Part shown: in pieces, positions 1-64,000 of the stretch | Layout of the letters: every line of letters starts with the position of its first letter | How positions within the stretch are numbered: position 1 is the first letter of the stretch | From: Candidatus Nitrosotenuis aquarius | GTDB lineage: Archaea; Thermoproteota; Nitrososphaeria; Nitrososphaerales; Nitrosopumilaceae | DNA length: 64,000 nucleotides | Direction: 5' to 3' | Assembly: GCF_002787055.1 (NCBI RefSeq) | Contig: NZ_CP024808.1 | Span: forward strand, 522,328 to 586,327 | The notes under the pieces: model-generated | The model's database searches: none | What the model saw: the letters and a program-made list of their open reading frames with translations, nothing else | Told to the model about the DNA's origin: nothing | Position numbers and translations under genes: made by a program

Positions 1-193
1 CTTGTTCAAGCTTCATTGAATCCAAGGCAAGTGCTCTGCCTGCTGCCTGAGGAGAGATGATTCCCGCATATCCTAGTAGATTGTCACTCATGGTTGTCTT
101 GCCATGGTCTACGTGAGCAATTACACCAAAGTTGCGGATGTTTTCCTTGTTTTTGATGATCTTTAGGATCTGCTCTGTTGCCTTGTACTTCAT
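1..193 (-). CDS. fusA: Translation elongation factor EF-2, N-terminal part
   Basis: GTPase that translocates the ribosome during protein synthesis. Only the first 64 or so codons are inside the window; the rest lies beyond base 1. The visible protein starts MKYKATEQIL and reaches the G1/P-loop AHVDHGKTT at about residues 26-34, followed by the DNLLGYAGIIS segment typical of archaeal and eukaryotic EF-2 rather than EF-1A. The ATG is the only good start before the P-loop. The symbol is the usual one for archaeal aEF-2. Confidence 0.9.
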   Translation of the reverse strand, partial: MKYKATEQILKIIKNKENIRNFGVIAHVDHGKTTMSDNLLGYAGIISPQAAGRALALDSMKLEQ

Positions 194-256
194 ATTTGAT
201 TGGGTTTTTTTCGGAGGTGTATTAAACCTTATTTCTGTCCGATCATGTTTTGATAG

Positions 257-1213
257 CTAATAGATCATGCCAGAGCTTGCAGCTCGGACTTTCTTTTGTG
301 ATACAAAATAACAATCGCGGATTTTCTTTTTTCGTGCCAATTCCAGCGGGATCATCTGCGTGACAAAAATATAAAACAAGACCTGTGACATTGCATCATC
401 ATTAATTGATGGATGATACACGTGCAGGCCTAGCTTTGTCAGATGTGTTGCCAGCTTGGAATTGTGCTTGTTTTGCCGCTCTAGAATAATTACGGTATCA
501 CCGGGTTTTGCAGAAAACAAGCCCATGTGGGAGAATTGCTCCAGTCTTTCATAGTGCGAGTCAACACCCAAGATTTCGCCTAGCTTGGCAGATGCATACA
601 TTGCAATTGGATACGTGTGCTGGCTACCAAGGAAATAGATTTTGTTTTGTGGTTTGATTTTTTTAGATTGGGCAGATGCTTGTGAGAATATTTTTTTGGC
701 ATTTTTTATTTTGAACTTGTGCACCAAGGAAATGCACGTCAGCGCACTTGCCAAGAACCCAATACTGCCAGAGGTCAAAACCCCAGAGTCAAAATAATCA
801 AGCGTTATGACATTTCGGCATAGCTTGGCAAGCTTGCTTGTGCTGTTTTTTGTTATTGCGGTTTTGTGCAATACCAGTTTTGCCGCCCCAATATTGGATA
901 TTGTGTTGCCTGAAACCGATACAAAATAGGCATGCCTTTTGTCTGCAATGGTTTTGTTTTTTGCAAGCTCCAGCGGGTCGCATGATTTTATACCATAATT
1001 AGAAAATGCCTCTGCAAGCATTGCCGCACATAACGAATCCCCGCTTCCAATAAAGAGGGCATTTTTTGTTATTTTTTGCGGCTTGAATTTTTTCAGATAA
1101 TCCAGTTGCAATAACAAATCGTTTGCATATGCGTCAATTGTGTTCATGAACCGAGTGCAAAAACGTACCTTATGTGCTTGGCGATGAAAACTTTGTTTGG
1201 ATAAATCGAACAT
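257..1213 (-). CDS. SIS-domain sugar-phosphate isomerase-like protein
   Basis: The protein has two SIS (sugar isomerase) modules, as in the isomerase half of glucosamine-6-phosphate synthase. The first contains the glycine-rich strand NALFIGSGDS (about residues 51-60) and SVSGNTISNIG (about 99-109), which matches the SxSGxT phosphosugar-binding loop. The second contains IYFLGSQHTYPIAM and the helix SHYERLEQFSHMG. There is no glutaminase domain, so it is not full GlmS. It may act on a phosphosugar or as a regulator; the substrate cannot be told. Translation could instead start at Met23 (base 1147), which removes a basic N-terminal tail. It is divergent from the CBS gene with 38 bases between them. 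Confidence 0.75.
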   Translation of the reverse strand: MFDLSKQSFHRQAHKVRFCTRFMNTIDAYANDLLLQLDYLKKFKPQKITKNALFIGSGDSLCAAMLAEAFSNYGIKSCDPLELAKNKTIADKRHAYFVSVSGNTISNIGAAKLVLHKTAITKNSTSKLAKLCRNVITLDYFDSGVLTSGSIGFLASALTCISLVHKFKIKNAKKIFSQASAQSKKIKPQNKIYFLGSQHTYPIAMYASAKLGEILGVDSHYERLEQFSHMGLFSAKPGDTVIILERQNKHNSKLATHLTKLGLHVYHPSINDDAMSQVLFYIFVTQMIPLELARKKKIRDCYFVSQKKVRAASSGMIY

Positions 1214-1251
1214 CCTACTCTATATCGTAGTGGAATCATCACTGCACTCTA

Positions 1252-2067
1252 ATGCTAAAGCAAAAGTCAAGACATGAGATACTAGTAACTGCAGAGGATC
1301 TAATGAAGCGCCCAATTGCGATGGATGCAAAAACCACCATACATAACGCGGCAGAGACGATTTTGGATTTTGATATTTCAGGAGTCATAATAGAGTCGGA
1401 CCAGGCAAGGCACCTATCACAAAAAGGAATAGCCCAGGCATTACTAGAAAACGACAAGAGCATCAAGTCTGTTTTGGCGCTAGAAAGAACGCGCGAGCTG
1501 GCACTAGTCGACAGATTTTCCCCAGTTTCAAATTGTGCAGACCTGATGCTAAAGCTTCGAATCAACGCACTAGGAGTCAAAGACGGCTTACGCCTAGTCG
1601 GCATAATCACAAAACATGACCTAGTCAAGTATTTTGAGCAAAGCATTGTCGATGAGACAAATCTCTCAGAGATAATGTCGGTTGGCAGTTTTTTTGTTCC
1701 GCATACGGCCACACTGTATGATGCACTGTACAAGATGCTAGACAGTGGAATCTCACGCCTGCTAGTCAAGGATGACTCGGATACACCAGTAGGAATTGTG
1801 ACCTACAAGAGCTTCCTCAAGACGGCAATGTACCACTCTAACCAGTCAAAGGACGCAGTCTTTTCACAGAACTTTGGCAGAGCCTACAAGGTTGGCCAAA
1901 TAATGACCAAACAGATAATCTCCGTATCAGTCAACACCAGCATCGCCAAGGTAGCAAAGATACTAGTCGATTATCGAGTTCATGGTGTGGCAGTAACCCA
2001 CAAGCAAAGAATAGTAGGGTTTGTGACTGAAAAAGACATTACGCGCCAGCTTGCAAAAATGGCCTAA
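1252..2067 (+). CDS. Protein with four CBS motifs (two Bateman modules)
   Basis: A 271-residue soluble protein made only of CBS repeats. Repeat starts are visible at LMKRPIAMDAKTTIHNAA (about 17), the LVGIITKHDLVKYF end of the second repeat (about 115-128), LSEIMSVGSFFVPHTATLYDA (about 138) and VGQIMTKQIISVSVNTSIAK (about 214), ending IVGFVTEKDITRQLA. CBS pairs usually bind adenine nucleotides and report energy state. No catalytic domain is fused, so it probably acts by protein-protein contact; the partner is unknown. Its end lies 31 bases before the mqnD start. Confidence 0.85.
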   Translation: MLKQKSRHEILVTAEDLMKRPIAMDAKTTIHNAAETILDFDISGVIIESDQARHLSQKGIAQALLENDKSIKSVLALERTRELALVDRFSPVSNCADLMLKLRINALGVKDGLRLVGIITKHDLVKYFEQSIVDETNLSEIMSVGSFFVPHTATLYDALYKMLDSGISRLLVKDDSDTPVGIVTYKSFLKTAMYHSNQSKDAVFSQNFGRAYKVGQIMTKQIISVSVNTSIAKVAKILVDYRVHGVAVTHKQRIVGFVTEKDITRQLAKMA

Positions 2068-2098
2068 TTATTATTACCACATCAAAAAGACCAAAAAC

Positions 2099-2917
2099 AT
2101 GAAGATAACTATCGGCCACACTCCAGACTCGGATGATGCATTCATGTTTTATGGAATGCTCACAGGAAAGGTACCATCAGATGATTTTACAGTTCAACAT
2201 GTTATTGCAGACATTGAGGAGTTAAACAAAAGAGCGCTAACTGACGAGCTTGATGTTACGGCGGTGTCTGTCCATGCCTGTGCATATTTGCCAAACCATA
2301 CAATACTGCGAAGTGGTGGAAGTTTTGGAATCGGCTATGGCCCAATAGTCATTGCAAAAAACAACATGCCGCAAGAGAAAATTGCCAAGTCAAAAATTGC
2401 TATTCCTGGCAAAATGACATCGGCCTTTTTGCTTTTGCAGTTAATGATTGGAAAATTCGACTATACGGAGATGAAATTCAGCGATATTCCGGCAGCAGTC
2501 CGAGACGGAACGGTTGATGCAGGCCTGGTAATTCACGAGACCCAGTTATCATATGAATCAGAAAAGCTAACTAAAATCCTAGACGTCGGAAAATGGTGGG
2601 ACCAGACTACGCACTTGCCAGTTCCACTAGGCACCAATGTGATGAGCAACAGATTTGACCGAAAAACCATCCAAAAATTCGACAAGTATCTGCACGATTC
2701 CATTGTATACGGCCTAGAGCACCAAAAAGAAGCACTAGAGTATTCCATGCAGTACAGCAGAGGCAAGCCAGAAGACCTAATTGAAAAATTTGTCAAAATG
2801 TACGTAAACGATGTCACAGTCGACATGGGAAAAGATGGCGAGCAATCAATTAGGACGTTTTTTGAGATGGCGGCAAAAAAGAACCTAATTCCAAAATTCA
2901 ATGTACAGATAAGCTGA
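2099..2917 (+). CDS. mqnD: MqnD-like 1,4-dihydroxy-6-naphthoate synthase
   Basis: Periplasmic-binding-protein-fold enzyme of the futalosine route to menaquinone, which converts cyclic dehypoxanthine futalosine to 1,4-dihydroxy-6-naphthoate. The start GHTPDSDDAFMFYGML resembles the MqnD opening GxSPxPxDxFxFY. The stretches DIEELNKRAL, ELDVTAVSVHA, ILRSGGSFGIGYGPIV and IPGKMTSAFLLLQL follow the MqnD order, whereas MqnA has a different opening. I chose the internal ATG (Met17 of the longer frame) because it puts the conserved first strand at the N terminus. mqnE lies about 0.9 kb downstream on the other strand, which supports the pathway call. Confidence 0.8.
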   Translation: MKITIGHTPDSDDAFMFYGMLTGKVPSDDFTVQHVIADIEELNKRALTDELDVTAVSVHACAYLPNHTILRSGGSFGIGYGPIVIAKNNMPQEKIAKSKIAIPGKMTSAFLLLQLMIGKFDYTEMKFSDIPAAVRDGTVDAGLVIHETQLSYESEKLTKILDVGKWWDQTTHLPVPLGTNVMSNRFDRKTIQKFDKYLHDSIVYGLEHQKEALEYSMQYSRGKPEDLIEKFVKMYVNDVTVDMGKDGEQSIRTFFEMAAKKNLIPKFNVQIS

Positions 2918-3061
2918 GATAGGAGGAAGCAGAACACAGCGATTGAACAGGTCATCGCATACTTGATACATCAATACCACCTTGTGATGAGATCAAGTTT
3001 GTGTTTGCTTCGTATACATTATAGTGATTTGAACACATAAAGATGATCAGAGAACAACTAG

Positions 3062-3106
3062 ACATTTGTTCAGATAAGTTGGCGCATCTTTACATTCGTT
3101 CAGATA
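3062..3106. repeat. Two direct repeats 30 bp apart in an intergenic region
   Basis: ACATTTGTTCAGATA and ACATTCGTTCAGATA match at 14 of 15 positions and begin exactly 30 bases apart. They sit in the 269-base gap between mqnD and the small membrane-protein gene, about 80 bases before that start. Spacing near three helical turns would place both copies on one DNA face, as for an operator. No other gene is seen in this gap. Confidence 0.45.
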
Positions 3107-3186
3107 TGATATTGTGTAATCTTGGTTTTTTGTACAGGTGTTTAGGGGCACGATTTGTATAATAATGATGCATGTGTATTCACACC

Positions 3187-3471
3187 ATGGTACTAGTAGA
3201 TAAGAAAATACTTGGAGGGGGACTTGCAATGCTAATTGTCGGAATCGCATTGATTTCCTATCTGAATTCTACTGTACCAATAGGCCAGGCAGGCATGACA
3301 GAAGAGCAGGCCTTTGATTTGATGAACAGAGAAAGAATACACAAAGAATATTCTACGTTGGCCGCAATACTAGCAGGAGTCGGCTTTTTGCTTGTATTGA
3401 TCAGTTTTGGCGCAAGAAGAAAAAAAGGCGGGGCAAAGACAATAGAAAAAAAGCCCCCAGAAGCATCCTAA
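3187..3471 (+). CDS. Small two-helix membrane protein
   Basis: Unrecognised protein of 94 residues. It has a hydrophobic segment near the start (ILGGGLAMLIVGIALIS), a short polar extracellular or cytosolic loop with TEEQAFDLMNRE, a second hydrophobic segment (LAAILAGVGFLLVLISFG) and a basic tail RRKKGG. I used the second ATG (MVLVDKK), because the five residues before it add nothing to the first helix. It lies 34 bases before the thiamine-binding-protein gene on the same strand, so the two may be co-transcribed. Confidence 0.6.
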   Translation: MVLVDKKILGGGLAMLIVGIALISYLNSTVPIGQAGMTEEQAFDLMNRERIHKEYSTLAAILAGVGFLLVLISFGARRKKGGAKTIEKKPPEAS

Positions 3472-3505
3472 AGATTTTAACCAAAATCCACACATCACAC
3501 CATGA

Positions 3506-3811
3506 TTGGTCACAGCAGAAATCAGTCTTTATCCAGTAGGTACAGATTCGCCCAGCCTCAGCTTTTACATAGCAAGGGCAGTCGAGTCAATCGACTCTAA
3601 AATAAAGCACCAAACCACGCCAATGGGCACAATACTGGAATCAGACGACATTCAAGATATCTTTGATGCAACAAAAACAATGACAGAGATAATCCACAGA
3701 TTAGGAGTAAAGCGAGTAGAAGTAATCCTCAAGATTGATTCTAGGACAGACAAAAAGCAAACAGCCGATGATAAAATGAAATCCCTTGACAGGTATCTAA
3801 AAGGTGCGTAA
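3506..3811 (+). CDS. MTH1187/YkoF-type thiamine-binding protein
   Basis: A 101-residue single-domain protein of the MTH1187 family (old DUF77), which binds thiamine or a related pyrimidine and forms ferredoxin-like tetramers. The order fits the family: VTAEISLYPVGTDSPSLSFYIA at the N terminus, TPMGTILES near residue 40 and the helix IIHRLGVKRVEVILKIDSR near 65. The start is TTG; the nearby ATG is out of frame and an in-frame stop lies just before. A TTTTAA box about 26 bases upstream fits a leaderless message. The last 15 bases overlap the end of mqnE on the other strand. Confidence 0.8.
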   Translation: MVTAEISLYPVGTDSPSLSFYIARAVESIDSKIKHQTTPMGTILESDDIQDIFDATKTMTEIIHRLGVKRVEVILKIDSRTDKKQTADDKMKSLDRYLKGA

Positions 3812-4894
3812 TACCTCAAAGAATGTGTTTCGCTGGGCAGGCGCGCGTCCGATTTCCTTGACCATTGTTGCAAGCTCCATTACAGATGAATGAGTCGGCT
3901 TGCCGGCTGCACGATAAATCTCCTCAGAGAATGCAGTTCCAACCAGATCGCTTCCGCCATTGGACAGTGCCACTTGGGCAAGCTTCTTTCCCAGTGCAAC
4001 CCAGTACACAGAGATGTTGTTTAGGTGGCCTGCAAGCATCAGTCTTGCCAGTGCAATTATTTTCAAATCATAAATTGCTGATGACTCGTGATTTACCTGG
4101 TGTTTTTGCTCCAGCTCGGTGTTATCTAGGCTGAACTTTAGCGGGATAAACGTGATAAATCCACCTGTCTTTTTTTGCAGTTCTCGCACCTTGATGAGAT
4201 GATCAATTATGTGCTCTGGCTTTTCAATGTGGCCGTACAGCATTGTGACATTGCTTTTGATTCCAAGGTTGTGAGCTTGTTCTATTGTGTCAAGCCATTC
4301 TTGGCCTGAGCACTTGCCTCTGACAATTTGGTTTCTTATATCAGGATGGAATAGTTCTGCGCCGCCGCCAGGCATGGAATCAAGGCCTGCAGACTTGAGG
4401 CGCGACAGTATCTCCTTGACTGATGTCTTGGTAAGTTTTGATAGGAAGAATATCTCGGCTGCAGTGAACGCCTTGATGGTAAGGTCCGGGTGGTTCTTTT
4501 TGATTATTCTCATCATATTTTCGTAGTAATCTAGCTGCAAGCTTGGATGGAATCCACCAACAATGTGCACCTCGGTTGCACCCATGGATTTTGCTGCGGC
4601 AACTCGTGCTTCTATTTGCTCAGGAGTTAATGTATACGCATCAGATTCGTCTCCCTTGCGATAAAATGCACACATCTGGCAGCTGGCTGCACAGAGATTT
4701 GTGTAATTCATGTAGTATGATGCGGCAAACGTCACAGTATTGCCGACTAGTTTTTTTCTCACCAGGTCAGCTGTTGCACCCACTACAAACTGGTTATCAG
4801 AATTTATCAGTTCCAATCCATCATTGTATGAGAGCTCTTCCCCTGCAAGTGCCCTATCTATTGCCTTTGAGTCAACAATAATGTCGCGCAGCAT
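3797..4894 (-). CDS. mqnE: Aminodeoxyfutalosine synthase (radical SAM)
   Basis: Radical SAM enzyme that joins the chorismate-derived enolpyruvyl benzoate to SAM, giving aminodeoxyfutalosine, an early step of menaquinone synthesis. The 4Fe-4S ligands are C68, C72 and C75 in NLCAASCQMCAFYRKGD. The downstream blocks HIVGGFHPSLQLDYYENM, KAFTAAEIFFLS, LDSMPGGGAELF and NVTMLYGHIEKPEHIIDHL follow MqnE rather than MqnC or CofH, which lack the LPGGGAE/TMLYGH combination in this form. The length of 365 is normal. With MqnD nearby this supports menaquinone made by the futalosine pathway; mqnA, B and C are not in the window. Confidence 0.85.
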   Translation of the reverse strand: MLRDIIVDSKAIDRALAGEELSYNDGLELINSDNQFVVGATADLVRKKLVGNTVTFAASYYMNYTNLCAASCQMCAFYRKGDESDAYTLTPEQIEARVAAAKSMGATEVHIVGGFHPSLQLDYYENMMRIIKKNHPDLTIKAFTAAEIFFLSKLTKTSVKEILSRLKSAGLDSMPGGGAELFHPDIRNQIVRGKCSGQEWLDTIEQAHNLGIKSNVTMLYGHIEKPEHIIDHLIKVRELQKKTGGFITFIPLKFSLDNTELEQKHQVNHESSAIYDLKIIALARLMLAGHLNNISVYWVALGKKLAQVALSNGGSDLVGTAFSEEIYRAAGKPTHSSVMELATMVKEIGRAPAQRNTFFEVLRTF

Positions 4895-4961
4895 TTGCTA
4901 GCTAGTCCAAGATTTGTAAATATAAAAGAAACGTACCGAAATAGACAAATTTTTGGGTTAT

Positions 4962-5585
4962 CTATTTGCGGTTGTAGTGGATTGAGCCGTATTTTTGCTT
5001 TTTGATTTCAGCTGCTTTGTCAGCTTCTGCTTTTTGTGCTTCTTCCTTTGCTTTTTGATCTAGAGCGCCAATGTCCTTTTGGGTCTTTGGTACTTTACGA
5101 TCAGCGTCAACTTTTACTTTGAGGTCTTTTGCTGGAGCTTTTGGGAGGTTTTCTTTTTGTTCCTTTACCTTCATTGCAAAATTCTCTCTTTGTGCTTCCA
5201 AGTCAACTTGTGACTTGCTTGGACCACCAGAGGATTTTCTTGCATCAATTGCTGCCTTTGCCTCTTCTTTGATTTTTGCTAGAATGTCAGCTGCTGTTGG
5301 AAGATCGTTTTTCTTTACTGCTTCGCTTCGCTTTGCAATTGCCTCTTCGATAGCTTTGGCTGCTTGCATTTTCTTTGCTTGCATCTGTGCCTTGATATCT
5401 GCGGCTTTTTGCTTTTGCGCTTCTAGTCTGTCTGCTCTTGCTTGATCAAAAGCTTCTCTGCTTTGTTCATGTTTTGTCTTTGCGGTAGCTGCAGTGTCAG
5501 CTGTTTGTGCATAAGACAGTCCAACTGGACCAACAATCGCAGCAGTCAAAAGAAGTATTGAAGCTAGGATACCTAGTTTTTGCAT
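4962..5585 (-). CDS. Secreted Lys/Ala/Gln-rich coiled-coil protein
   Basis: Unrecognised protein of 207 residues. It begins with a signal peptide, MQKLGILASILLLTAAIVGP, cleaved after about SYAQ. The rest is almost entirely charged helix rich in Lys, Ala, Glu and Gln, with no cysteine. The signal peptide is nearly identical to that of the gene at 6440-7117, so the two are duplicates that diverged in the mature part. A structural role in the pseudo-periplasm or at the surface is possible. The opposite-strand open frame is a shadow of the biased composition. Confidence 0.7.
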   Translation of the reverse strand: MQKLGILASILLLTAAIVGPVGLSYAQTADTAATAKTKHEQSREAFDQARADRLEAQKQKAADIKAQMQAKKMQAAKAIEEAIAKRSEAVKKNDLPTAADILAKIKEEAKAAIDARKSSGGPSKSQVDLEAQRENFAMKVKEQKENLPKAPAKDLKVKVDADRKVPKTQKDIGALDQKAKEEAQKAEADKAAEIKKQKYGSIHYNRK

Positions 5586-5665
5586 GATTGAGCAACCAAG
5601 AATTCAATATAAAAATAATGCGCCGAGATTCGACGGTTTTTGGTTCGCTTTAAGAAGAGATCGGC

Positions 5666-6364
5666 CTATTCTTTGGCAGGTTGTGATTTTTTGGCTGCTT
5701 GTGCTGCCTTTGCAGCCTTTATCTTTGCCTGCTGGAGCTCATAGTTTTTCTGTTCTGTTTGCTTTGCCTTTTCCTCTAGCTTCTTTTGTTCTTCTTTGAG
5801 TGCCTTGAGTGCTGCCTTGTGTTTTTGCTCCATCATTTTCTGTATGTTCTTTTGATCAATCATGGCATCTACTTTTGCCTTCTTTGCCGTCTCGCCGAGG
5901 TCTTGCTTTGTTTTGTCCAGTGATTCCTTTGTGTCGGCCTGCTTTTGTTCTGTGATTACAGTATCACGCTTTTTCTTTAGCTCGTCGACTTGGGCCTGTG
6001 CCTTGTCTTTTATTGCCTTGAATTCATCTAGCTTTTGTTGTCTTTTTTGGAGCATTTCTTGGCGTTGTGCTTCACGCATTTCTTCTAGTTCTTTTCGCTT
6101 TGCGTCAAGGTCTTTTTGGTTTTGCTTTAGTTTTTCTAGTATTTCCTTGTTCTTTGTTTGGGTTTCCTTTAGTTTTATTTGGCGCTGCATCTCTAGTTTT
6201 TTGAGTTTTTCTTCTTGGGCTTTTTCAAATTCCGCGATTTTCTCTGCGGCGGTTTGTTTTTCCTTTGCCGGCTCGCGCTCTGAAATGTCTTGAGCATGCG
6301 AGTATGGCACCACAGTAACCGACGCCAACAAAGCCAGTGCGACAAATACTGCCCAGTTCTTCAT
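5666..6364 (-). CDS. Secreted coiled-coil protein
   Basis: A 232-residue protein with a different signal peptide from its neighbours (MKNWAVFVALALLASVTVVPYSHA) and a long, uninterrupted charged helix with heptad-like spacing (KIAEFEKAQEEKLKKLEMQ). The composition is extreme: Lys, Glu, Gln and Ala dominate, and the only cysteine-free, aromatic-poor region is the whole mature part. It is the middle of three same-strand genes separated by 75-80 bases, each with its own AT-rich upstream stretch. Function is unknown; a rod-like extracellular scaffold is a reasonable guess. Confidence 0.7.
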   Translation of the reverse strand: MKNWAVFVALALLASVTVVPYSHAQDISEREPAKEKQTAAEKIAEFEKAQEEKLKKLEMQRQIKLKETQTKNKEILEKLKQNQKDLDAKRKELEEMREAQRQEMLQKRQQKLDEFKAIKDKAQAQVDELKKKRDTVITEQKQADTKESLDKTKQDLGETAKKAKVDAMIDQKNIQKMMEQKHKAALKALKEEQKKLEEKAKQTEQKNYELQQAKIKAAKAAQAAKKSQPAKE

Positions 6365-6439
6365 GGTAGGATTGTAATGCCAAGACTATAAAATAATAAC
6401 TAATGATTCTTCCAAAAGAAAAAGAGTTTACTGTTCTGC

Positions 6440-7117
6440 TTACGGAGTTCCGCTGGTAGAGTTTGTGCCAGTAGTTTCTGTCGATTCAGAACCCGCCGAG
6501 CTAGAACCAGTATCTGAACTACTAGATGTCTCCTCTGCAGGTGGCGTTTCAATTACAGGCTTTTTGGATTTGAGTTTGACGAGTTTGTCGAATTTCTCGT
6601 TGTGCTTTTTCATTTGTTCGTCAAACTTTTTCTTGGCTTCTGCCTGTCTTTCCTCAAAGCTTGCTACCTTTTTCTTCATTCGCTCTTCAAACTTTGATTT
6701 CTTTTCCGTCATCTTCTTTTCCATCTTGTCTGCTTTTTCCTGCATTTTTTCTTCCATCTTTGCCTGTTTTTCTACCAGCTTGCCCTCTGCTTTTGCTCGT
6801 TTTTCTTCAAGCATCTTCATTCTCTCGGCAACTAGATCATCAAGTGTTTTTGATTTTTGCAGTGCGCGTTCTTTGATCATCTTTGTTCTTTCGTCGTATT
6901 TTTTGGCAATCTTTGCCTTTTCCTCTGCAATCTTTATTCTGATCTTTTCTTCGTCGCTGAGTGGCTTTGCCGGCGGCGTTGGTTTAGGAGCCGGCGCTGT
7001 GGATGTCTCAGTGCTAGTAGAGTTTGTCTCAGCGGTTTGTGCAAATGACAAGCCTGCTGGTCCAACCAGTGCCGCACTTAGTAGTATTAGTGATGCTAGG
7101 ATTCCTAGTCTTTGCAT
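6440..7117 (-). CDS. Secreted coiled-coil protein with Ser/Thr-rich tail
   Basis: Paralogue of the gene at 4962-5585: the signal peptide MQRLGILASLILLSAALVGP differs from that one by a few residues. A Thr/Pro-rich spacer follows (ETSTAPAPKPTPPAKP), then about 130 residues of charged coiled coil with repeated KAEGKLVEKQAKMEEKM-like units, and a Ser/Thr/Gly-rich tail of about 40 residues that looks like a glycosylated or wall-spanning stalk. I chose the internal ATG because it starts the signal peptide; the longer frame adds 17 unlikely residues. No anchor segment is seen. Confidence 0.7.
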   Translation of the reverse strand: MQRLGILASLILLSAALVGPAGLSFAQTAETNSTSTETSTAPAPKPTPPAKPLSDEEKIRIKIAEEKAKIAKKYDERTKMIKERALQKSKTLDDLVAERMKMLEEKRAKAEGKLVEKQAKMEEKMQEKADKMEKKMTEKKSKFEERMKKKVASFEERQAEAKKKFDEQMKKHNEKFDKLVKLKSKKPVIETPPAEETSSSSDTGSSSAGSESTETTGTNSTSGTP

Positions 7118-7224
7118 ACCACAAAACAATTTTTGAGGGTATTTAACATTGTGGAATGATTTCTCCACGATTTGATAATTCTACCACTTGAAAAGTTTAG
7201 TTAGCCTCAATGCCAAGTCATACT

Positions 7225-7395
7225 ATGGTACTCCCACTAACAGACGAATTCAAGCCAAAATGCTACATTTGCAATAATGCATTTGACACAATAGAATCAC
7301 TCAGAGAGCACCAAAAGGAGCAACACGCGGAATTTGTCAGCTACCATGAGAACCAAAAACGAGAGCCAGCCCCAGGCGACGTAACTGTATTTTAG
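7225..7395 (+). CDS. Small C2H2 zinc-finger protein
   Basis: A 56-residue protein with one C2H2 finger, CYICNNAFDTIESLREHQ followed by KEQH, giving Cys-x2-Cys-x12-His-x4-His. Small single-finger proteins of this kind are frequent in Thaumarchaeota and may bind nucleic acid or protein. ATG at 7210 would add five residues; I used the second ATG (MVLPLT). It ends two bases before a TPR gene, so the pair is probably one transcript. A second finger protein lies about 1.2 kb on, also beside a TPR gene. Confidence 0.7.
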   Translation: MVLPLTDEFKPKCYICNNAFDTIESLREHQKEQHAEFVSYHENQKREPAPGDVTVF

Positions 7396-7397
7396 AA

Positions 7398-7982
7398 ATG
7401 TCCGAGGAGCAACTACAGCGAGCTGTCCAGATGTTTTTGGCAAAACAATTCGATGATGCAGTATTATTGTATGACCAGATTTTGCAAAAGAATCCAAACA
7501 ACCTAGATGCGATAAACAACAAAGGATACGCACTGGGTAAGCTCAAAAAACACGCAGAAGCAATTGCGTGTTATGACTTGGGCCTAAAACTATACCCAAA
7601 TGAAAAGACACTGCTTGTAAACAAGATCTCGTCTTTGCGCAAGACCAAGTCATATGATGCCGCACTAGAAATTTGCAGGCAAGTTCTCAAGTCAAATCCA
7701 GACGACAACATAACTCTGTACCACATGGAGCGAATCCTAGCCGCAATCGGAAATTATGCAGAATCCATCCAATGTTGTGATAGGATTTTATCATCATATC
7801 CGCAAAATGCCGAGGTCCTCTTTGATAAGGCCGTATCGTTGGCGAAAACACAAAGCCCTCAGATGACAGACATACTTGCACAGGCAATAAGTTCCGACCA
7901 GCACCTCAAAGCCAAGGCAAAAAATCACAGTGCCTTTGCAAAATATAGTACAGATCAGGAATTTTTGCGCATCGTCTCTTGA
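7398..7982 (+). CDS. TPR-repeat protein
   Basis: A 194-residue soluble protein of tetratricopeptide repeats. Four or so 34-residue units are visible, for example FDDAVLLYDQILQKNPNNLDAI and HAEAIACYDLGLKLYPNEKTLL, with the usual small residue, Ala and Pro positions. TPRs make protein contacts; the partner is unknown. It starts two bases after the zinc-finger gene. Its last 28 bases overlap the end of a second TPR gene on the other strand, which is a real convergent overlap as both frames carry TPR signatures up to near their ends. Confidence 0.8.
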   Translation: MSEEQLQRAVQMFLAKQFDDAVLLYDQILQKNPNNLDAINNKGYALGKLKKHAEAIACYDLGLKLYPNEKTLLVNKISSLRKTKSYDAALEICRQVLKSNPDDNITLYHMERILAAIGNYAESIQCCDRILSSYPQNAEVLFDKAVSLAKTQSPQMTDILAQAISSDQHLKAKAKNHSAFAKYSTDQEFLRIVS

Positions 7983-8509
7983 TTGGACTTGAGCAGTTTT
8001 TCTGCAATCTCTTTGGAGATTTGCGCAATGTCATAGTCCTTGTCTATTTGTAGTGCGTTTTTGAAACAGGATAGTGCCTCTTGCATTTTTCCCTGCTCGC
8101 CAAAAGACAGGCCCTTGTATGCAAGTGCCATTGCGCATTTTTTATCCAAAAACAAAGCCCTATCGTAGCGGGCTATTGCCTCATCAAACCTTCCAAGGCT
8201 GTGCAGTGCAGTTCCTTCGTTTAGAACTGCTGTAACACTGTCAGGGCTGAGCCTAGTTGCCTTCTCAAAGCACTTGAGTGCTTGCTTGAATTTGCCCAAA
8301 TTTTGTAATGCCACGCCCTTGTCAATTATGGCATCCAAATGATCAGGATCAGAGTCTAATATTTTGTTGTAAAGCGTTATTGCCTCGGCAAATTCGCCCT
8401 CATGGCACAGCTCCGACGCCTGATTCAGAATTTTCTCCAAGTTCAATGAATTTACTGAAACAACAATAGACATTAGTCTTGCTATGGAATCGTTGGGATT
8501 TGTAGACAT
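7955..8509 (-). CDS. TPR-repeat protein
   Basis: A 184-residue TPR protein with at least four repeats: FAEAITLYNKILDSDPDHLDAI, FKQALKCFEKATRLSPDSVTAV, FDEAIARYDRALFLDKKCAMAL and MQEALSCFKNALQIDKDYDIA. It is related to the TPR gene it converges with. The first 13 residues are polar and translation could also begin at Met14. Divergent from the second C2H2 gene. No signal peptide or enzymatic domain is seen, so it is a cytosolic adaptor of unknown partner. Confidence 0.8.
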   Translation of the reverse strand: MSTNPNDSIARLMSIVVSVNSLNLEKILNQASELCHEGEFAEAITLYNKILDSDPDHLDAIIDKGVALQNLGKFKQALKCFEKATRLSPDSVTAVLNEGTALHSLGRFDEAIARYDRALFLDKKCAMALAYKGLSFGEQGKMQEALSCFKNALQIDKDYDIAQISKEIAEKLLKSNQETMRKNS

Positions 8510-8587
8510 TGTTGCGCAAATGTGTCAGTCCAAGCTAGTGATAGACTCACCAGTTCCGTTTTATCCAAAACCAGCCAAAACACTGCA

Positions 8588-8713
8588 ATGTCCAATCGGT
8601 GTGAGAAGTGCAATATCACCTTTTATTCTTCTGTCGGGTTGAACGCTCACCTAGAGAGGACGCATAAAATAATAGAGCAAAAGGACAACCGAGTGCTAGA
8701 TTCCTTTACGTAG
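8588..8713 (+). CDS. Small C2H2 zinc-finger protein
   Basis: A 41-residue protein consisting essentially of one finger: CEKCNITFYSSVGLNAHLERTH, Cys-x2-Cys-x12-His-x4-His, and a short charged tail. The internal ATG (MSNRCEKC) was preferred to the upstream one at 8522, which would add 22 unstructured residues overlapping the promoter region of the divergent TPR gene. It is related in layout to the finger at 7225-7395. Confidence 0.65.
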   Translation: MSNRCEKCNITFYSSVGLNAHLERTHKIIEQKDNRVLDSFT

Positions 8714-8837
8714 CCAATGTATCGGTACGATGACAGTTGTTCCAAAAACTCTTTTATTCTGGTATTTTGAAGTGTTGTCATAGCCTTTGTTAGTATCTTT
8801 TGATACTCACTTGGATTTGAAACACAATCCAAGCAAT

Positions 8838-9068
8838 TTATGATGCCCTCTTGTCCGACGGATCCAGCTCGAGCGCCCGATTAAAGCATTCCAGAGCATC
8901 ATCGTATCTCCCAATACTCCGAAGTGCCGAGCCTTTTTTGTTCCATATCTCTGGGTTTTGCGGCTCGAGGATCAACGCTTGCTCAAAGTACGACAGCGCA
9001 TCCTCAAAATTGCCTTCAAGCAGCAATCTGGAGCCTTTTTCCAACAGTTCTGTTGCGTTTGGCATCAT
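8838..9068 (-). CDS. Short TPR-repeat protein
   Basis: About 76 residues with two TPR units: FEDALSYFEQALILEPQNPEIW and YDDALECFNRALELDPSDKRAS. The double ATG (MMPNATELL) is preferred over a start 20 residues earlier, which is basic and not TPR-like. The stop comes directly after the second repeat's turn, so it may be a truncated member of the family; a further open frame continues just downstream in another phase (TTG at 8832) but overlaps the zinc-finger gene and was not called. Confidence 0.65.
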   Translation of the reverse strand: MMPNATELLEKGSRLLLEGNFEDALSYFEQALILEPQNPEIWNKKGSALRSIGRYDDALECFNRALELDPSDKRAS

Positions 9069-9161
9069 ACCAGTTACGCGCCCAACCCTTTTGTGAGTTT
9101 CCTGTCTGTTTGAATAGAACACACGCACATTAATGCCACAACCGGTTCATCCAAAATCAAA

Positions 9162-9542
9162 TTGAACATACTAGTAGCAGAAGACAACCAGTTTACAGCA
9201 ACCCAGTATGAGAGAATTCTAAAAAAATACGGCCACAACGTAGTCATAACAAAAGACGGAGCAGAGTGCCTAGATGAATACCGAAAACAAAGCAAAAAGT
9301 CGGAATTTGAGTCAATAGACGCAAATCCATTTGATGTGGTGGTATTGGATCAATCAATGCCAAAAAAGAGCGGCTCCGAGGTAGCCACGCAGATCCTCAG
9401 CGCCAAGCCAACTCAAAAGATAATCTTTGCCTCAGCATATGCTCTGACTGCAAACGAAGAAAGCCGCAAGCTAGAAGACAGAGTAGAATACCTGCAAAAA
9501 CCATTCTCATTGAACTCTTTTGTTCAAAAAATCCAAGGTTAG
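9162..9542 (+). CDS. Stand-alone receiver-domain response regulator
   Basis: CheY-like single receiver domain of 126 residues. The acidic pair is E7-D8 (VAEDNQ), the phospho-acceptor is D63 in VVLDQSMP, and the conserved lysine is K113 in LQKPF. The insert RKQSKKSEFESIDAN before the acceptor strand is a little longer than in CheY. There is no output domain, so it would act by docking. It uses a TTG start; the nearby ATG is out of frame. Its 3' end overlaps the next gene on the other strand by four bases. Confidence 0.85.
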   Translation: MNILVAEDNQFTATQYERILKKYGHNVVITKDGAECLDEYRKQSKKSEFESIDANPFDVVVLDQSMPKKSGSEVATQILSAKPTQKIIFASAYALTANEESRKLEDRVEYLQKPFSLNSFVQKIQG

Positions 9543-9778
9543 GCCCTGCTGAACCTCTCACAGCTACACCTGTTAACAAGGCAAGACTCGTAGTTTCGCA
9601 GATGATCATGCAACAAGTGCCCGCATTTTGCATTGCCGCACGTCCTTTGCCTGAGCTCTTTTTGCACTACCTTTTGCGCAATCTGGTTTGCAGCCTCCTT
9701 GGTGTAGTGTTTTTTGTCCAGATAGTACCTAACTATTCTTGCGTACAGCTTGTTAAAGTCAAACTTTTTTTCTAGCAC
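9539..9778 (-). CDS. Small Cys-rich protein, probable zinc binder
   Basis: A 79-residue protein not recognised as a named family. The N-terminal half is helical (FDFNKLYARIVRYYLDKKHYTKEAANQIAQ); the C-terminal half has six candidate ligands in TCGNAKCGHLLHDHL and CLVNRCSC, spaced Cys-x4-Cys, His, Cys-x4-Cys-x-Cys. This looks like a compact zinc site. It is convergent with the receiver gene. Confidence 0.65.
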   Translation of the reverse strand: MLEKKFDFNKLYARIVRYYLDKKHYTKEAANQIAQKVVQKELRQRTCGNAKCGHLLHDHLRNYESCLVNRCSCERFSRA

Positions 9779-9853
9779 AACACAGTATAATCATGGATGA
9801 ATTTATTGCCCATCAATTACAAGATGAAAATATTTTTAAAAAAACCGGATAAC

Positions 9854-9861
9854 CTTTAATA
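9854..9861 (+). promoter_or_regulatory. TATA-like box for the Lrp-family gene
   Basis: TTTAATAT, preceded by the purine/cytosine-rich AACC, lies about 28 bases before the TTG start of the regulator gene. This spacing fits an archaeal BRE/TATA element driving a leaderless message. Confidence 0.5.
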
Positions 9862-9885
9862 TTTGTAAAGCACATACTATACACG

Positions 9886-10329
9886 TTGATTTTAGATAAA
9901 ACAGACGTAAAGATTCTCAAAAACCTCCTAGTTGATGCACGGCTATCATCACGCCAGCTTGCGCTAAAGCTTGGCATGTCAACTGTAACAATCCTGACTA
10001 GAATCAAAAAGATGGAACAGGAAAAAATCGTCAAAGGATACACTGCCATAATAGACCACGAAAAGCTTGGATACGACCTTACCGCCATAATAGAAATATA
10101 CACAAAAAAAGGCAAGATGGTCGAAATAGAGCAAGACATCGCATCCTTGGAAAATGTCTGCGCCGTCTATGACGTCACAGGCGAGTCTGATACCGTCCTT
10201 GTTGCCAAGTTCAAAAACAGAGACGACCTAAGCAAGTTCGTCAAGACACTCTCATCCAAGCCAAACGTGGACAAGACAGTCACCAACATTGTCCTAAATA
10301 CTGTCAAAGAAGACTTTAGGCTGGTATAG
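9886..10329 (+). CDS. Lrp/AsnC-family transcription regulator
   Basis: A 147-residue DNA-binding protein. The N-terminal helix-turn-helix is complete (LDKTDVKILKNLL then SSRQLALKLGMSTVTILTRIKKM, about residues 3-45). The C-terminal RAM/effector domain has YDLTAIIEIYTK and the glycine-centred loop VTGESDTVLVAKF typical for small-ligand binding. The length is that of a full Lrp protein. Start is TTG, supported by the TATA-like box and by the protein beginning directly at the first helix. The effector and targets are unknown. Confidence 0.9.
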   Translation: MILDKTDVKILKNLLVDARLSSRQLALKLGMSTVTILTRIKKMEQEKIVKGYTAIIDHEKLGYDLTAIIEIYTKKGKMVEIEQDIASLENVCAVYDVTGESDTVLVAKFKNRDDLSKFVKTLSSKPNVDKTVTNIVLNTVKEDFRLV

Positions 10330-10366
10330 GCAATATTAATAAAATTTTGAGCCAGTCAGAAACACG

Positions 10367-10945
10367 ATGAGCAAGCTTGCACTGTTGGCATTGGCACTTG
10401 TGTTGGTACCAGTATCAGTATATGGACAAGTCATAATGGAAAAGCCACAGCGAGGATCCGAGGAGATTTCAGAGTACTACAACCCAGAAGACGTCCGGCT
10501 AGCCATGATTGGAATAGCAATAGCAGTCATAATCCTGTTTTTGTATCTTGCACGAGACATTATTTTGCGCAGAAAATCAGACTATGAGAAAAAAGAGTTT
10601 GATTCAAAGAAAAATCGCGATTATGAAAAATACCACTCCGAGTGGAACCGCGACGATGAGGATTATTTTGGAGAGAGAAAATCCAAAGAGGCTCAAGAAT
10701 TCCGCAAGATGATGCAAGACTCCGCCCTGCCAAACTATTACAGAGTGCTTGGGGTGTCAATGGAGGCAACGCAAGAAGAGATAAAGGCAAAGTTCAGGCA
10801 GCTTGCAAAGGAATACCACCCCGACAAGTCAAAAGACGAAAAGAGTGCTGAGCTGTTTGCTGAGATCAACAAGGCATATGAAGTCCTCTCAGACGAAGAA
10901 ACCAGAAAGGATTATGACAAGTACTACAAGGCATCATTTGGATAG
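10367..10945 (+). CDS. Membrane-anchored J-domain (DnaJ-like) protein
   Basis: The protein has a signal-like hydrophobic N terminus (LALLALALVLVPVSVYG), a second transmembrane helix (MIGIAIAVIILFLYLARD, about 47-64), a charged linker and a C-terminal J domain from about residue 122. The HPD motif needed for stimulating Hsp70 is present in EYHPDKSKD. The zinc-finger and substrate domains of DnaJ are absent, so it probably recruits a cytosolic Hsp70 to the membrane. An AT-rich box (ATTAATAAAATT) lies about 25-30 bases upstream. Its end overlaps the convergent gene by 12 bases. Confidence 0.85.
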   Translation: MSKLALLALALVLVPVSVYGQVIMEKPQRGSEEISEYYNPEDVRLAMIGIAIAVIILFLYLARDIILRRKSDYEKKEFDSKKNRDYEKYHSEWNRDDEDYFGERKSKEAQEFRKMMQDSALPNYYRVLGVSMEATQEEIKAKFRQLAKEYHPDKSKDEKSAELFAEINKAYEVLSDEETRKDYDKYYKASFG

Positions 10946-11311
10946 AGTGTGCATTATTGTCAGGTTTAGCTCAATGCCTGTGCTTTTTTGCACATAGTTT
11001 GTCAGGTTCGCAAATATCTGCACAGGAATAGACTCTGGCACCAGTTGAATTTTTGCAAACTCTGTGTTTGGGCCAAGCATTGCCTGCGATAACAACTGAG
11101 ATATTGAAAAATCCGTGACTAGAATTTTTGCTTTGTATGCAGTGGTGTCAGAAAAATATACGCCTCCCCTGGTAGTGGGCCTGCTCACAGGGACATCGGA
11201 AAAAACAATCTCTGAGGATTCCGCTGCAAAATTTTTGTTTTGGATTATCAGATGTGTGATTTTTTCTTTTTGAACAATTAGTTTGTCCAGTATTTCCCTG
11301 TTAATTGCCAC
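10934..11311 (-). CDS. Conserved-looking protein of unknown function
   Basis: Unrecognised 125-residue protein. It has no signal peptide or cysteine. The N terminus is helical (REILDKLIVQKEKITHLIIQ), the middle is strand-rich (AYKAKILVTDFSISQLL) and it ends with amphipathic NLTNYVQKSTGIELNLTIMH. It probably forms a small alpha/beta domain. It converges with the J-domain gene with a 12-base overlap, which is like other convergent pairs here. Confidence 0.5.
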   Translation of the reverse strand: MAINREILDKLIVQKEKITHLIIQNKNFAAESSEIVFSDVPVSRPTTRGGVYFSDTTAYKAKILVTDFSISQLLSQAMLGPNTEFAKIQLVPESIPVQIFANLTNYVQKSTGIELNLTIMHTLSK

Positions 11312-11344
11312 AAAACAAAAAAGAAGAGAAACGGTATTGAATCT

Positions 11345-11551
11345 TTAGAATTCTACGACTCCCGACTGCAATGCCTTGAGTTTTAGCATCAGATCGATTT
11401 TGACCTGCTTGCATGCAAGCCGTGCCTCGGACTGGGAAATGCCGAATTCCGACTGGAGTTTTTTGTAGATTTTGGTCTTTTCTGTTATTCCTTCATCAAG
11501 AATATTCATAATTGATGATCGTATTTTCGCCTGACCGAGTTTTGCGCTCAT
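11345..11551 (-). CDS. Small helical protein, possible DNA binder
   Basis: A 68-residue all-helical protein. The segment EKTKIYKKLQSEFGISQSEARLACKQ looks like a helix-turn-helix (positions about 24-49), with a Gly-Ile-Ser turn. The family is not recognised. It is 33 bases upstream of the unknown gene at 10934-11311 on the same strand and may be its operon partner. Confidence 0.5.
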   Translation of the reverse strand: MSAKLGQAKIRSSIMNILDEGITEKTKIYKKLQSEFGISQSEARLACKQVKIDLMLKLKALQSGVVEF

Positions 11552-11728
11552 ATTACTTCAAAAATCAATTTCAGTACAAGACCTTGTGTGTGTACACCAA
11601 GCCAAAAGTGCTGTTTGCACACCAAAGACACACACTTGCCAATATTGCATATGATAGTAACAAAAGCAAATTTGTTATGAAATTTGCAAATTTTATTACA
11701 ATTTTTACACGAAAAATCTAGCTACAGA

Positions 11729-11736
11729 TTTAAAAC
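11729..11736 (+). promoter_or_regulatory. TATA-like box for the HD-domain gene
   Basis: TTTAAAAC lies about 26 bases before the ATG of the following gene, at the right distance for a leaderless archaeal transcript. The preceding 200-base gap shows no gene; it is AT-rich with several ATTTGC-type runs. Confidence 0.5.
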
Positions 11737-11757
11737 TGACTGGCCAAGCATACACTA

Positions 11758-13083
11758 ATGCAGCTGTTTGCCAATCCACAGACCTTGCGAAACGAAATTC
11801 TGAATCTGGCAGTGTCATGTGGGCTGGACAGTCCCTGCTATAGCAAAATGCTAGACTATACCATCAGGCTTTTTGAAACCCAGGGGCTTGGCAAGGAATA
11901 CTATGGATACCACAACATCACACATGAGCTAGAGGTGACCTATGTGACCCTGGTTGTCCTAAAATGGAAAAGCATCCTCAACAATATCAGAGAGGAAGAC
12001 TTCAAGTATCTGTATGCCGCGGCCTTGTTTCATGATTTTGATCCCCAGAAAAGTGTCGACAAGCCACACGAGGACAATGTCATCCGATTTTTAACACAAG
12101 ACCAGCATTTGGGCCAGCTCCTCAAAGACGCAGACTTGGACATCAACATAATCATGGCACTCATTTTGCGCACCACATACCCATGGCGCGGCGAGCTAAA
12201 AGAGCACGCAGAAGAACAAATCACAAGATGCTTTGACTCGTTCCCAATCACAAAAGACAGCCCGGAGATGCGCGATTATTATATGCGCCTGGGCTGGCTG
12301 TTGTCCGTAATAGACAGGGTCGGCGGATATTCCCTTGGGGATTTTGCAAAGGCAATGGACATGGCAAAGAAAAACGCACACGCATTGGCATGGCACCCGT
12401 CGTTTATTGTAAAGCGCTCTGTTGGGTATTTTGAAGATCTGCTAAACAGCGAATCCGAAATGTGCGAAACCGTATTACATGCATTGCCAAAAAACATGAG
12501 AAAAAATTTTATGGACGCAGTGACAGGATTTTTGAACCTGCGACAACAAGAGATCAAAATCCAATCTGACTATCTCTATGAAAACCTAAGACTGGTTCCA
12601 AAAATAGAAGCAATGCGCTCAAGGCAAGACAGAGAATTCCAGTCCACATTATTTGAAATATTCAACGAGCTCCCAACCCCGCTTCAGATAAACCGGGAAA
12701 ATTTTGTAAAAACAGTCGAAGACCCAAAAACAATTCTGAATACTTTGCGCATTGGCAGCTCCGACGGCCCAATAATCGGCTTTGCCAAGGGCGGACCGCT
12801 AGAAAACTACACCCTCAGGCCAGAGATAGTAGACCAAAACTATGGCAAGCACAATACTGTTTTCCTAGAGCCAATTGCGCTCAAGATGGGCTACTGGGGG
12901 CTCCATGGCGGAAGCGAGATGAGACACCTCTTTACAATGCAGGCACACTCGATGAACTACCAGTACCTGACCAGCTTTGCACTCCGAGACGTCATACAAA
13001 AAAGAATCGAGGGAAAAGAAAAGGCAGAGTTTGTCACAAAGTTCGACCCAGAGCGCTGGGACTATTACCGCATAGAATTATAG
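11758..13083 (+). CDS. HD-domain phosphohydrolase fused to an acyltransferase-like domain
   Basis: A 441-residue protein. The N-terminal half is an HD-type metal hydrolase: H52 and H56 in YHNITHELEV, the HD pair H92-D93 in ALFHDFDPQ, and a later D in LLSVIDRVGG. The C-terminal part (about 320-441) is separate: IGFAKGGPLENYTLRP, VFLEPIALKMGYWGLHGG and YLTSFALRDVIQKRIEG. The second block has the layout of a GNAT-like fold (strand, glycine loop, helix), but I cannot prove this. The HD half resembles cyclic-nucleotide phosphodiesterases; the substrate is unknown. Confidence 0.7.
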   Translation: MQLFANPQTLRNEILNLAVSCGLDSPCYSKMLDYTIRLFETQGLGKEYYGYHNITHELEVTYVTLVVLKWKSILNNIREEDFKYLYAAALFHDFDPQKSVDKPHEDNVIRFLTQDQHLGQLLKDADLDINIIMALILRTTYPWRGELKEHAEEQITRCFDSFPITKDSPEMRDYYMRLGWLLSVIDRVGGYSLGDFAKAMDMAKKNAHALAWHPSFIVKRSVGYFEDLLNSESEMCETVLHALPKNMRKNFMDAVTGFLNLRQQEIKIQSDYLYENLRLVPKIEAMRSRQDREFQSTLFEIFNELPTPLQINRENFVKTVEDPKTILNTLRIGSSDGPIIGFAKGGPLENYTLRPEIVDQNYGKHNTVFLEPIALKMGYWGLHGGSEMRHLFTMQAHSMNYQYLTSFALRDVIQKRIEGKEKAEFVTKFDPERWDYYRIEL

Positions 13084-13120
13084 GCAAACTCTTTAGTACT
13101 GCACAATTTTGTATTGTTTC

Positions 13121-13546
13121 GTGCTAAGGTTAGCTGCTATTTTTGCAATCTGTACTTTGGCTTTTGCCTCATTTGATACTGTTTTTGCCTTGGACGGCAC
13201 GCAGCGAGCCGAAGTCAAAAACCCACGCCTGCTCAATTCCTTTGGCGAGGCACTCTCGCAAAACGTCAACGCAAACCAGCAGGTACAGATTTCAGCAGAC
13301 ATTGTAAACAAGCAGGCAACGCCCCAGACCTTTGTGTATATTGTGCAAATAGTAGACGGCGCAGGCGTAATCTACAAGCTTACCTGGATCTCTGCATCGC
13401 TCAACCCACAGCAGTCATTGTCGCCTGCAATATCGTGGAACCCAACAAAGCCAGGAACCTACACCGCACAAATCTATGTCTGGGACTCCATCAAGGATGC
13501 AAATGCACTGGCGCAAAAAACAGATCTAAAAATTCTAGTCAGCTAA
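13121..13546 (+). CDS. Secreted beta-sandwich protein
   Basis: A 141-residue protein with a signal peptide (LRLAAIFAICTLAFASFDTVFA) and a single Ig-like/CARDB-like beta domain. The core strands read QQVQISADIVNKQATPQTFVYI, IYKLTWISASL and GTYTAQIYVWDS, the order seen in domains of archaeal surface proteins. I chose GTG; the TTG 12 bases before it would add MYCF without improving the signal. No anchor is visible. It is followed by the broken MFS gene after 36 bases. Confidence 0.65.
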   Translation: MLRLAAIFAICTLAFASFDTVFALDGTQRAEVKNPRLLNSFGEALSQNVNANQQVQISADIVNKQATPQTFVYIVQIVDGAGVIYKLTWISASLNPQQSLSPAISWNPTKPGTYTAQIYVWDSIKDANALAQKTDLKILVS

Positions 13547-13582
13547 TTTACGACTAAATAGTACAAGACATACCAAAAATCG

Positions 13583-14856
13583 TTGAGTCTTACAAGCCAG
13601 CAAAAGAAAATTGCGGTGGGATCCTTTCTTGGCTGGTCGCTTGACGGATACGACATTGTCCTAATGTTGCTGGTAATTCCGTCAATTTCACAATTGTTTT
13701 TCCCATCGGAAAATCCAGCATTTAGCATAATTGCGACATTTGCATCATACACTGTCACTCTGATAATGAGGCCGCTCGGCTCCGTTATTTTTGGAATTTA
13801 CGGCGACAAGTTTGGCCGCAAAAAAGCAATGATAATCACAATATTGGGATTTTCGTTTGCAACCTTTGCAGTGGGATTGCTACCCACATATATCATGGTA
13901 GGAATAATTGCGCCAATCTTGCTCATACTGGTTCGGCTAGTCCAAGGAATATTTGCCGGAGGTGAGTGGGGAAGTGGCGCAGTCCTCACAATAGAAAGTG
14001 TCGAAAAACAAAAGCGCGGAGCATTGTCAGGATTTTTGCAGAGTGGGTTTTCATTTGGATTTTTGCTTGCGGCAATTGCGTTTCAGACAATAACAATACT
14101 GTACCCAGGGCCTGCATTTGAGGAATGGGGCTGGAGAATCCTCTTCTTTACTGGAATAATTCCAGGACTAGTAGCCCTCTTTGTTCGATTCAGCATGGAC
14201 GAGTCACCATTGTGGATGAAGGCACACAGCAACAATGCCCTGGAGAGAACACCCCTGCGATAGTCCTAGGTGCGCACAAAAAAGAGTTCATCCTGTGTGC
14301 AGCAATAATGACTGGCCTAGTATACATGTACCACGGCTCGATTAGCATTTTGCCCACATATCTCCAGCAATTTGGCACATTTGACAAGGGTGAAATCGCA
14401 AGGCTCATGATATTTGCCACGACATCATCGTGGCTCGGCATGGTACTGACAGGCTGGCTTTCGCAAAAAATCGGCAGAAAAAAATCAATCATCATTTTTT
14501 GCTCTGCATCCATGTTGGTTTCAATTCCGCTTGCAGGACTTGTTTTGCAAAAAGACCAGTGGTTTGAATTGTTTGTAATCATCTTTGCGTTCATAGTGTC
14601 TACTGCATCGGGGCCAATACCTGCATTTTTCTCAGAGCGATTCCCAACCACAATCAGAAACAGCGCGGCCGGATTCTCATACAATGCCGGATTGATCTTT
14701 GGTTCCTGGTCTCCGCTAATTGCGCTATCCCTAATGAACAGCGTATCAGCAGAATTTGTTCCAGTTGCACTTGGCATCAATATTATGATTGGTGCGATTA
14801 TAGTGATAATTCCAACAATTTTGAGCCGAGAAACCAAGGAAATAGAGCTGAATTGA
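13583..14856 (+). pseudogene. MFS transporter interrupted by a one-base frameshift
   Basis: Two abutting frames encode one 12-helix major-facilitator transporter of about 425 residues. The first part has GYDIVLMLLVIP and the loop motif GDKFGRKKAM; it reads ..LWMKAHSN..ERTPLR and stops. The second part continues AIVLGAHKKEFILCAA and carries the second-half repeat loop LSQKIGRKKSI. Adding one C in the CCCC run at 14252-14255 joins the frames exactly (..ERTPPAIVLG..). The family resembles the metabolite:H+ symporter group (ESPLW). It may be a pseudogene, a phase-variable gene or a sequencing error at a short homopolymer. The start is TTG. Confidence 0.8.
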
Positions 14857-14965
14857 TAAGGATTGCTGTCAATTGATCAGCGAAATTAAGATCCCCGCTC
14901 CACTATTCTGTTAAATAATTTTTACAGGATCCCGCTAATAGAGGATCTGCCCAAAACAGAACATC

Positions 14966-15106
14966 ATGATAGGCTATTGCGTAAAATGCAGAGCAAAACG
15001 AGAAATGTCAGGCATCAAGCCAGTCACAATGAAAAACGGCAAGCCTGCAACAAAAGGAACATGTCCATCATGTTCAACAGCTATATTTAGAATCGGAAAG
15101 GCATAA
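14966..15106 (+). CDS. Small zinc-ribbon protein (DUF5679-like)
   Basis: A 46-residue protein, shorter than most gene finders accept. The ligands are C5-x2-C8 (YCVKCR) and C33-x2-C36 (TCPSCS), joined by the basic loop KPVTMKNGKPATKGT. This is the DUF5679 layout, common in Thaumarchaeota. It starts with ATG and has its own stop; it may bind RNA, DNA or a protein. A stretch TTAAATAATTTT about 50 bases upstream could hold its promoter. Confidence 0.75.
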   Translation: MIGYCVKCRAKREMSGIKPVTMKNGKPATKGTCPSCSTAIFRIGKA

Positions 15107-15130
15107 GCCTTTTCTGATCCTTTTTTCAAT

Positions 15131-15382
15131 TTAGAAATTCCACTCTGGCGTTATTCCATTCCAAAGCGATTTTAGCGGACTTGGGTCCTTGCCAATCTCC
15201 TCGGTTATTCTGTTCTTTAGCGCAAAGAACATGTTTTCTAGTGCGTCTGCTCCACCGTCTGCAAACAATTCCTTTCCTATTTCCGTGATTCTTTGCTTTT
15301 TTGACGCCACATCTGGCGAGTCTGGATTCTGCAGGCAGAATGTCAGAAGATCAATTAATTCTTCTTCTAGCATAAAATCCAA
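15131..15382 (-). CDS. Small acidic helical protein
   Basis: An unrecognised 83-residue acidic protein with a predicted all-helical fold (LEEELIDLLTFCLQN, RITEIGKELFADGGADALENMFFALKNR). The end LKSLWNGITPEWNF is aromatic. The opposite frame is Ser-rich and looks like a shadow. It is 44 bases downstream of the membrane-protein gene at 15427-16149 on the same strand and may be in its transcript. Confidence 0.55.
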   Translation of the reverse strand: MDFMLEEELIDLLTFCLQNPDSPDVASKKQRITEIGKELFADGGADALENMFFALKNRITEEIGKDPSPLKSLWNGITPEWNF

Positions 15383-15426
15383 GGCAAATTATGGACTTTA
15401 CATGCCCGATATAGCCATTTTGATAA

Positions 15427-16149
15427 TTAGAAAACTATTGTAAGTGCTATTCCAATTAGAGCAAGCATCCCGAGGCCGCCCATGACAAGACAGTATTTTC
15501 GCCCAATGCCGCGGAGCTGCCTGCTTTTGTATGACCTGTCCCTTCTGTCTGTGATGTACTCTTCATAGAGTTTTTTTGTGTCATAAAACTGCCAGCCAAG
15601 AATAGAAAGCCAAACCGCAACCACTATTGAGCGAAGAGCGGCATCACTTGGTAGAATTGATTCATCGCTTCTCTGTATTGAGGGAATTGCAAAAAACAAC
15701 ACAACAGCAATTACAGATACTGCCAATACTTCGATTCCCTGCCGGTATTTTCTTAGCTGAAAGTATCCTAGCCCTTGCAGCCCCACAAGTCCAGGGGCCA
15801 GTGAGAGGATCAGGTGCAGTTTTTTGCTTTTGCGCCACGATGGTCTGCATGTGGATCTTTTTTTGCGCAGTTCTGTGAGTATGTCGTATTCCTCAATTGT
15901 TATTTCGCCCCTAGCTAGTTTTTCTCGCAGATCGTTTTGTTCTGTCTTTTCTGGCTCGGTTGTCACAGATGAATCATTGGGATCAGGCCTAGCATTCAAG
16001 CCCAGCAATGAGTCAACATATTTTTGATCCGAGGAATACAACGGTGCCCCGCGCCTCAGGGTTTGAACAATGTGATTTAGCCTGCCAGCGTCCCCCCTCC
16101 CAGACCGGATGAGCTCCAGTATTTTGTTGATTAGATCTTCGGACAACAA
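15427..16149 (-). CDS. Membrane protein with SHOCT-like segment
   Basis: A 240-residue protein. Its N-terminal half is soluble, with LREKLARGEITIEEYDIL near residue 75, which is a SHOCT-type short oligomerisation motif. The C-terminal half has three or four hydrophobic segments: LHLILSLAPGLVGLQGLGYF, GIEVLAVSVIAVVLFFAI, IVVAVWLSILGWQFYD and LVMGGLGMLALIGIALTIVF. The first resembles the TM2 domain (Pro-Gly..G..FYLG). A role in membrane regulation is plausible only. Confidence 0.6.
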   Translation of the reverse strand: MLSEDLINKILELIRSGRGDAGRLNHIVQTLRRGAPLYSSDQKYVDSLLGLNARPDPNDSSVTTEPEKTEQNDLREKLARGEITIEEYDILTELRKKRSTCRPSWRKSKKLHLILSLAPGLVGLQGLGYFQLRKYRQGIEVLAVSVIAVVLFFAIPSIQRSDESILPSDAALRSIVVAVWLSILGWQFYDTKKLYEEYITDRRDRSYKSRQLRGIGRKYCLVMGGLGMLALIGIALTIVF

Positions 16150-16183
16150 TCAAGTTTCAACTAGGACACATAAATTAGATGCC

Positions 16184-16810
16184 ATGAATTTACCAGTAAA
16201 TGACATTTGGCCAGACGATATTTTTTGGAGAGAACATATGAAGATTGACCAAATAGATTTGGCATTTTTGCACCTGGCGGTATCACACAATAACAGATTC
16301 AACGAGCAAGACCTGGCAGGCTCGGATCTTGTCTATCTTGGTGTTGGTAGAACGCTTGACAAGCTAGCACACCTCAAAGAAAACAACCTAATCCAGTTGG
16401 ACGGGGAATCATTCAGAATCACAGATGCGGCAAAAAAGATCTTTTGGGACAAAGACACCCCACTACAGACTAGAATCCTGAGGCTGCTCCAGGTAAAGTC
16501 ATTTGAAGAGCCAGACATTGTAAAATATCTGCTAGAAGAACCGCAGTCAATACAGGAAAAAATCGACGAATCCAGAAAGCACGGATTGCTGATTTTTACC
16601 ACAATAAAAAAGGACGAAAAAATCACCAAAATCTGCGAAATCACACATGAAGGAAATGAATTCCTACAAGTACAGTCGCTGGACCCAAAGTCACAACTGC
16701 AAAAAATGCTCCAAGACATTTCAACTAAAATTCAAAATTCTAAGCTAGACAATACCAAAATAAAAGAAATCCTAGAAAAAATACAAAAAATCTCTACTGA
16801 GCTGGACTAG
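16184..16810 (+). CDS. Winged-helix-like protein of unknown role
   Basis: An approximately 208-residue soluble protein. I chose the internal ATG (MNLPVNDIW), as the longer frame overlaps the divergent gene. The N-terminal half looks like a winged helix: FLHLAVSHNNRFNEQDLAGS then RTLDKLAHLKENNLIQLDGESFRIT. A second similar block runs TRILRLLQVKSFEEPDIVKYLL. The C terminus is a helical coil. The overlap with the SNF2 gene end is 17 bases. Confidence 0.55.
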   Translation: MNLPVNDIWPDDIFWREHMKIDQIDLAFLHLAVSHNNRFNEQDLAGSDLVYLGVGRTLDKLAHLKENNLIQLDGESFRITDAAKKIFWDKDTPLQTRILRLLQVKSFEEPDIVKYLLEEPQSIQEKIDESRKHGLLIFTTIKKDEKITKICEITHEGNEFLQVQSLDPKSQLQKMLQDISTKIQNSKLDNTKIKEILEKIQKISTELD

Positions 16811-18527
16811 CCTGCATTATTGCCTTGACCTTGTCCTGGATTTGCGCCAAGATGAGCTCTGCTTTGCCCTTGTTCTCAAATGACTCTACCTTGTTGTCCA
16901 TGATTGCGTCAATTTCGTAGCTCTTATCCACCAGAACGCGCGCAACATGCTCATCCAGCGTTCCGTTTCCAATCAAATAATACGCAAAGACTGTATTTTT
17001 TTGGCCTATTCTGTGGAGTCTGTCTTCTGCCTGCAGGTGTATTGCAGGGCTCCAGTCAAGTTCCGCAAAGATCACATATTTTGCCCTAGTCAGATTAATT
17101 CCGACGTTTCCTGCACGCAGTCCCGCAATCATCAGCTTTGTCTGGCCGCCCTGAAACGAGTCAATGTTGTCTTGTCTCTGCTTGTCTGTTTGGCCTCCGA
17201 TTATTGATGCGGGCTTGAACTCAGAGAGGCTCTGGTGCAACAATGTATGAATTGATTTGTGGTGGCAGAACACTACTACACTTTCCTCTATTTCCATTAT
17301 GTTTTTGACAAAGTTGATGACGTGTGGAAGTTTTGCAGCCCCTGCCGCCTGCCTTTCGCTTTGGATTGCCCGCTGGTATGCAGTGGACGCATCAAATGCC
17401 GTTTGCGCCTCTTTGCGCTCATCTTCCAGCTTTTTCCAGATTCTCTCCAGTTCTTTGTTATAGTAGTTGATATCAGAGTCGATTATCTCCTTGTAGCGGA
17501 TTTTTTCTTTGAGCTCAGTTAGCACGTCTGTTTTTTTGCGCCTCAGCATTACGTGTTTTTGTAGCATGTTTCGGAGGGACTCGCGCTTGTTTTCCAAAAC
17601 TATGGCCTTTCCCTTTTCATTTACATAGCAGAAATATTCGCAGAATTCCTTAAAGCTGCCTAGCAGCCCCGGGCGCAAGATATCAACGATTGGCCAAATC
17701 TCCGATCCCCGGTTATAGATTGGCGTGCCGGATAATCCAATTCTGTACTTGACAGATTCCAGTGCTGCAAGTTTTTTGATTGCATGATATTTTTGCGTGG
17801 TCTTGGAGCGCAAGTTCTGCACCTCATCACATACGATTGTTTTGAGGCCAAGCTTTGCTAGGTCCTTGTATCTTTTGTACAATAATTCATAATTGATAAT
17901 ATAGAAATCATATTTTTCAAGCGCCTCGGATTTGCCCACCCTGATTATGGTGGATGTTGGCGCCTCGCCTTCCACTAGTCTGCCGTTTCTGCTTTTTCGC
18001 ACCAGGAATTTTTCAATCTCTCTTTGCCAGTTTTGCAGGGTGACCAGAGGCGCCACAATCAGTGCCGGAAATGCGTTTTGTTCTGATGCCAAATAAGATA
18101 ATGACTGAACCGTTTTTCCAAGGCCCATTTCGTCGGCAAGCAGTGCGTTTCCAGCAGACTTTAGCAAAAAGTCAAGGCCTTCGCGCTGAAAATTAAGCAG
18201 GTTTCCCTTGAATTGTTTTCCAGGAGTCGCAAGCTGCAGTCGTTCCGTCTTTTTTGGCTTTTTTGGCATCACTTTGGCGGACGGCGGTAGTTTTTTTTGC
18301 CAGACATTTTTTGACAGAATCTCCAGTGGGTACCTGTCCATAATCCACTTGATCTGCGCGACATTTTTTGGCTCGTCTGGGACAATTGCCTCATATTCAC
18401 CGTCGCCATACCAGGCCTGCGGGATTATTCTGGACACCATGGCTACTGCTCGCTCGCCTGTTACCTTCCAGCTCCACGTGCCAGAGAATTTGTCCAGTAC
18501 ATATTCCAGAGTGCCGAAATTAGTCAT
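16794..18527 (-). CDS. SNF2-family ATPase/helicase
   Basis: A 577-residue Swi2/Snf2-type DNA translocase. Walker A is ADEMGLGKT (residues 131-139), motif II is DEVQ (CDEVQNLR), motif III is GLSGTPIYN, and the helicase C lobe has RAGNVGINLTRA (motif V) and QAEDRLHRIGQ (motif VI). The N-terminal 100 residues hold a strand-rich segment GTWSWKVTGER of the kind seen beside SMARCAL1-like enzymes. This suggests fork or DNA-repair remodelling. No accessory nuclease domain is fused. Confidence 0.9.
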   Translation of the reverse strand: MTNFGTLEYVLDKFSGTWSWKVTGERAVAMVSRIIPQAWYGDGEYEAIVPDEPKNVAQIKWIMDRYPLEILSKNVWQKKLPPSAKVMPKKPKKTERLQLATPGKQFKGNLLNFQREGLDFLLKSAGNALLADEMGLGKTVQSLSYLASEQNAFPALIVAPLVTLQNWQREIEKFLVRKSRNGRLVEGEAPTSTIIRVGKSEALEKYDFYIINYELLYKRYKDLAKLGLKTIVCDEVQNLRSKTTQKYHAIKKLAALESVKYRIGLSGTPIYNRGSEIWPIVDILRPGLLGSFKEFCEYFCYVNEKGKAIVLENKRESLRNMLQKHVMLRRKKTDVLTELKEKIRYKEIIDSDINYYNKELERIWKKLEDERKEAQTAFDASTAYQRAIQSERQAAGAAKLPHVINFVKNIMEIEESVVVFCHHKSIHTLLHQSLSEFKPASIIGGQTDKQRQDNIDSFQGGQTKLMIAGLRAGNVGINLTRAKYVIFAELDWSPAIHLQAEDRLHRIGQKNTVFAYYLIGNGTLDEHVARVLVDKSYEIDAIMDNKVESFENKGKAELILAQIQDKVKAIMQASPAQ

Positions 18528-18734
18528 AAGCCTCGATGATCTTCGTTGGGTTGTTTTTTTCCCTTATGAATCTTGAGATTATTGATCGATTCTTGCACCA
18601 AAATTGTAAAAAATTTTGGCAAAACCGGATTCAACAAAGATAATTTTTCACAAAATGAAATAGAACTTACTATTATTCCAAAATTAGCTTGCCCTTTGCC
18701 AAAGTTTTAATCAGTTACCAATAAAACCCAAGCA

Positions 18735-19433
18735 TTGAAGTTCACACAAACTGCCGAGCCTGCGGTAGAAAAACCACTCATCATTGCAGCCCTACAAGAC
18801 ATGGGAAACGTTGGAAACATTGTAATTGATTTTCTAAACAAGGCAAAAAAGACCACGCCGTTCAGAAGAGCAGAGTCAACCGAACTGTCATATGTCCTAG
18901 ATAGGGGAGGTTACATCGAAATTCCAAAGGAGGGCTGGGACTACAAGTACAGCCAAAGCCTGATAATCTTTGGCGGGGGTGCAGGCCAGCCAAAGACAAC
19001 AGAAGAGCTGCATGAATTATGCCAGGATGTCATTTCCGTGGCAAAAAAATACCAAGTCAAATTCATCTATACAGTAGGCGGCTTTCATACGCCAAGGATA
19101 ATACGCGAAGAGCCAAAGGCCTTCATCACCACCACATCACAAGAATTATCAAAGCAACTAGAAAAGCTTGATGTCTTTATGACTCCGACAAAGTCAGTCA
19201 TAACCGGATTTAACGGGTTGATCCTAGGCTATGCAAAGCTAAACGACATTTACGGGATTGGCCTGTATGGCGAAATCGACGAGCCATCCATCCCTCAATA
19301 CAGGGCCGCAAAGAGCATAATCAAGACGCTTGAAAAACTCACGTACCAGAATTTTGGCCCTACGCAAGAACTGGATGCGCTGGCAAGCGAGATTGACAAA
19401 AAGTTGCGCTCTGACTGGAAAGTAGATTACTAG
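18735..19433 (+). CDS. PAC2-family protein (proteasome-assembly-chaperone fold)
   Basis: A 232-residue protein of the PAC2 family, related to archaeal PbaB and to the eukaryotic proteasome assembly chaperone 2. Motifs: IIAALQDMGNVGNIVIDFL, IFGGGAGQPKTTEELHELC, YTVGGFHTP and GFNGLILGYAKLNDIYGIGLYGE. It may assist the 20S proteasome or act alone. It starts with TTG, and the preceding AATCAGTTACCAATAAAACC stretch fits a leaderless start. Confidence 0.85.
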   Translation: MKFTQTAEPAVEKPLIIAALQDMGNVGNIVIDFLNKAKKTTPFRRAESTELSYVLDRGGYIEIPKEGWDYKYSQSLIIFGGGAGQPKTTEELHELCQDVISVAKKYQVKFIYTVGGFHTPRIIREEPKAFITTTSQELSKQLEKLDVFMTPTKSVITGFNGLILGYAKLNDIYGIGLYGEIDEPSIPQYRAAKSIIKTLEKLTYQNFGPTQELDALASEIDKKLRSDWKVDY

Positions 19434-19549
19434 TGCTTGTGCATTTCTGAATCCAAGTGACAGTCACATGTGCACAGTTCTGTCTTGTGGTCGTTTTGGC
19501 AGTCGATGCACTCATAATGCTTGTGTTTTTCACAGCTGGCGCAAATCAT
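19430..19549 (-). CDS. 39-residue Cys/His-rich zinc-binding microprotein
   Basis: Reverse-strand frame too short for ordinary gene calling: it starts MICASCEKHKHYECIDCQND, then HKTELCTCDCHLDSE, and ends MHKH. Seven Cys and six His in 39 residues, with Cys-x2-Cys, Cys-x2-Cys and Cys-x-Cys-x-Cys-His spacing, resemble a B-box-like zinc fold. The stop overlaps the PAC2 stop by three bases. The composition cannot be explained by antisense coding since the region lies outside the PAC2 frame. Translation needs proof. Confidence 0.6.
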   Translation of the reverse strand: MICASCEKHKHYECIDCQNDHKTELCTCDCHLDSEMHKH

Positions 19550-19588
19550 CTTTTGTTTAGTACGATATAGTCATATTTTAGGACTGCG

Positions 19589-20248
19589 TCAGAGATCAAT
19601 CTCGCTTTTTTCCAGTATCGCCGCAGTCAGAGAGTAATACGATTTTGGGTCCATCTGCTTTGCAAAGCCCTTGTCTATGTTGATTAGGTAAATTGCGTCA
19701 AGCTTGGCATTTAGTATGTCGTCAAATTCAATTGGGGGATTTTTGTAAAACGTATCACAGAGTGATTTTATTTTTTTGATTTCAGGGTGCGGTCGCTGCG
19801 ATGGCGGACTAAGAAACAGCTTGTTGATTGGCAGCATCCCAATTACTGGCGTTGCCAGCGAAAACTCGTCACAGTACTTGCTGTATCTTGCAATCTTGCT
19901 GATTATTCTGGAAACATAGTAGTCGATGGTATCCAGCGCATGCTCCGGCGGAGTAAAACCTGTTTCTATTTCTATTATTGCGGTTTTGTTGTCTTTTTTT
20001 GCATACAGATCACACACTAGTGAGCCAGTCAGTGGCTTTTCCACATCCACTGCAAATCCCTTTGCAACCAGATTTGCGGCGCAGATTAGCTCCAAAACAG
20101 AGTGATTTATCTTGACTAGATTTTGCTTGTATAATTCGATTAGTCGCTGTCGTACAAAGTTCAGCTTTGGAATGTCATCTGGAGCCAGGTTTTTGCCAAG
20201 TTGGTTTGTTACCGTGTAGACATCGTCCTGAAACTTTTCTAAATCCAA
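19589..20248 (-). CDS. Possible PD-(D/E)xK nuclease-fold protein
   Basis: A 219-residue protein not assigned to a named family. The central block HSVLELICAANLVAKGFAVDVEKPL, then LVCDLYAKK and AIIEIETG, follows the order of PD-(D/E)xK nucleases, with D80 in CDLY and E91/E93 in IIEIETG as candidate metal ligands. The last catalytic position is Glu-Thr instead of ExK, so activity is doubtful. A long helical N terminus precedes it. It lies 39 bases downstream of a Cys/His microprotein gene on the same strand. Confidence 0.5.
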   Translation of the reverse strand: MDLEKFQDDVYTVTNQLGKNLAPDDIPKLNFVRQRLIELYKQNLVKINHSVLELICAANLVAKGFAVDVEKPLTGSLVCDLYAKKDNKTAIIEIETGFTPPEHALDTIDYYVSRIISKIARYSKYCDEFSLATPVIGMLPINKLFLSPPSQRPHPEIKKIKSLCDTFYKNPPIEFDDILNAKLDAIYLINIDKGFAKQMDPKSYYSLTAAILEKSEIDL

Positions 20249-20277
20249 GTAATCAAAATTGAAAAGATATTAGCAGA

Positions 20278-22416
20278 TTATACTGCTTCTCGCACAGTCT
20301 TTACTTTGGCAATTGCAGTTGGTGCGCCGTTGATTGGCTCTACAATTACCGTTACTGTGTCCTTTGCACTTCGTCCAGTTCCATCGCTTGCTGTGATTTC
20401 AAAGACCAGTGTCTTTGTTTCACCGTTTGCAACTTCTGGTGCAATGAACGATGGTTTTGCAATGTCATTTGCAGAGAGTTCTACCTGCTCACCAGAGATT
20501 TGTCTCCAGTTGTAGTTGAGTTTGTTCTTCATCTGGTCCTTGCCAGAGCCAAAGAGTGTTACCTCAGAGTGTTCTGGGACTCGCTGGTCTTTGCCTGCAT
20601 ATGCAGTCATTGCCTTTGCTAGTGTTCCTTTAACTGTGATATCTACGGTGTCTGGCTCGCTGTCTTCGGAGCCGTCGTTTGCAATCAACTGGAACGTGAT
20701 TACAGTATCAACCTCGGTCTTTGGAGCCACAAATGCTGTCTCTAGTTCTGTTGCAGTAGATAGTTCCACTGCGGGACCGGAGATTTGGTTCCACAGGTAT
20801 GTCAATGGTTCTTCATCTTCATCAGATGCAGTGCCTGCAAGTGAGACGGTAGTGCCAATCTCTACTTCTTGGTCTTCTCCCGCATCAACCACCGGTGGTG
20901 TGTTTACTGGTAATACTGTAACTTTGGCAATATCCTTGGTTGGGAAGCCGTTTTCATCTGCTACGCGTAGCTCAAAGACAAGTATCTTGACTTTGCCGTT
21001 TGCCACTACTGGTGCAGTAAATGTTGGTTCTGCAGATTCAGTGTCCGATAGTTCGACTGCCTCGCCGCCTATTTGCTTCCAAGAGAATGTAATCTCTTCG
21101 CTGTCTGGGTCAGAGCCAGAGCCTGCAAGTGTGACTTCGGTTTGCTCATCTACGACTTGGTCAGATCCTGCATCTGCAGATGCTCTAACATTGTCAGATA
21201 CTACTGTTACCGTTACGGTGTCGCTGTCTTCGCCACCGTATGGGTCAGTGACTGTTAATTCAAATGTTAACTCGGTTGATGCACCGCCTGAAACCTCTGG
21301 TGCCTTGAATCTTGCCTCACCCTTTGTTGGGTATGCAATTACTACATCTTCGCCGTCGACTTGGCTCCAGGAATATTTGATAATGTCTCCGTCTGGGTCA
21401 GAACCGGAACCTGTCAAGTAGACAAATCTGTTTGACATCGTGTTCTTGTCTGGTCCTGCATCTGCCAGTGGATCATCATTGACTGGTCGGACTCTGACAA
21501 TTACAACATCGGTTGCTGTTCCGCCGCCGTCTGCTTGGCATGTAAATCTAAATGCTGTTGGAACGATTTCGCCGTTTGGAATCTCTGGTGCTACAAATGT
21601 TGGGTCAGAGTCAGCGTTTGAGGATAGTTCCACAAATGGACCTAGTGTTTGTACCCAAGAGTAGCTCAGCTCTCTGTCAAGCTTGTCGTCACATGTACCC
21701 TCTAGCTGTACAGAGTCGCCCTCGTCCACAATTTGGTCAGGACCTGCAGATGCAGAGATTAGTGTTGGTTTGCCTGCAGTCATTTTTACTATCATGGTGT
21801 CTTTGGCAATTCCGCCAAAGCCGTCAAATACAGTTAATTGGAATCTGAAAATACCAGTGCTTCTAGTTACACTTGAGGTGTCGAAGCTTGGTGTTTGTGA
21901 TGAAGGGTCATCTAGTTCTATTACTGGACCGTCGATTTGTGACCAGTGGTATGTAAGTGCATCACCGTCTGGGTCAGAACCAGAGCCGTCAAGTGTGACT
22001 TCGTCGCCTTTTTCCACTGTTTGGTCGTCTCCCGCATCAGCAGTTGGTGGTTGGTTTCTTGGTAAAATAGTGACTTTAACTAAATCAGTATCAATTTCTC
22101 CATAAGGATCTTCTACGGTTAACTCAAAGGTTAGGATTTTGACTTTGCCATTTTCTACTTCTGGTGCTTTGAAGGTTGGCTCTGCAACGGTGTTTGATGG
22201 GGTCAGTTCGACTTCTTCTCCGCCGACTTGGGCCCAAGAGATTGTAAGTGAGTCATCGTCTGGATCGATTCCTTCGCCCATCAGGGTTACAAAGTCGCCA
22301 GATTTTGCAATGTTTTGGACATTTTGAGTCGATGGTGTAACTGCAGCAAATGCTGGAGATACAATCATGCTACCAACTAGTAATGCCATCAAAACTGTGA
22401 GTGATTTTAGTTGCAA
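20278..22416 (-). CDS. Secreted seven-repeat PKD-like surface protein
   Basis: A 712-residue protein with a signal peptide (MQLKSLTVLMALLVGSMIVSPAFA) and seven repeats of about 95 residues. Typical repeat starts: ADAGDDQTVEKGDEVTLDG, VDAGEDQEVEIGTTVSLAG; each has a SxSxDPDxxxLTYxWxQ strand and an ELTVxDxxG end. This is the PKD/REJ-like Ig fold used in archaeal surface layers and adhesins. Asp- and Glu-rich turns suggest calcium binding. There is no C-terminal membrane anchor; it ends VREAV, so it may be secreted or held by other proteins. Confidence 0.85.
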   Translation of the reverse strand: MQLKSLTVLMALLVGSMIVSPAFAAVTPSTQNVQNIAKSGDFVTLMGEGIDPDDDSLTISWAQVGGEEVELTPSNTVAEPTFKAPEVENGKVKILTFELTVEDPYGEIDTDLVKVTILPRNQPPTADAGDDQTVEKGDEVTLDGSGSDPDGDALTYHWSQIDGPVIELDDPSSQTPSFDTSSVTRSTGIFRFQLTVFDGFGGIAKDTMIVKMTAGKPTLISASAGPDQIVDEGDSVQLEGTCDDKLDRELSYSWVQTLGPFVELSSNADSDPTFVAPEIPNGEIVPTAFRFTCQADGGGTATDVVIVRVRPVNDDPLADAGPDKNTMSNRFVYLTGSGSDPDGDIIKYSWSQVDGEDVVIAYPTKGEARFKAPEVSGGASTELTFELTVTDPYGGEDSDTVTVTVVSDNVRASADAGSDQVVDEQTEVTLAGSGSDPDSEEITFSWKQIGGEAVELSDTESAEPTFTAPVVANGKVKILVFELRVADENGFPTKDIAKVTVLPVNTPPVVDAGEDQEVEIGTTVSLAGTASDEDEEPLTYLWNQISGPAVELSTATELETAFVAPKTEVDTVITFQLIANDGSEDSEPDTVDITVKGTLAKAMTAYAGKDQRVPEHSEVTLFGSGKDQMKNKLNYNWRQISGEQVELSANDIAKPSFIAPEVANGETKTLVFEITASDGTGRSAKDTVTVIVEPINGAPTAIAKVKTVREAV

Positions 22417-22475
22417 CGTTTGTATCGTAAAAATACGCCGATTAAAAGCTTTCGTTCAAATCGGCACACTTTGTG

Positions 22476-22659
22476 GATCAATTTTTTGATCACGGATCAC
22501 TTGTTTTATGTTTTGTCCAAAATGTGATCAAATGTCGATCATTTCACCAGATCTCTTTTTACGATCAATTTCGGACAATTTGAGATCAGAAATCTGCTCA
22601 AAAATAACTGATCTATAACTTGTGACATTTTGATTTGTGGATTTAACAAAAAATCGATC
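22476..22659. repeat. Cluster of ten GATC sites between divergent genes
   Basis: GATC occurs at 22476, 22488, 22495, 22526, 22537, 22550, 22563, 22584, 22610 and 22656, that is ten times in 184 bases where less than one is expected by chance at this composition. Several lie in TGATCA or CGATCA. The 253-base gap separates the divergent PKD-like gene and a secreted coiled-coil gene, and no gene is seen in it. It could be a regulator-binding array or a methylation-controlled region. Confidence 0.6.
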
Positions 22660-22669
22660 AGAGTTTTAC

Positions 22670-23587
22670 ATGTTGAAGTGGGCAATCACCGCCATAATAT
22701 TGGGAGCGATTTTGGTTACTGCACATACTGGTGCATTTGCCACAAAACCGTGGGACCTCTTGATTACTGCAAAATTTGAGCAGGACCAAATAGGACTAAA
22801 CGAGCAGCCCGTGCTTGTGGGAACAATACTGGACCAAAAAGGCGAGCCTGTCTTTGGAGCCAAAGTCCAGATCCGCTTTGCAGACAGCTCAGTCAGCACA
22901 ACAACTGATGAAGAGGGCAATTTCAGATACGAGTTTGGCCAAGCCCAAACGGACGGAATATTTTCAGCAAGCATCACTGCCACAGTAGCTGATCTTAAGG
23001 GCATGGGCAAGGCATCAGTAAAGATCGGAACCGGCGTTAGCACCTTTGATGACTTGTATTATAGCAGGGATTTTGATAAAGAGACAAAAAACGACCCATA
23101 CAAATCCCTAAAGCAGAAACAATACCAGAAATTCATAGAAGAACAGAACAAAAGAAAATTAAAACAAAATGAAATCGAGGCAAAAAAGTTAGCGCTGCAG
23201 GAAAAGCGTGACATATCAGAACAAAGGAGAAGTGACGCAGTCAATGCAACCAAGCCCGGCGCAGGTGTCTATTCATATGATGAGCAAGAACAATACATTG
23301 CCAAAAAGGATCCTCGCCTCAAGGCAATGATACGTGCCCAGATGGACCACACACGTCAGATCTATGAGGAGGCAAAATACGAAATGAAAAAGATCCTAGA
23401 TGCAGGAGGCTCACTAGAAGACGCAAGAAAGGCCTACTTTGAGAAGCTAGCAACAACACATGAAGAAGCACAGAAGGTAGGTGCCGAAAACAATACCGAA
23501 AACCACTCCAAGAAAAAGACCCAAGAAGAGAGAAAAATAAGCAGTAAAAAAGTCAAGGGCCTCACATACAACAAATATTTCAAGTAA
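22670..23587 (+). CDS. Secreted protein with CarboxypepD_reg-like domain and coiled coil
   Basis: An approximately 305-residue protein starting at the ATG that opens the signal peptide MLKWAITAIILGAILVTAHTG. A beta-sandwich follows, with IGLNEQPVLVGTILDQKGEPVFGAKVQI and TTDEEGNFRYEF, the pattern of carboxypeptidase-regulatory-like domains. The second half is a charged coiled coil (KKLALQEKRDISEQRRSDAV) ending with a Lys-rich tail. It is divergent from the PKD-like protein across the GATC cluster, suggesting joint control of surface genes. Confidence 0.7.
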   Translation: MLKWAITAIILGAILVTAHTGAFATKPWDLLITAKFEQDQIGLNEQPVLVGTILDQKGEPVFGAKVQIRFADSSVSTTTDEEGNFRYEFGQAQTDGIFSASITATVADLKGMGKASVKIGTGVSTFDDLYYSRDFDKETKNDPYKSLKQKQYQKFIEEQNKRKLKQNEIEAKKLALQEKRDISEQRRSDAVNATKPGAGVYSYDEQEQYIAKKDPRLKAMIRAQMDHTRQIYEEAKYEMKKILDAGGSLEDARKAYFEKLATTHEEAQKVGAENNTENHSKKKTQEERKISSKKVKGLTYNKYFK

Positions 23588-23657
23588 ATTTTCCGGTTCC
23601 AATCTGGAACCAAAAAACCCGATCAAGTTCCGCCATAGATATAGTCAGACCTAAAGA

Positions 23658-23906
23658 ATGGCGGGCATGATGTCAACACGCATCAGTCTAGGCAAGGGAA
23701 TAGGCAAGTATCTTTCTTCAATACTAGTAGACGAAGAAGGCGTCTCGCTTGAGAACATTTGGCAGACGATTACGGACTTTGGCATAAACAGGGAAGACCT
23801 CAAAAAGATAGACCCGACATACAAGGAGCTCTTTGAGATTTACTCTGCAATTCGTGCCTACAGAATAAGCGTCAAGTATCTCAAGGACCTCAAAACCAAG
23901 CTCTAG
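23658..23906 (+). CDS. Small helical protein of unknown function
   Basis: Unrecognised 82-residue soluble protein, mostly helical (GKGIGKYLSSILVDEEGVSLENIWQTIT and KELFEIYSAIRAYRISVKYLKDLKTKL). It may begin at the first or the second ATG (MMS). It precedes a membrane-protein gene by 20 bases, so they are probably co-transcribed. Confidence 0.55.
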   Translation: MAGMMSTRISLGKGIGKYLSSILVDEEGVSLENIWQTITDFGINREDLKKIDPTYKELFEIYSAIRAYRISVKYLKDLKTKL

Positions 23907-23926
23907 GCAGACATCATAGGAAAAAC

Positions 23927-24520
23927 ATGGACAGAACAGACCTCAAAGAAAAGACAATAATCCTAGGATTTACGAGTGCCATATTTTTGCCAGTGCGATT
24001 GCTCGTAGGTCAGTTCCTTTTGGACCACTGGCTTGGGATGCTTGGAATTGCATCTGCAGTTTCCATAGTGTTGATGGTCCTAGTAAAAAAGGAAAAACTT
24101 GGCAAAGTCGGCATCATGTTCAAAAACCAAATGACAAAGACACTTTGGGGAAGATCCGCCAAGTGGATAGTTCTGACTTTGGTAGTGTTTTGCGTGTATT
24201 TTGGCACAACCATTCTGCTGGTAGAAAAAGGAAACACTGAATATTTTGAGGACAAGCAGGTAATCGCAGAAAACTTTGCAACAAAACTTGACAGGGACGA
24301 CATTTCAAGGCTGCAGGGGCCGCAAACTAACGGTATCATCGGAGTTACGCAGCTGCAATACTTGGAGTATTTTCTTGCAATATCATATGCTCTAATAAAC
24401 GACACCACAAATGGCTGGCTTGTTAACCTGCACCTCATAATGTTTGTAGAGCAAATAGAGGTATTGGGATTGCTATGGTTCTACAGGCGCGCCTTTAAGC
24501 CACAGATGGTGCAAGCCTGA
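23927..24520 (+). CDS. Membrane protein, four predicted helices
   Basis: A 197-residue protein of unknown family. Hydrophobic segments occur at about 12-30 (ILGFTSAIFLPVRLLVGQFLL), 36-52 (LGMLGIASAVSIVLMVLV), 79-97 (WIVLTLVVFCVYFGTTILLV) and the C-terminal half (YFLAISYALIN, LHLIMFVEQIEVLGLLWF). An extracellular or cytosolic loop contains ENFATKLDRDDISRLQG. No signature motif is seen. Confidence 0.6.
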   Translation: MDRTDLKEKTIILGFTSAIFLPVRLLVGQFLLDHWLGMLGIASAVSIVLMVLVKKEKLGKVGIMFKNQMTKTLWGRSAKWIVLTLVVFCVYFGTTILLVEKGNTEYFEDKQVIAENFATKLDRDDISRLQGPQTNGIIGVTQLQYLEYFLAISYALINDTTNGWLVNLHLIMFVEQIEVLGLLWFYRRAFKPQMVQA

Positions 24521-24582
24521 ATCAGGTTTGTACATTCTGAACAAACAAACTCAGAAAATATCAGATACCAAAGCCTAGTCTG

Positions 24583-25485
24583 TTGCAAATATTGATTTTT
24601 GGACTAGTACTGCTAGGGATGACATTTCCGCTGGCACATGCTGAAAATTACCAAGTTACCATCCTAGACGGCACATCACAGCAAGACAGCGGACTAAAAT
24701 TCTATCCAGAGACATTGCCGTTTAGCGGCGATGACACCATAACATGGAAAAACCAAGATTCCGCCACACACAGCGTAACAAGCGGGATTGGCACACACCC
24801 AGAGTATTCAGGCAAGTTCTTCAAGACAGGAGCAATAGAGCCAGGCAAGTCAGGCAGCGTAAAAATTGATGTCAAGCAAAACTTTGCATTTTATTATTTC
24901 TGCGAGATTCACCCATGGCTTGCAGGAAAATTGGTAGTAGAAACTGCACCGGAGTCCCAGCCGGAAACTACAAACCCAATTGTCTCAGAAATTCAGATAG
25001 GCTCTGATGTTTCATTGACAGGCCAAGTACACTATGACTTTAGGAAAACCCCATATGATATTTTGACATATCAGGGCGATTCCCTAGTTGGTGTAAAACA
25101 TGGCCTCTTTGATGATTCAGGATCATACACAGATACAATAAGACAGCTGGCCCCTGGAACATACACACTCAAAATCGTGTACGGCTTGCCGACCCAAGTA
25201 GGGGCAACAAGCATCGAGATAACTGAGCAGATTCCAAAATGGATAAGAACCGACGCCAAGTGGTGGGCAGATGACTCCATAACAGACTCGGAGTTTGTCA
25301 AGGCAATAGAATACCTGGCCAAAGAGAACATAATCAAGATTCACAAGTCTCAGACGGCACAAAACACAGTCATCCCGGCATGGTTCAAGTCCAGTGCAGG
25401 ATGGTGGGCGTCAGGCCAAATATCAGACACTGAGTTTGCAAAGAGCCTCCAATACCTAAGCGACAACGGGATAATTCAGATCTAG
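24583..25485 (+). CDS. Secreted cupredoxin with two paired-Trp tail modules
   Basis: A 300-residue protein with a signal peptide (to about residue 20). The cupredoxin domain has H63 (ATHSVTSG) and the copper loop FYYFCEIHPWLAGKLVV with C107 and H110; the axial position expected to be Met is L113, which would raise the redox potential if copper is bound. The C terminus has two related modules, at about 217-253 (IPKWIRTDAKWWADDS) and 264-300 (IPAWFKSSAGWWASGQ), which recur in the deacetylase protein at 33576-36251. Such blue-copper proteins are thought to carry electrons in ammonia oxidisers. Start TTG. Confidence 0.8.
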   Translation: MQILIFGLVLLGMTFPLAHAENYQVTILDGTSQQDSGLKFYPETLPFSGDDTITWKNQDSATHSVTSGIGTHPEYSGKFFKTGAIEPGKSGSVKIDVKQNFAFYYFCEIHPWLAGKLVVETAPESQPETTNPIVSEIQIGSDVSLTGQVHYDFRKTPYDILTYQGDSLVGVKHGLFDDSGSYTDTIRQLAPGTYTLKIVYGLPTQVGATSIEITEQIPKWIRTDAKWWADDSITDSEFVKAIEYLAKENIIKIHKSQTAQNTVIPAWFKSSAGWWASGQISDTEFAKSLQYLSDNGIIQI

Positions 25486-25763
25486 TTTTTTTGCAAAAAT
25501 ATTCTCACGGCTTCTAGGTGCGAGCAGTTTGCCTTGAGGCCTTTTCCGTGGTGAAACGTGTAAAAGTTCTTAAAGCCAAGACAGTCGCACGAGTCAAGCG
25601 TCACCATGTAGGACTTTTCGGGGTCTGAAGACGATCTTACCTGAAAGATGTCATCGTCTACCTTGATTACGTTTCCCTCATCGACTAGCTTTTTTGCCTT
25701 GCGTATTGTGCTTGCGCTCACTGGGTATGTTAGATCGGCCGCATTAGAATAGATTGCGATCAT
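25482..25763 (-). CDS. SWIM-type zinc-finger protein
   Basis: A 93-residue protein. The zinc ligands are in DSCDCLGFKNFYTFHHGKG and NCSHLEAVR, giving Cys-x-Cys-x(n)-Cys-x-His, the SWIM pattern. The start at the internal ATG (MIAIYSNAAD) was chosen; the longer frame adds 57 residues that overlap the promoter and gene of the divergent neighbour and look non-coding. SWIM domains bind DNA or proteins. The last four bases overlap the cupredoxin stop on the other strand. Confidence 0.65.
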   Translation of the reverse strand: MIAIYSNAADLTYPVSASTIRKAKKLVDEGNVIKVDDDIFQVRSSSDPEKSYMVTLDSCDCLGFKNFYTFHHGKGLKANCSHLEAVRIFLQKN

Positions 25764-25827
25764 TGTATGTTTTTTGTGCAAATAATTTACTCGTAGAACA
25801 CATAAACAATACCAATCAAATTTTGAT

Positions 25828-26151
25828 TTGAAAGTGGAGCGAAAATTCAACCAAACCCCAGGAGACACCAACATTGCCATACTTGGGTATCTATCAAAGG
25901 TTGGAACATGGATGAACTTGAGGCAAATCACCACTGGAACTCCGGGCTCTGACCTAAACAGAGAAAGGCTTCGAGCTATCCTGGAGAGTTTTGCAAAAAA
26001 GGAATTTATCGAAATTAGGGAAAGTCAGAATCCAAAGGCAAAATTCGAGTACAAAATAACAGAAAAAGGCAAAATTGCTTTTCTGAAATGTGTCAGCTTT
26101 GATCCCGATGTGAAATATTTGCTTGGCCTGCGAGACCACAAGGAAGTCTAG
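25828..26151 (+). CDS. Winged-helix transcription-regulator-like protein
   Basis: A 107-residue protein with the order helix, helix-turn-helix, wing: NIAILGYLSKVGTWMNLRQITTG, RERLRAILESFAKKEFIEI, then the wing KAKFEYKITEKGKIAFLKCV. This is the MarR/PadR-like winged-helix layout. It starts with TTG (alternatives are few). It converges with a membrane protein gene and overlaps it by four bases. Confidence 0.65.
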   Translation: MKVERKFNQTPGDTNIAILGYLSKVGTWMNLRQITTGTPGSDLNRERLRAILESFAKKEFIEIRESQNPKAKFEYKITEKGKIAFLKCVSFDPDVKYLLGLRDHKEV

Positions 26152-26993
26152 TTTATCCACAGCATCGAATAACCCTGGTCGTCTTCGAAGATCAGGTCCA
26201 TGTCAAATTTTAATTCCAGATTTTGCAGTATTGTGCCAAGATGGGCTGATTGCAGCTCGTCATCAAAGTTTTTTGAAATGCACAATACTCTGAAGAATGG
26301 TTTGCCGGACTTTGACAGATTGTTTGCGAATTGTTCTAGTGTTTGTTTTGATACAGAGTCAAAGAACTTGACTGCAAAATATCCTTTTTTTGTTGAAACC
26401 ACGACATCCATCGTTTCTCCGCCAACTGATTGGTTTTGCTTGTAGGGTAGTTTTTTTTCGCCGGGCTTTGCCTTGCTCATTATTGCTTGCAGTTCTGGAA
26501 AAACCAAGCTAGAGTGGTTTAGAATTTTGTCGACTTTGGTCTCTCCCTCTGGCAGAGACGTCTCAAAATTAACCAGATATGATTGGCGGATAAGCTGGCT
26601 TTCTATGGACTTGAGTTCTTTTTTGTACGACTGCCCCCGTGCAGTAATCCACAAAAACAGAAACGACAACAACCCAATTACGACGCCGTTGCTTGCCATG
26701 AGCCAGACCTGTGTTGTGTATAATTTCAGAATGCTTTCTGCCGAAAAGACTTGTTCTGTATCAGGTACAAATGCCAGGCCGACTAGGCCGGATTCTTCGT
26801 CCTTGATTTCCTTGATTTCTCCGTGCTTGTGGATTTCTTCTTGGAATGTAAATTGAGACAGCGATATTACAACAGACAGCGATAGCAATCCAATGATTAC
26901 CATGACAAGTGTTACTCTGTACCAAATCGAGAGATTCTCGATTGCCGCATCTAGTTTTCCTGCCAAGGACCTGTCGTCTTTAGACAACGCCAT
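26148..26993 (-). CDS. Two-helix membrane protein with a cytosolic alpha/beta domain
   Basis: A 281-residue protein. Two hydrophobic helices lie at about 25-46 (YRVTLVMVIIGLLSLSVVISLS) and 92-114 (VWLMASNGVVIGLLSFLFLWI). The C-terminal 130 residues form an alpha/beta domain with TMDVVVSTKKGYFAVKFFDS then a helix and FFRVLCISKNFDDE. The strand-helix order resembles a restriction-like nuclease fold but lacks a clear D/ExK triad, so activity is not claimed. Confidence 0.55.
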   Translation of the reverse strand: MALSKDDRSLAGKLDAAIENLSIWYRVTLVMVIIGLLSLSVVISLSQFTFQEEIHKHGEIKEIKDEESGLVGLAFVPDTEQVFSAESILKLYTTQVWLMASNGVVIGLLSFLFLWITARGQSYKKELKSIESQLIRQSYLVNFETSLPEGETKVDKILNHSSLVFPELQAIMSKAKPGEKKLPYKQNQSVGGETMDVVVSTKKGYFAVKFFDSVSKQTLEQFANNLSKSGKPFFRVLCISKNFDDELQSAHLGTILQNLELKFDMDLIFEDDQGYSMLWIN

Positions 26994-27087
26994 TGGGCGA
27001 TTTTGTGCGTATTTAACGACTTGTTACAAATTGTAACATGATACAGTTCTTGCAAAATCGCTTTTATATCTGAGGCTAAGTATTCTC

Positions 27088-27507
27088 ATGGAATCAGCGC
27101 AGACAGTAATTCTTGACGCAAATGTAATCATAAAAGAAATCCAGGAAGGAAGAATTCTCCGACCAATCGCAAAGCGAATGAAGAAATACAAATCAAAACT
27201 TGTCCTGCCAGAAATAATTCTAGGCGAGGTAAGCAAGATTACCGGCTCTGATCCAATATCTACGATGGAGCGAGTCTATCAGCACTGCAAGCAGCCAATC
27301 ATGGTGGACAAAACAAATGAAATTTTAACAGAATCGCAGCGAATCAACGAGAAATATTACGAGTGTCACAGATCAGACAGCCTCATTTTGGCCACTGCAA
27401 AACTGACCGGCTCTACTCTGGTCAGCTTTGACAGGGACTTGCTGCAGACAGCAAAGATGGAAGGCGTCCAGGCATTTTTGCCTAGAAATTACATTAGGTG
27501 GGGATAG
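27088..27507 (+). CDS. PIN-domain ribonuclease-like protein
   Basis: A 139-residue PIN protein. Acidic metal ligands are D10 in VILDANVII, E42 or E47 in LPEIILGEVSK, D100 or so in HRSDSLILATAK, and D115-D117 in VSFDRDLL. The length is that of a stand-alone VapC- or Nob1-type nuclease. No antitoxin gene is directly upstream. It is followed by a receiver-like protein six bases later in the same transcript, so it may be controlled through that protein. Confidence 0.75.
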   Translation: MESAQTVILDANVIIKEIQEGRILRPIAKRMKKYKSKLVLPEIILGEVSKITGSDPISTMERVYQHCKQPIMVDKTNEILTESQRINEKYYECHRSDSLILATAKLTGSTLVSFDRDLLQTAKMEGVQAFLPRNYIRWG

Positions 27508-27512
27508 AAAAA

Positions 27513-27878
27513 ATGAGGGCATTGGTCTTAGAGCAAAATGACAGAATAATCCAGTTGTATCGGTCCATTTTTGAGCAAAAAAAATATGACGCAGACTTTG
27601 TCTGCGACCACGGCCAATGCCTAGACAAGGTAATTGCAAAAAACCAGTACGACATGGTAATTCTGGAAAAGCCGATCAGAACAGACATTGACACAAATCT
27701 GGAAGACGAAATAAGGATGGCAAACCCAGAACAGCGGATCTTTTTCCTCTCCCCATACATGACTCCACGTGATGAGGAATTTGAAACAGTAAAGGAAACG
27801 CTGGACTTAATAGACAAGCCGTTTGCCATGGTGAACCTGCTGACCCACCTAGAGATCAAGCCGACATTGGGCAAATAA
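27513..27878 (+). CDS. Receiver-domain protein with Glu replacing the acceptor Asp
   Basis: A 121-residue receiver-domain protein. The fold is complete (RALVLEQNDRIIQLYRSIFEQ, MVILEKPI, RIFFLSPYMT, IDKPFAMVNLL), but the phospho-acceptor is E52 in ILEKPI instead of Asp, and the acidic pair at 7-8 is EQ. The conserved Lys (K102, DKPF) is kept. It may lock in an active-like state. I chose the ATG at 27513, five residues into the longer frame that overlaps the PIN gene. Confidence 0.7.
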   Translation: MRALVLEQNDRIIQLYRSIFEQKKYDADFVCDHGQCLDKVIAKNQYDMVILEKPIRTDIDTNLEDEIRMANPEQRIFFLSPYMTPRDEEFETVKETLDLIDKPFAMVNLLTHLEIKPTLGK

Positions 27879-27909
27879 GATTTTAAGCTAAATTTGCTAG
27901 CTTGGTGTG

Positions 27910-28962
27910 ATGGGCATCAAGCGGTATTTTGCCAAGCGCGCGCTGGTTTTGTTTGGAGTCCTGATGGCGACCCTGTTTTTGACGGTTTTGCTTGTCGGCT
28001 CTAACATGGATTCCATACTAAAAAAGGGAATTGCAATACAGGTGCGCGCAGAAATAGTGGAAAACAAGGAGTTGATGTCGGGCTTTGCCGGAACGGATGA
28101 GCTAAACCAGTACATTGAATCCCAGATAGAAAAGCGCACCAAGGCGCTTGGCTTAGATGAGCCGTGGCACTCGCCAAACAGAATAGGCCTTGCAATGTAC
28201 AAGATTCTGATTTTGGATTTTGGACATTCCGCATTTCTGACTAGCGACTCTGGCTCTACTAGTGTCGGTGACATAATTCTAGAAAAGATGCCAAGAACGA
28301 TTCTTCTTTTTACTACCGCCACAGTAATCATTTCAATAATTGGGATTTTGGTTGGCGCGGCAGCCGGAAGTAAGATAGGCTCCAAAACAGACAAGATAAC
28401 ATCGTCGTTTGCCATTATCAGTAGCAGTTTTCCCGTCTGGTGGATTGGACTGCTCATGATCTTTACGTTTTCCTTTTGGTATGCGATATTTCCTGCAAGG
28501 GCAACACCGCTCATTCCCCCAACAGATCCAGGCTACGTAGTATCGTTGTTGTACCACATGACACTGCCAATAATCACAATTGTTCTAATCGGATTTGGGA
28601 CATGGGCATATTTGGTTAGGAATTTTATGGCAGGAATAATGCAGGAAGATTTTATCTTTGTAAAAAAGGCAATTGGGATCAAGCAGCGCAAAATAATTTT
28701 CGGTAGCGCACTAAAGAACGCTGCGCCGCCAATTGTCACCATTCTTGCCTTGAGCCTATCCGGATCATTGGGCGGGGCAATAATCACAGAGGCAGTCTTT
28801 GATTGGCCTGGGATGGGTCGGCTCTACTTTGAGGCAATCACGCTAATGGACTTGCCTGTAATAATTGGCGCCACATATGTTCTGACTGTGTTCTTTTTGG
28901 TAAGCATCTTTGTTTCTGACTTGCTGTATGGGTACTTGGACCCAAGAATCAGGACTGGTTAG
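27910..28962 (+). CDS. Peptide/nickel-type ABC transporter permease, DppB/OppB-like
   Basis: A 350-residue membrane protein with six or so helices and the ATPase-contact EAA-like loop in KKAIGIKQRKIIFGSALKNAA, followed by ITEAVFDWPGMGRL, which is diagnostic of DppB-type permeases. A long external insert lies between the first helix and the next (about residues 40-110). Start is the ATG three bases after a GTG. It abuts dppC-like gene with no gap. No substrate-binding protein or ATPase gene is seen nearby. Confidence 0.85.
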   Translation: MGIKRYFAKRALVLFGVLMATLFLTVLLVGSNMDSILKKGIAIQVRAEIVENKELMSGFAGTDELNQYIESQIEKRTKALGLDEPWHSPNRIGLAMYKILILDFGHSAFLTSDSGSTSVGDIILEKMPRTILLFTTATVIISIIGILVGAAAGSKIGSKTDKITSSFAIISSSFPVWWIGLLMIFTFSFWYAIFPARATPLIPPTDPGYVVSLLYHMTLPIITIVLIGFGTWAYLVRNFMAGIMQEDFIFVKKAIGIKQRKIIFGSALKNAAPPIVTILALSLSGSLGGAIITEAVFDWPGMGRLYFEAITLMDLPVIIGATYVLTVFFLVSIFVSDLLYGYLDPRIRTG

Positions 28963-30309
28963 ATGGACTATACCGAAATCAAGGCTGGTTTTACAAAAAG
29001 CAGAATAGGACTGGCAGGCCTTGCCATGCTTGCATGCCTAGTGGCAGCATCCATTGTTACCATATCTGCAATACCTGTCGATACCTACAAGCAATGGAAC
29101 AATCCCGCGAGATGGACGGAGCTTCCCAAGTCTGCCCAACCAGAATGGGTAAACTGGTTTTTGAGCAAAAAAATACCAGAGCACAAGATTCTTGATTCCT
29201 CAAACATAACACTCAGGCAGGGACAAACAGAATCTGCCATTATTCAGAGATTTGACGTCGACTATACATCGGATTATTTTCCAGGCGAGTTTTTGCTTAA
29301 TTTCAATTCAGAATATTCCGGCTCTCCGATTCTGCAAATCAGTGTGATAAGACCAGATGGAATAACTCTGAAGGTGTTGTCATCATCGCTCCCATACTCT
29401 GATCATAAGGCGGATTATTTTGACAAGATATTTTCGACAAACGAGTCCATCAAAAAAAACCTCAGGCTACAGTCCGACTATTTTGCATATCCAATCCATG
29501 AATATAGTGCAAAAGAGATAATCTTTGCAAAAACAGACAGACATGAGACGCTAAAGGGAAAATACGAGTTTGTAATTGCAGTATCCGATGTAGACGTGTT
29601 TGACTCCAAGATTGTGCTTAGCGGCAAGGTCTTTGGCCTTGCAGGAACGGACGAGCTAAGACGCGATTTGGCAATAGGACTGCTCTGGGGAACACCAATT
29701 GCATTGTTCATTGGAATTGTGGTGGCATTTGGCTCCGTCATTTCGGGACTGGTCTTTGGGGTTTATGCTGGATACAAGGGAGGAAATACGGACGAGTCCA
29801 TGATGCGGCTCAATGATGTGATTTATGCGCTCCCCGCCCTACCGTTTTTGATAATTCTTTCAGTTACGACATCAAACAGCATATTTTTGATGATTGGATT
29901 TTTGATGATCTTCGGCTGGGTTGGAGTTGCCAAGGTCTCTCGCAGTATGGCACTGCAAATCAAGACGCGACAATTCGTAGATGCGGCAAAGACAATGGGT
30001 CAAAAGGATTCCAAGATTATTTTCAGGCATATTATCCCGCAGATAATGCCCTATGCGCTTGCAAGCATCGCAATCTCTGTTCCCGCGGCAATAACGACAG
30101 AGGCAGGCCTTAGCTTTTTGGGTCTAGGAGACCCAACATATCCAACGTGGGGCCAAATTCTGCATGATGCCAAGTCCCATGGGGCAGCAGCTCGAGGGTT
30201 ATGGTGGTGGATTATCCCGCCAGGAGTCATGGTTGCAATAACTGGCCTTGCTTTTGTCTTTATTGGAAACTCGCTCGAGTCCACGGTAAATCCAAAACTT
30301 AGGCGCTAG
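28963..30309 (+). CDS. Peptide/nickel-type ABC transporter permease, DppC/OppC-like
   Basis: A 448-residue permease. The last 230 residues are the conserved domain, with the contact loop AKTMGQKDSKIIFRHIIPQI and the signature AGLSFLGLGDPTYPTWG. The first 220 residues are one helix followed by a large extracytoplasmic beta-rich insert with RFDVDYTSDYFPGEF and repeat-like structure, larger than in bacterial DppC. This insert may bind substrate itself. ATG start directly after the stop of the upstream gene (TAGATG). Confidence 0.85.
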   Translation: MDYTEIKAGFTKSRIGLAGLAMLACLVAASIVTISAIPVDTYKQWNNPARWTELPKSAQPEWVNWFLSKKIPEHKILDSSNITLRQGQTESAIIQRFDVDYTSDYFPGEFLLNFNSEYSGSPILQISVIRPDGITLKVLSSSLPYSDHKADYFDKIFSTNESIKKNLRLQSDYFAYPIHEYSAKEIIFAKTDRHETLKGKYEFVIAVSDVDVFDSKIVLSGKVFGLAGTDELRRDLAIGLLWGTPIALFIGIVVAFGSVISGLVFGVYAGYKGGNTDESMMRLNDVIYALPALPFLIILSVTTSNSIFLMIGFLMIFGWVGVAKVSRSMALQIKTRQFVDAAKTMGQKDSKIIFRHIIPQIMPYALASIAISVPAAITTEAGLSFLGLGDPTYPTWGQILHDAKSHGAAARGLWWWIIPPGVMVAITGLAFVFIGNSLESTVNPKLRR

Positions 30310-30629
30310 TTTGAGAAGTTGAAGTCGCGGATAACTTTGAGTGCGCTGTCGTTTAGCTTGATGGTGTAAGCTGCGGCATTGGGATCGGTTAGTTGTGCCA
30401 AGGATTCTGCAAATGTAGTCTTGTCTTTTCCACGCTCGTACATTCCCCCGGTTTCCTTTATGCAGAGTGGGAATTTTTTGAGCGACAGCCCGTTTTGGAA
30501 GAGGTGAGCGATGAATTTTTTATAGTTTTCCGGCTCGTACCAGTCTACATTTTTTTCCTCGCATGCTGCAATCCAAGTATCTATTGAATTCTGATAGATT
30601 GCCTTTGTCCTAAGAGCATCCAGAGTCAT
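30306..30629 (-). CDS. Conserved-looking small protein of unknown function
   Basis: A 107-residue soluble protein, mostly helical, with the order LRTKAIYQNSIDTWIAACEEK, WYEPENYKKFIAHLFQNG, and C-terminal YTIKLNDSALKVIRDFNFSN. No family is recognised. It directly follows the zinc-ribbon membrane-protein gene with no gap and overlaps the dppC-like gene end by four bases on the other strand. Confidence 0.55.
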   Translation of the reverse strand: MTLDALRTKAIYQNSIDTWIAACEEKNVDWYEPENYKKFIAHLFQNGLSLKKFPLCIKETGGMYERGKDKTTFAESLAQLTDPNAAAYTIKLNDSALKVIRDFNFSN

Positions 30630-30971
30630 TTAGAAATCTGCGCGCTTCATTTTGGAGCCGCATCTTGGACATGTGGCACCCTTGAATTTGTGGTTGCAGG
30701 TAAGGCAGACGTATTTTACTCCACCTCCGCCGCCCTCAGAATTGAATCCAAAGAATCCCCCTCCCCCACCTGACGAGTCTCCTCCATATCCGCGCATCTT
30801 GCTCATCTGGCTTCGCCTAATCCAGAGCGGCAAGAGAATGAAAACTGCCAGTGCCACGCCAAGACCCACATATGATGGAAGTCCCATGGCTGTGAACAAT
30901 AATTGAATTCCTATGCTAAACGCAAGCGATGCAAACAGGTAGATGAGGTATTTTTTGTAGGTATACAACAC
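30630..30971 (-). CDS. Membrane protein with C-terminal zinc ribbon
   Basis: A 113-residue protein. Two hydrophobic helices (YLIYLFASLAFSIGIQLLF and VGLGVALAVFILLPLWI) are followed by a Gly-rich linker (GGDSSGGGGGFFGF, GGGGG) and a zinc ribbon VCLTCNHKFKGATCPRCGSK, Cys-x2-Cys and Cys-x2-Cys. This layout, membrane helices and ribbon, recurs at 59167-59457. Its role is unknown. It has its own AT-rich upstream stretch (TTTAAAAAGGATTTAAAG). Confidence 0.7.
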   Translation of the reverse strand: MLYTYKKYLIYLFASLAFSIGIQLLFTAMGLPSYVGLGVALAVFILLPLWIRRSQMSKMRGYGGDSSGGGGGFFGFNSEGGGGGVKYVCLTCNHKFKGATCPRCGSKMKRADF

Positions 30972-31004
30972 AGTAATTGCCTTTAAAAAGGATTTAAAGT
31001 TTTG

Positions 31005-31418
31005 TCAGTTTTTTTGCTCATCATCTGACTCAAAAATTATCGGGATTTGATTTCCTTGGCTATCCCATGCAAAAATGTCAGTGTCATTCTCATATGGAGA
31101 TTGCACAATTATTGACACCAGTCCAAAAAAATTGTGCAGGTCCGTAACTGACGGTTCTGCAGAGCCGCTTGGATGCGAGTGAGCGGTTCCGACATATGCC
31201 AAGTCTAGTGGTAAGAATGATTGTGGAAAGCCAGCGAACGTCTGGTCGCTGTAGGAGAACGGTGGAATTGAAAGCCCGTCTATTGTGATTATTCCCTTTT
31301 TGGACTTGCCCTTGAGAATCAAAATTGCTTCGTATGGGTGCTTCATTTTACAATATGACAAAATGCTATCATGGACTTCTTTTTTTAAAAACACCTTGCG
31401 CTCTGGCCTGGTGCCCAT
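31005..31418 (-). CDS. JAMM/MPN metalloprotease-like protein
   Basis: A 137-residue single-domain JAB1/MPN protein. The JAMM site is complete: E30 (YEAILIL), then HSHPSGSAEPSVTD with H80, H82, S90 and D93. Such enzymes remove ubiquitin-like proteins (SAMP) or act in cysteine synthesis. No ubiquitin-like or E1 gene is in the window. Its ATG overlaps the stop of the upstream coiled-coil gene by one base (TAATG), suggesting coupled translation and a joint function. Confidence 0.85.
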   Translation of the reverse strand: MGTRPERKVFLKKEVHDSILSYCKMKHPYEAILILKGKSKKGIITIDGLSIPPFSYSDQTFAGFPQSFLPLDLAYVGTAHSHPSGSAEPSVTDLHNFFGLVSIIVQSPYENDTDIFAWDSQGNQIPIIFESDDEQKN

Positions 31419-32686
31419 TATTGTGTCAGCTCGCCCTTTATTCCAAGTCTTTCCAGTGAGGATTTGAGGTCTTGGAATAGTTTTTGCCTTTGTGAGGATT
31501 TTTGCTCCAGCTCGGATTGGAGGTTTTTTATTTTTGCCTGAGCATCAGCCAGGTCGGATTTGGATTTCGATAACTGTTTTTCAAGGGATTCGAGTTTTTT
31601 GCGATCAAATGCCGATGCTTGTTTTTCTATTTCCTGGATCTGGGACTGGATGCTCCTTTTTTGCTGTATTAGATTGTCAAGAATCGACATCAGGTGTGTG
31701 ATATGATCCACTGACTTGTCGGTTTCCTTGACAGATACCGTCCCAGAGACAATTCCTTTCATGCATGATTCCAAAATGGTGATTATGGATTCTTTGCTTT
31801 CTGTTGTAATTACTTTGGACGGTCGCTCCAGCAGCCTTTCAAGTATTGACTTGAGGGACTTGTCCAGAGATGTGACATAGACATACTTTCCAAGCGGGCG
31901 CGAAACCTTGGAGAATTCGTCGTCAATTTGCCCGTCTAGCTTTTCTTCTTGAGACTTTATCTGTGTGATTTTATTTTCTAATTCTAAGAGTTGGGCATAC
32001 TCTGAAGAGGTGTGCGTGTCTATGATTTGTTTTTGTGTGGATTCGCAGAGATTTTGTGCCGATTCCTGAGACTTGCGCAGCTGTGCAATGTGATGTTCGA
32101 TGTCCATGAGCTCCTGTGTGGAGTGTTGGATTTTCAACATGGTATCTTTGATCACGCCGGATGAGGACTCCAGTGTTGAATAGTCGGAAAGCATTTTTGT
32201 TATCAGGGTGTGGTTTTCTGTCAGCAATGCGAGGTGGTCCTTGAGGTCTTGGGCATATTTTTTTGCAAAAACGTGAATGACGCGACTGTGCTTGCCCAAA
32301 ACATCGCCGATTTTTTTTAGGGTGTGCGATGATGCATCCGCGGTTTTTGCCACATCCTCAAATGTTGAAACGACAGGTAGTGACTTTTTGGATTCTTTTG
32401 ATATTACGTCGATTACCTCGGTTTTGGCCCTGACTACTATGACCCGCAGTATTTTTTCAATGTCGTCTACTTTGAGATCGTCGTTTTTTAGGTGGTCAAT
32501 TATCTTGTAGATGTGGTTCAGCTCGCGCTCTATCTCAGAAAATAACGGCTTCGACTGTATTGTGATTTTTTTGCGCAATTCTTCCTTTTTTGAAGCCAGG
32601 ATTGGCTCTAGCTCGTCTATTCTCAGAGTGTGAGATGTGGCAGGCTCTTGCTCTTCTTGCTTTTTTTTGCCCCAGCCAAAAACCAT
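31418..32686 (-). CDS. Large coiled-coil protein paired with the JAMM gene
   Basis: A 422-residue soluble protein. It starts with a short basic segment (MVFGWGKKKQEEQEP) and is helical through most of its length, with clear heptads in ELENKITQIKSQEEKL and KQLSKSKSDLADAQAKIKNLQSEL. The middle holds a short globular part around SRPLGKYVYVTSLDKSLKSIL. The family is not recognised, but the layout resembles proteins that bind archaeal ESCRT or membranes. It is upstream of, and overlaps, the JAMM gene. Confidence 0.65.
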   Translation of the reverse strand: MVFGWGKKKQEEQEPATSHTLRIDELEPILASKKEELRKKITIQSKPLFSEIERELNHIYKIIDHLKNDDLKVDDIEKILRVIVVRAKTEVIDVISKESKKSLPVVSTFEDVAKTADASSHTLKKIGDVLGKHSRVIHVFAKKYAQDLKDHLALLTENHTLITKMLSDYSTLESSSGVIKDTMLKIQHSTQELMDIEHHIAQLRKSQESAQNLCESTQKQIIDTHTSSEYAQLLELENKITQIKSQEEKLDGQIDDEFSKVSRPLGKYVYVTSLDKSLKSILERLLERPSKVITTESKESIITILESCMKGIVSGTVSVKETDKSVDHITHLMSILDNLIQQKRSIQSQIQEIEKQASAFDRKKLESLEKQLSKSKSDLADAQAKIKNLQSELEQKSSQRQKLFQDLKSSLERLGIKGELTQ

Positions 32687-32762
32687 GATTTCTATGAATC
32701 CAGTTCCAATGTATATTTGTCGTATCTTAAATTTTAAAGCCAGTCAGATCTTGAACAAAAGC

Positions 32763-33239
32763 ATGCCATCTAAGATCCTAAGCCAAAACAAAAACGGCAG
32801 CCTTTGCGGCACGGTAAGCCAGAGTGCCATAATCAACACGTCAATTTCAGCATTGTGGAAGATTATTGGAAACTATACGGGTCTGCCAGAATGGGTGCTA
32901 GATGTCAAAAAAACAGAATCACTGTCTAGAATAAAAAACGAAGTTGGTGCAGCACGAGACATAACCTTTGCAGACGGCAGCCACGTAATAGAATATGCTG
33001 TCGGTTGGAAGGATAAAGAATACCTATCATATGTTGCGACAAGCGGCCTGCCACTGACCGGATATCACGCAACAATATCTATTGCGCCAAAAGGCAAGGC
33101 CTCTCAGATAACTTGGACGTCGTTTTTGATCAGCCAAGACTCGGACAAAAAAGAGTTCCTAGAGTTTTTGGGCTTTATGGACTCGTTTTATGCCAAATCC
33201 CTAGAGCAACTCAAGGCAAAGCTGGAAAAAACAACATAA
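32763..33239 (+). CDS. SRPBCC/START-like ligand-binding protein
   Basis: About 158 residues, with the SRPBCC (polyketide cyclase) fold order: TVSQSAIINTSISALWKIIGN, GLPEWVLDVKKTESL, ARDITFADGSHVIEYAVGWK, LPLTGYHATISI, and the long C-terminal helix FLGFMDSFYAKSLEQLKAKLEK. Proteins of this class bind hydrophobic ligands. I chose the internal ATG (MPSKIL), since the longer frame overlaps the divergent gene. The 22-base gap to the next gene suggests they share a transcript. Confidence 0.75.
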   Translation: MPSKILSQNKNGSLCGTVSQSAIINTSISALWKIIGNYTGLPEWVLDVKKTESLSRIKNEVGAARDITFADGSHVIEYAVGWKDKEYLSYVATSGLPLTGYHATISIAPKGKASQITWTSFLISQDSDKKEFLEFLGFMDSFYAKSLEQLKAKLEKTT

Positions 33240-33261
33240 GCCAGAACAATGCAGGAATATC

Positions 33262-33579
33262 ATGAGCGATATCCGCCTTACTTTGATTGGTGTGGCACTT
33301 GTTTTTGCGGGATTTCTAGTTCTCGGGATATTTGGCCAGGATCATTACAATTTTGCAATCCAGGAAAAAGAATTTGGTGATTGCTTTACATATGAAGATG
33401 GAAAACAAGTCGAAGTCAGTTGTGCCGAACAGATGCAGGACAGGACGTTGTTTTTTGGGCTAGTCATTTCTATAATTGGTGCCGGAATATTTTTCCTAAT
33501 CAAAGGAATCAGAGGAAAGTGGGACCAAGACGTCAAGCCGCAAGACAAGGTAGGCCCGGATTCTAGCTTTCCAAGCTAG
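33262..33579 (+). CDS. Small two-helix membrane protein
   Basis: A 105-residue protein with two helices (LTLIGVALVFAGFLVLGIFG and LFFGLVISIIGAGIFFLIKG) separated by a loop with two Cys (GDCFTYEDGKQVEVSC), which may form a disulfide outside the cell. The family is not recognised. It follows the SRPBCC gene and converges with the deacetylase gene, overlapping by four bases. Confidence 0.6.
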   Translation: MSDIRLTLIGVALVFAGFLVLGIFGQDHYNFAIQEKEFGDCFTYEDGKQVEVSCAEQMQDRTLFFGLVISIIGAGIFFLIKGIRGKWDQDVKPQDKVGPDSSFPS

Positions 33580-36251
33580 GCCGCAATTATTCCGTTTTGT
33601 ATTAGATATTGGAGTCCTTTTACAAAGTCGCCGTTGCTTATTTTTCCTTCTGACCACCACTTGGCGTTGCTTTTAATCCAGTCAGGAATCTTTTTGGCAG
33701 TGGTTTCTTTTTCTGTTTGAGGAACCTTGATGATTTTTTCTTTTATCAGATATTGGATTCCTTTTGTAAAATCAGAATCTCCAATTTTGCCTTCTGACCA
33801 CCATTGTGCGTTGCTTTTTACCCAATCCGGAACAGCAATAGAATCATCAGATATCAATCCTGGAATTTGTTCTAGGAGTACTATTTTCATTCCGCTTGAG
33901 CGAACATCTGAGATCAGCGATTCCAACAGTTGGATTTTTTCTTGGTTGACTTCGTTTTTGAATGTGTCTGTCTTTACTGCAAAGTCAGACGATTGTAAAG
34001 AGATTACGGCAAATCCATTTTGTGTTATACTAGTCTGGGTTTTTGTGAGTGCCTTTTGAGGAATTGTGCCTGCGACGAACGGATCATCACTTACCAGATT
34101 AACAAAAGACAGCGTGCTTGGGATGTGTTTTAGATGACCATCCGATAGTTTGTCGCTTGTAATTGATGCACTAAAGTAGGCCATTTTTGCTTCACTTGCT
34201 GCATCCACCGTGTCCTTGTTGAATGCATCGTATGGAGGGCTAAATACGGTTGCAGTCTTGCCAAAGACTTTGGTTATCTTTTCGTTTGTTTGCTTGATGC
34301 TTGCTGTCTGTCTTTGCTTGTCAAACGTGGTGTGATCAATGTATTCCCAACCACGGTTTGCTATTTTGATGTTGGATGTTTTACCTAGTTTTTCTTTTAA
34401 AAAGTTGACACTATTTGGATCATCTCCGGTAAATTTGCCAATTACTGATACAGTTAGTGGTGTTTTGTTTTTGTCAAATGTATCGATTACCTTGTTTTGG
34501 ACATCATTTAGCCAAAAGTCTTGGAAATTATCCATCCTAAATGCAACGCAGTTACAATCAGGCATTTTCGGCTTTTCTGGTTCCGGGGCTGCTTGTGGTT
34601 TTGGCATACGCAGTTTGTCAAAGTCATGAATTTGGCCTATCGGCAAAATTTTGTATTTTGCCTGTCTTACTTGGTCAATTAAAGAATCAAGTTCTTGGAT
34701 TTTCGTTGAGTTTACCTTGTTTACATAAAATCCATTTTCGTATTGCGCAAACTCGTATGGGTGCATCATTACTACGGCATAGCCATACTCGAAGATGCTT
34801 TCCTCTATTTTCTCCATTATGGTATCATTAGAGATATGGCGCCAGATCCCAGCTGATGGATCTAGTCGTGCGGTGGCTGGAACTATAGGAAACTCGTAAA
34901 AGCTTGATTTTTTGAAGATTGGTGGTTCCCTAGTGGTTGTGGCATGGCTAAGATGGGTAAAGCCGTTTGTTTTTAGTACCGATATTGTGTCATTGTTAAA
35001 GAGATTCTCTGGCGGAATGAATACTGTGGGAGTGATTCCAAAGAGCGATTTTATTTTGTCATTTGTTTGAATTATGAGACTTTCTTGTTCTTTTTTTGAT
35101 AGTGTTGAGAGGACTTTGTTGTTCCAGCTGTGACTTGCTATTTCTATTGGCGGATCAGCTGCAAGACCTCCTTTTATGGTATCAATTAATGCCTTGTCGG
35201 TGCCAATCAATCCTCCAATCACACCAATTGTAAATGTCGTATCTTTTCTCTCAAATAATGAGATCAGTTCAATTTGAGCAGGGGCGAGGAAATAATCTTG
35301 TACGTCATCTAATCGAAATGCGACGCAATTACAGTTTAGGTTATCGCTGTTTAGCTCTGGATTGTTCAGATAGATTTTGATAATTCCTGTGTCATCAGTT
35401 ATTGTCACTTTTTTGGCTGCAACCGTATTTAGCTGGCCGGACACATCTTGGGATTTTACATATAGCGCATAATTGCCCACTTTGAGCTTTGAAAAATTAG
35501 CAGTTCCCTTTGCAGTGACCTGGGATTCGGCAACCCTGTTCTTTTTAGAATCATATAGTTGTGCTACAAAAGAGCCATCCTGCTTTGTTACCTTGTTTTT
35601 TGTGTTGTTGTAGACTTCGACTGGAAATGATTTGTCCACTATGACGGGCCACTTGGTAACTATTTTGAGGTCTTGGGCAATTCCCGCCTCTAGTTTTATC
35701 GGGGTGTAAATATACTTGAGATTTTGGCCCAGTGATATTTCGGCAAAATAATGATCATCTAGTTTTGTAGTAGGATAAAGCCAGGCTCTAATTGCCTGAC
35801 CGTTTTGCGCCGTCTCTGAATAACTCCACCATTTTCCGTCGTGAGATTTTATCCAGACTTTGGCTCCAGGTAAAGGAGTTTCGCCGTCTTTGTAATAGAT
35901 GTTCAATAGCAACCCGCCGGCGTTCTTGATTGGAATTTCTATGCTGGTATTTTTTTTGAGATCGATAAACTCGGTAGTAGCATACATGCTATTGGCATAA
36001 ACCTCAATGCTGTACCGTTGATCAAGGGGCAAAGACGAAATTGTGAACGGGTTGGTTTGTAGCGAGTTGATCTCTTGGATTGGGGTTTTTTCTTGGTTTT
36101 TGTAGACCTTGACTGTGATTCCTTCGGGGGTCACCCGTTCGTTTTTTTCGTTTTTTATATAGACGTCAACGTTTCCAGTTTTTTCCTGAGCAAACGCTGG
36201 TGCAATTAATCCGGCTGCTAAAACAATCAGCATTGCAAAAATCAGTCTCAT
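33576..36251 (-). CDS. Secreted tandem polysaccharide-deacetylase protein
   Basis: An 891-residue secreted protein. Order: signal peptide, beta-sandwich segments (about 25-300), deacetylase-like domain 1 (about 306-545), domain 2 (about 566-798), then two paired-Trp modules (807-843 and 855-891). Domain 1 keeps D315-D316 (RLDDVQD), H374 (IASHSW) and H497 (VMMHPYE). Domain 2 has D574-N575 (RMDNFQD), R633 in place of the first His and Q753 in place of the last, so it is likely inactive and perhaps binds sugar. It overlaps the GT2 gene by four bases (ATGA), which links it to polymer synthesis, as PgaB/IcaB is linked to PgaC/IcaA. Confidence 0.8.
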   Translation of the reverse strand: MRLIFAMLIVLAAGLIAPAFAQEKTGNVDVYIKNEKNERVTPEGITVKVYKNQEKTPIQEINSLQTNPFTISSLPLDQRYSIEVYANSMYATTEFIDLKKNTSIEIPIKNAGGLLLNIYYKDGETPLPGAKVWIKSHDGKWWSYSETAQNGQAIRAWLYPTTKLDDHYFAEISLGQNLKYIYTPIKLEAGIAQDLKIVTKWPVIVDKSFPVEVYNNTKNKVTKQDGSFVAQLYDSKKNRVAESQVTAKGTANFSKLKVGNYALYVKSQDVSGQLNTVAAKKVTITDDTGIIKIYLNNPELNSDNLNCNCVAFRLDDVQDYFLAPAQIELISLFERKDTTFTIGVIGGLIGTDKALIDTIKGGLAADPPIEIASHSWNNKVLSTLSKKEQESLIIQTNDKIKSLFGITPTVFIPPENLFNNDTISVLKTNGFTHLSHATTTREPPIFKKSSFYEFPIVPATARLDPSAGIWRHISNDTIMEKIEESIFEYGYAVVMMHPYEFAQYENGFYVNKVNSTKIQELDSLIDQVRQAKYKILPIGQIHDFDKLRMPKPQAAPEPEKPKMPDCNCVAFRMDNFQDFWLNDVQNKVIDTFDKNKTPLTVSVIGKFTGDDPNSVNFLKEKLGKTSNIKIANRGWEYIDHTTFDKQRQTASIKQTNEKITKVFGKTATVFSPPYDAFNKDTVDAASEAKMAYFSASITSDKLSDGHLKHIPSTLSFVNLVSDDPFVAGTIPQKALTKTQTSITQNGFAVISLQSSDFAVKTDTFKNEVNQEKIQLLESLISDVRSSGMKIVLLEQIPGLISDDSIAVPDWVKSNAQWWSEGKIGDSDFTKGIQYLIKEKIIKVPQTEKETTAKKIPDWIKSNAKWWSEGKISNGDFVKGLQYLIQNGIIAA

Positions 36252-38107
36252 TGGTGCACTCTCTTTGCGCTAGTCCACTTTGCCTTGAGACCCAGTAATT
36301 CCTCAAATGCTGCTCTGAGTTGCATAAAGTCAATAATTTGCTTGTATCCCATGACCAAAAAGACTGAATACAGGATCATTCTTTTGTCATCACCGTCCAT
36401 CCTTATTGCCATTGCGCTTAAAAGATACTGTAGTGTCACAAACATCGAAACGGTAAAGGCTACAAAGTAATAGTTACCAATGAGTAGCTGGTAAATAGCA
36501 AAGCCCCAGACCATTATGCTTGTGATAGGAATCAGTATCATGTGGATGACCATCAGGGGGAATGCAAAGCTGTGCAAGTAGCCAAACCTAGGATTTGTCA
36601 AAATATCTGAATGCCTTCGCAAGATCTGCAGGTTTCCGCGGTACCATCTTTTTCTTTGCTTGTAAAAGTCGACAAATGTTTGAGGTGCCTGAGTATATGC
36701 GATGGATTTGTTGCTTCCCTCAACAATCATGCCAGAGCGCAACACCTTTACTGTCGCATCAAAGTCCTCAACCAGAGTGTCCTTGTGATATGTTCCCGCC
36801 TCGAGTAGCTTGGTTTTTCTAAATGCACCCAATGCACCAGGCACGATGTAGATTGCCCCAAAATAGTCAAGACCTCGCCTCATTATTTGGATTCCAGATA
36901 GATATTCCAGTGCCTGGCACCAGGTAATCCAGTTCATTTTGTTTCGTATCTTGACATTTCCTGCCACCGCTACGACATTTTCATCTGCCATAGAGCGTGC
37001 CAGATATTTCAGTCCGGAGCGACTGCATATTGTATCGGCATCAACAATTACCACAATATCCCCAGTAGAATACAGCAATGCCATGTTTAGTGCGGATGCT
37101 TTGCCACCGTTTTCCTTGTGTAGTACCTTGACTCTGTCTTTGTATTCCATTGCAATTGCCAAAGTCCTGTCCTTGCTGCCATCATCCACTACGATAATTT
37201 CTTTGTCTGGATAGTCAGCGTCGATTAGCGCCTCTATTGTGGTACGAATTACTCTTTCCTCGTTGTATGCAGGCACAATTACGCTCATTCTTGGATATAC
37301 CGGTGGTTCCTCTATCAGAGATTCTTTTGCAATGCTTCGAATTGCCAGGGGTACAAAAAGCATTGTTTGCCAAAACGACAGAGTAAGCATCCACACAAAC
37401 AACACCTGAATTATCGACATTGTGCCAGTATAGCCATCGTACAACATCAGACCGCCCAGCACAAACGGTAACACCATCACAACTATGGAATAAAACGACG
37501 CGGTACGTGTTTTGTACTTGTATTGCGACGACGGCTCCCTTCTAGATAGAATCTGGTAAAACGACAACACGGCTGCAATGCCAATTGCCACATAACTGAG
37601 ATAGCTGAACATAGAATATGCGGTAAAGAAGAGCAATGCAAAGATCGCAATTGCCAGCACAACCAGAACAGGATCTGCTCTTGCTTTTTTCTTTCTTGTT
37701 GATTTTGTCTTTACTTGTTTTGGTGTTGATGTTTCCGGGGTTTGAGCTTTTGGAATAGGTTCTGAAGTAGATGGGGACATTGATTTTGGAATGGATGATC
37801 CGATAGAAACAGTTTGTATGACAAATTTTGGTTCTCTTTTTTTTTGGATGGAGTACGTTTTCTCTGACACAATTGTCGCCCTATAGACATTTGGCTTTGG
37901 CAGTGATGTTTGTTTTTGCGGTATTGGTTTTTTTGGAATTGTGTCTAGTTTTTGTTTAAAGCATGATTCATGGAACCATTGGTTTTCATACCTGATGGAC
38001 TTTTGGTCCAGTCTCAATTCCACAGTACAAAATGCACATTTGGCTAGCGAATAGTTTGTCAAACTTGATGAATCTGAAATTTTGTAATTGTTGTGCATAA
38101 TTGTCAC
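36248..38107 (-). CDS. Membrane GT2 glycosyltransferase with N-terminal half-LIM module
   Basis: A 619-residue processive family-2 glycosyltransferase of the cellulose/chitin/PNAG synthase type. Order: half-LIM zinc module C24-x2-C27..H46-x2-C49, a proline-rich linker, two helix pairs (about 147-185 and 206-258), catalytic domain from VIVPAYNEERVI (277) with DDGSKDRT, DADT (356-359) and VEDFD, the QxxRW motif QRKRW, then C-terminal helices. Start is GTG, or the ATG three codons later. It overlaps the deacetylase gene, so the pair probably makes and trims an N-acetylated polysaccharide. Confidence 0.85.
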   Translation of the reverse strand: MTIMHNNYKISDSSSLTNYSLAKCAFCTVELRLDQKSIRYENQWFHESCFKQKLDTIPKKPIPQKQTSLPKPNVYRATIVSEKTYSIQKKREPKFVIQTVSIGSSIPKSMSPSTSEPIPKAQTPETSTPKQVKTKSTRKKKARADPVLVVLAIAIFALLFFTAYSMFSYLSYVAIGIAAVLSFYQILSRREPSSQYKYKTRTASFYSIVVMVLPFVLGGLMLYDGYTGTMSIIQVLFVWMLTLSFWQTMLFVPLAIRSIAKESLIEEPPVYPRMSVIVPAYNEERVIRTTIEALIDADYPDKEIIVVDDGSKDRTLAIAMEYKDRVKVLHKENGGKASALNMALLYSTGDIVVIVDADTICSRSGLKYLARSMADENVVAVAGNVKIRNKMNWITWCQALEYLSGIQIMRRGLDYFGAIYIVPGALGAFRKTKLLEAGTYHKDTLVEDFDATVKVLRSGMIVEGSNKSIAYTQAPQTFVDFYKQRKRWYRGNLQILRRHSDILTNPRFGYLHSFAFPLMVIHMILIPITSIMVWGFAIYQLLIGNYYFVAFTVSMFVTLQYLLSAMAIRMDGDDKRMILYSVFLVMGYKQIIDFMQLRAAFEELLGLKAKWTSAKRVHQ

Positions 38108-38213
38108 AATAATTGCGTATATTGATCAAGTTTGTTTAGACGGCTCAATTAAGGAGAGTTATTTCTTTTTGAACAAACTCGGAATTATCCAAGCCACGCA
38201 CCCATAAAATCTG

Positions 38214-40184
38214 ATGCAAAAAAGCGGAGATGTACTCCAGTCTCAACTGAAAAGTAGCCATAATTGCGCATTGTGCAGCTCAGAGTTGAGACTTGATGAA
38301 CGAGTTATTCGCCACAAAGACCTGTGGTATCACATACAATGTTTTACACAAAATAAACACCGAATGAAGACGGAATTTGACGAAATAGATGAGAATCTGT
38401 TTGGAGGCAAAATAATAAAGACGATTTCTGCTTCCGAAAAGCCGCTTCGAACATACAAGGCAATCATACTAAAGCAAGAAACAAAACTGCCAATAAAAAA
38501 CCAGCCAGAAAAAATGGTGCGGCAAATCAGTCCAGAAACAGAACTGCAAAAACCAGAAAAACCAAAAGAAAAAACACCAATAAAATGCAATTTTTGCAAA
38601 GACGACATTTTTGAAGAGGAAAAAACGATCAGTGCAAAAAACAAAACCTATCACGAGATCTGTTTTGAATTTGTACTAGACAAAATAAAGCCAGAAAAAC
38701 AAAAAATTTCCAAAGACGGAAAACCGCAATATGGCCGTGTAGATCCAGTTTTGATTTTGTTGATGGGTGGAATCTTTGGAATGCTGATCTTGACTGCATA
38801 CTTGATGTTATCAGTGCTTAGCGCAATTGCAATCACCATTGGGATGGCACTATCATTTTATCACATAATTGATGCTGGGCGAAGCTTCTCAAAGAAGAAC
38901 AAGCCTCGGCAGTTGCCATCGTATTTTGTCTTTGTCACACTGATCATGCCGATAATATTTGGAGCAATAATCGCAATAGATGGATACGAAATCTGGTATT
39001 CTGCACCAAAGGCAATCATAGTCTGGGGTCTTGCACTAACATTTTGGAGCAACATGGTCTTTGTGCCACTATCCATCTATAGCAAGTACAAAGAGTCTGC
39101 ACCATATGACAACACGTTTAGGCCGTTTGTGAGTGTAATTGTGCCTGCATACAACGAGGAAAAGGTAATTGGCAGGACAATAGAGTCGGTTCTCGCAGTG
39201 GATTATCCGCGCATGGAGGTAATCGTAGTAAATGACGGAAGCACCGATAGAACATTACAAATCATCAACACCTACAAGCCAAAAATCAAAGTAGTCGACA
39301 AGCCAAACGGCGGAAAATACACTGCGCTAAACTATGGCTTGCTGTATTCCAAAGGAGAGATAGTAGTCACAATAGATGCAGATACTATTTTGGCACCACA
39401 ATCCATTACATCCATTGTAGAGTCATTTAAGAACAAAAATGTTGGCGCAGTTGCTGGAAACATCAAGGTACGAAACAGAATAAACTGGATTACCTGGTGC
39501 CAGGCACTTGAATATGTTGCAGGCATTCAGATCTTCAGAAGAACGCTGGATTTCTTTAATTCAGTTGCAATTGTTCCGGGAGCACTTGGTGCATTCAGGA
39601 AGAGCTTTTTGCAAAAGGTAGGCAATTTCACTGGGGACACACTTGCAGAAGACTTTGATGCAACGCTCAAGATACTGAAGTCTGGCCTTGTAGTGGCAGG
39701 CAGGATCAACTCTCGCGCATACACGGAATCGCCCGACTCGCTTGCACAATTCATCCGACAGCGAAAGAGATGGTACAGAGGAGACATGCAGGTCTTATCC
39801 AAGCACAGTAATGCCTTTATGAATTCCAAATTTGGCACACTCTACAAGCTTACCTTCCCGCTGATGATAATCTCCATGTTTGTAACACCTTTTGCTGGAA
39901 TCATAGTCTGGACATTTGCAGTAATAGACATACTCGGGGGTGGAGCAATGTTTGTCGTACAGATGATGATAATTTTCATCATACTGCAACATTTGCAGGC
40001 GGCACTTGCGGTTAGAATAGAAGGAGAAGATCCAAGGCTGATTCTGTACTCGACATTTTTTGTAGTAGGCTACAAGCAGATAATCGACATATTATTGATG
40101 AAATCTGCAATAGAGACCCTGCTTGGAAGAAAGGCCGTGTGGACTACGGTAAAGCGCCAGGGACTAAATCCGCAGAAAAAATGA
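38214..40184 (+). CDS. Membrane GT2 glycosyltransferase with two half-LIM modules
   Basis: A 656-residue paralogue of the divergent gene. Order: half-LIM 1 (C18-x2-C21..H40-x2-C43), half-LIM 2 (C125-x2-C128..H147-x2-C150), helices (about 178-300), catalytic domain from VIVPAYNEEKVIG with NDGSTDRT, DADT (388-391) and AEDFD, then QRKRW and C-terminal helices. The second zinc module is absent from its neighbour. Divergent, separated by 106 bases that carry AT-rich boxes. It probably makes the same or a related polymer. Confidence 0.85.
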   Translation: MQKSGDVLQSQLKSSHNCALCSSELRLDERVIRHKDLWYHIQCFTQNKHRMKTEFDEIDENLFGGKIIKTISASEKPLRTYKAIILKQETKLPIKNQPEKMVRQISPETELQKPEKPKEKTPIKCNFCKDDIFEEEKTISAKNKTYHEICFEFVLDKIKPEKQKISKDGKPQYGRVDPVLILLMGGIFGMLILTAYLMLSVLSAIAITIGMALSFYHIIDAGRSFSKKNKPRQLPSYFVFVTLIMPIIFGAIIAIDGYEIWYSAPKAIIVWGLALTFWSNMVFVPLSIYSKYKESAPYDNTFRPFVSVIVPAYNEEKVIGRTIESVLAVDYPRMEVIVVNDGSTDRTLQIINTYKPKIKVVDKPNGGKYTALNYGLLYSKGEIVVTIDADTILAPQSITSIVESFKNKNVGAVAGNIKVRNRINWITWCQALEYVAGIQIFRRTLDFFNSVAIVPGALGAFRKSFLQKVGNFTGDTLAEDFDATLKILKSGLVVAGRINSRAYTESPDSLAQFIRQRKRWYRGDMQVLSKHSNAFMNSKFGTLYKLTFPLMIISMFVTPFAGIIVWTFAVIDILGGGAMFVVQMMIIFIILQHLQAALAVRIEGEDPRLILYSTFFVVGYKQIIDILLMKSAIETLLGRKAVWTTVKRQGLNPQKK

Positions 40185-40186
40185 GC

Positions 40187-41095
40187 CTAGATTGTGATTA
40201 TTTTATAGCCCGTGCTTTCACGCCATGCTGCGTTGTCTAGCTCGAATTTATTATTGCAGTTAAGGCACCTAAAATTCCACTGTAGTTCTGGGAACTTGCC
40301 CCCACAGTCATTGCAAAAATAAAAGTTTTCAATCAGCCTGTAATCCGCACCCAAGACCTTGACATCGTTGTTGCATGCTGGACATTTTTCGTTTTTGTAT
40401 GTTCTGGCTGGGCCAATATTGCCACAACCATAGTGCTCAATCACTTTGTCTTTTTTGAAATTATAGCTATAGCAAGACGGGCAATGAAAGAACTGCTTTA
40501 CCTTGACTGTGCCGCATTTTCCGCAGCTGATCTCCTTCAGTGTTCCAGACTTGACAATGTTGCCGTTTTTCTCAAACCCTTCTAGTATTGTACTAAGATC
40601 CGTTTTGTTTTTGCCCGTGCATTCAGTTAGCATCGCCATGCTTATTCTGGAATAATTTTTGAGAAACATTCGGATTATTTCCATGTCTTGGGAGTTATCC
40701 CGCGTGTTTAGGTCTTCTTTTCGTATTGTTTCCACTATTTGGCGAACCTCCTCATAACCATATGGTTTTGATAGATACCCATATGCGCCATACGATATGA
40801 CATCGCGCACCTTCTGATCAGTTTTATCCAGTGCTGTTTCCAAAATGACACGCGTTTCTGGCCTCAAATCCAGAATTTGCGCAATGACTGAAATTCCATC
40901 CATGTCTGGAAGATTATAGTCCAGAAAAACCAATGGTGGTTTTTTTGTATCCATGTATTCTTTGAATGCCCGGATTCCTTCTGTGCCGCTCTTTGTAATG
41001 TGGATTTTGCCAAAGTTTAGCTTTTGGCAGAATTCTTTTAGCCTCAAACATATGGCCGGGCTATCTTCTATTATGACTACATCGTTTTGCTCCAC
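40187..41095 (-). CDS. Response regulator with Cys-rich (TackOD1-like) output
   Basis: A 302-residue regulator. The receiver has acidic E10-D11, acceptor D59 (FLDYNLPDMDG) and the Lys in SKPYG. It continues with a winged-helix-like segment (about 140-190, NYSRISMAMLTECTG) and a Cys-rich tail of four CxxC-type pairs: CGKCG, CPSC, CPACN, CNDCGG, CLNC. This matches the Thaumarchaeal/TACK output domain TackOD1 in composition, which I know only from the literature on archaeal two-component systems. The partner kinase gene lies 58 bases upstream on the same strand. Confidence 0.85.
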   Translation of the reverse strand: MEQNDVVIIEDSPAICLRLKEFCQKLNFGKIHITKSGTEGIRAFKEYMDTKKPPLVFLDYNLPDMDGISVIAQILDLRPETRVILETALDKTDQKVRDVISYGAYGYLSKPYGYEEVRQIVETIRKEDLNTRDNSQDMEIIRMFLKNYSRISMAMLTECTGKNKTDLSTILEGFEKNGNIVKSGTLKEISCGKCGTVKVKQFFHCPSCYSYNFKKDKVIEHYGCGNIGPARTYKNEKCPACNNDVKVLGADYRLIENFYFCNDCGGKFPELQWNFRCLNCNNKFELDNAAWRESTGYKIITI

Positions 41096-41153
41096 AAGTT
41101 ATGAGTTTATGCAAAAGCTAAGTTAACCATAGTTTGTTCGATTTAAACAAATT

Positions 41154-42242
41154 CTACGATGCCTTTGGCTTGGGCGGGGTTTTTGGCAGTTTTATGGTAA
41201 ATCTGGTAGGGCCGTTGCTCACAGATATCTTGCCGCCGTGTTGCTCTATGATATTTTTGCAGCTGGCAAGCCCAAGGCCGGTTCCTGTCTGTTTTGTGGT
41301 AAACAATGGTTCAAAGATTCGGTCTATTTTGTCCTCCGGAATGCCTGGCCCAGAGTCCTCAACGTCAATTAGATATGCCCCAGTTTGTTCAGTTAGCCGT
41401 ATTTTGATTTCCCCATTTTCTTTGATTGCCTGAATTGCGTTTATTATTAGATTAACAATCACTACCTCAAGTTTTTTTGGATCACAGTTAAGCATGGCAT
41501 CACTTTCTGGCCTTACTATGGTTATAGTATCTGGTTTTTTGATTGAATTCAATATAGAATCCAACAATTCTTTAAACGGTATCTCCTTTATTTGGAGAGG
41601 ACTTTCTCTCACATAGTCTAGCACATCCTCGATTTGATGGCTAATTCTTGCAATGGATTTTGCAAGCATGTCTAGTTGTTTTTCTACCTTGTCATCCATG
41701 TTGTCCTTGAACTTTAGCCGCATTATTTCAACGGTATTTTTGATAACAGATAGTGGATTTCGAATATCGTGTGCTAACCTTGATGCAATAAGACCTATGG
41801 TGATTAGTCGTTCGTTTTCGAGCTCCGATCTTGACTGATGCAGCTCGTGTTCTATCTCTATTTTCTTTTTGATAGATGTTCTAAGAAGATCAAATGATTT
41901 GCCAATTTGTTCTATCTCATCGCTTCCCTGGATTTCCATTTTGTAGTTCGCCTTGCCTCGAAGAATGTAGGATACGGACAGTGGCACCTTGTTTAGTTGC
42001 GATATGACATTTTTTTGTAAGTACACATACAATGAAAAGAATACGGCCACAGAAACCAGTGTTGATAGGGCGGACACCAAGACAGCATACATCTGATCTT
42101 GGCTTAGTGTTATGTTGAAAAATTTTAGTTGTTCATTAGAATCAATCATTGTAGATATTGTAGTGCTTGCAAAGTAAATTGCAGGAACAATTAATGATAT
42201 AATAATTGCAAAAACAATTGCAAGTTGCGAGCCTAACTTCAT
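41154..42242 (-). CDS. Membrane sensor histidine kinase
   Basis: A 362-residue kinase with two transmembrane helices (residues about 6-28 and 52-76) that enclose only 25 extracytoplasmic residues, a HAMP-like linker (about 80-125), a HisKA box with H158 (RLAHDIRNPL) and a HATPase_c domain with N box (VIVNLIINAIQAI), DSGPGIPEDKI and GTGLGLASCK. The small loop suggests it senses membrane or intracellular signals. It precedes the response regulator gene, and the two form a cognate pair. Confidence 0.9.
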   Translation of the reverse strand: MKLGSQLAIVFAIIISLIVPAIYFASTTISTMIDSNEQLKFFNITLSQDQMYAVLVSALSTLVSVAVFFSLYVYLQKNVISQLNKVPLSVSYILRGKANYKMEIQGSDEIEQIGKSFDLLRTSIKKKIEIEHELHQSRSELENERLITIGLIASRLAHDIRNPLSVIKNTVEIMRLKFKDNMDDKVEKQLDMLAKSIARISHQIEDVLDYVRESPLQIKEIPFKELLDSILNSIKKPDTITIVRPESDAMLNCDPKKLEVVIVNLIINAIQAIKENGEIKIRLTEQTGAYLIDVEDSGPGIPEDKIDRIFEPLFTTKQTGTGLGLASCKNIIEQHGGKISVSNGPTRFTIKLPKTPPKPKAS

Positions 42243-42316
42243 AATTTACACAAAGATTGTTTTAACTAAAGCGCATGTGTGTTTGTCATTTACAAACAAT
42301 GCGCTCAAGTATGGAA

Positions 42317-43024
42317 TTATTGATCTGATTTGACCTTGTTTTGTAGCGCTTCTAGCGCTTGAGCTATCTTGTCACTATTATCTGATATTCCAAGTTTTTT
42401 TAGCTCGTGTTTTAGTGTCAGGATTGGGTCTTGTGGCTGCTCTTGTTTTTGCTGTTGTCCCAAATACTGTAGTTCTTCTTTTAGCTGCTCGATTTGCTGC
42501 CTTTTTGCCTCCAGATCAAGCCTTGTTTTTTGGATTTTTGCCTGTTCATGGTCAAGCCTTTCCTTCATGGTTTTGTATTCAGATTCCAGATTGTCGATGA
42601 TTAGTTTTGCATCGTTCTGTGACACATATTTTGGATTTACCTTGTTTAGCTCGGTTTTGTCCTTTTTGGCATCTTGGAAGAAGCTCATCTCTTCGGCAAA
42701 TCTTTTTTCATTGTCTAGCATTTTTTTAAAATCCTTGACTCGCTCCTGAAGCAGTACATTGACGAATTTTTGATATTGGTGCGTATTGCTCAGATTGTCC
42801 TTGACTTCTTCGGATTTTTCTTGGACTATTTCCTGCTTTGTTTGCGGTTTGGATTTGCTTGCAAAAAAGATTGACCTGTCAGTTACATCCATTGCGTCGC
42901 GCGCTTCAATTTTAGAGCCAACGCCAGTAATGTGCGACCATTCGTCTGCGGCATCATCATTTTGATTATAATGCTTTTTTAGATCCTCCTCTTCCTTTGA
43001 TATTCTATTGATGTGCTTGACCAA
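42317..43024 (-). CDS. Cytosolic coiled-coil protein
   Basis: A 235-residue charged, helical protein without signal or membrane segment. Heptads are clearest at NEKRFAEEMSFFQDAKKD and in LEAKRQQIEQLKEELQYLG, with Gln/Lys-rich repeats near the C terminus. It has no Cys. No family is recognised. It is about 75 bases upstream of the kinase on the same strand and may belong to the same region, but its own promoter is likely. Confidence 0.6.
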   Translation of the reverse strand: MVKHINRISKEEEDLKKHYNQNDDAADEWSHITGVGSKIEARDAMDVTDRSIFFASKSKPQTKQEIVQEKSEEVKDNLSNTHQYQKFVNVLLQERVKDFKKMLDNEKRFAEEMSFFQDAKKDKTELNKVNPKYVSQNDAKLIIDNLESEYKTMKERLDHEQAKIQKTRLDLEAKRQQIEQLKEELQYLGQQQKQEQPQDPILTLKHELKKLGISDNSDKIAQALEALQNKVKSDQ

Positions 43025-43103
43025 TGGTAAGAGTTTGATTTTGCCAATATGATACCTTTGGTGGTTGAATCAAACAAACAGTTTTTTGAATTTATGATAT
43101 ATT

Positions 43104-43910
43104 CTAGCGCTTTCTCTTTGCTAGCCAAGAAACCACGATTTGCTGGGCTAGCTTTTCTGGGTCTTCTTCCCTATACATGGAGATTCGTTCCAGCCTTTTT
43201 GCATACGTCTTGGGTAGTGTGACAGGCACAGTCTGTCTGACGGCAAGTAATCGTGCCTGTCGTAGTAAAGCAGTATGGTTTGCTCGTGGGTGCCTAGATA
43301 GTGCCCTGAGGTATGCTTTCTGCATTTTGGCATCAAGTCGGGATATTCGATGAGCTATTTTGACGGATTTTTTGACATTTGGGACTAGCTGGTGTAATTG
43401 TATGGCAGTACCGCTGGTAATTGTTCCCGGAACTAGGCTCTTGAGCTGTCCTGGCAGTGCTGCAAAGCCGACGTATTTTTTGAATGTTTTTCGTGAAATG
43501 CCTAGTGAGCTTGCTCCCTTTGAGACGCCCATCTTTTCTGCCAAAAAGCTGCACGAGTGAGCCATGTCTTTAGGATTCATGCTTTTTCTGTGCAAATTCT
43601 CAATGACGGATGCAGCCTTTGCGTTTTCTAGATCATAGCCCTTGGTTAAAACCAAGACTGGAATCTTTTTTGCTCTCAGTCGTTTGAGGGCAGCCAGTCG
43701 TCTTTGGCCAGACATTAGTAAGAATTGTCCACGTCCGTCCTTTTGGACCATTGGTGGATTTTGCAGTCCCTCGTTTTTGATCGATTTTGCTAGCTCTGCA
43801 ATTCCTTCCCTGTCAAGGGATCTTGCTTGTGCTTCGTCCCAGACGCGGATCTTTTTAATTGGAATAATTTTTACTCGGTAGTGGATTTTTTGGCGGTATC
43901 TTGCTGACAT
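43104..43910 (-). CDS. ParB-like nuclease-fold DNA-binding protein
   Basis: A 268-residue ParB/sulfiredoxin-family protein. The N-terminal ParB box has SGQRRLAALKRL (the GxRR nucleotide-binding motif) and ENLHRKSMNPKD; next is a helix-turn-helix ASSLGISRKTFKKYV and an Arg/Lys-rich C terminus (RHPRANHTALLRQAR). These proteins load on DNA using CTP and act in segregation or gene control. It ends the chromosomal part before the integrated element. No ParA gene is in the window, so it may be a chromosomal orphan. Confidence 0.8.
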   Translation of the reverse strand: MSARYRQKIHYRVKIIPIKKIRVWDEAQARSLDREGIAELAKSIKNEGLQNPPMVQKDGRGQFLLMSGQRRLAALKRLRAKKIPVLVLTKGYDLENAKAASVIENLHRKSMNPKDMAHSCSFLAEKMGVSKGASSLGISRKTFKKYVGFAALPGQLKSLVPGTITSGTAIQLHQLVPNVKKSVKIAHRISRLDAKMQKAYLRALSRHPRANHTALLRQARLLAVRQTVPVTLPKTYAKRLERISMYREEDPEKLAQQIVVSWLAKRKR

Positions 43911-44008
43911 CAGTCGGAGTTATGATGGAAAAGGAGCTAGTAAATGGGTGGGTTAAATTGAATTTGCCTTTGTGTGTGAATTTTTCCTCTGAATTTTTGT
44001 GAAATTGA

Positions 44009-44028
44009 AAAGCGCCGGGTAAGGGATT
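44009..44028. repeat. Attachment site, far end (20-bp repeat)
   Basis: AAAGCGCCGGGTAAGGGATT, identical to the tRNA-end copy at 57238-57257. Identity stops at once on both sides (the base before is A here and G there; AC follows here, CG there), as expected for a recombination core. The flank to the left is chromosomal and the flank to the right belongs to the element. Confidence 0.85.
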
Positions 44029-44200
44029 ACCTAAAATCGGTTGATACCCCACATAAAAAGACCAGTTTATCCTTCAACCTGCACAATAGAACCCAAATCC
44101 ATCAGATGGCTCATAAAGCAAAAAGGGACATTGTTATTTTGGACTGAGAAAGGTTGAGTGTATTGAAGTGTAGCGAATTGGTTAAACTATTCTAGTAATT

Positions 44201-45337
44201 TCAAAGCGGATGTTTTTGTGGCTCCAATATTCGTTGTATGTCATGAATTATCCCCTTTACAGATCCAGTTTCCAGTTTTTTTTGTAAAAATGTGATATTC
44301 CAATTGGTATCATCTTTACCTCCAGTTCCAGTCAATCTTGCGTATGGGGAATTTTTCCACACTTGTTGTTCTTCCTTAGTTGGTTTATGACTCAAAATAC
44401 GGGTTCTAAAATCATACTGCGAACTAGGAGATATTGCAGCAAAGATTCCTCCTCGATCTACAAACTCCTTAAATTTTTCATTAATGTGCTCATCTCTGAA
44501 GGAAAAACCAATTACCACACACATATCTATGGATTTCATTAATTCATCAAACTTATTTAGAATCGAATTGTATGGCTCTTTCCCATTTGCTTCTTCTTTT
44601 GGAGATAATGTTGGATATATCAGAAAATCTTCTTCATAATTCGGATCTTCGGGTTTTCTTTCATAGGTAGTTCTTTCAATTCCATAATTCTTGTGTTTTT
44701 TCCAATTTAGTGAACCGTGAATCTTGTATAAGTATACTTTAGTCTTGTTTGTTATTGCATCAGCATAGGAGTAATCACCACCATTCCAACGGAATCTTCC
44801 GCTATCTTCATGTAGTTTGAATCCGTCAACACAAAAGTAATTGTTATCGTCTCTGCTACAAAATTCTTCTACCGCCCTATCGTAGTTTGTGGTGAAAACA
44901 ATAATCTTCTCTGATTTTGTTTTAAGAAGTTCTAAAATTGGATGTAGTATTTGGTATGCAGCATTATCGGATTGATCCTTATCCCAGGAGTAGTTCTCAA
45001 ATACTTCTTTTTCTAAAGTTAATTTGATATCTCCGAGATCACCTACTAAGTCATTATATCCTTGATTTCCACGATCAAGTCCTATTATCAATCGGCCTTT
45101 CTCTCCAAGCCATTGTAGGAATTGACCCCCTAGTTGTTTTTGGAATATAGTTAGATCCTTCATTGTTTGGAGAATATGCTCCACATCTTCAAAAATATCG
45201 CATGCAAGTAATGTTTGTAAATAACTTCGGCCTGGTTGATTTCCAAATTTATCAATTAAATTGTTCCGCAATTGAGACGTTGTTGGTTTTCCATATGGCA
45301 CCGATGCTCCAGCTCCAAGAAACAGCGCTATTTTCAA
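44201..45337 (-). CDS. SIR2-domain protein, putative NAD+-hydrolysing defence effector
   Basis: A 378-residue protein with the SIR2_2-like fold. Motifs: LFLGAGAS at the N terminus (G8-S12), FTTNYDRA with N151, YKIHGSLNW with the catalytic-type H207 and VVIGFSFRDEHIN. The four zinc Cys of true sirtuins are absent, as in prokaryotic defence SIR2 proteins that deplete NAD+. A C-terminal part of about 75 residues has no recognised SLOG or APAZ domain. It is divergent from the TIR gene with a 148-base gap, which suggests coordinated control. Function is inferred from family knowledge. Confidence 0.8.
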   Translation of the reverse strand: MKIALFLGAGASVPYGKPTTSQLRNNLIDKFGNQPGRSYLQTLLACDIFEDVEHILQTMKDLTIFQKQLGGQFLQWLGEKGRLIIGLDRGNQGYNDLVGDLGDIKLTLEKEVFENYSWDKDQSDNAAYQILHPILELLKTKSEKIIVFTTNYDRAVEEFCSRDDNNYFCVDGFKLHEDSGRFRWNGGDYSYADAITNKTKVYLYKIHGSLNWKKHKNYGIERTTYERKPEDPNYEEDFLIYPTLSPKEEANGKEPYNSILNKFDELMKSIDMCVVIGFSFRDEHINEKFKEFVDRGGIFAAISPSSQYDFRTRILSHKPTKEEQQVWKNSPYARLTGTGGKDDTNWNITFLQKKLETGSVKGIIHDIQRILEPQKHPL

Positions 45338-45485
45338 CTTTGATCATAAATAATGGCTTTGATATAACTATGATCTGGGTAATTATGCGATTACCTAAGC
45401 ATATTCTCGAATTTAACGGTCATACTGTAATCAACTGAGACCATCTTAAAATAAAATTTAAAATAGAATGTAGAATCATGCATGC

Positions 45486-46067
45486 ATGGTTTCTGTTTTT
45501 GTTTCCCACAGTAAACATGATATAGAATTACGCAAATTCTTTGCAGAGATCTTCAGTGGAATTGGGTTAAGAGCTCACTTCATGGAATTTGCTGAACTTG
45601 GAGGAAAATACGCCGGAAATGAGATCTCATGGATGATAAGGGCTGGTTTTTTCAGCGGACATGATACAACAGCAGTTTTTGTTCTGCTTGGAAAGAGTTT
45701 GGCAAATCCTCCAACAAACACACCTGAATTTACTCACAACTGGATAAGCTTTGAAGTAGGCGCTGCAGCAGGTTGTAGAAAACCGGTTTGGGTATTTGAA
45801 GAATTCGACAAAAACATACAATTTCCAATTCCGTTTGTTACTGATTATGTGAAGTATGATTTGGATAATGTAGATCATCTAAAAATTCTAAGACAGATCT
45901 TCAAGGAAAAAATTCAATATCCAAGCGGACAACAGACCATAAAACCAAAACAAAACGTAAAATGCCCTTGGGAAAACTGTAACGCAGAATATCGATTTTG
46001 GTCTGATGCGGATGCAATAAACTGTCCCGTTTGCAGAAGAGGGATAACTTTTAACAAAACTCAATGA
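45486..46067 (+). CDS. TIR-domain protein with C-terminal zinc ribbon
   Basis: A 193-residue protein. The TIR fold starts VSVFVSHSKHDIELRKFFAEIF, with WISFEVGAA at about 86-93, where W86-xxx-E90 matches the catalytic Trp/Glu of TIR NADases. A zinc ribbon follows with C160-x4-C165 and C180-x2-C183. TIR proteins in Thoeris make a cyclic-ADP-ribose-type signal that activates a SIR2 effector; here a SIR2 gene is divergent, so a comparable circuit is possible. The zinc ribbon tail is unusual. ATG start is clear. Confidence 0.75.
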   Translation: MVSVFVSHSKHDIELRKFFAEIFSGIGLRAHFMEFAELGGKYAGNEISWMIRAGFFSGHDTTAVFVLLGKSLANPPTNTPEFTHNWISFEVGAAAGCRKPVWVFEEFDKNIQFPIPFVTDYVKYDLDNVDHLKILRQIFKEKIQYPSGQQTIKPKQNVKCPWENCNAEYRFWSDADAINCPVCRRGITFNKTQ

Positions 46068-46237
46068 ATTAAATTTCTTAATTCTCCAGTTATTTTCACA
46101 AGATTATCCCACGACGAACATATAGATTACAAAAAACTCACGGTCCATATCCCATACGAATGTTGACTATGAATTCTGTAATGACTCAACATATAATCGA
46201 GTAAGGAATAATGAAAAAATCAGCCTAAGTTTTTTGG

Positions 46238-46960
46238 TTAAAACGAATAATTAAATTTCGTAAAGCTATTTTCGTTATAAGGCCTCTTTTGGTCTTCATA
46301 ATCCAAAATATAGATGACGTCGTAAACAGTGGCAATAATGTTTTTCCTGTCTTTTTTAGATTTGATCGATATGCGTTTGTTTTTATGCACTAGTTCGTTT
46401 CTCAATCTGAATAATTGCTCAAACAAATCCCAACTCTTGTATAATGGGGATGCACGGTACGGATGATCTGATTCATTACCAAGTATGCTTCGTAATTCTT
46501 GGCTACGATGTCTCAATAATTGGAAGAAGTCTTTTCCCAACAATGTGGAAAATACATGATAAATTTCCTTCAGATTCGCAAACGAGTAATTCGATAAAAT
46601 TTGTATGCCTAGATCCTTTCTTGTATCTCTGTTTTCTAGCAACGATTCAGCCCTCTCTGGATATTCTTTGATAAGTAAATCGCAATGATATCTTAGCTGT
46701 ATTTCCAGATAAGTTACAACCTTAATCACGAGATATTCAAACAAGATGTCTGACAGAATAGATTTCTCATACTGCGGAGATAATCCATCAATCCGTCCTT
46801 CTAAAATCGGCTTGACCTCGCTGCGATAAAAATCACTGATTCTACCAGCGGGTTTTGCTTGATTAAGATCTTCTTTTAGCGATTCATAATAATGACGTGG
46901 AAATATCGGCTTTTTGGTACTTTTGTAATCATCTACTAGACTTTTCTTCTCCGAAGTCAA
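46238..46960 (-). CDS. HEPN-like protein with R-x4-H motif
   Basis: A 240-residue all-helical protein. The key feature is RLRNELVHKN, giving R187-x4-H192, the active-site pattern of HEPN ribonucleases, in a helical bundle with SDILFEYLVIKVVTYLEIQLRYH and FRLRNE. HEPN proteins often act as toxins or abortive-infection RNases. It lies beside the TIR gene on the opposite strand. There is no adjacent MNT nucleotidyltransferase, so it is not a typical HEPN-MNT pair. Confidence in the fold is moderate. Confidence 0.55.
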   Translation of the reverse strand: MTSEKKSLVDDYKSTKKPIFPRHYYESLKEDLNQAKPAGRISDFYRSEVKPILEGRIDGLSPQYEKSILSDILFEYLVIKVVTYLEIQLRYHCDLLIKEYPERAESLLENRDTRKDLGIQILSNYSFANLKEIYHVFSTLLGKDFFQLLRHRSQELRSILGNESDHPYRASPLYKSWDLFEQLFRLRNELVHKNKRISIKSKKDRKNIIATVYDVIYILDYEDQKRPYNENSFTKFNYSF

Positions 46961-47031
46961 TTGGTTGGATTATACTTACACTGATTAAAAATCCTCCACT
47001 AATAGATAAGAAAATGCCTATTCAGATTGAT

Positions 47032-47514
47032 TCATTCCAAATCCATATCAAATAGGCGGTAGAATTGTTTTGCATTATCATCAGAAACATTACCATCCTC
47101 ATCAGAAGATATCACCAACCATTCATTGACCATTCTAAATGATAATGGGAATCCATCTTCCAACATATTATCAGCTTCAAGTGTCATCACGTATCTGACC
47201 ACATCATGAGACATTGTTTTGTCAATACTAGATTTAGAGGATTTTCGGATCCACAATTCATAGCCCAAAGATAGATCATCATAGATGTTATTTGCGAGAG
47301 ATCTAAGATCCGTATCTTCAAAATCATTTCCGAATCCATCATAGATTGTTTTTTCAGCATCTTTTTGTCTTAATTTTACGTCAAATTTTAGGATGTTATT
47401 GTCTTCAAACTCTTCAAGCTCCGTCATATTCATCATTGGAGAATACTTGGCAATAATTTCCTTAGTTTTGTCATCCAATTTTATCACTAAATAGTTACTT
47501 GGATATTCAACCAA
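47032..47514 (-). CDS. Acidic protein of unknown function in the element
   Basis: A 160-residue acidic protein without Cys or signal peptide. A helix-rich segment (LEEFEDNNILKFDVKLRQKDAE) and a strand-rich end (LSFRMVNEWLVISSDEDG) are visible. No family is recognised. It is divergent from the following gene with only 38 bases between the starts, so both may share a regulatory site. Confidence 0.5.
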   Translation of the reverse strand: MVEYPSNYLVIKLDDKTKEIIAKYSPMMNMTELEEFEDNNILKFDVKLRQKDAEKTIYDGFGNDFEDTDLRSLANNIYDDLSLGYELWIRKSSKSSIDKTMSHDVVRYVMTLEADNMLEDGFPLSFRMVNEWLVISSDEDGNVSDDNAKQFYRLFDMDLE

Positions 47515-47552
47515 TAATAAATTCTTAATTCATAGTAGGATATTCTTAGGAT

Positions 47553-48014
47553 ATGGGAAAACAATGCTTTGTATGCCATAAAGAATTAGGTGCATTAACT
47601 ATCAAATTCCCATACAAAGACTTCCTAGCACGTAGAATACCAATACCGGAAGGGATGAGTCAAGATGATGTTACTTGTAAAACATGCATTGATGAGGCTA
47701 ACAACTCCAATAAAGAGGCTACAAAAGAAGCTAAAGAGTCATTCAGAGATGTAACACAGGAACTGCTTAAACGAACCCCAGAATACAAGAAGTTGTGGAA
47801 CAAAGACGGAATTATTCAATTCAAAAATGAACGAATTGCCATACTGCAACGTAGATTTGGTGCGCAGGTAGAATTCATTATTGCTTATGATGATCTGACT
47901 GCAGAAGGTTATGAGTTAAAAGCAATTGATGAGGGAAAAACAGCTGACGGCCAAGGGATCAGTGGTGGAATGAATTCGTATTATTATTTTCAGAAAAATG
48001 AATATTTGAAGTGA
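47553..48014 (+). CDS. Zinc-ribbon protein of unknown function in the element
   Basis: A 153-residue protein. The N-terminal zinc site is C5-x2-C8 and C42-x2-C45 (QCFVCHK and TCKTCIDE), bracketing a helical loop. The C-terminal part has FGAQVEFIIAYDDLTAEGYELKAIDEG, which resembles a small beta-alpha-beta domain. It ends four bases before the convergent gene. It may be a viral regulator or nuclease inhibitor, but there is no proof. Confidence 0.5.
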   Translation: MGKQCFVCHKELGALTIKFPYKDFLARRIPIPEGMSQDDVTCKTCIDEANNSNKEATKEAKESFRDVTQELLKRTPEYKKLWNKDGIIQFKNERIAILQRRFGAQVEFIIAYDDLTAEGYELKAIDEGKTADGQGISGGMNSYYYFQKNEYLK

Positions 48015-48017
48015 TAA

Positions 48018-48530
48018 TCAGAGAGGGCCAGATTTTATGATGCCCACTTGGAATGCTGGATTTGTATCATAACATTCTTTGCATACTTGGAAAATTGGTG
48101 TACCATTTTTCCCATGATCGTATGTTATTTCAAACGCAGGTTTGTGGCTCATACTACAATAGTATATGCGTGATGCATGTGTGTCATTCTTCAGTATTGG
48201 TCGTCGAGGCGTACAAAACTCACCAAAGAATTTTATCGAATGTATGTCCATGTGCAAATATAGATTCTCAATCGCCGATTCATCCATTATTTTCATGGCC
48301 ATATCGTTGATGAAACCACCATAATTTTGCAACATGTTCTCAAAGCTGTCACTGATCTTCCTTACTGACATATTATCACTGCAAGTGATTTTGACTATCA
48401 GAACACATCCATTTTCATTCTTGTTTTGAAGTTCCAGTTCTTCTTTCTGTATTGCTTTTTCGATGGCAAGACTAATTCGTTGTTCTTTGTTCAGATTCTT
48501 CACCTCCATGAGTGGGAACCCGATCAGCAT
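48018..48530 (-). CDS. Cys-containing protein of unknown function in the element
   Basis: A 170-residue soluble protein. Its N-terminal half is an alpha-helical/beta mix (RISLAIEKAIQKEELEL and GCVLIVKITCSDNMSVRKISDSF). The C terminus has YYCSMSHKPAFEITYDHG and VCKEC, suggesting a small zinc knuckle. It is divergent from the AbrB-like gene, with three regularly spaced palindromic sites in between, so they are probably controlled together. Confidence 0.5.
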   Translation of the reverse strand: MLIGFPLMEVKNLNKEQRISLAIEKAIQKEELELQNKNENGCVLIVKITCSDNMSVRKISDSFENMLQNYGGFINDMAMKIMDESAIENLYLHMDIHSIKFFGEFCTPRRPILKNDTHASRIYYCSMSHKPAFEITYDHGKNGTPIFQVCKECYDTNPAFQVGIIKSGPL

Positions 48531-48570
48531 TTCTTGGTCGATTTGTGAAATTCATTTTTTGCACAGTAAA

Positions 48571-48630
48571 GTATGTACATACTTCTATATCAATATATGT
48601 ACATACATTTTAATACACGTAGGTACATAT
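48571..48630. promoter_or_regulatory. Three palindromic GTAC-centred operator-like sites at 24-bp spacing
   Basis: GTATGTACATAC at 48571-48582, TATGTACATA at 48596-48605 and GGTACATA at 48622-48629. Their GTAC centres fall at 48576.5, 48600.5 and 48624.5, so the spacing is 24 bases in both intervals. They lie in the 119-base gap between the AbrB-like gene and its divergent partner. The third site is imperfect and nearest the AbrB-like start. This looks like an autoregulated operator. Confidence 0.65.
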
Positions 48631-48649
48631 AGTTATCAACGACCAAGAA

Positions 48650-48826
48650 ATGCAAAGTATGAAGCTAAAGAAGCATCTGAACCGCAAGGACCGAAACACG
48701 GGCCATGAATTCTACCGTTATGACATCACAATCAATCCAGAAATAATCCGAGAATTGGGCTGGAAAGATGGTGACGAATTAGATGCAGAAGTTAAAGGGA
48801 AAGAACTTCGAATAAAGAAAAAATAA
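48650..48826 (+). CDS. AbrB/SpoVT-like DNA-binding protein
   Basis: A 58-residue protein: YDITINPEIIRELGWKDGDELDAE is the AbrB/MazE swapped-hairpin pattern (strand, helix, GDE turn), followed by the KGKELRIKK strand. It starts MQSMKLKKHL with a basic N terminus. Such proteins regulate viral or toxin genes. The three palindromes begin 80 bases upstream, and autoregulation is likely. It is too short for routine gene calling. Confidence 0.75.
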   Translation: MQSMKLKKHLNRKDRNTGHEFYRYDITINPEIIRELGWKDGDELDAEVKGKELRIKKK

Positions 48827-48886
48827 CTTTTGCTGAAATTTGATTAATCTGGACTTTTAATTAGCACGTTGTTCAAGAAAGATAAA

Positions 48887-48948
48887 ACTTCGGGGACCGT
48901 TGACTCGTACGAGTGTTCAACCAACGGCCTCATGAGATTTCCCGAAGT
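48887..48948. other. 62-base nested inverted-repeat element, possible structured RNA or origin
   Basis: Outer arms ACTTCGGG (48887-48894) and CCCGAAGT (48941-48948) are perfectly complementary over 8 bp. Inner arms CCGTTG (48897-48902) and CAACGG (48922-48927) are perfectly complementary over 6 bp. Between lie ACTCGTACGAGT (48903-48914), a 12-base palindrome, and CTCATGAG (48929-48936), an 8-base palindrome. This makes a branched stem structure in the non-coding gap between the AbrB-like gene and the Mrr gene. It could be an RNA, a terminator or a replication-related cruciform. Confidence 0.6.
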
Positions 48949-49047
48949 CATTATTCATTTAACACAGTGTGTATTATTTCCCCATAGTAAAGACGTTCTA
49001 TTCAGTTGGTTAGCTAAAAATTGACAACAGTGATGATGCCAAATTAT

Positions 49048-50775
49048 CTAAACTCTGTTATAATGTCCAGGTTTGGATTCGTAAATTGAAGCATCACTTA
49101 AGAATCTTCGAATAGAGTTCTTTGCTTCATCTTCCTTGAATCTACCCGTTTTGATCAATTCGGCAACAAAGAGTTTTTCTTCAACGGGTGTTTTCCTATC
49201 GCCCTCTAAACCGCGCAGAATATCAAAAAACAACTGAGGCATAATACGTCGACGTTTGTCTTCTTCCTCAAGTTTCTTCTTAATTTCAGTTGTAGTGGTA
49301 TTACAATGATCATGTACAGACTCATAGATCTGTCTAACTGACATCATTTGCCAAATCATGTCATTCGCAGAATTTTCAGTGAATTTTCGAGTTTTTATTA
49401 GATGTTTAACTAATGTTCTGTGTTCTATGGGTTTTCTTTCAGGACCTTCTAACTCTCTAATCTTTTTCATGAACAATTCATCATTCAATAGAGGAAGTCC
49501 ATTCTCATCAGTTTCTTCCTGATGTATCGAGTCGGTTTTGACGTTATCTTTCGCCACAGGATAACGTTTCAACAACTCTTCCAGCTTTGTTCTGTCGATT
49601 AACTCGATGTTATTGGATTTTGCCAGGTTTATTGCAGAATCATGAAAGAAATTATTCGTAACAACTATGCCGCCATCCGCATCATAGTGTTTTATTGCAG
49701 TTCCTATCTCTTGGACAGCTTTGTTGGATATTTTATTCTGTGATTTTTTACTTTGGACTACCTGTTTCCGTCCTAATTTTTCTATTATTAGATCAGCACC
49801 TTGATCTCCTGAACCTTTTGTTACCATCGCATCATATCCCATTTTTTTGAAAAGAGTTTCTAGAAAAACCTCAAAATCACGGCCATTCATTCTATCACAA
49901 TCATTCATAGTGACAGATTCGGCCGTTACAGATAAGGTATTTTTGAAATTTTCTAATTCTAATTGTTCTTTAACTTCAGCAACACGGTTCTCTAGATCTG
50001 TTGTAGAATGTTGTTTTTCAGTAGCAAGTCTGTCTAATTCTGACAAATGGTTTTCGTAGCTATCACCGTAAATGTTAAGAAAATTATGTATGATATCTTC
50101 AAGGTTTGCTGGATCATTAGAATACATTCGCTCGACAAATTTCTCATATCCGATCTCCTGTTTCAAATGTCTGAGAATGTTCAATATTGGAATAGCATTT
50201 GCATCCACATTTTTTGTTTTGAGGATTTTTGCTAATTTTATGTATTCATCTCCAATTGGTGACGGGCCATATTTTATTACAAAGTTTTTTAGAAGAGTTA
50301 TTACATCATTATCAAATTTTGAAACAATATTTTTGATTTCTTGTTGTTCTGCTTCTTTGGTTTTCTTCAACGCTAACGATTTTTGCTCAGCAGTTTGTTG
50401 CTGCTCTTTTTGATGATTTAGATAATTAAGTTGTTTTTCATTTAATTGTCCTATCTCAATGAATAATTTCTCATCATTATCGAATGGAATGTTATAACTA
50501 TGAATTGGATCTAGTAGTCTCGAATCAAATAGAATTTTACCTTGCTTGATTCGTTCTTCAAGAGAATCGGCAGTCATTTTTGTTCTTAATTTCTCCATCA
50601 TGGACTTTAATGACAATGTTATGTTAGAAATATCACCATTTTCAATCATGGTAAGTCCATCATATACGCCAAGAAGATATTCTCTGTCCTCAGAAGTTAG
50701 AAAAGTCACATCACGTTGGGTTTGCCATTTGTTCAGAATATCTTTCAGTTTTGGGTATTGTTCAAGAATGTCCAT
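49048..50775 (-). CDS. Mrr-type restriction endonuclease-like protein with coiled coil
   Basis: A 575-residue protein. The N-terminal 290 residues are helical and coiled coil (LEERIKQGKILFDS, NHQKEQQQTAEQKSLALKK). The Mrr catalytic domain lies at about 290-410: F301-E302, D328 in GDQGADLIIEK, then VVQSKK with Q341-K343, in place of the usual D..(E/Q)xK. The C-terminal 150 residues are two winged-helix repeats ending IYESVHDHC and IYESKPGHY. Such domains recognise modified or foreign DNA. No methyltransferase is nearby, so a type IV role is plausible. Confidence 0.7.
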   Translation of the reverse strand: MDILEQYPKLKDILNKWQTQRDVTFLTSEDREYLLGVYDGLTMIENGDISNITLSLKSMMEKLRTKMTADSLEERIKQGKILFDSRLLDPIHSYNIPFDNDEKLFIEIGQLNEKQLNYLNHQKEQQQTAEQKSLALKKTKEAEQQEIKNIVSKFDNDVITLLKNFVIKYGPSPIGDEYIKLAKILKTKNVDANAIPILNILRHLKQEIGYEKFVERMYSNDPANLEDIIHNFLNIYGDSYENHLSELDRLATEKQHSTTDLENRVAEVKEQLELENFKNTLSVTAESVTMNDCDRMNGRDFEVFLETLFKKMGYDAMVTKGSGDQGADLIIEKLGRKQVVQSKKSQNKISNKAVQEIGTAIKHYDADGGIVVTNNFFHDSAINLAKSNNIELIDRTKLEELLKRYPVAKDNVKTDSIHQEETDENGLPLLNDELFMKKIRELEGPERKPIEHRTLVKHLIKTRKFTENSANDMIWQMMSVRQIYESVHDHCNTTTTEIKKKLEEEDKRRRIMPQLFFDILRGLEGDRKTPVEEKLFVAELIKTGRFKEDEAKNSIRRFLSDASIYESKPGHYNRV

Positions 50776-50846
50776 CTGTGCACCTTTTGGATGATTCTAT
50801 CTACTAGAACTAGTCAGTAAATAAGTTGATTTCTAATCAGAACAAT

Positions 50847-52583
50847 TTACGCTAATGCTGCAAGCTGTTTGTAGAGCTTCATTCCTTCGATATCTGATCT
50901 TCCTTGGCTTGTAGCATACATTGACATATAGGTTCCTGCATCCAGTCCGATGAATCCTGCATCTGAGGCAATCTTGGCTCTTGCTGCTGCAACCTGACGG
51001 TTGTATTCTATCATCTGCGCATCATAACTAGCCTGTGCTTGCCTGATTGATTGTTGCAGGAATTCATTACTTGGTGATCTGTATCCTCTGACCATTGCAC
51101 TTAGATTGAAGCTTGGGGCTTGAATACTGAATCCTAGTAACGCAAGTTCATCTATTGTTGACTGCAATCCAGCTATTGTTTTTTGGAATGGTGCTTCAAC
51201 TGCAGCAACTCCCCAGCCTGGCTTTGCGCCGCCGTGTTTTGATGATCTGCCTTTGGCCCCTTTACCTGCCGAAATTCCACCCAGGCTTTGAGCTTTTGAT
51301 CCAATAGAACCGAATGGATTAGTACCATGGAATTTCTGGGATTGTACGTAAGCGGAGGCAGACTCTTGTGATATGCCGCCAAACTGAGAAAGTATTCCAG
51401 AACCATGTAAGTTAGAATATCCGCCACCCCCACCTAGAGCGGCCCTGCGGAAGACATCACTAATCAAACCTGAAACATAACTCATAACCCTGAATTGATT
51501 TGTGTTTATGCCTCTACCAGTAATGTTTCTGTTCCATAGTTCTGCATTGGCATCAATAAAACCAACAATGCCAGACTTGTCCGCAAAAAAAGCTCGATTT
51601 CGCTCTTCTGTCTTTCTTTCAAATTCCCGCTCAAATTCGATTATCTTTTGCTTGAGGGCCTGATCATTTAGTGCGTCTGCTATGCTGAGGAGATGCCCTG
51701 TTGCAATGTACGTGTCGTTTAGAAATCCTGCTATGCTATCTTCGTTTTTTTTTAAATTGTCAATCTTTGATGATGTGAGATCAATAGTTCGGCTCAACCC
51801 CTCCATTCTGTTGGTAGTCTCTGCAACAGAGTTGCCGTACGATTGCATTGTTGGGATTCCGCCAGTTTGCATTTCAGTGTTGAACTCTTGCATTTTTGGG
51901 GTTGCACCACCAAAGGACCCGATAAGTGAGTCTACCTTGTCTTTTACTCCAAACAGATTAGTCGAATAGATTCCAAGTGCAGCAACAGAACCTGCAACTA
52001 GTGCAAGACCAAGAGGGTTTGACATCATGGCCGCAGTCAAAGCCCGAAAGGATGCAGTCAGACCAACATTAGCTACTGCCTGTCCAGTAGCCGCAGAACC
52101 AGCTACAATGTGAGCAGTGGCCATACTTCTTAAGGAAATTATCGTTGTTGCCATCGTCAAGCCTGTTGTTGCCAGCGACAGTCCAAGCTGGATCGTCTGC
52201 TGTTTTACGTCTCCTGCAGCCTGAGAGGCTTGTTCCTGGGCCAGCCTGAGCCTTTCCGTTGCAATCGTGTATTCTTCCGTGTTTGTCTTGCCTTCTCTTT
52301 CCAGATCATTTACCTGCTTTTGTGCGCGCGCCACTGCTAGGGCTGATTTTTCTGCCCTAAGTTGGACCTTTTCCAGCTGATCAAACCCCTGGTACGCACT
52401 AAACACAGACGTACCCAAACCAAGCATGGATGTGGCCATCATTTTTGTGGAGAATTCTGTTTTCTTGCCAACAGATTCACTTTTTGTTTCTATTCGGTTC
52501 AGAGTGTTTTCTACTTTCTGGCCATTTGCCACAACAGAATCCGCCTCCATCTCAAGCCGGATTACTCCTGTTGGCAGGCTCAT
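50847..52583 (-). CDS. Tail tape-measure-like protein
   Basis: A 578-residue protein. Its N-terminal quarter is coiled coil (EKSALAVARAQKQVNDLERE), followed by long hydrophobic helices (LGLSLATTGLTMATTIISL, MSNPLGLALVAGSVAALGIY), then a helical part, and a Gly/Ser-rich low-complexity region (SAGKGAKGRSSKHGGAKPG) with a helical end. This order is typical of phage tape-measure proteins, though short. The gene overlaps the upstream gene by four bases. It is the last gene of the leftward viral cluster. Confidence 0.65.
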   Translation of the reverse strand: MSLPTGVIRLEMEADSVVANGQKVENTLNRIETKSESVGKKTEFSTKMMATSMLGLGTSVFSAYQGFDQLEKVQLRAEKSALAVARAQKQVNDLEREGKTNTEEYTIATERLRLAQEQASQAAGDVKQQTIQLGLSLATTGLTMATTIISLRSMATAHIVAGSAATGQAVANVGLTASFRALTAAMMSNPLGLALVAGSVAALGIYSTNLFGVKDKVDSLIGSFGGATPKMQEFNTEMQTGGIPTMQSYGNSVAETTNRMEGLSRTIDLTSSKIDNLKKNEDSIAGFLNDTYIATGHLLSIADALNDQALKQKIIEFEREFERKTEERNRAFFADKSGIVGFIDANAELWNRNITGRGINTNQFRVMSYVSGLISDVFRRAALGGGGGYSNLHGSGILSQFGGISQESASAYVQSQKFHGTNPFGSIGSKAQSLGGISAGKGAKGRSSKHGGAKPGWGVAAVEAPFQKTIAGLQSTIDELALLGFSIQAPSFNLSAMVRGYRSPSNEFLQQSIRQAQASYDAQMIEYNRQVAAARAKIASDAGFIGLDAGTYMSMYATSQGRSDIEGMKLYKQLAALA

Positions 52584-53548
52584 GTGTCAGTCACCCCATC
52601 ATAAAACATGACGTTCGATATTGCCCCGCTAACATGGCCGCCCTTTCTGACATTAATTAGATTTTTGGCACAAATGTAACGCAAATTTCTTGGTGGCATA
52701 GTACATTCAACGGACTTGCTTTCTATCAGCTCACCGGACTCAGTACGCAGATTGATGAGGTAATTCCTTTCTTTGATTTGTATGATTTCAACAAGGATGT
52801 GTTCTTGCTTTAATGGGTGTGAGAAATACATGCTTGAATCTTTATTCAGTGTTGCATCAGATACATCCAGGGCACCAAACTGACATTTAGTTGTCCTTGA
52901 TAGTTTTGGCACATTATAGAAAGATCCTCTGCTGTCTTTTACCAGTGCTTTTTGTTCGACGTATGTCTCTACAATGGCAAGTTGCAGCTCCAAGCCAATG
53001 AAGCTTTGTGGTTCATTAGATGATATATTTTGGTTCTTCGAGCTTAATCCGAAAAAGAATCTCGAAATTCCCTCTGATGGAAGGTTGAGCTGTGCTATAT
53101 TGAGATTGAAACGCAAACCCCAGGATTCCGAGATTGGTTTGCCTAAGTCAAATGCAAATGAGTGATTTTCAGCATCATCAAGCCTGAAAACCAGATTACG
53201 TGCAGGTATGTTCACGTAAGAGTTTTCGTCTACTGATTCCCAGAATAGTTTGCTGTGTAACTCATTTTTGTATCTGAAATCCTCATGCAAGACAGGATTT
53301 TCTGCAAAGCTTGTATTGCGCCCAAGTACCTTTGTTGAATCGAATGAATCTACCCAGCGTACGCCTACTTTTGGGTAACATACTGCGATTGCGGTTTTTA
53401 GATTAGACTCTATCACAAAGATATCCCCAGTTTTGGATCTTTCGTGCGTGGGAAATTCATCCGCACATGATAATGGAATTCTTGGCACGGTATCCGATTC
53501 CATGTTGATGGATTCTTGTTTGGTTTTTTTGCTAAACACTGGACTCAC
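52580..53548 (-). CDS. Probable virion structural protein
   Basis: A 322-residue protein with a beta-rich composition (LVFRLDDAENHSFAFDLG, FFFGLSSKNQN, HILVEIIQIKERNYLINLR). Position, directly before the tape-measure-like gene, fits a tail or baseplate protein, but the fold is not recognised. It starts with GTG and overlaps the upstream gene by 17 bases; Met16 (base 53503) would also be a possible start. No transmembrane part is seen. Confidence 0.55.
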   Translation of the reverse strand: MSPVFSKKTKQESINMESDTVPRIPLSCADEFPTHERSKTGDIFVIESNLKTAIAVCYPKVGVRWVDSFDSTKVLGRNTSFAENPVLHEDFRYKNELHSKLFWESVDENSYVNIPARNLVFRLDDAENHSFAFDLGKPISESWGLRFNLNIAQLNLPSEGISRFFFGLSSKNQNISSNEPQSFIGLELQLAIVETYVEQKALVKDSRGSFYNVPKLSRTTKCQFGALDVSDATLNKDSSMYFSHPLKQEHILVEIIQIKERNYLINLRTESGELIESKSVECTMPPRNLRYICAKNLINVRKGGHVSGAISNVMFYDGVTDT

Positions 53549-53927
53549 CTTCAGTTTTAGAGACTTGCATGGCCCAATACAGAATGTTCCGGGTTTCTTC
53601 GATTACATGCTCGAGGCAGAAAAACAAAAGTTCCTGAGACTTTTCGTATTGAATTGCAAACAATTCGGAGTCTTTCTTGCTCTCCCCTATGGAGAATTCT
53701 CTAGTCTTTCGCCAGTTGTGATAATCGTTTGACTCTTTTCTTGCTTTTTTCCAATCTTCAAATAATTTGTTAGCTTGTTGAATTACTGCTGGTTTTTCTT
53801 CCGGATGTTTTCTATAGTGTTCAACGCTGTGGATTGTTTTGACGAGAAGAGTCGACAAAGCTTTTTCTTTCAGAGATGGCCATGTATTAGAAATGGCATC
53901 AATGTCGTCTTGAATCTCAGTAGACAT
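53532..53927 (-). CDS. Helical protein of unknown function in the viral cluster
   Basis: A 131-residue all-helical protein, with SLKEKALSTLLVKTIHSVEHY and DWKKARKESNDYHNWRKTREFS blocks. It may be a head-tail adaptor or virion assembly protein by position only. It abuts the upstream gene exactly (its start follows the stop without a gap) and overlaps the next by 17 bases, so translation is probably coupled. Confidence 0.5.
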   Translation of the reverse strand: MSTEIQDDIDAISNTWPSLKEKALSTLLVKTIHSVEHYRKHPEEKPAVIQQANKLFEDWKKARKESNDYHNWRKTREFSIGESKKDSELFAIQYEKSQELLFFCLEHVIEETRNILYWAMQVSKTEGESSV

Positions 53928-54470
53928 TTAGATCACATCTTGAGGTTTTGGCCTTTGGAATTTTTCGTTGGATGTTCGTTCAGCAAATGCAATGAATTCA
54001 TCTGTAGGAAAGAGATCTTCAGGCTCTGAATGTGAAGGATCCATCTCAACTCCAACTAGTGTAGGTCCATCAACAATTAATCGAATAATGTTCAGAGATG
54101 TTTCTTGGAGTAATCGGCCTGCCTCAATTCTGTCTTTTACCGGTAAGCTTGCGTCATCCAATATCGTGGTTGTTACAGATATGGTATTTTCCAAACGATA
54201 CTTAGTAAGCATTATTTCATGGGCAAGCAGATCAGTTCTTTCTCTCTTTAATTCGGCCTTGTCCTCCGCCTGTAATTGAGAACAGTAATACCAATAGTTG
54301 CTTTTTGTCAGATCCAGAGTCTTGCAAATTTCATCCGGATTCTTGCCTTCAATCTTTAGGCGCCGAATATCATTTCTTATCCTAAGTGCTTCTAGTTTGG
54401 TTCGCTGTTTTTTGAAATTTCCTGAGCGTCCTGAGTCTTTTTGTTGTGATTTGTTTGATTCTAGGCTCAT
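53928..54470 (-). CDS. Possible small terminase-like or HTH protein
   Basis: A 180-residue protein. The N terminus is basic and polar, then a helix-turn-helix region follows: RRLKIEGKNPDEICKTLDLTKSNYWYYCSQLQ (here two joined helices), with a helical central region (RIEAGRLLQETSLNIIRLI). The C terminus is acidic. HTH-plus-helix proteins next to HNH nucleases are often small terminases, but no large terminase is present. It overlaps the HNH gene by four bases and abuts the next. Confidence 0.45.
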   Translation of the reverse strand: MSLESNKSQQKDSGRSGNFKKQRTKLEALRIRNDIRRLKIEGKNPDEICKTLDLTKSNYWYYCSQLQAEDKAELKRERTDLLAHEIMLTKYRLENTISVTTTILDDASLPVKDRIEAGRLLQETSLNIIRLIVDGPTLVGVEMDPSHSEPEDLFPTDEFIAFAERTSNEKFQRPKPQDVI

Positions 54471-55033
54471 TTTCCTGACCTCTTAATGATGTACTTCTTC
54501 CCATCTTCACCTCGCTCAACCATGAATGGTCCTTCAAAGCCAGGAAAATCAGAGGTTAATTCATCCAAAAGCCTACGTGTGGAAACCTGTGACCCATGAC
54601 CAAGATTTTCAGATACTAGAAAAGTCAAGCCATTTAGTGCTGTTTTGTATTCAATTCTTCCATCAGTGATAACGACCTCCAGAAGCTTTTGCTTGATGAG
54701 ATTTCGTGAGTTTCTATTATGATCAATTTCTGGACTAACATCAGAGTCAGTTTTATCTTCAACTTTTGGAACAAAGATTCTTCTTTGATTTTCTAAGATC
54801 TTTTCGCGTGCTTTGATTTGATATTCAGGATTGAACCTCTTTTCCTTATTACACTGACCGTGACATAATATTTCGTTCCATTCGGCGTTATTATGGGGAT
54901 TATTGTCCAAGTGGTCAAACTCGATAGTATCGTGTTCAAAATCCATTGTTTTTTCACAATAAATGCAAGTTGGCCCATCACGCTGAATGTAGTAATTGCG
55001 TTTTCGTAGTTTCTGAGTTGCGGTCTGTAGCAT
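54467..55033 (-). CDS. HNH endonuclease
   Basis: A 188-residue protein. The HNH core reads CIYCEKTMDF, EFDHLDNNPHNN, and ILCHGQCNKEKR, with zinc Cys pairs CIYC and C..C and the catalytic His in FDHL. The C-terminal domain is basic (VSTRRLLDELTSD, YIIKRSGK) with a possible winged-helix fold. The start is the ATG that overlaps the stop of the zinc microprotein (TGATG), excluding an upstream start. HNH nucleases beside structural genes often aid packaging. Confidence 0.75.
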   Translation of the reverse strand: MLQTATQKLRKRNYYIQRDGPTCIYCEKTMDFEHDTIEFDHLDNNPHNNAEWNEILCHGQCNKEKRFNPEYQIKAREKILENQRRIFVPKVEDKTDSDVSPEIDHNRNSRNLIKQKLLEVVITDGRIEYKTALNGLTFLVSENLGHGSQVSTRRLLDELTSDFPGFEGPFMVERGEDGKKYIIKRSGK

Positions 55034-55191
55034 CACTTGATCTCCTCTTTGGATTTGATAAATCGGCTGAAACATGGGAGTACAGAGCATTCACTGCAAA
55101 CAGCGGTGGTTTCACCAGTTAGATAGGTAATTTTGAAAGACGGTTCTTTCTCACAACAAGAAAAAATTTGGGAGGTCAGATCACTTATCAC
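55033..55191 (-). CDS. 52-residue zinc-finger-like microprotein
   Basis: Reads MISDLTSQIFSCCEKEPSFK, then a TGETTAVCSECSVLPCF segment and the basic end KSKEEIK. Cys pairs CC and CSEC suggest one zinc site, with a further C. It uses a GTG start that overlaps the stop region of the VapB-like gene, and its stop overlaps the HNH start by one base. No other frame gives a sensible product here. Function unknown. Confidence 0.6.
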   Translation of the reverse strand: MISDLTSQIFSCCEKEPSFKITYLTGETTAVCSECSVLPCFSRFIKSKEEIK

Positions 55192-55318
55192 CCTTTTTTG
55201 TTTGCTCAAGTAGTTTGGTTATCACACCATCAAACGAATCACCCGCTTGGCCACGAGATTTGAGTTCAAAGTAATTCTGTTGAGACACCGCAATGCATTT
55301 GAGAGATTTAGAACTCAT
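55181..55318 (-). CDS. VapB-like ribbon-helix-helix antitoxin or regulator
   Basis: A 45-residue protein: SLKCIAVSQQNYFELKSRG then GDSFDGVITKLLEQ. The strand plus ELK..G..GDSFDxVI..LL pattern is that of the archaeal VapB-type antitoxin family. No VapC toxin follows; instead the zinc microprotein and HNH genes do. It may be an element-specific repressor. It is the first gene of the leftward viral cluster. An AT-rich stretch (AATTAATAG) lies upstream. Confidence 0.65.
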   Translation of the reverse strand: MSSKSLKCIAVSQQNYFELKSRGQAGDSFDGVITKLLEQTKKGDK

Positions 55319-55380
55319 CTAATTAATAGAAGAGTTAAAGTAGCTATAACGGAACTAATATTCGATGGGTAGTCGTTAAA

Positions 55381-55833
55381 ATGGGTAGTCAAAATTGTCC
55401 CATATGCCGTGAGATAGGACACCTAATAATAGAAAAACCACGCAAAAAAGATGAATCTAGATCATCAAGAAGACGTAGGAATGTCAAGCATAAAGAATAC
55501 GAATCTGGGAATAGGCCCAGAACTTCCCGATATCGCTTTCACCATTATGTCTATGATGAGAAAATAAGAAAAAGCAAATGGTGTACATTAGGAAGCCTGG
55601 ATAATGCAATAAACAAACTAGAACGATGTAGTCTATTCTGTACAAATCTTATCAATAAAAAATCCGTTAAAAGTAGTGTATTCAGCACTAAAACAATGCT
55701 TGATAGTATGTTGAAGTTAGGCAAAGGAGCAAAAATTAGTAATAACCCTAAATTGGTTTATGAAACAATCAAGTTTACAAGAAATCTAAAAGTGAAAAAC
55801 GGTAAATTATTAACTTGGTACACATCTCAGTAG
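55381..55833 (+). CDS. Basic protein of unknown function, element end
   Basis: A 150-residue very basic protein (KHKEYESGNRPRTSRYRF, SRSSRRRRN) with a possible zinc pair CPICREIGH and a C-terminal helix, LDSMLKLGKGAKI. It reads away from the VapB-like gene, to the right. The first ten bases of its frame, ATGGGTAGTC, are repeated 16 bases upstream, where they open a four-codon frame (MGSR, stop). It might bind nucleic acid. Family unknown. Confidence 0.5.
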   Translation: MGSQNCPICREIGHLIIEKPRKKDESRSSRRRRNVKHKEYESGNRPRTSRYRFHHYVYDEKIRKSKWCTLGSLDNAINKLERCSLFCTNLINKKSVKSSVFSTKTMLDSMLKLGKGAKISNNPKLVYETIKFTRNLKVKNGKLLTWYTSQ

Positions 55834-55962
55834 AACACTACTTTCTCTCACACACAGACATAACCTCAAAATTGTTCATTCTAAGCATAAGCATCACAAC
55901 ACAAACCTGTGTTTCCACTGCACCTCATGCTAACGCTGAATATTGAAGTGAGAGAGAGAAAA

Positions 55963-57195
55963 TTATGGTTCTATATCCATTCCTAGTTTTTTAGCCATAG
56001 ATTTGAGAATTCGATCCTGGCGCTCTACCTTATCCGCAAGCATCTCATTCTTTTGTTTGGTTTCCTCGTCTTGCAATAACGCCTTATCAAGACTTAGCGC
56101 TTTGGTACATTTCTCGCAATAATCCACATCATGAGCGTTTGGCCAGCCACATGTTGGGCATTTTTTAGGCAGTTTGAGATCCGCCTTTGTTTGCTTCTTT
56201 ATCCCATAATGGCCCAATAGAGCCTCGTCAACATCCTCATCAACCAAGTGAGTGTATCTTGCAGGCATCTTGGAGCTTGACGACCACCCATAGCGTTTCT
56301 TTTGGTGTGCTTCAGTTAGGAAATTAGCTGTCTGTGTGATCTGGGAGTGTCTGAACAGATGAAAATAGACACGTTTGGGCAGATTTGCAAGCTCGACTCT
56401 TTTCTGGATTATCTCTCTAGCTCCCTTGTATGTCAAATGCGAACCATATTGGAATTTGCTCAGGTTTATCCATAACGGTGATTCTGTGTTTTCCTTGAAC
56501 GGGTGAGCATTAAGCCAGGCGATAAGATATGGTGCAGAAGTCAGTAATCTGATGGGCCTTGCGTTGGTCTTGCCATCCACCTTGATAATTGCACCGTAAT
56601 CATCTACGACGACATGTTTGATTTGTAGGGTAAGTGTTTCACCTATTCTTGTACCAGCCTCGTTGTGAACTGCGATTAACGCCCTGTCCCTGAGATTCTC
56701 ACCACAGGCATGAAGTATTTTTGTCATATCACCCTCGGAGATTAGATCCTCCCTTGAAAGCCTGTCTTTGACTCGCCTCATCTTGATTTTGCGTATTTCC
56801 GGCGGATCTAGTGTGTCGGGATCTTTGTGCCTGGAGCCTGTTTTTAGCCACCTGTAGAATATCTTCAAGACCTTTTTGTGGTCCGCCGTGGTGTGTGTTT
56901 CCTGTCCAGAATCAGAGTATTTTTGCACGATAGTTACGACTAGCTTTTGAATGTCACCAGAACTAACCTCATCCCATTCTTTCTTTAGGAATCTAGACAG
57001 GTTTAACATGACTTCAAGGTGTTTTAGCTGTGTTGCTTTTGAGATGGATTCGGAGATCATCTCGTCGTGGTATTTTTTGATTAATGTCACTGTCTTTTTG
57101 GATAATGCGTTCTCAATTCTGCGTAGAACTGAGCTGATCCTTTGATCATAATTGTGAATATCCGGCTTTAGTTTGGAGTTTAGGGATTGTTTCAT
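55963..57195 (-). CDS. Tyrosine recombinase (integrase)
   Basis: A 410-residue site-specific recombinase. Catalytic residues: R183 in GTRIGETL, H279 and R282 in FHLFRHSQ, W304 in YGWSS, and nucleophile Y314 in RYTHLVD. An N-terminal helical core-binding region (about 30-120) precedes, and the C terminus has a zinc ribbon C346-x2-C349..C360-x2-C363 (CPTCGW and CEKCTK) and a coiled end. Its gene ends 43 bases before the attachment site at the tRNA and is intact, unlike SSV-type integrases, whose genes are split by integration. Confidence 0.9.
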   Translation of the reverse strand: MKQSLNSKLKPDIHNYDQRISSVLRRIENALSKKTVTLIKKYHDEMISESISKATQLKHLEVMLNLSRFLKKEWDEVSSGDIQKLVVTIVQKYSDSGQETHTTADHKKVLKIFYRWLKTGSRHKDPDTLDPPEIRKIKMRRVKDRLSREDLISEGDMTKILHACGENLRDRALIAVHNEAGTRIGETLTLQIKHVVVDDYGAIIKVDGKTNARPIRLLTSAPYLIAWLNAHPFKENTESPLWINLSKFQYGSHLTYKGAREIIQKRVELANLPKRVYFHLFRHSQITQTANFLTEAHQKKRYGWSSSSKMPARYTHLVDEDVDEALLGHYGIKKQTKADLKLPKKCPTCGWPNAHDVDYCEKCTKALSLDKALLQDEETKQKNEMLADKVERQDRILKSMAKKLGMDIEP

Positions 57196-57237
57196 TATTC
57201 TGATCTATTAACACTGGTAGGGTTTTAACCCTAATGG

Positions 57238-57257
57238 AAAGCGCCGGGTAAGGGATT
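57238..57257. repeat. Attachment site, tRNA end (20-bp repeat)
   Basis: AAAGCGCCGGGTAAGGGATT, identical to the copy at 44009-44028 and 13,229 bases apart. It covers the acceptor and part of the T-arm 3' side of the tRNA plus four bases beyond its end, which is a common archaeal integration target and leaves the tRNA intact. Confidence 0.9.
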
Positions 57258-57339
57258 CGAACCCCTGAGTGCGAATGCACAACCGCTATCCTGTGAGATT
57301 GATCTCGAGGCGGTCGCCGTACCGCTTGGCTAACCCGGC
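57242..57339 (-). tRNA. tRNA-Ser (CGA anticodon) with a 16-base intron
   Basis: The transcript begins GCCGGGT and ends ACCCGGC plus discriminator G, a perfect 7-bp acceptor stem. The D-arm GCC..GGC, the anticodon stem ACCGC/GCGGT, a long variable arm GTGCATTCGCAC (class II) and the T-arm AGGGGTTCGAATCCCTT follow. The loop between anticodon stems is 23 bases; removing 16 bases between positions 37 and 38 leaves CTCGAGA with anticodon CGA, giving serine. CCA is not encoded. The intron position is inferred from the usual canonical site. Confidence 0.85.
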
Positions 57340-57367
57340 ACCATACCCCACAAACAAAATCGTCCCT

Positions 57368-57376
57368 AATATAGCA
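57368..57376 (-). promoter_or_regulatory. TATA-like box for tRNA-Ser
   Basis: On the minus strand GCTATATTAG lies about 30 bases before the 5' end of the tRNA, the expected place for an archaeal TATA element. The same region is also upstream of the divergent FEN-1 gene. Confidence 0.5.
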
Positions 57377-57417
57377 AATCACACAATACAAAAACAGGTA
57401 AAAATAAAACCATACCA

Positions 57418-58443
57418 ATGGGCTTAGATCTAAAGGGACTCATCACCAAAGAAAAAACAACACTAGAGTCATTTGCATCCAAGGTAATCGCAGTTGATGC
57501 ATACAATACCATCTACCAGTTTCTCTCAATAATTCGCGGACCAGATGGAATGTTGCTCTCTGATTCTCAGGGGCGGGTAACAAGCCACCTAAGCGGATTG
57601 TTCTATAGAAGCATCAATTTTTTGTCATTGGGAATAAAGCCCGTTTTTGTATTTGACGGCAAGTCTCCTTCCTTAAAGGCAGCCGAAATAGAGCGAAGAA
57701 AGCAGATCAAAAAAGAAGCCACAATAAAATACGAAAAAGCACTTGCCGAAGGAAACATGGAAGACGTTCGAAAATACGCCCAACAGACCACATCCATGCA
57801 GGACGGCATGGTGGAAGACGCAAAGCACTTGCTAGAACTGTTTGGAATTCCCTCGATTCAGGCACCGGCGGAAGGAGAGGCAACGGCAGCCCATCTGACC
57901 AAAACGGGTTTGGCGTATGCCTCTGCAAGCCAGGACTATGACTCCATATTGTTTGGGGCAAAAAAGCTGGTCCGTAATTTCACAAACTCTGGCAGGAGAA
58001 AGCTGCCAAACAGGAACACCTACATCGAAATAGAGCCGGAGATAATCGACACATCCCGGGTTTTGTCTGATCTTGGCGTTACCGCAGAACAGCTAGTCGA
58101 CATTGGTATTTTGATTGGCACGGACTTTAACCCTGACGGATTTGACAGGATTGGCCCAAAGACTGCGCTAAAGATGATCAAAGAAAACGGCAGACTGGAA
58201 GAAATTGAACAAGTGAAAGACAAGCTCCAAACAATTCCATACCAGGAAATACGCAAGATCTTTTTGGAACCCAAAGTTGCCGACGTATCCGAGATAAAAT
58301 TTGGCGAGCCAAACTATTCTGGTATTGTCAGTTACTTGTCAGGCGAGAGGAGTTTTTCTCGCGACAGGGTAGAGGCATCGCTGAACCGACTGCAGAAAAG
58401 CACGATTAAGCGGAGCCACACATTAGAGCAGTGGTTTGGCTAG
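57418..58443 (+). CDS. fen: Flap endonuclease 1 (FEN-1)
   Basis: A 341-residue structure-specific nuclease that removes 5' flaps in replication and repair. Metal ligands: D27 (VDAYN), D79 or D80 (FVFDGKSP), E152 and E154 (APAEGEA), D173 and D175 (ASQDYD), and D226 (IGTDFN). The helix-hairpin-helix is [14 protein letters not shown], and a PCNA-binding box SHTLEQWFG ends the protein. The length is normal. It is the first core gene after the element, divergent from the tRNA. Confidence 0.95.
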
Positions 58444-58484
58444 TCACTTGAACTTGCCCAAGATTTTGTAAATGTCTTTGGTTA

Positions 58485-58700
58485 TCATCTCAGAGTGATT
58501 TGCTTGGTTGCCTGAATTAGTGAGGCTTGGCCTCCCATGCGTGTAGTAAGGCTTGTCTCGTCATTTCTGTGCTCTGAGCACAGAATTTCACCGCTTTCTG
58601 AGCACATTGACGCAGAACGTATAGCAGAATTAGAACCGATGACTTTGCGGCAGATTTGTTCTGCCTCTGATTCAAGCATTACCTCTTCTTTTCCCCACAT
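58485..58700 (-). CDS. Short protein of unknown function, possibly truncated
   Basis: A 71-residue protein with a strand-rich, receiver- or roadblock-like segment (ICRKVIGSNSAIRSASMCSESGEILCSEHR). Thaumarchaeal proteins of this type are usually longer; here it stops at TLR, while another frame from the ATG overlapping the stop reads MITKDIYKILGKFK. The pair could be one gene with a frameshift, but I cannot tell. The start could also be Met8. Confidence 0.4.
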   Translation of the reverse strand: MWGKEEVMLESEAEQICRKVIGSNSAIRSASMCSESGEILCSEHRNDETSLTTRMGGQASLIQATKQITLR

Positions 58701-58814
58701 TGATATTTGTGTGAAATTTAGTTAGATAATCTACTAGTTGTGCAGAAATGACAAGCTCTGTATTGGTACAATTCATAAGTAATATTTTTTAATGATATCA
58801 AAAAAATCCAAAAC

Positions 58815-59162
58815 ATGAAGACTGTACTAATTGCAATGGCAGCGGTTGCAGTATTACTAGCATCAATTACGCTGGCAGGCGACGCGTTTGCCCAAAAATC
58901 AGGCAAGCAAGAAGTCCAGGACATCATGACTGCATACAAAAAGGCAATACACAAGGCCCAGGCCGACTTTACTGCAGCGATCAAAAAGGCAAACGAGGAT
59001 GCGCGGGCGGCAATAGCAAAAGGCATACCTACAGACCAGATCAATGCCGAGTCCAAGGCGGCAATAGCCAAGGCGCGAGCAGACCTCAAGGCAGCAAAGG
59101 ATACGGCCCAAAAAGAGACAAAGGCAAGCCTATCAAAACTAAAGGCTGCAATCAAGCCTTAG
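58815..59162 (+). CDS. Secreted Lys/Ala-rich helical protein
   Basis: A 115-residue protein: signal peptide MKTVLIAMAAVAVLLASITLA cleaved near DAFA, then one long charged helix rich in Ala, Lys, Asp and Glu, in repeats such as KAQADFTAAIKKANEDARAAIAKG and KAAIAKARADLKAAKDTAQK. It resembles the secreted coiled-coil proteins at 4962-7117 in composition but not in signal peptide. A TATA-like stretch (TTTTTTAATGATATC) lies about 30 bases upstream. Function unknown. Confidence 0.65.
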   Translation: MKTVLIAMAAVAVLLASITLAGDAFAQKSGKQEVQDIMTAYKKAIHKAQADFTAAIKKANEDARAAIAKGIPTDQINAESKAAIAKARADLKAAKDTAQKETKASLSKLKAAIKP

Positions 59163-59166
59163 TTCA

Positions 59167-59457
59167 TTATTTTCTTGCTTCACATATTACGCATTTTAGT
59201 CCATGTGTGAATCTGCCGCATCTTGTGCAGTGCAGGGAGAACTTTTCGTATTTGCCAACCTTGCTGGACTTATAGTATGCAAAAAGCACTATCAGAAAAA
59301 TACCGCCCATTACCAAAAAGGGCACCAAGTCCGGCGGCGCGCCTATTTTGTAGTGTATATCATGGATTGATTTTGTGGCCGCAAGCGCCTGCATTGGGGC
59401 AAAAAAGGCCAAGCCCAGTACAAAACCGATCGCAGATTTTGCAGGAGCTAGCCTCAT
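59167..59457 (-). CDS. Membrane protein with C-terminal zinc ribbon
   Basis: A 96-residue protein: signal-like N-terminal helix (SAIGFVLGLAFFAPMQALA), a second helix (VPFLVMGGIFLIVLFAYY) and a zinc ribbon LHCTRCGRFTHGLKCVICEARK with Cys-x2-Cys twice. Its layout is like the gene at 30630-30971. The ribbon faces the cytosol if the N terminus is cleaved or the first helix inserts in the usual way. It is convergent with the secreted helical protein, four bases apart. Confidence 0.65.
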   Translation of the reverse strand: MRLAPAKSAIGFVLGLAFFAPMQALAATKSIHDIHYKIGAPPDLVPFLVMGGIFLIVLFAYYKSSKVGKYEKFSLHCTRCGRFTHGLKCVICEARK

Positions 59458-59519
59458 GGTGTGATAGTAGTACGCATAAATCTTAACAACTTGTTTGTTT
59501 GAAAAGGACGCACAGGTTT

Positions 59520-61409
59520 TTACTGGATCTGTTTTTTTAGCTCATCAAATGCTGCATGGATCTCAGATACAGCTGCTCCGTCCTCTAGTGTGCTGACATC
59601 GCCTATTTTTTCATTTGATGCTATTGCCTTTAGCAGCCTTCGCATTATTTTGCCGCTTCGAGTCTTTGGCAATTTGGATACAAAATAAATCGACTGGGGA
59701 GTCGCAATTGCCCCAATGTCTTTTCTGACCACATCTATTACCTGTGCCTTTAGGGAATCAGACACCATTACGCCTTCCTTTGGGACCAAGAAAGCAATGA
59801 TTGCTTCGCCCTTGATCTCATCTGGAATACCACACACCGCTGCTTCTGATATTGAATTGTGCGACACCAGGCTTGATTCCAGCTCGGCAGTGCCTATTCT
59901 GTGTCCTGCTATCTTTAGGACATCGTCTGCTCTTCCCAAGAGCCAATAATATCCGTCCTTGTCGCATATGGCATAGTCGCCTGTATAGTAGATGTCTTTG
60001 TATTTTGACCAATAGACTGTCTTGTATTTTTCATCATCGCCCCACAAAGTAGGCAGCATGCCAGGCCACGGCTTTGTAATCACAAGATATCCCTTGGTGT
60101 CAGGCGGGAGCTGTTTTCCTGATTCATCCAGTATTGCCAGCTCCACGCCAGGAATTGCAAATGCGCCCGAGCCCGGCTTGAGCGGAATTGTCTCTAGGCC
60201 AGGCAATGGCGATATCATCATGGCGCCAGTTTCCGTCTGCCACCAGGTATCGATAATCGGGCACCTTGATTTGCCGATTGTGTTATAGTACCATTTCCAG
60301 ACCTCTGGATTGATTGGCTCGCCTACCGTTCCCAGTAATCGAAGGTTGGACAAGTCATATGAATTTGGAATCGAATCGCCAAACTTCATGAACATTCGCA
60401 GTGCAGTCGGCGTGGTATAGAATATGGTGATTTTGTATCGTTGTATTATATCCCACATTCTTGCAGGACTTGGATAGTCAGGTGCACCCTCGTACATCAC
60501 CTGGGTTGCACCACATACCAGCGGGCCGTATGCAACATAGCTGTGGCCTGTGACCCAGCCAATGTCTGCAGTGCAAAAATACACATCAGAATCTTTGATG
60601 TCAAATGCCCACCTAAACGTGGCAGCTACATGAGTCAGATATCCGCCCGTGTCATGAAGAACTCCTTTTGGTTTTCCGGTTGTTCCCGAAGTATACAGGA
60701 TGTAAAGTGGATGTGTTCCGTCCAGTTTTTCTGGAGGGCAGACATTGGAGCTTTTTTGCAATATACTATTCCATGCCAAATCCCTTTTTCCCATTGGAAT
60801 CGGATTTTTGGTTCTGGTCAATACAATCACATTTTGGACAAAATCCAGATCTGAAATCGCAGTATCAATTACTTCTTTTAGCTTGACGACGTTTCCCCTT
60901 CGGTATCCGCCGTCTGCGGTGATGATTATTTTTGATTGCGAATCAACCACCCTGTCCTTGATTGATTGGGCTGAAAATCCTGAAAATATCACAGTGTGTA
61001 TTGCGCCAATTCTTGCACAGGCCAATATTGATACGATTAGCTCCGGCACCATTGGGAGGTAGATTGTTATTCGGTCTCCTTTTTGTACACCCAGGGACTT
61101 TAGGCCGTTTGCCAGTCTTTGAACGGAATCTGATAACTCTCCATATGTTACTGACCTGCGTTCCTCGTTTTCTCCCTCCCAGAATATTGCTATTTTTTCT
61201 TGGTTTTGCACATCTAGTGCGTTGTATGAAGCGTTGATTTTTCCGCCGACAAACCATTTTGCAAATGGGGGATTCCATTGCAGTGCCGTATGCCACGGCT
61301 CAAACCAGTGGAGTTTTTTTGCCTGAGACTCCCAGAATTTAACAAAATCTGCAGATGCTTCCCGGCGTGTCTGCGTGTCGTTGTGCCCTAGACCAACAAG
61401 ATAGTCCAC
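59520..61409 (-). CDS. acs: AMP-forming acetyl-CoA synthetase
   Basis: A 629-residue ANL-superfamily enzyme that makes acetyl-CoA from acetate, ATP and CoA. Motifs: YTSGTTGKPKGV (P-loop-like A3), WWQTETGAMMISP (A5), YYTGDYAICDKDGYYWLLGRADD (A7/A8; shown in parts here as YTGDYA and GRADD), GHRIGTAELES, and PKTRSGKIMRR with the acetylated-type Lys. The tryptophan of WWQTETG is that of short-chain acyl-CoA synthetases, and the length fits Acs. Acetate or propionate as substrate cannot be separated by sequence alone. Confidence 0.9.
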   Translation of the reverse strand: MDYLVGLGHNDTQTRREASADFVKFWESQAKKLHWFEPWHTALQWNPPFAKWFVGGKINASYNALDVQNQEKIAIFWEGENEERRSVTYGELSDSVQRLANGLKSLGVQKGDRITIYLPMVPELIVSILACARIGAIHTVIFSGFSAQSIKDRVVDSQSKIIITADGGYRRGNVVKLKEVIDTAISDLDFVQNVIVLTRTKNPIPMGKRDLAWNSILQKSSNVCPPEKLDGTHPLYILYTSGTTGKPKGVLHDTGGYLTHVAATFRWAFDIKDSDVYFCTADIGWVTGHSYVAYGPLVCGATQVMYEGAPDYPSPARMWDIIQRYKITIFYTTPTALRMFMKFGDSIPNSYDLSNLRLLGTVGEPINPEVWKWYYNTIGKSRCPIIDTWWQTETGAMMISPLPGLETIPLKPGSGAFAIPGVELAILDESGKQLPPDTKGYLVITKPWPGMLPTLWGDDEKYKTVYWSKYKDIYYTGDYAICDKDGYYWLLGRADDVLKIAGHRIGTAELESSLVSHNSISEAAVCGIPDEIKGEAIIAFLVPKEGVMVSDSLKAQVIDVVRKDIGAIATPQSIYFVSKLPKTRSGKIMRRLLKAIASNEKIGDVSTLEDGAAVSEIHAAFDELKKQIQ

Positions 61410-61463
61410 AGATAAAATCGAGCCTAGTTATTTCTAAATTTTTATTGTTTAAAAGCCAAAAAC

Positions 61464-61507
61464 CTCCAAAAACCACAACTGATCAGAACTGGGCCGGTTT
61501 TTTGGAG
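61464..61507. other. Inverted repeat between acs and cdvA
   Basis: CTCCAAAAACC (61464-61474) and GGTTTTTTGGAG (61496-61507) are complementary over 11 of 12 bases with a 21-base loop. The stem lies in the 236-base gap upstream of acs and downstream of the region before cdvA, which otherwise shows no gene. It may be a terminator or a regulatory hairpin near the acs start. Confidence 0.4.
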
Positions 61508-61645
61508 TGGTGCGTAAAATCATACCATGACTGGTCAGGCAATGCAATTCAAGGATTTAATCCAGGAAATCAGGCAAAGCTGATTCAAGATTAGCACAAA
61601 AAGAAAACCGAGAATAAATGTAGAAAAAAGGGATGTTAGTGCCCC

Positions 61646-62524
61646 TTACTGTGCTTCCATGCCTGCAAACCAATCTGATTTCTCAGTTTGCTTAACAGTA
61701 TTCGTCGGTGGCTGAGGCAGATTTGCGCTGACTACCTCTTCTCTATTTTCGGCCGGAGAAGGTGCAGTGTTTGCAAATATTGGCTGAGCCGATGTTTGCT
61801 CTGAAGGTTTTGCTTCAGGTGAATAGGAAGGTGCACTTGGAGCTTGCTCGACTGTCTGTCCGTTGTTTGTCACAAGATATGATACTGCAGATGTCTGGAT
61901 TTGCGCTTGCTGGTTCACGTCGCTGCGAACACCATCCAAGGATAGATCCGACATTCTTCGCTGAATGTTGAGGATTTCCGCCTTTTCATGGTCGATGTGT
62001 TCCATTATTTCGCCTGTGTGCGTCTTGATGAGATCATATTTTGCTTCAGAGATTTCGTTGCTCTTGAATTGGACTTTGGCATCAAACAACAATGTCTTTA
62101 CAGTCTTTAGCTGTGCACCTAGCTCTTCGAGACGTGAGCCTAGCGCTGATGAAATCTGCTTTTCAGCTTCTTCCAGCGATATCAGTTTGGACTTGTACTT
62201 TTCGTGTATGATTTCTGCGTCTTCCTTCATTTCGTCGTTTTCAGAGACAATGTCAATTAGCGCCTTTAGTCGCCTGATTGTCAGTCCCTTTTCTCTGAGG
62301 AATCGTTGTGCGTCGAGTCTCCATTTCGGTATGTAGATTACGACATCGCCCTGAACTACTAGTTGTTCAAATGGGACCTGTACTAGTCCTTGCAGACCAC
62401 AGTCAACTCCCACAGTCTGTATGGAGCCATCAATATCGGTTATAGTACCGATGACTTTGCCCATCTGGGTGCCATACATGTCTTTGACTTGCTTGCCGAT
62501 AATCTCTACTTCGTCCTTGTTCAT
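61646..62524 (-). CDS. cdvA: Cell division protein CdvA
   Basis: A 292-residue cytoskeletal protein of the Cdv/ESCRT division machinery. The N-terminal PRC-barrel (about 7-70; GKQVKDMYGTQMGKVIGTIT, YIPKWRLDAQRFL) is followed by a long coiled coil (about 85-195) and a Pro/Ser/Gln-rich tail that ends KSDWFAGMEAQ, in the region where CdvA binds ESCRT-III CdvB. It forms filaments that recruit CdvB. No cdvB or cdvC lies nearby. The start follows its AT-rich upstream region. Confidence 0.85.
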   Translation of the reverse strand: MNKDEVEIIGKQVKDMYGTQMGKVIGTITDIDGSIQTVGVDCGLQGLVQVPFEQLVVQGDVVIYIPKWRLDAQRFLREKGLTIRRLKALIDIVSENDEMKEDAEIIHEKYKSKLISLEEAEKQISSALGSRLEELGAQLKTVKTLLFDAKVQFKSNEISEAKYDLIKTHTGEIMEHIDHEKAEILNIQRRMSDLSLDGVRSDVNQQAQIQTSAVSYLVTNNGQTVEQAPSAPSYSPEAKPSEQTSAQPIFANTAPSPAENREEVVSANLPQPPTNTVKQTEKSDWFAGMEAQ

Positions 62525-62651
62525 TGGCTAAAACTTGAGCGTTGCGTATAACCGGCAAAATGTGAACAAGTGTTCTATTTTTGGTAAGAAGAAATTAACC
62601 AAGGCAATTCTAGTCGCAATTTTAAAATTTGAACGCTTTTGGGTATACTCC

Positions 62652-62930
62652 ATGATAGACAAGGACGGCTTGGACCAAATACTGAACTTTGTGGCAAAGC
62701 GCTGGATTGAGCTTTCCAGGGATCCTGCCAACAAGGCTCTGCAGAATCTGCCGTCTGACTTTTGGATGAATTCTGTTGGCGGCAAGGCAGGCGAGAAAGG
62801 CCACTGGATGACGATGCTTTTGTACACGGAAAACGAGGCCGACGCAGCTGCATTAAAGGAAGTGCTGCTTCGATGGCAGGCAAAGGGATCGAGTCCCAAA
62901 GTAGATCTCATACAAATCAAGCGAAAATAG
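62652..62930 (+). CDS. Small alpha/beta protein of unknown function
   Basis: A 92-residue soluble protein (MIDKDGLDQILNFVAKRWIEL at the start; ENEADAAALKEVLLRWQAKG near the end). No motif is recognised. I chose the ATG that begins the globular part, as the longer frame adds 39 residues that overlap the cdvA promoter. It lies 27 bases before the ThyX-like gene. Function is unknown. Confidence 0.55.
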   Translation: MIDKDGLDQILNFVAKRWIELSRDPANKALQNLPSDFWMNSVGGKAGEKGHWMTMLLYTENEADAAALKEVLLRWQAKGSSPKVDLIQIKRK

Positions 62931-62938
62931 TTTAATTA
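62931..62938 (+). promoter_or_regulatory. TATA-like box for the ThyX-like gene
   Basis: TTTAATTA is about 24 bases before the first TTG of the gene, the usual distance for a leaderless archaeal message. It follows directly the stop of the small upstream gene, so both transcription from here and read-through are possible. Confidence 0.45.
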
Positions 62939-62957
62939 GATTTGTCCAGTCTGGAGT

Positions 62958-64000
62958 TTGTTGAGCGAGTTTACCGAACAAGAAAAAGAAAAGCTAAAAA
63001 GCCATTTCTCAAATGCTGATGATTCTGTGTTTGCTATAATAACTCCGCGACAGGTGGACCGCGGTGCTCTGATGTCTAGATATTCTAGGACTGATAAAAG
63101 CATGCGGAGAATTTTTTTGGACGAGTTTTTGGCAAACGAAAATCGCGGTGAGGAATTTTACAATAAAGTCCTAATTGAATATGGCGATGATTCCGTTGCG
63201 GAACTTGGAATTGCGCAAATTGCAATCGAGGGAATATCAAATATCGCAGTCAAAAAAATAGAGGACCGCAGAATTGGCCTGTCGTATTTGGAAAAATCGT
63301 CTCGCTATGTTTCTTGGGACAAAAAAGTAAACGGGCAGTTCAAGTTTTTGCGGGAAAAAAAAATCATGGAATCAAAATTTGCCGATTCGTACATTCAAGC
63401 GTGTGATCTGGATTTTGAAGTTTATTCCAAGAACATAGATCCAATGCTGAAATTTGTGCGAGAAAAAGAGCCAATTGAAAAGCTGAAATTCAAGGATTCT
63501 GCATCCGGAAACGAGACGGAATTCTCCAAGCTAAAATCAGAGTCGGACATCAAGTCTGCCACATTCATCTATAATGCAAGTACAAAGGCAAAGGCACTTG
63601 ACATTTTGCGTGGCTTGCTTCCAGCCTCGACGCTGACCAATGTGGGCGTCTCTGGGAACGGGCGCGCATTTGAGTATCTACTGACCATATTGTACAGCTC
63701 CGACCTTGCAGAAGAGCAAGAGGTTGCGGATAAAATCAAGCATGAACTAGACACTACCATCAAGTCCTTTGTTAGGCGCGCTACCGACAAGTACGGTATT
63801 GCAATGCAGCAATATCTCAAGTCGCTGCAAAAAAGCACCCAAATACTATCCAAAAGGCAGAAAATAAAGCCAAGGCACCGAGGGCCTCTAGTCAAGCTAG
63901 TCAATTATGAATCAGAGGAAATAGCACAGAGCAAGATAATTTCTGCAATTATTTACGAATCACAAACAATACCATATGGGGAGATTTTAGGTATGGTCAA
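62958..64000 (+). CDS. ThyX-like (flavin-dependent thymidylate synthase-like) protein, partial
   Basis: About 347 residues are visible and the frame is open to the window edge. The first domain has the ThyX layout: [65 protein letters not shown] later block [20 protein letters not shown] shows a second, repeated half, and the order fits the long archaeal ThyX-like family. The active-site RHRxxS motif is not clear in this part, so the function may differ from dTMP synthesis. Start is one of two consecutive TTG codons, 62958 or 62961. Confidence 0.75.

Follow-up and report, generated by a model that had tools for sequence, protein, structure and literature searches.

A palindrome array between divergent genes of an integrated archaeal element is a probable operator of the adjacent AbrB/MazE-type regulator

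Introduction

Three palindromes spaced exactly 24 bp apart, on an element integrated at a tRNA-Ser gene, are likely to be the operator array of the 55-aa AbrB/MazE-type autoregulator encoded immediately downstream, which would control both its own gene and the divergent one. This assignment, including DNA binding and repression, is drawn from comparative sequence analysis. Little is known about how archaeal mobile elements silence their own transposases and integration genes. If our assignment holds, an operator can be read beside each gene for a tiny repressor and shifts with a few residues of the protein, so that one could directly test how AbrB-fold proteins recognise DNA, as a code, and how specific the repression of archaeal transposons is.

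Results

Three equally spaced palindromes lie between divergent genes

Direct reading and a repeat search of the window (the whole 64-kb stretch of DNA analyzed here) confirmed what an earlier note on this DNA had reported: three GTAC-centred palindromes with centres at 48576.5, 48600.5 and 48624.5, hence spacings of 24 and 24 bp.

48569..48584, no strand: putative operator site 1, AAGTATGTACATACTT, a perfect 16-bp palindrome centred at 48576.5
48595..48606, no strand: putative operator site 2, ATATGTACATAC, centred at 48600.5
48619..48630, no strand: putative operator site 3, GTAGGTACATAT, centred at 48624.5 (48619–48629 read GTAGGTACATA)

Sites 1 and 2 are perfectly palindromic across at least 10 bp. 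Site 3 differs by one base in one half-site (TAGG for TATG) and keeps CATA in the other; TAGG is the commonest half-site among the relatives described below. The earlier note had also judged the equal spacing to be unlikely by chance, and this judgement held. When triples were defined as 10-mers whose 4-bp core is palindromic, with no more than two mismatches and an equal spacing of 12–60 bp, the array was the sole equally spaced triple of its kind in the window, and none of 100 dinucleotide shuffles of the 64 kb contained such a triple with any palindromic core. Across the 1,697,207-bp genome, TAKGTACMTA occurs at four places, three of which are the array sites. The fourth copy lies within a 276-aa ORF and, since this remaining TATGTACATA copy is inside coding sequence, no second promoter was found in the genome.

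As the earlier note had described, the array precedes an AbrB-like gene and a divergent gene, the latter of which proved to be an orphan.

48659..48826, + strand: gene of the AbrB/MazE-type regulator (55 aa), which probably binds the sites; alternative start at 48650 (58 aa)
48018..48530, − strand: divergent gene, 170 aa, with a Cys-containing C-terminal part; no family recognised

Profile searches with the 170-aa protein found neither a recognised domain nor a DNA-binding domain. Its one relative, weak and partial, is in genome G050, and none was found in the viral contigs.

A perfect 14-bp inverted repeat flanks the array, and both divergent genes have an ATG within it, one in either arm. 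Its 13-mer CGACCAAGAAATG is absent elsewhere in the genome. The repeat could be a shared leader, or the ends of an invertible (promoter) segment.

48527..48540, no strand: left arm of the inverted repeat, GCATTTCTTGGTCG, including the ATG of the divergent gene
48640..48653, no strand: right arm of the inverted repeat, CGACCAAGAAATGC, including ATG 48650

The array is carried by an integrated element

The array is part of an integrated element of about 13.2 kb, bordered by 20-bp direct repeats at 44009–44028 and 57238–57257. The host is an archaeon of the Nitrosopumilaceae, a family of ammonia oxidisers.

44009..44028, no strand: distal attachment-site repeat (element border), AAAGCGCCGGGTAAGGGATT
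57238..57257, no strand: matching repeat at the other element border, 3' end of tRNA-Ser(CGA)
57241–57339, − strand: intron-containing tRNA-Ser(CGA), overlapping the border repeat
55963..57195, − strand: tyrosine integrase of the element (PF00589, E = 1.2e-12; PHROG integrase match)

Among the remaining genes of the element, those at 44204–45337, 45486–46067 and 49051–50775 encode a SIR2-domain protein, a protein that reads as TIR-like (without a Pfam match) and an Mrr-type nuclease, and are possibly anti-phage cargo. A 578-aa protein (50850–52583) has a weak match to phage tape-measure proteins (PHROG 3336, E = 0.00048), a hint that the element derives from a provirus or a satellite. The element also has HNH matches and, near the integrase, encodes a 45-aa VapB-type antitoxin-like protein (55184–55318; PF02697, E = 9.7e-05, below the cut-off).

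The small protein has a predicted AbrB/MazE-like fold

The earlier note had described a 58-residue AbrB-like protein. Its AbrB-like nature stood, whereas its length needed correction: ATG 48659 (55 aa, MKLKKH...) is probably the start, rather than ATG 48650 (58 aa), as judged from the alignment with relatives. The window protein scored 21.7 bits against Pfam MazE_antitoxin, under the cut-off of 24.7. The same model matched 20 of the 25 alignment members at E ≤ 0.01 (best 5.8e-9), and the NCBIfam AbrB model matched 14 of the 25. An AlphaFold2 monomer model (mean pLDDT of 92) has the order strand-strand-helix-strand-strand (E-E-H-E-E), and the top eight Foldseek matches comprised entries for C56 of pSSVi, AbrB, SpoVT, MazE and C68 of pSSVx. 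The best Foldseek E-value was only 0.08, a modest value that is expectable for 55 residues. An AbrB/MazE-like fold is therefore predicted for the small protein. It is the single member of its family in the host genome, and no relative of it was found in the viral contigs.

The MazE family match, albeit below the cut-off, and the predicted fold would also suit a MazE-type toxin-antitoxin operon with the small protein as antitoxin. However, no toxin gene follows the 55-aa gene, there is no recognised same-strand gene before the convergent Mrr-type gene, and the partners encoded in relatives are not toxins. We consider such an operon highly improbable.

The layout of regulator and array is conserved in relatives

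Homologues of the regulator were found in 18 of 200 genomes of the host's family by a single-protein search and in 79 of 400 genomes of the class by an alignment search, and also on contigs of Nitrososphaeria, DPANN and Bathyarchaeota. Most of these regulator genes are preceded by two, three or four palindromes that resemble one another, and beyond them there is usually a divergent gene. The earlier note had proposed a search for conserved spacing in relatives of the element; this check showed a strict pair of like palindromes in 21 of 65 homologue upstream regions vs 3 of 1191 control windows drawn from the same loci, counts that overstate independence because the homologues are related. The commonest spacing was 24 bp (10 loci), followed by 26 bp (5 loci), within an overall range of 23–28 bp. 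For example, TTAGGTACCTAA occurs twice, 24 bp apart, at loci L056 and L057, as does TTAGGCGCCTAC at L060; TTAGATATCTAA occurs twice at a distance of 24 bp in L074 and of 23 bp in L079; TAGGGGCCTA is spaced by 24 bp in L084, and TTATGTACATAA by 25 and 27 bp in L090. Roughly a fifth of the homologues lack a recognisable site of the classes tested. In one regulator subgroup (L059, L061, L063, L066 and L076), ATGACCCCAT repeats, 21 bp apart in L059, take the place of palindromes; judging from these repeats, a non-palindromic operator may have evolved within the family.

At most loci of relatives, the divergent gene encodes a DDE_Tnp_IS240 transposase, whose N-terminus is often a SWIM or another zinc finger; elsewhere it encodes DDE_Tnp_1, LAGLIDADG_3 or Prim-Pol proteins. 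DPANN copies have in common a block that begins at about −850 (or −950) and ends at +205, counted from the regulator start; because this block spans all three, regulator, array and transposase travel together. The window lacks the full module of its relatives: the AbrB-like gene and the array are present, and the divergent partner is the 170-aa orphan, not a DDE transposase. At the thaumarchaeal loci L056, L058, L060, L065, L073 and L094, a convergent gene follows the regulator, and an internal start region of its product (MTI-hydrophobic-G) resembles, by reading, a proteasome-type Ntn hydrolase.

The identity of the divergent gene bears on the lysogeny-type switch suggested by the earlier note. 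In a bistable form of it, the AbrB-like and 170-aa proteins would oppose each other at three operators, like CI and Cro, and set the integrated vs the excised or replicating state. A three-site operator between divergent genes on an integrase-bearing element is what such a switch would look like, and the tape-measure-like match within the element is consistent with it. Nevertheless, the 170-aa partner has almost no relatives and no recognised DNA-binding domain, and the partner in relatives is a transposase, a LAGLIDADG or a Prim-Pol protein rather than a second repressor. With mostly a transposase in relatives and an orphan in the window, we regard a switch of this kind as unlikely.

Site sequence co-varies with residues 9–11 of the protein

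Comparison of regulators with their upstream sites showed that residues 9–11 vary with the half-site. Proteins with S/N-R9-K-V at residues 8–11 are found with TTAGG half-sites, and A-Y-K/T-Y proteins with TATGG or ATGACCCCAT. R-E-V proteins are found with TTAGA, while a close relative with R-K-V (L067) has TTAGG. The window and L090 have in common R-K/R-D, a two-residue loop insert and TATG-TA-CATA. On the protein tree, the six site classes require five changes, which is the minimum, vs a mean of 17.5 for shuffled labels; the tree, built from a short alignment and of modest support, groups the window protein with those of L090 and L093.

A blind search for TATGTACATA-N13-17-TATGTACATA in 200 genomes of the family returned three genomes, and in each the pair lies beside a gene of the regulator family. 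We regard this as the strongest computational argument that the small protein binds the sites. In one of them, genome G144 (L144:1501-1588), three copies of TATGTACATA, spaced by 26 and 52 bp (2 × 26), make up the array, which lies upstream of three minus-strand ORFs in a run, the third of which is a regulator-family member. With the spacing conserved and the site sequence co-varying with the protein, it is very probable that the AbrB-like protein encoded alongside binds the palindromes, within a divergent control region, and to that extent the earlier note's proposal of a bound regulator is supported.

The sites might instead serve another regulator, either a ribbon-helix-helix protein (e.g. 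the VapB-like 45-aa protein at 55184–55318) or a host factor, with the AbrB-like gene a bystander. In viral contigs, the TATGTACATA pair was found in nine stretches, none with a regulator of this family, and the TAGGTACCTA-N13-17-TAGGTACCTA pair was not found. Exact 24-bp TATGTACATA pairs occur in viral contig L135 (5202–5235) and also in L132, L136, L137 and L138; the pair in L135 sits at the start of an ORF (4982–5224) that reads like a ribbon-helix-helix protein, and the same operator is possibly used convergently by another fold. Because viral pairs occur without an AbrB-like protein, and once at a ribbon-helix-helix-like gene, the site sequence by itself is no proof of an AbrB binder. Against another regulator, on the other hand, the site class tracks the tree of the AbrB-like protein, this protein adjoins the pair in all three family genomes that have one, and the fourth genomic copy of the site lies within coding sequence. 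We therefore think it quite unlikely that the AbrB-like gene is a bystander.

The spacing fits dimers that bracket a TATA box

The earlier note had argued that a spacing of 24 bp, being off whole helical turns, favours wrapping or alternate faces of the DNA. This argument is weakened by the relatives. The 24 bp of the window amounts to 2.3 helical turns, relatives at 25–28 bp fall in other phases, and we rejected strict helical phasing since spacings of 23–28 bp do not cluster at whole turns; as relatives occupy other phases, nothing indicates that the sites must strictly share a face or that wrapping is required, though dimers may still make cooperative contacts. Instead, 28 of 41 arrays have a TATA-like hexamer in the gap that separates their first two sites, vs 190 of 2050 control stretches of the same length. 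At 14 loci, an in-frame start of the partner gene lies 26–27 nt from the midpoint of this gap, and 26–27 nt is the normal distance from TATA box to start in archaeal leaderless genes. Because the distance fits this norm, the TATA box of the divergent gene is placed, in relatives, between sites 1 and 2. In DPANN loci, by eye, the third site lies directly before a TTTAAATA stretch upstream of the regulator start. With a TATA-like hexamer in the gap of most arrays and no clustering at whole turns, promoter geometry explains the spacing better: rather than helical phasing, the best reading is a pair of dimers, one on either side of a TATA box.

Candidate elements at the equivalent positions of the window, both weak, are as follows.

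48585..48592, − strand: weak candidate for the TATA box of the divergent gene, CTATATCA / TGATATAG, halfway between sites 1 and 2, the presumed equivalent of the relatives' hexamers
48608..48615, + strand: weak candidate for the TATA box of the AbrB-like gene by sequence reading, TTTTAATA, in the gap from site 2 to site 3

Measured from the midpoint between sites 1 and 2, the start annotated for the divergent ORF is 59 nt away instead of 26–27 nt, and because of this distance a leader or another start must be assumed for this ORF.

Boxes between the sites also bear on another suggestion of the earlier note, that the repeats are iterons of a replication origin, and on the related possibility of plasmid copy-control sites of the excised element. 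Regular repeats that adjoin a small DNA-binding gene would suit such a function, and a relative (L079) has a Prim-Pol gene across the array. However, no replication initiator was recognised among the element proteins scanned (short ORFs were partly covered), most relatives adjoin transposases of simple transposons, which need no origin, and TATA-like boxes lie between the sites. An origin or copy-control function thus found no support, and seems very doubtful.

A model for repression by promoter bracketing

In the operator-array reading that we favour, dimers of the small protein would bind each TATG-TA-CATA palindrome. The TATA element of the divergent gene would lie between sites 1 and 2, and that of the regulator's own gene would be enclosed or adjoined by sites 2 and 3. 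Once the sites are occupied, TBP/TFB or RNA polymerase would be kept from both promoters. The outcome would be autoregulation together with repression of the partner. The 24 bp would then correspond to a 12-bp site plus about 12 bp of room for a TATA box, a layout that offers a simple mechanical reason for a spacing off whole helical turns. Likewise inferred are any cooperativity between dimers, the exact promoters used in the window and the part that the 170-aa protein plays.

More tentatively, with the odds in our view slightly against it, the window may hold one version of a portable, archaea-wide cassette, in which a 50–60-aa AbrB-type repressor and TATA-bracketing palindromes control transposases, homing-endonuclease-type proteins and further mobility genes across thaumarchaea, DPANN and Bathyarchaea. 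The repressors would have diversified together with their operators into mutually non-recognising classes (TTAGG, TTAGA, TTGGG, TATGG, ATGACCCCAT and TATGT), with residues 9–11 as the determinants, and these specificity classes would be comparable to the immunity groups of phages.

Comparison with known systems

In function and setting, the nearest described system is C68 of the Sulfolobus plasmid-virus pSSVx. Like the window protein, C68 is a small AbrB-fold protein of an archaeal mobile element, and it is a Foldseek neighbour of our model. C68 binds between its own gene and a divergent gene, with one site over the BRE of its own promoter (PMC5569661). It has two sites with a TATG(C/GG)TTTTC motif (PMC5569661), whereas here the sites form a regular palindrome array.

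Ss-LrpB, like the regulator proposed here, is archaeal and would act on its own gene through three sites; it binds these sites, in the control region of that gene, cooperatively and with wrapping, acting as an activator and a repressor in a concentration-dependent manner (PMC2995911). By contrast, it has an Lrp fold and not the AbrB-type fold predicted here. E. coli MazE belongs to the same protein superfamily as the window protein and is reported to autoregulate mazEF via an alternating palindrome, the promoter of its own operon carrying palindromic elements in repeated form (Marianovsky 2001, cited in PMC9477884); the toxin partner and the operon organisation of mazEF are missing in the window.

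Insertion sequences of the IS6/IS240 type are linked to the array by DDE_Tnp_IS240, which is often encoded by the divergent gene of relatives, while the window array is without such a transposase. The passages considered from a review of IS6/IS240 elements contain no mention of an AbrB-type regulator gene or operator array (PMC7986276), and in the literature outside subscription papers we found no description of archaeal transposons that pair an AbrB-type regulator with an array of this kind. Small AbrB-fold regulators of archaeal mobile elements are known already, and the palindrome-array module on archaeal transposons appears to be a new form of such a system.
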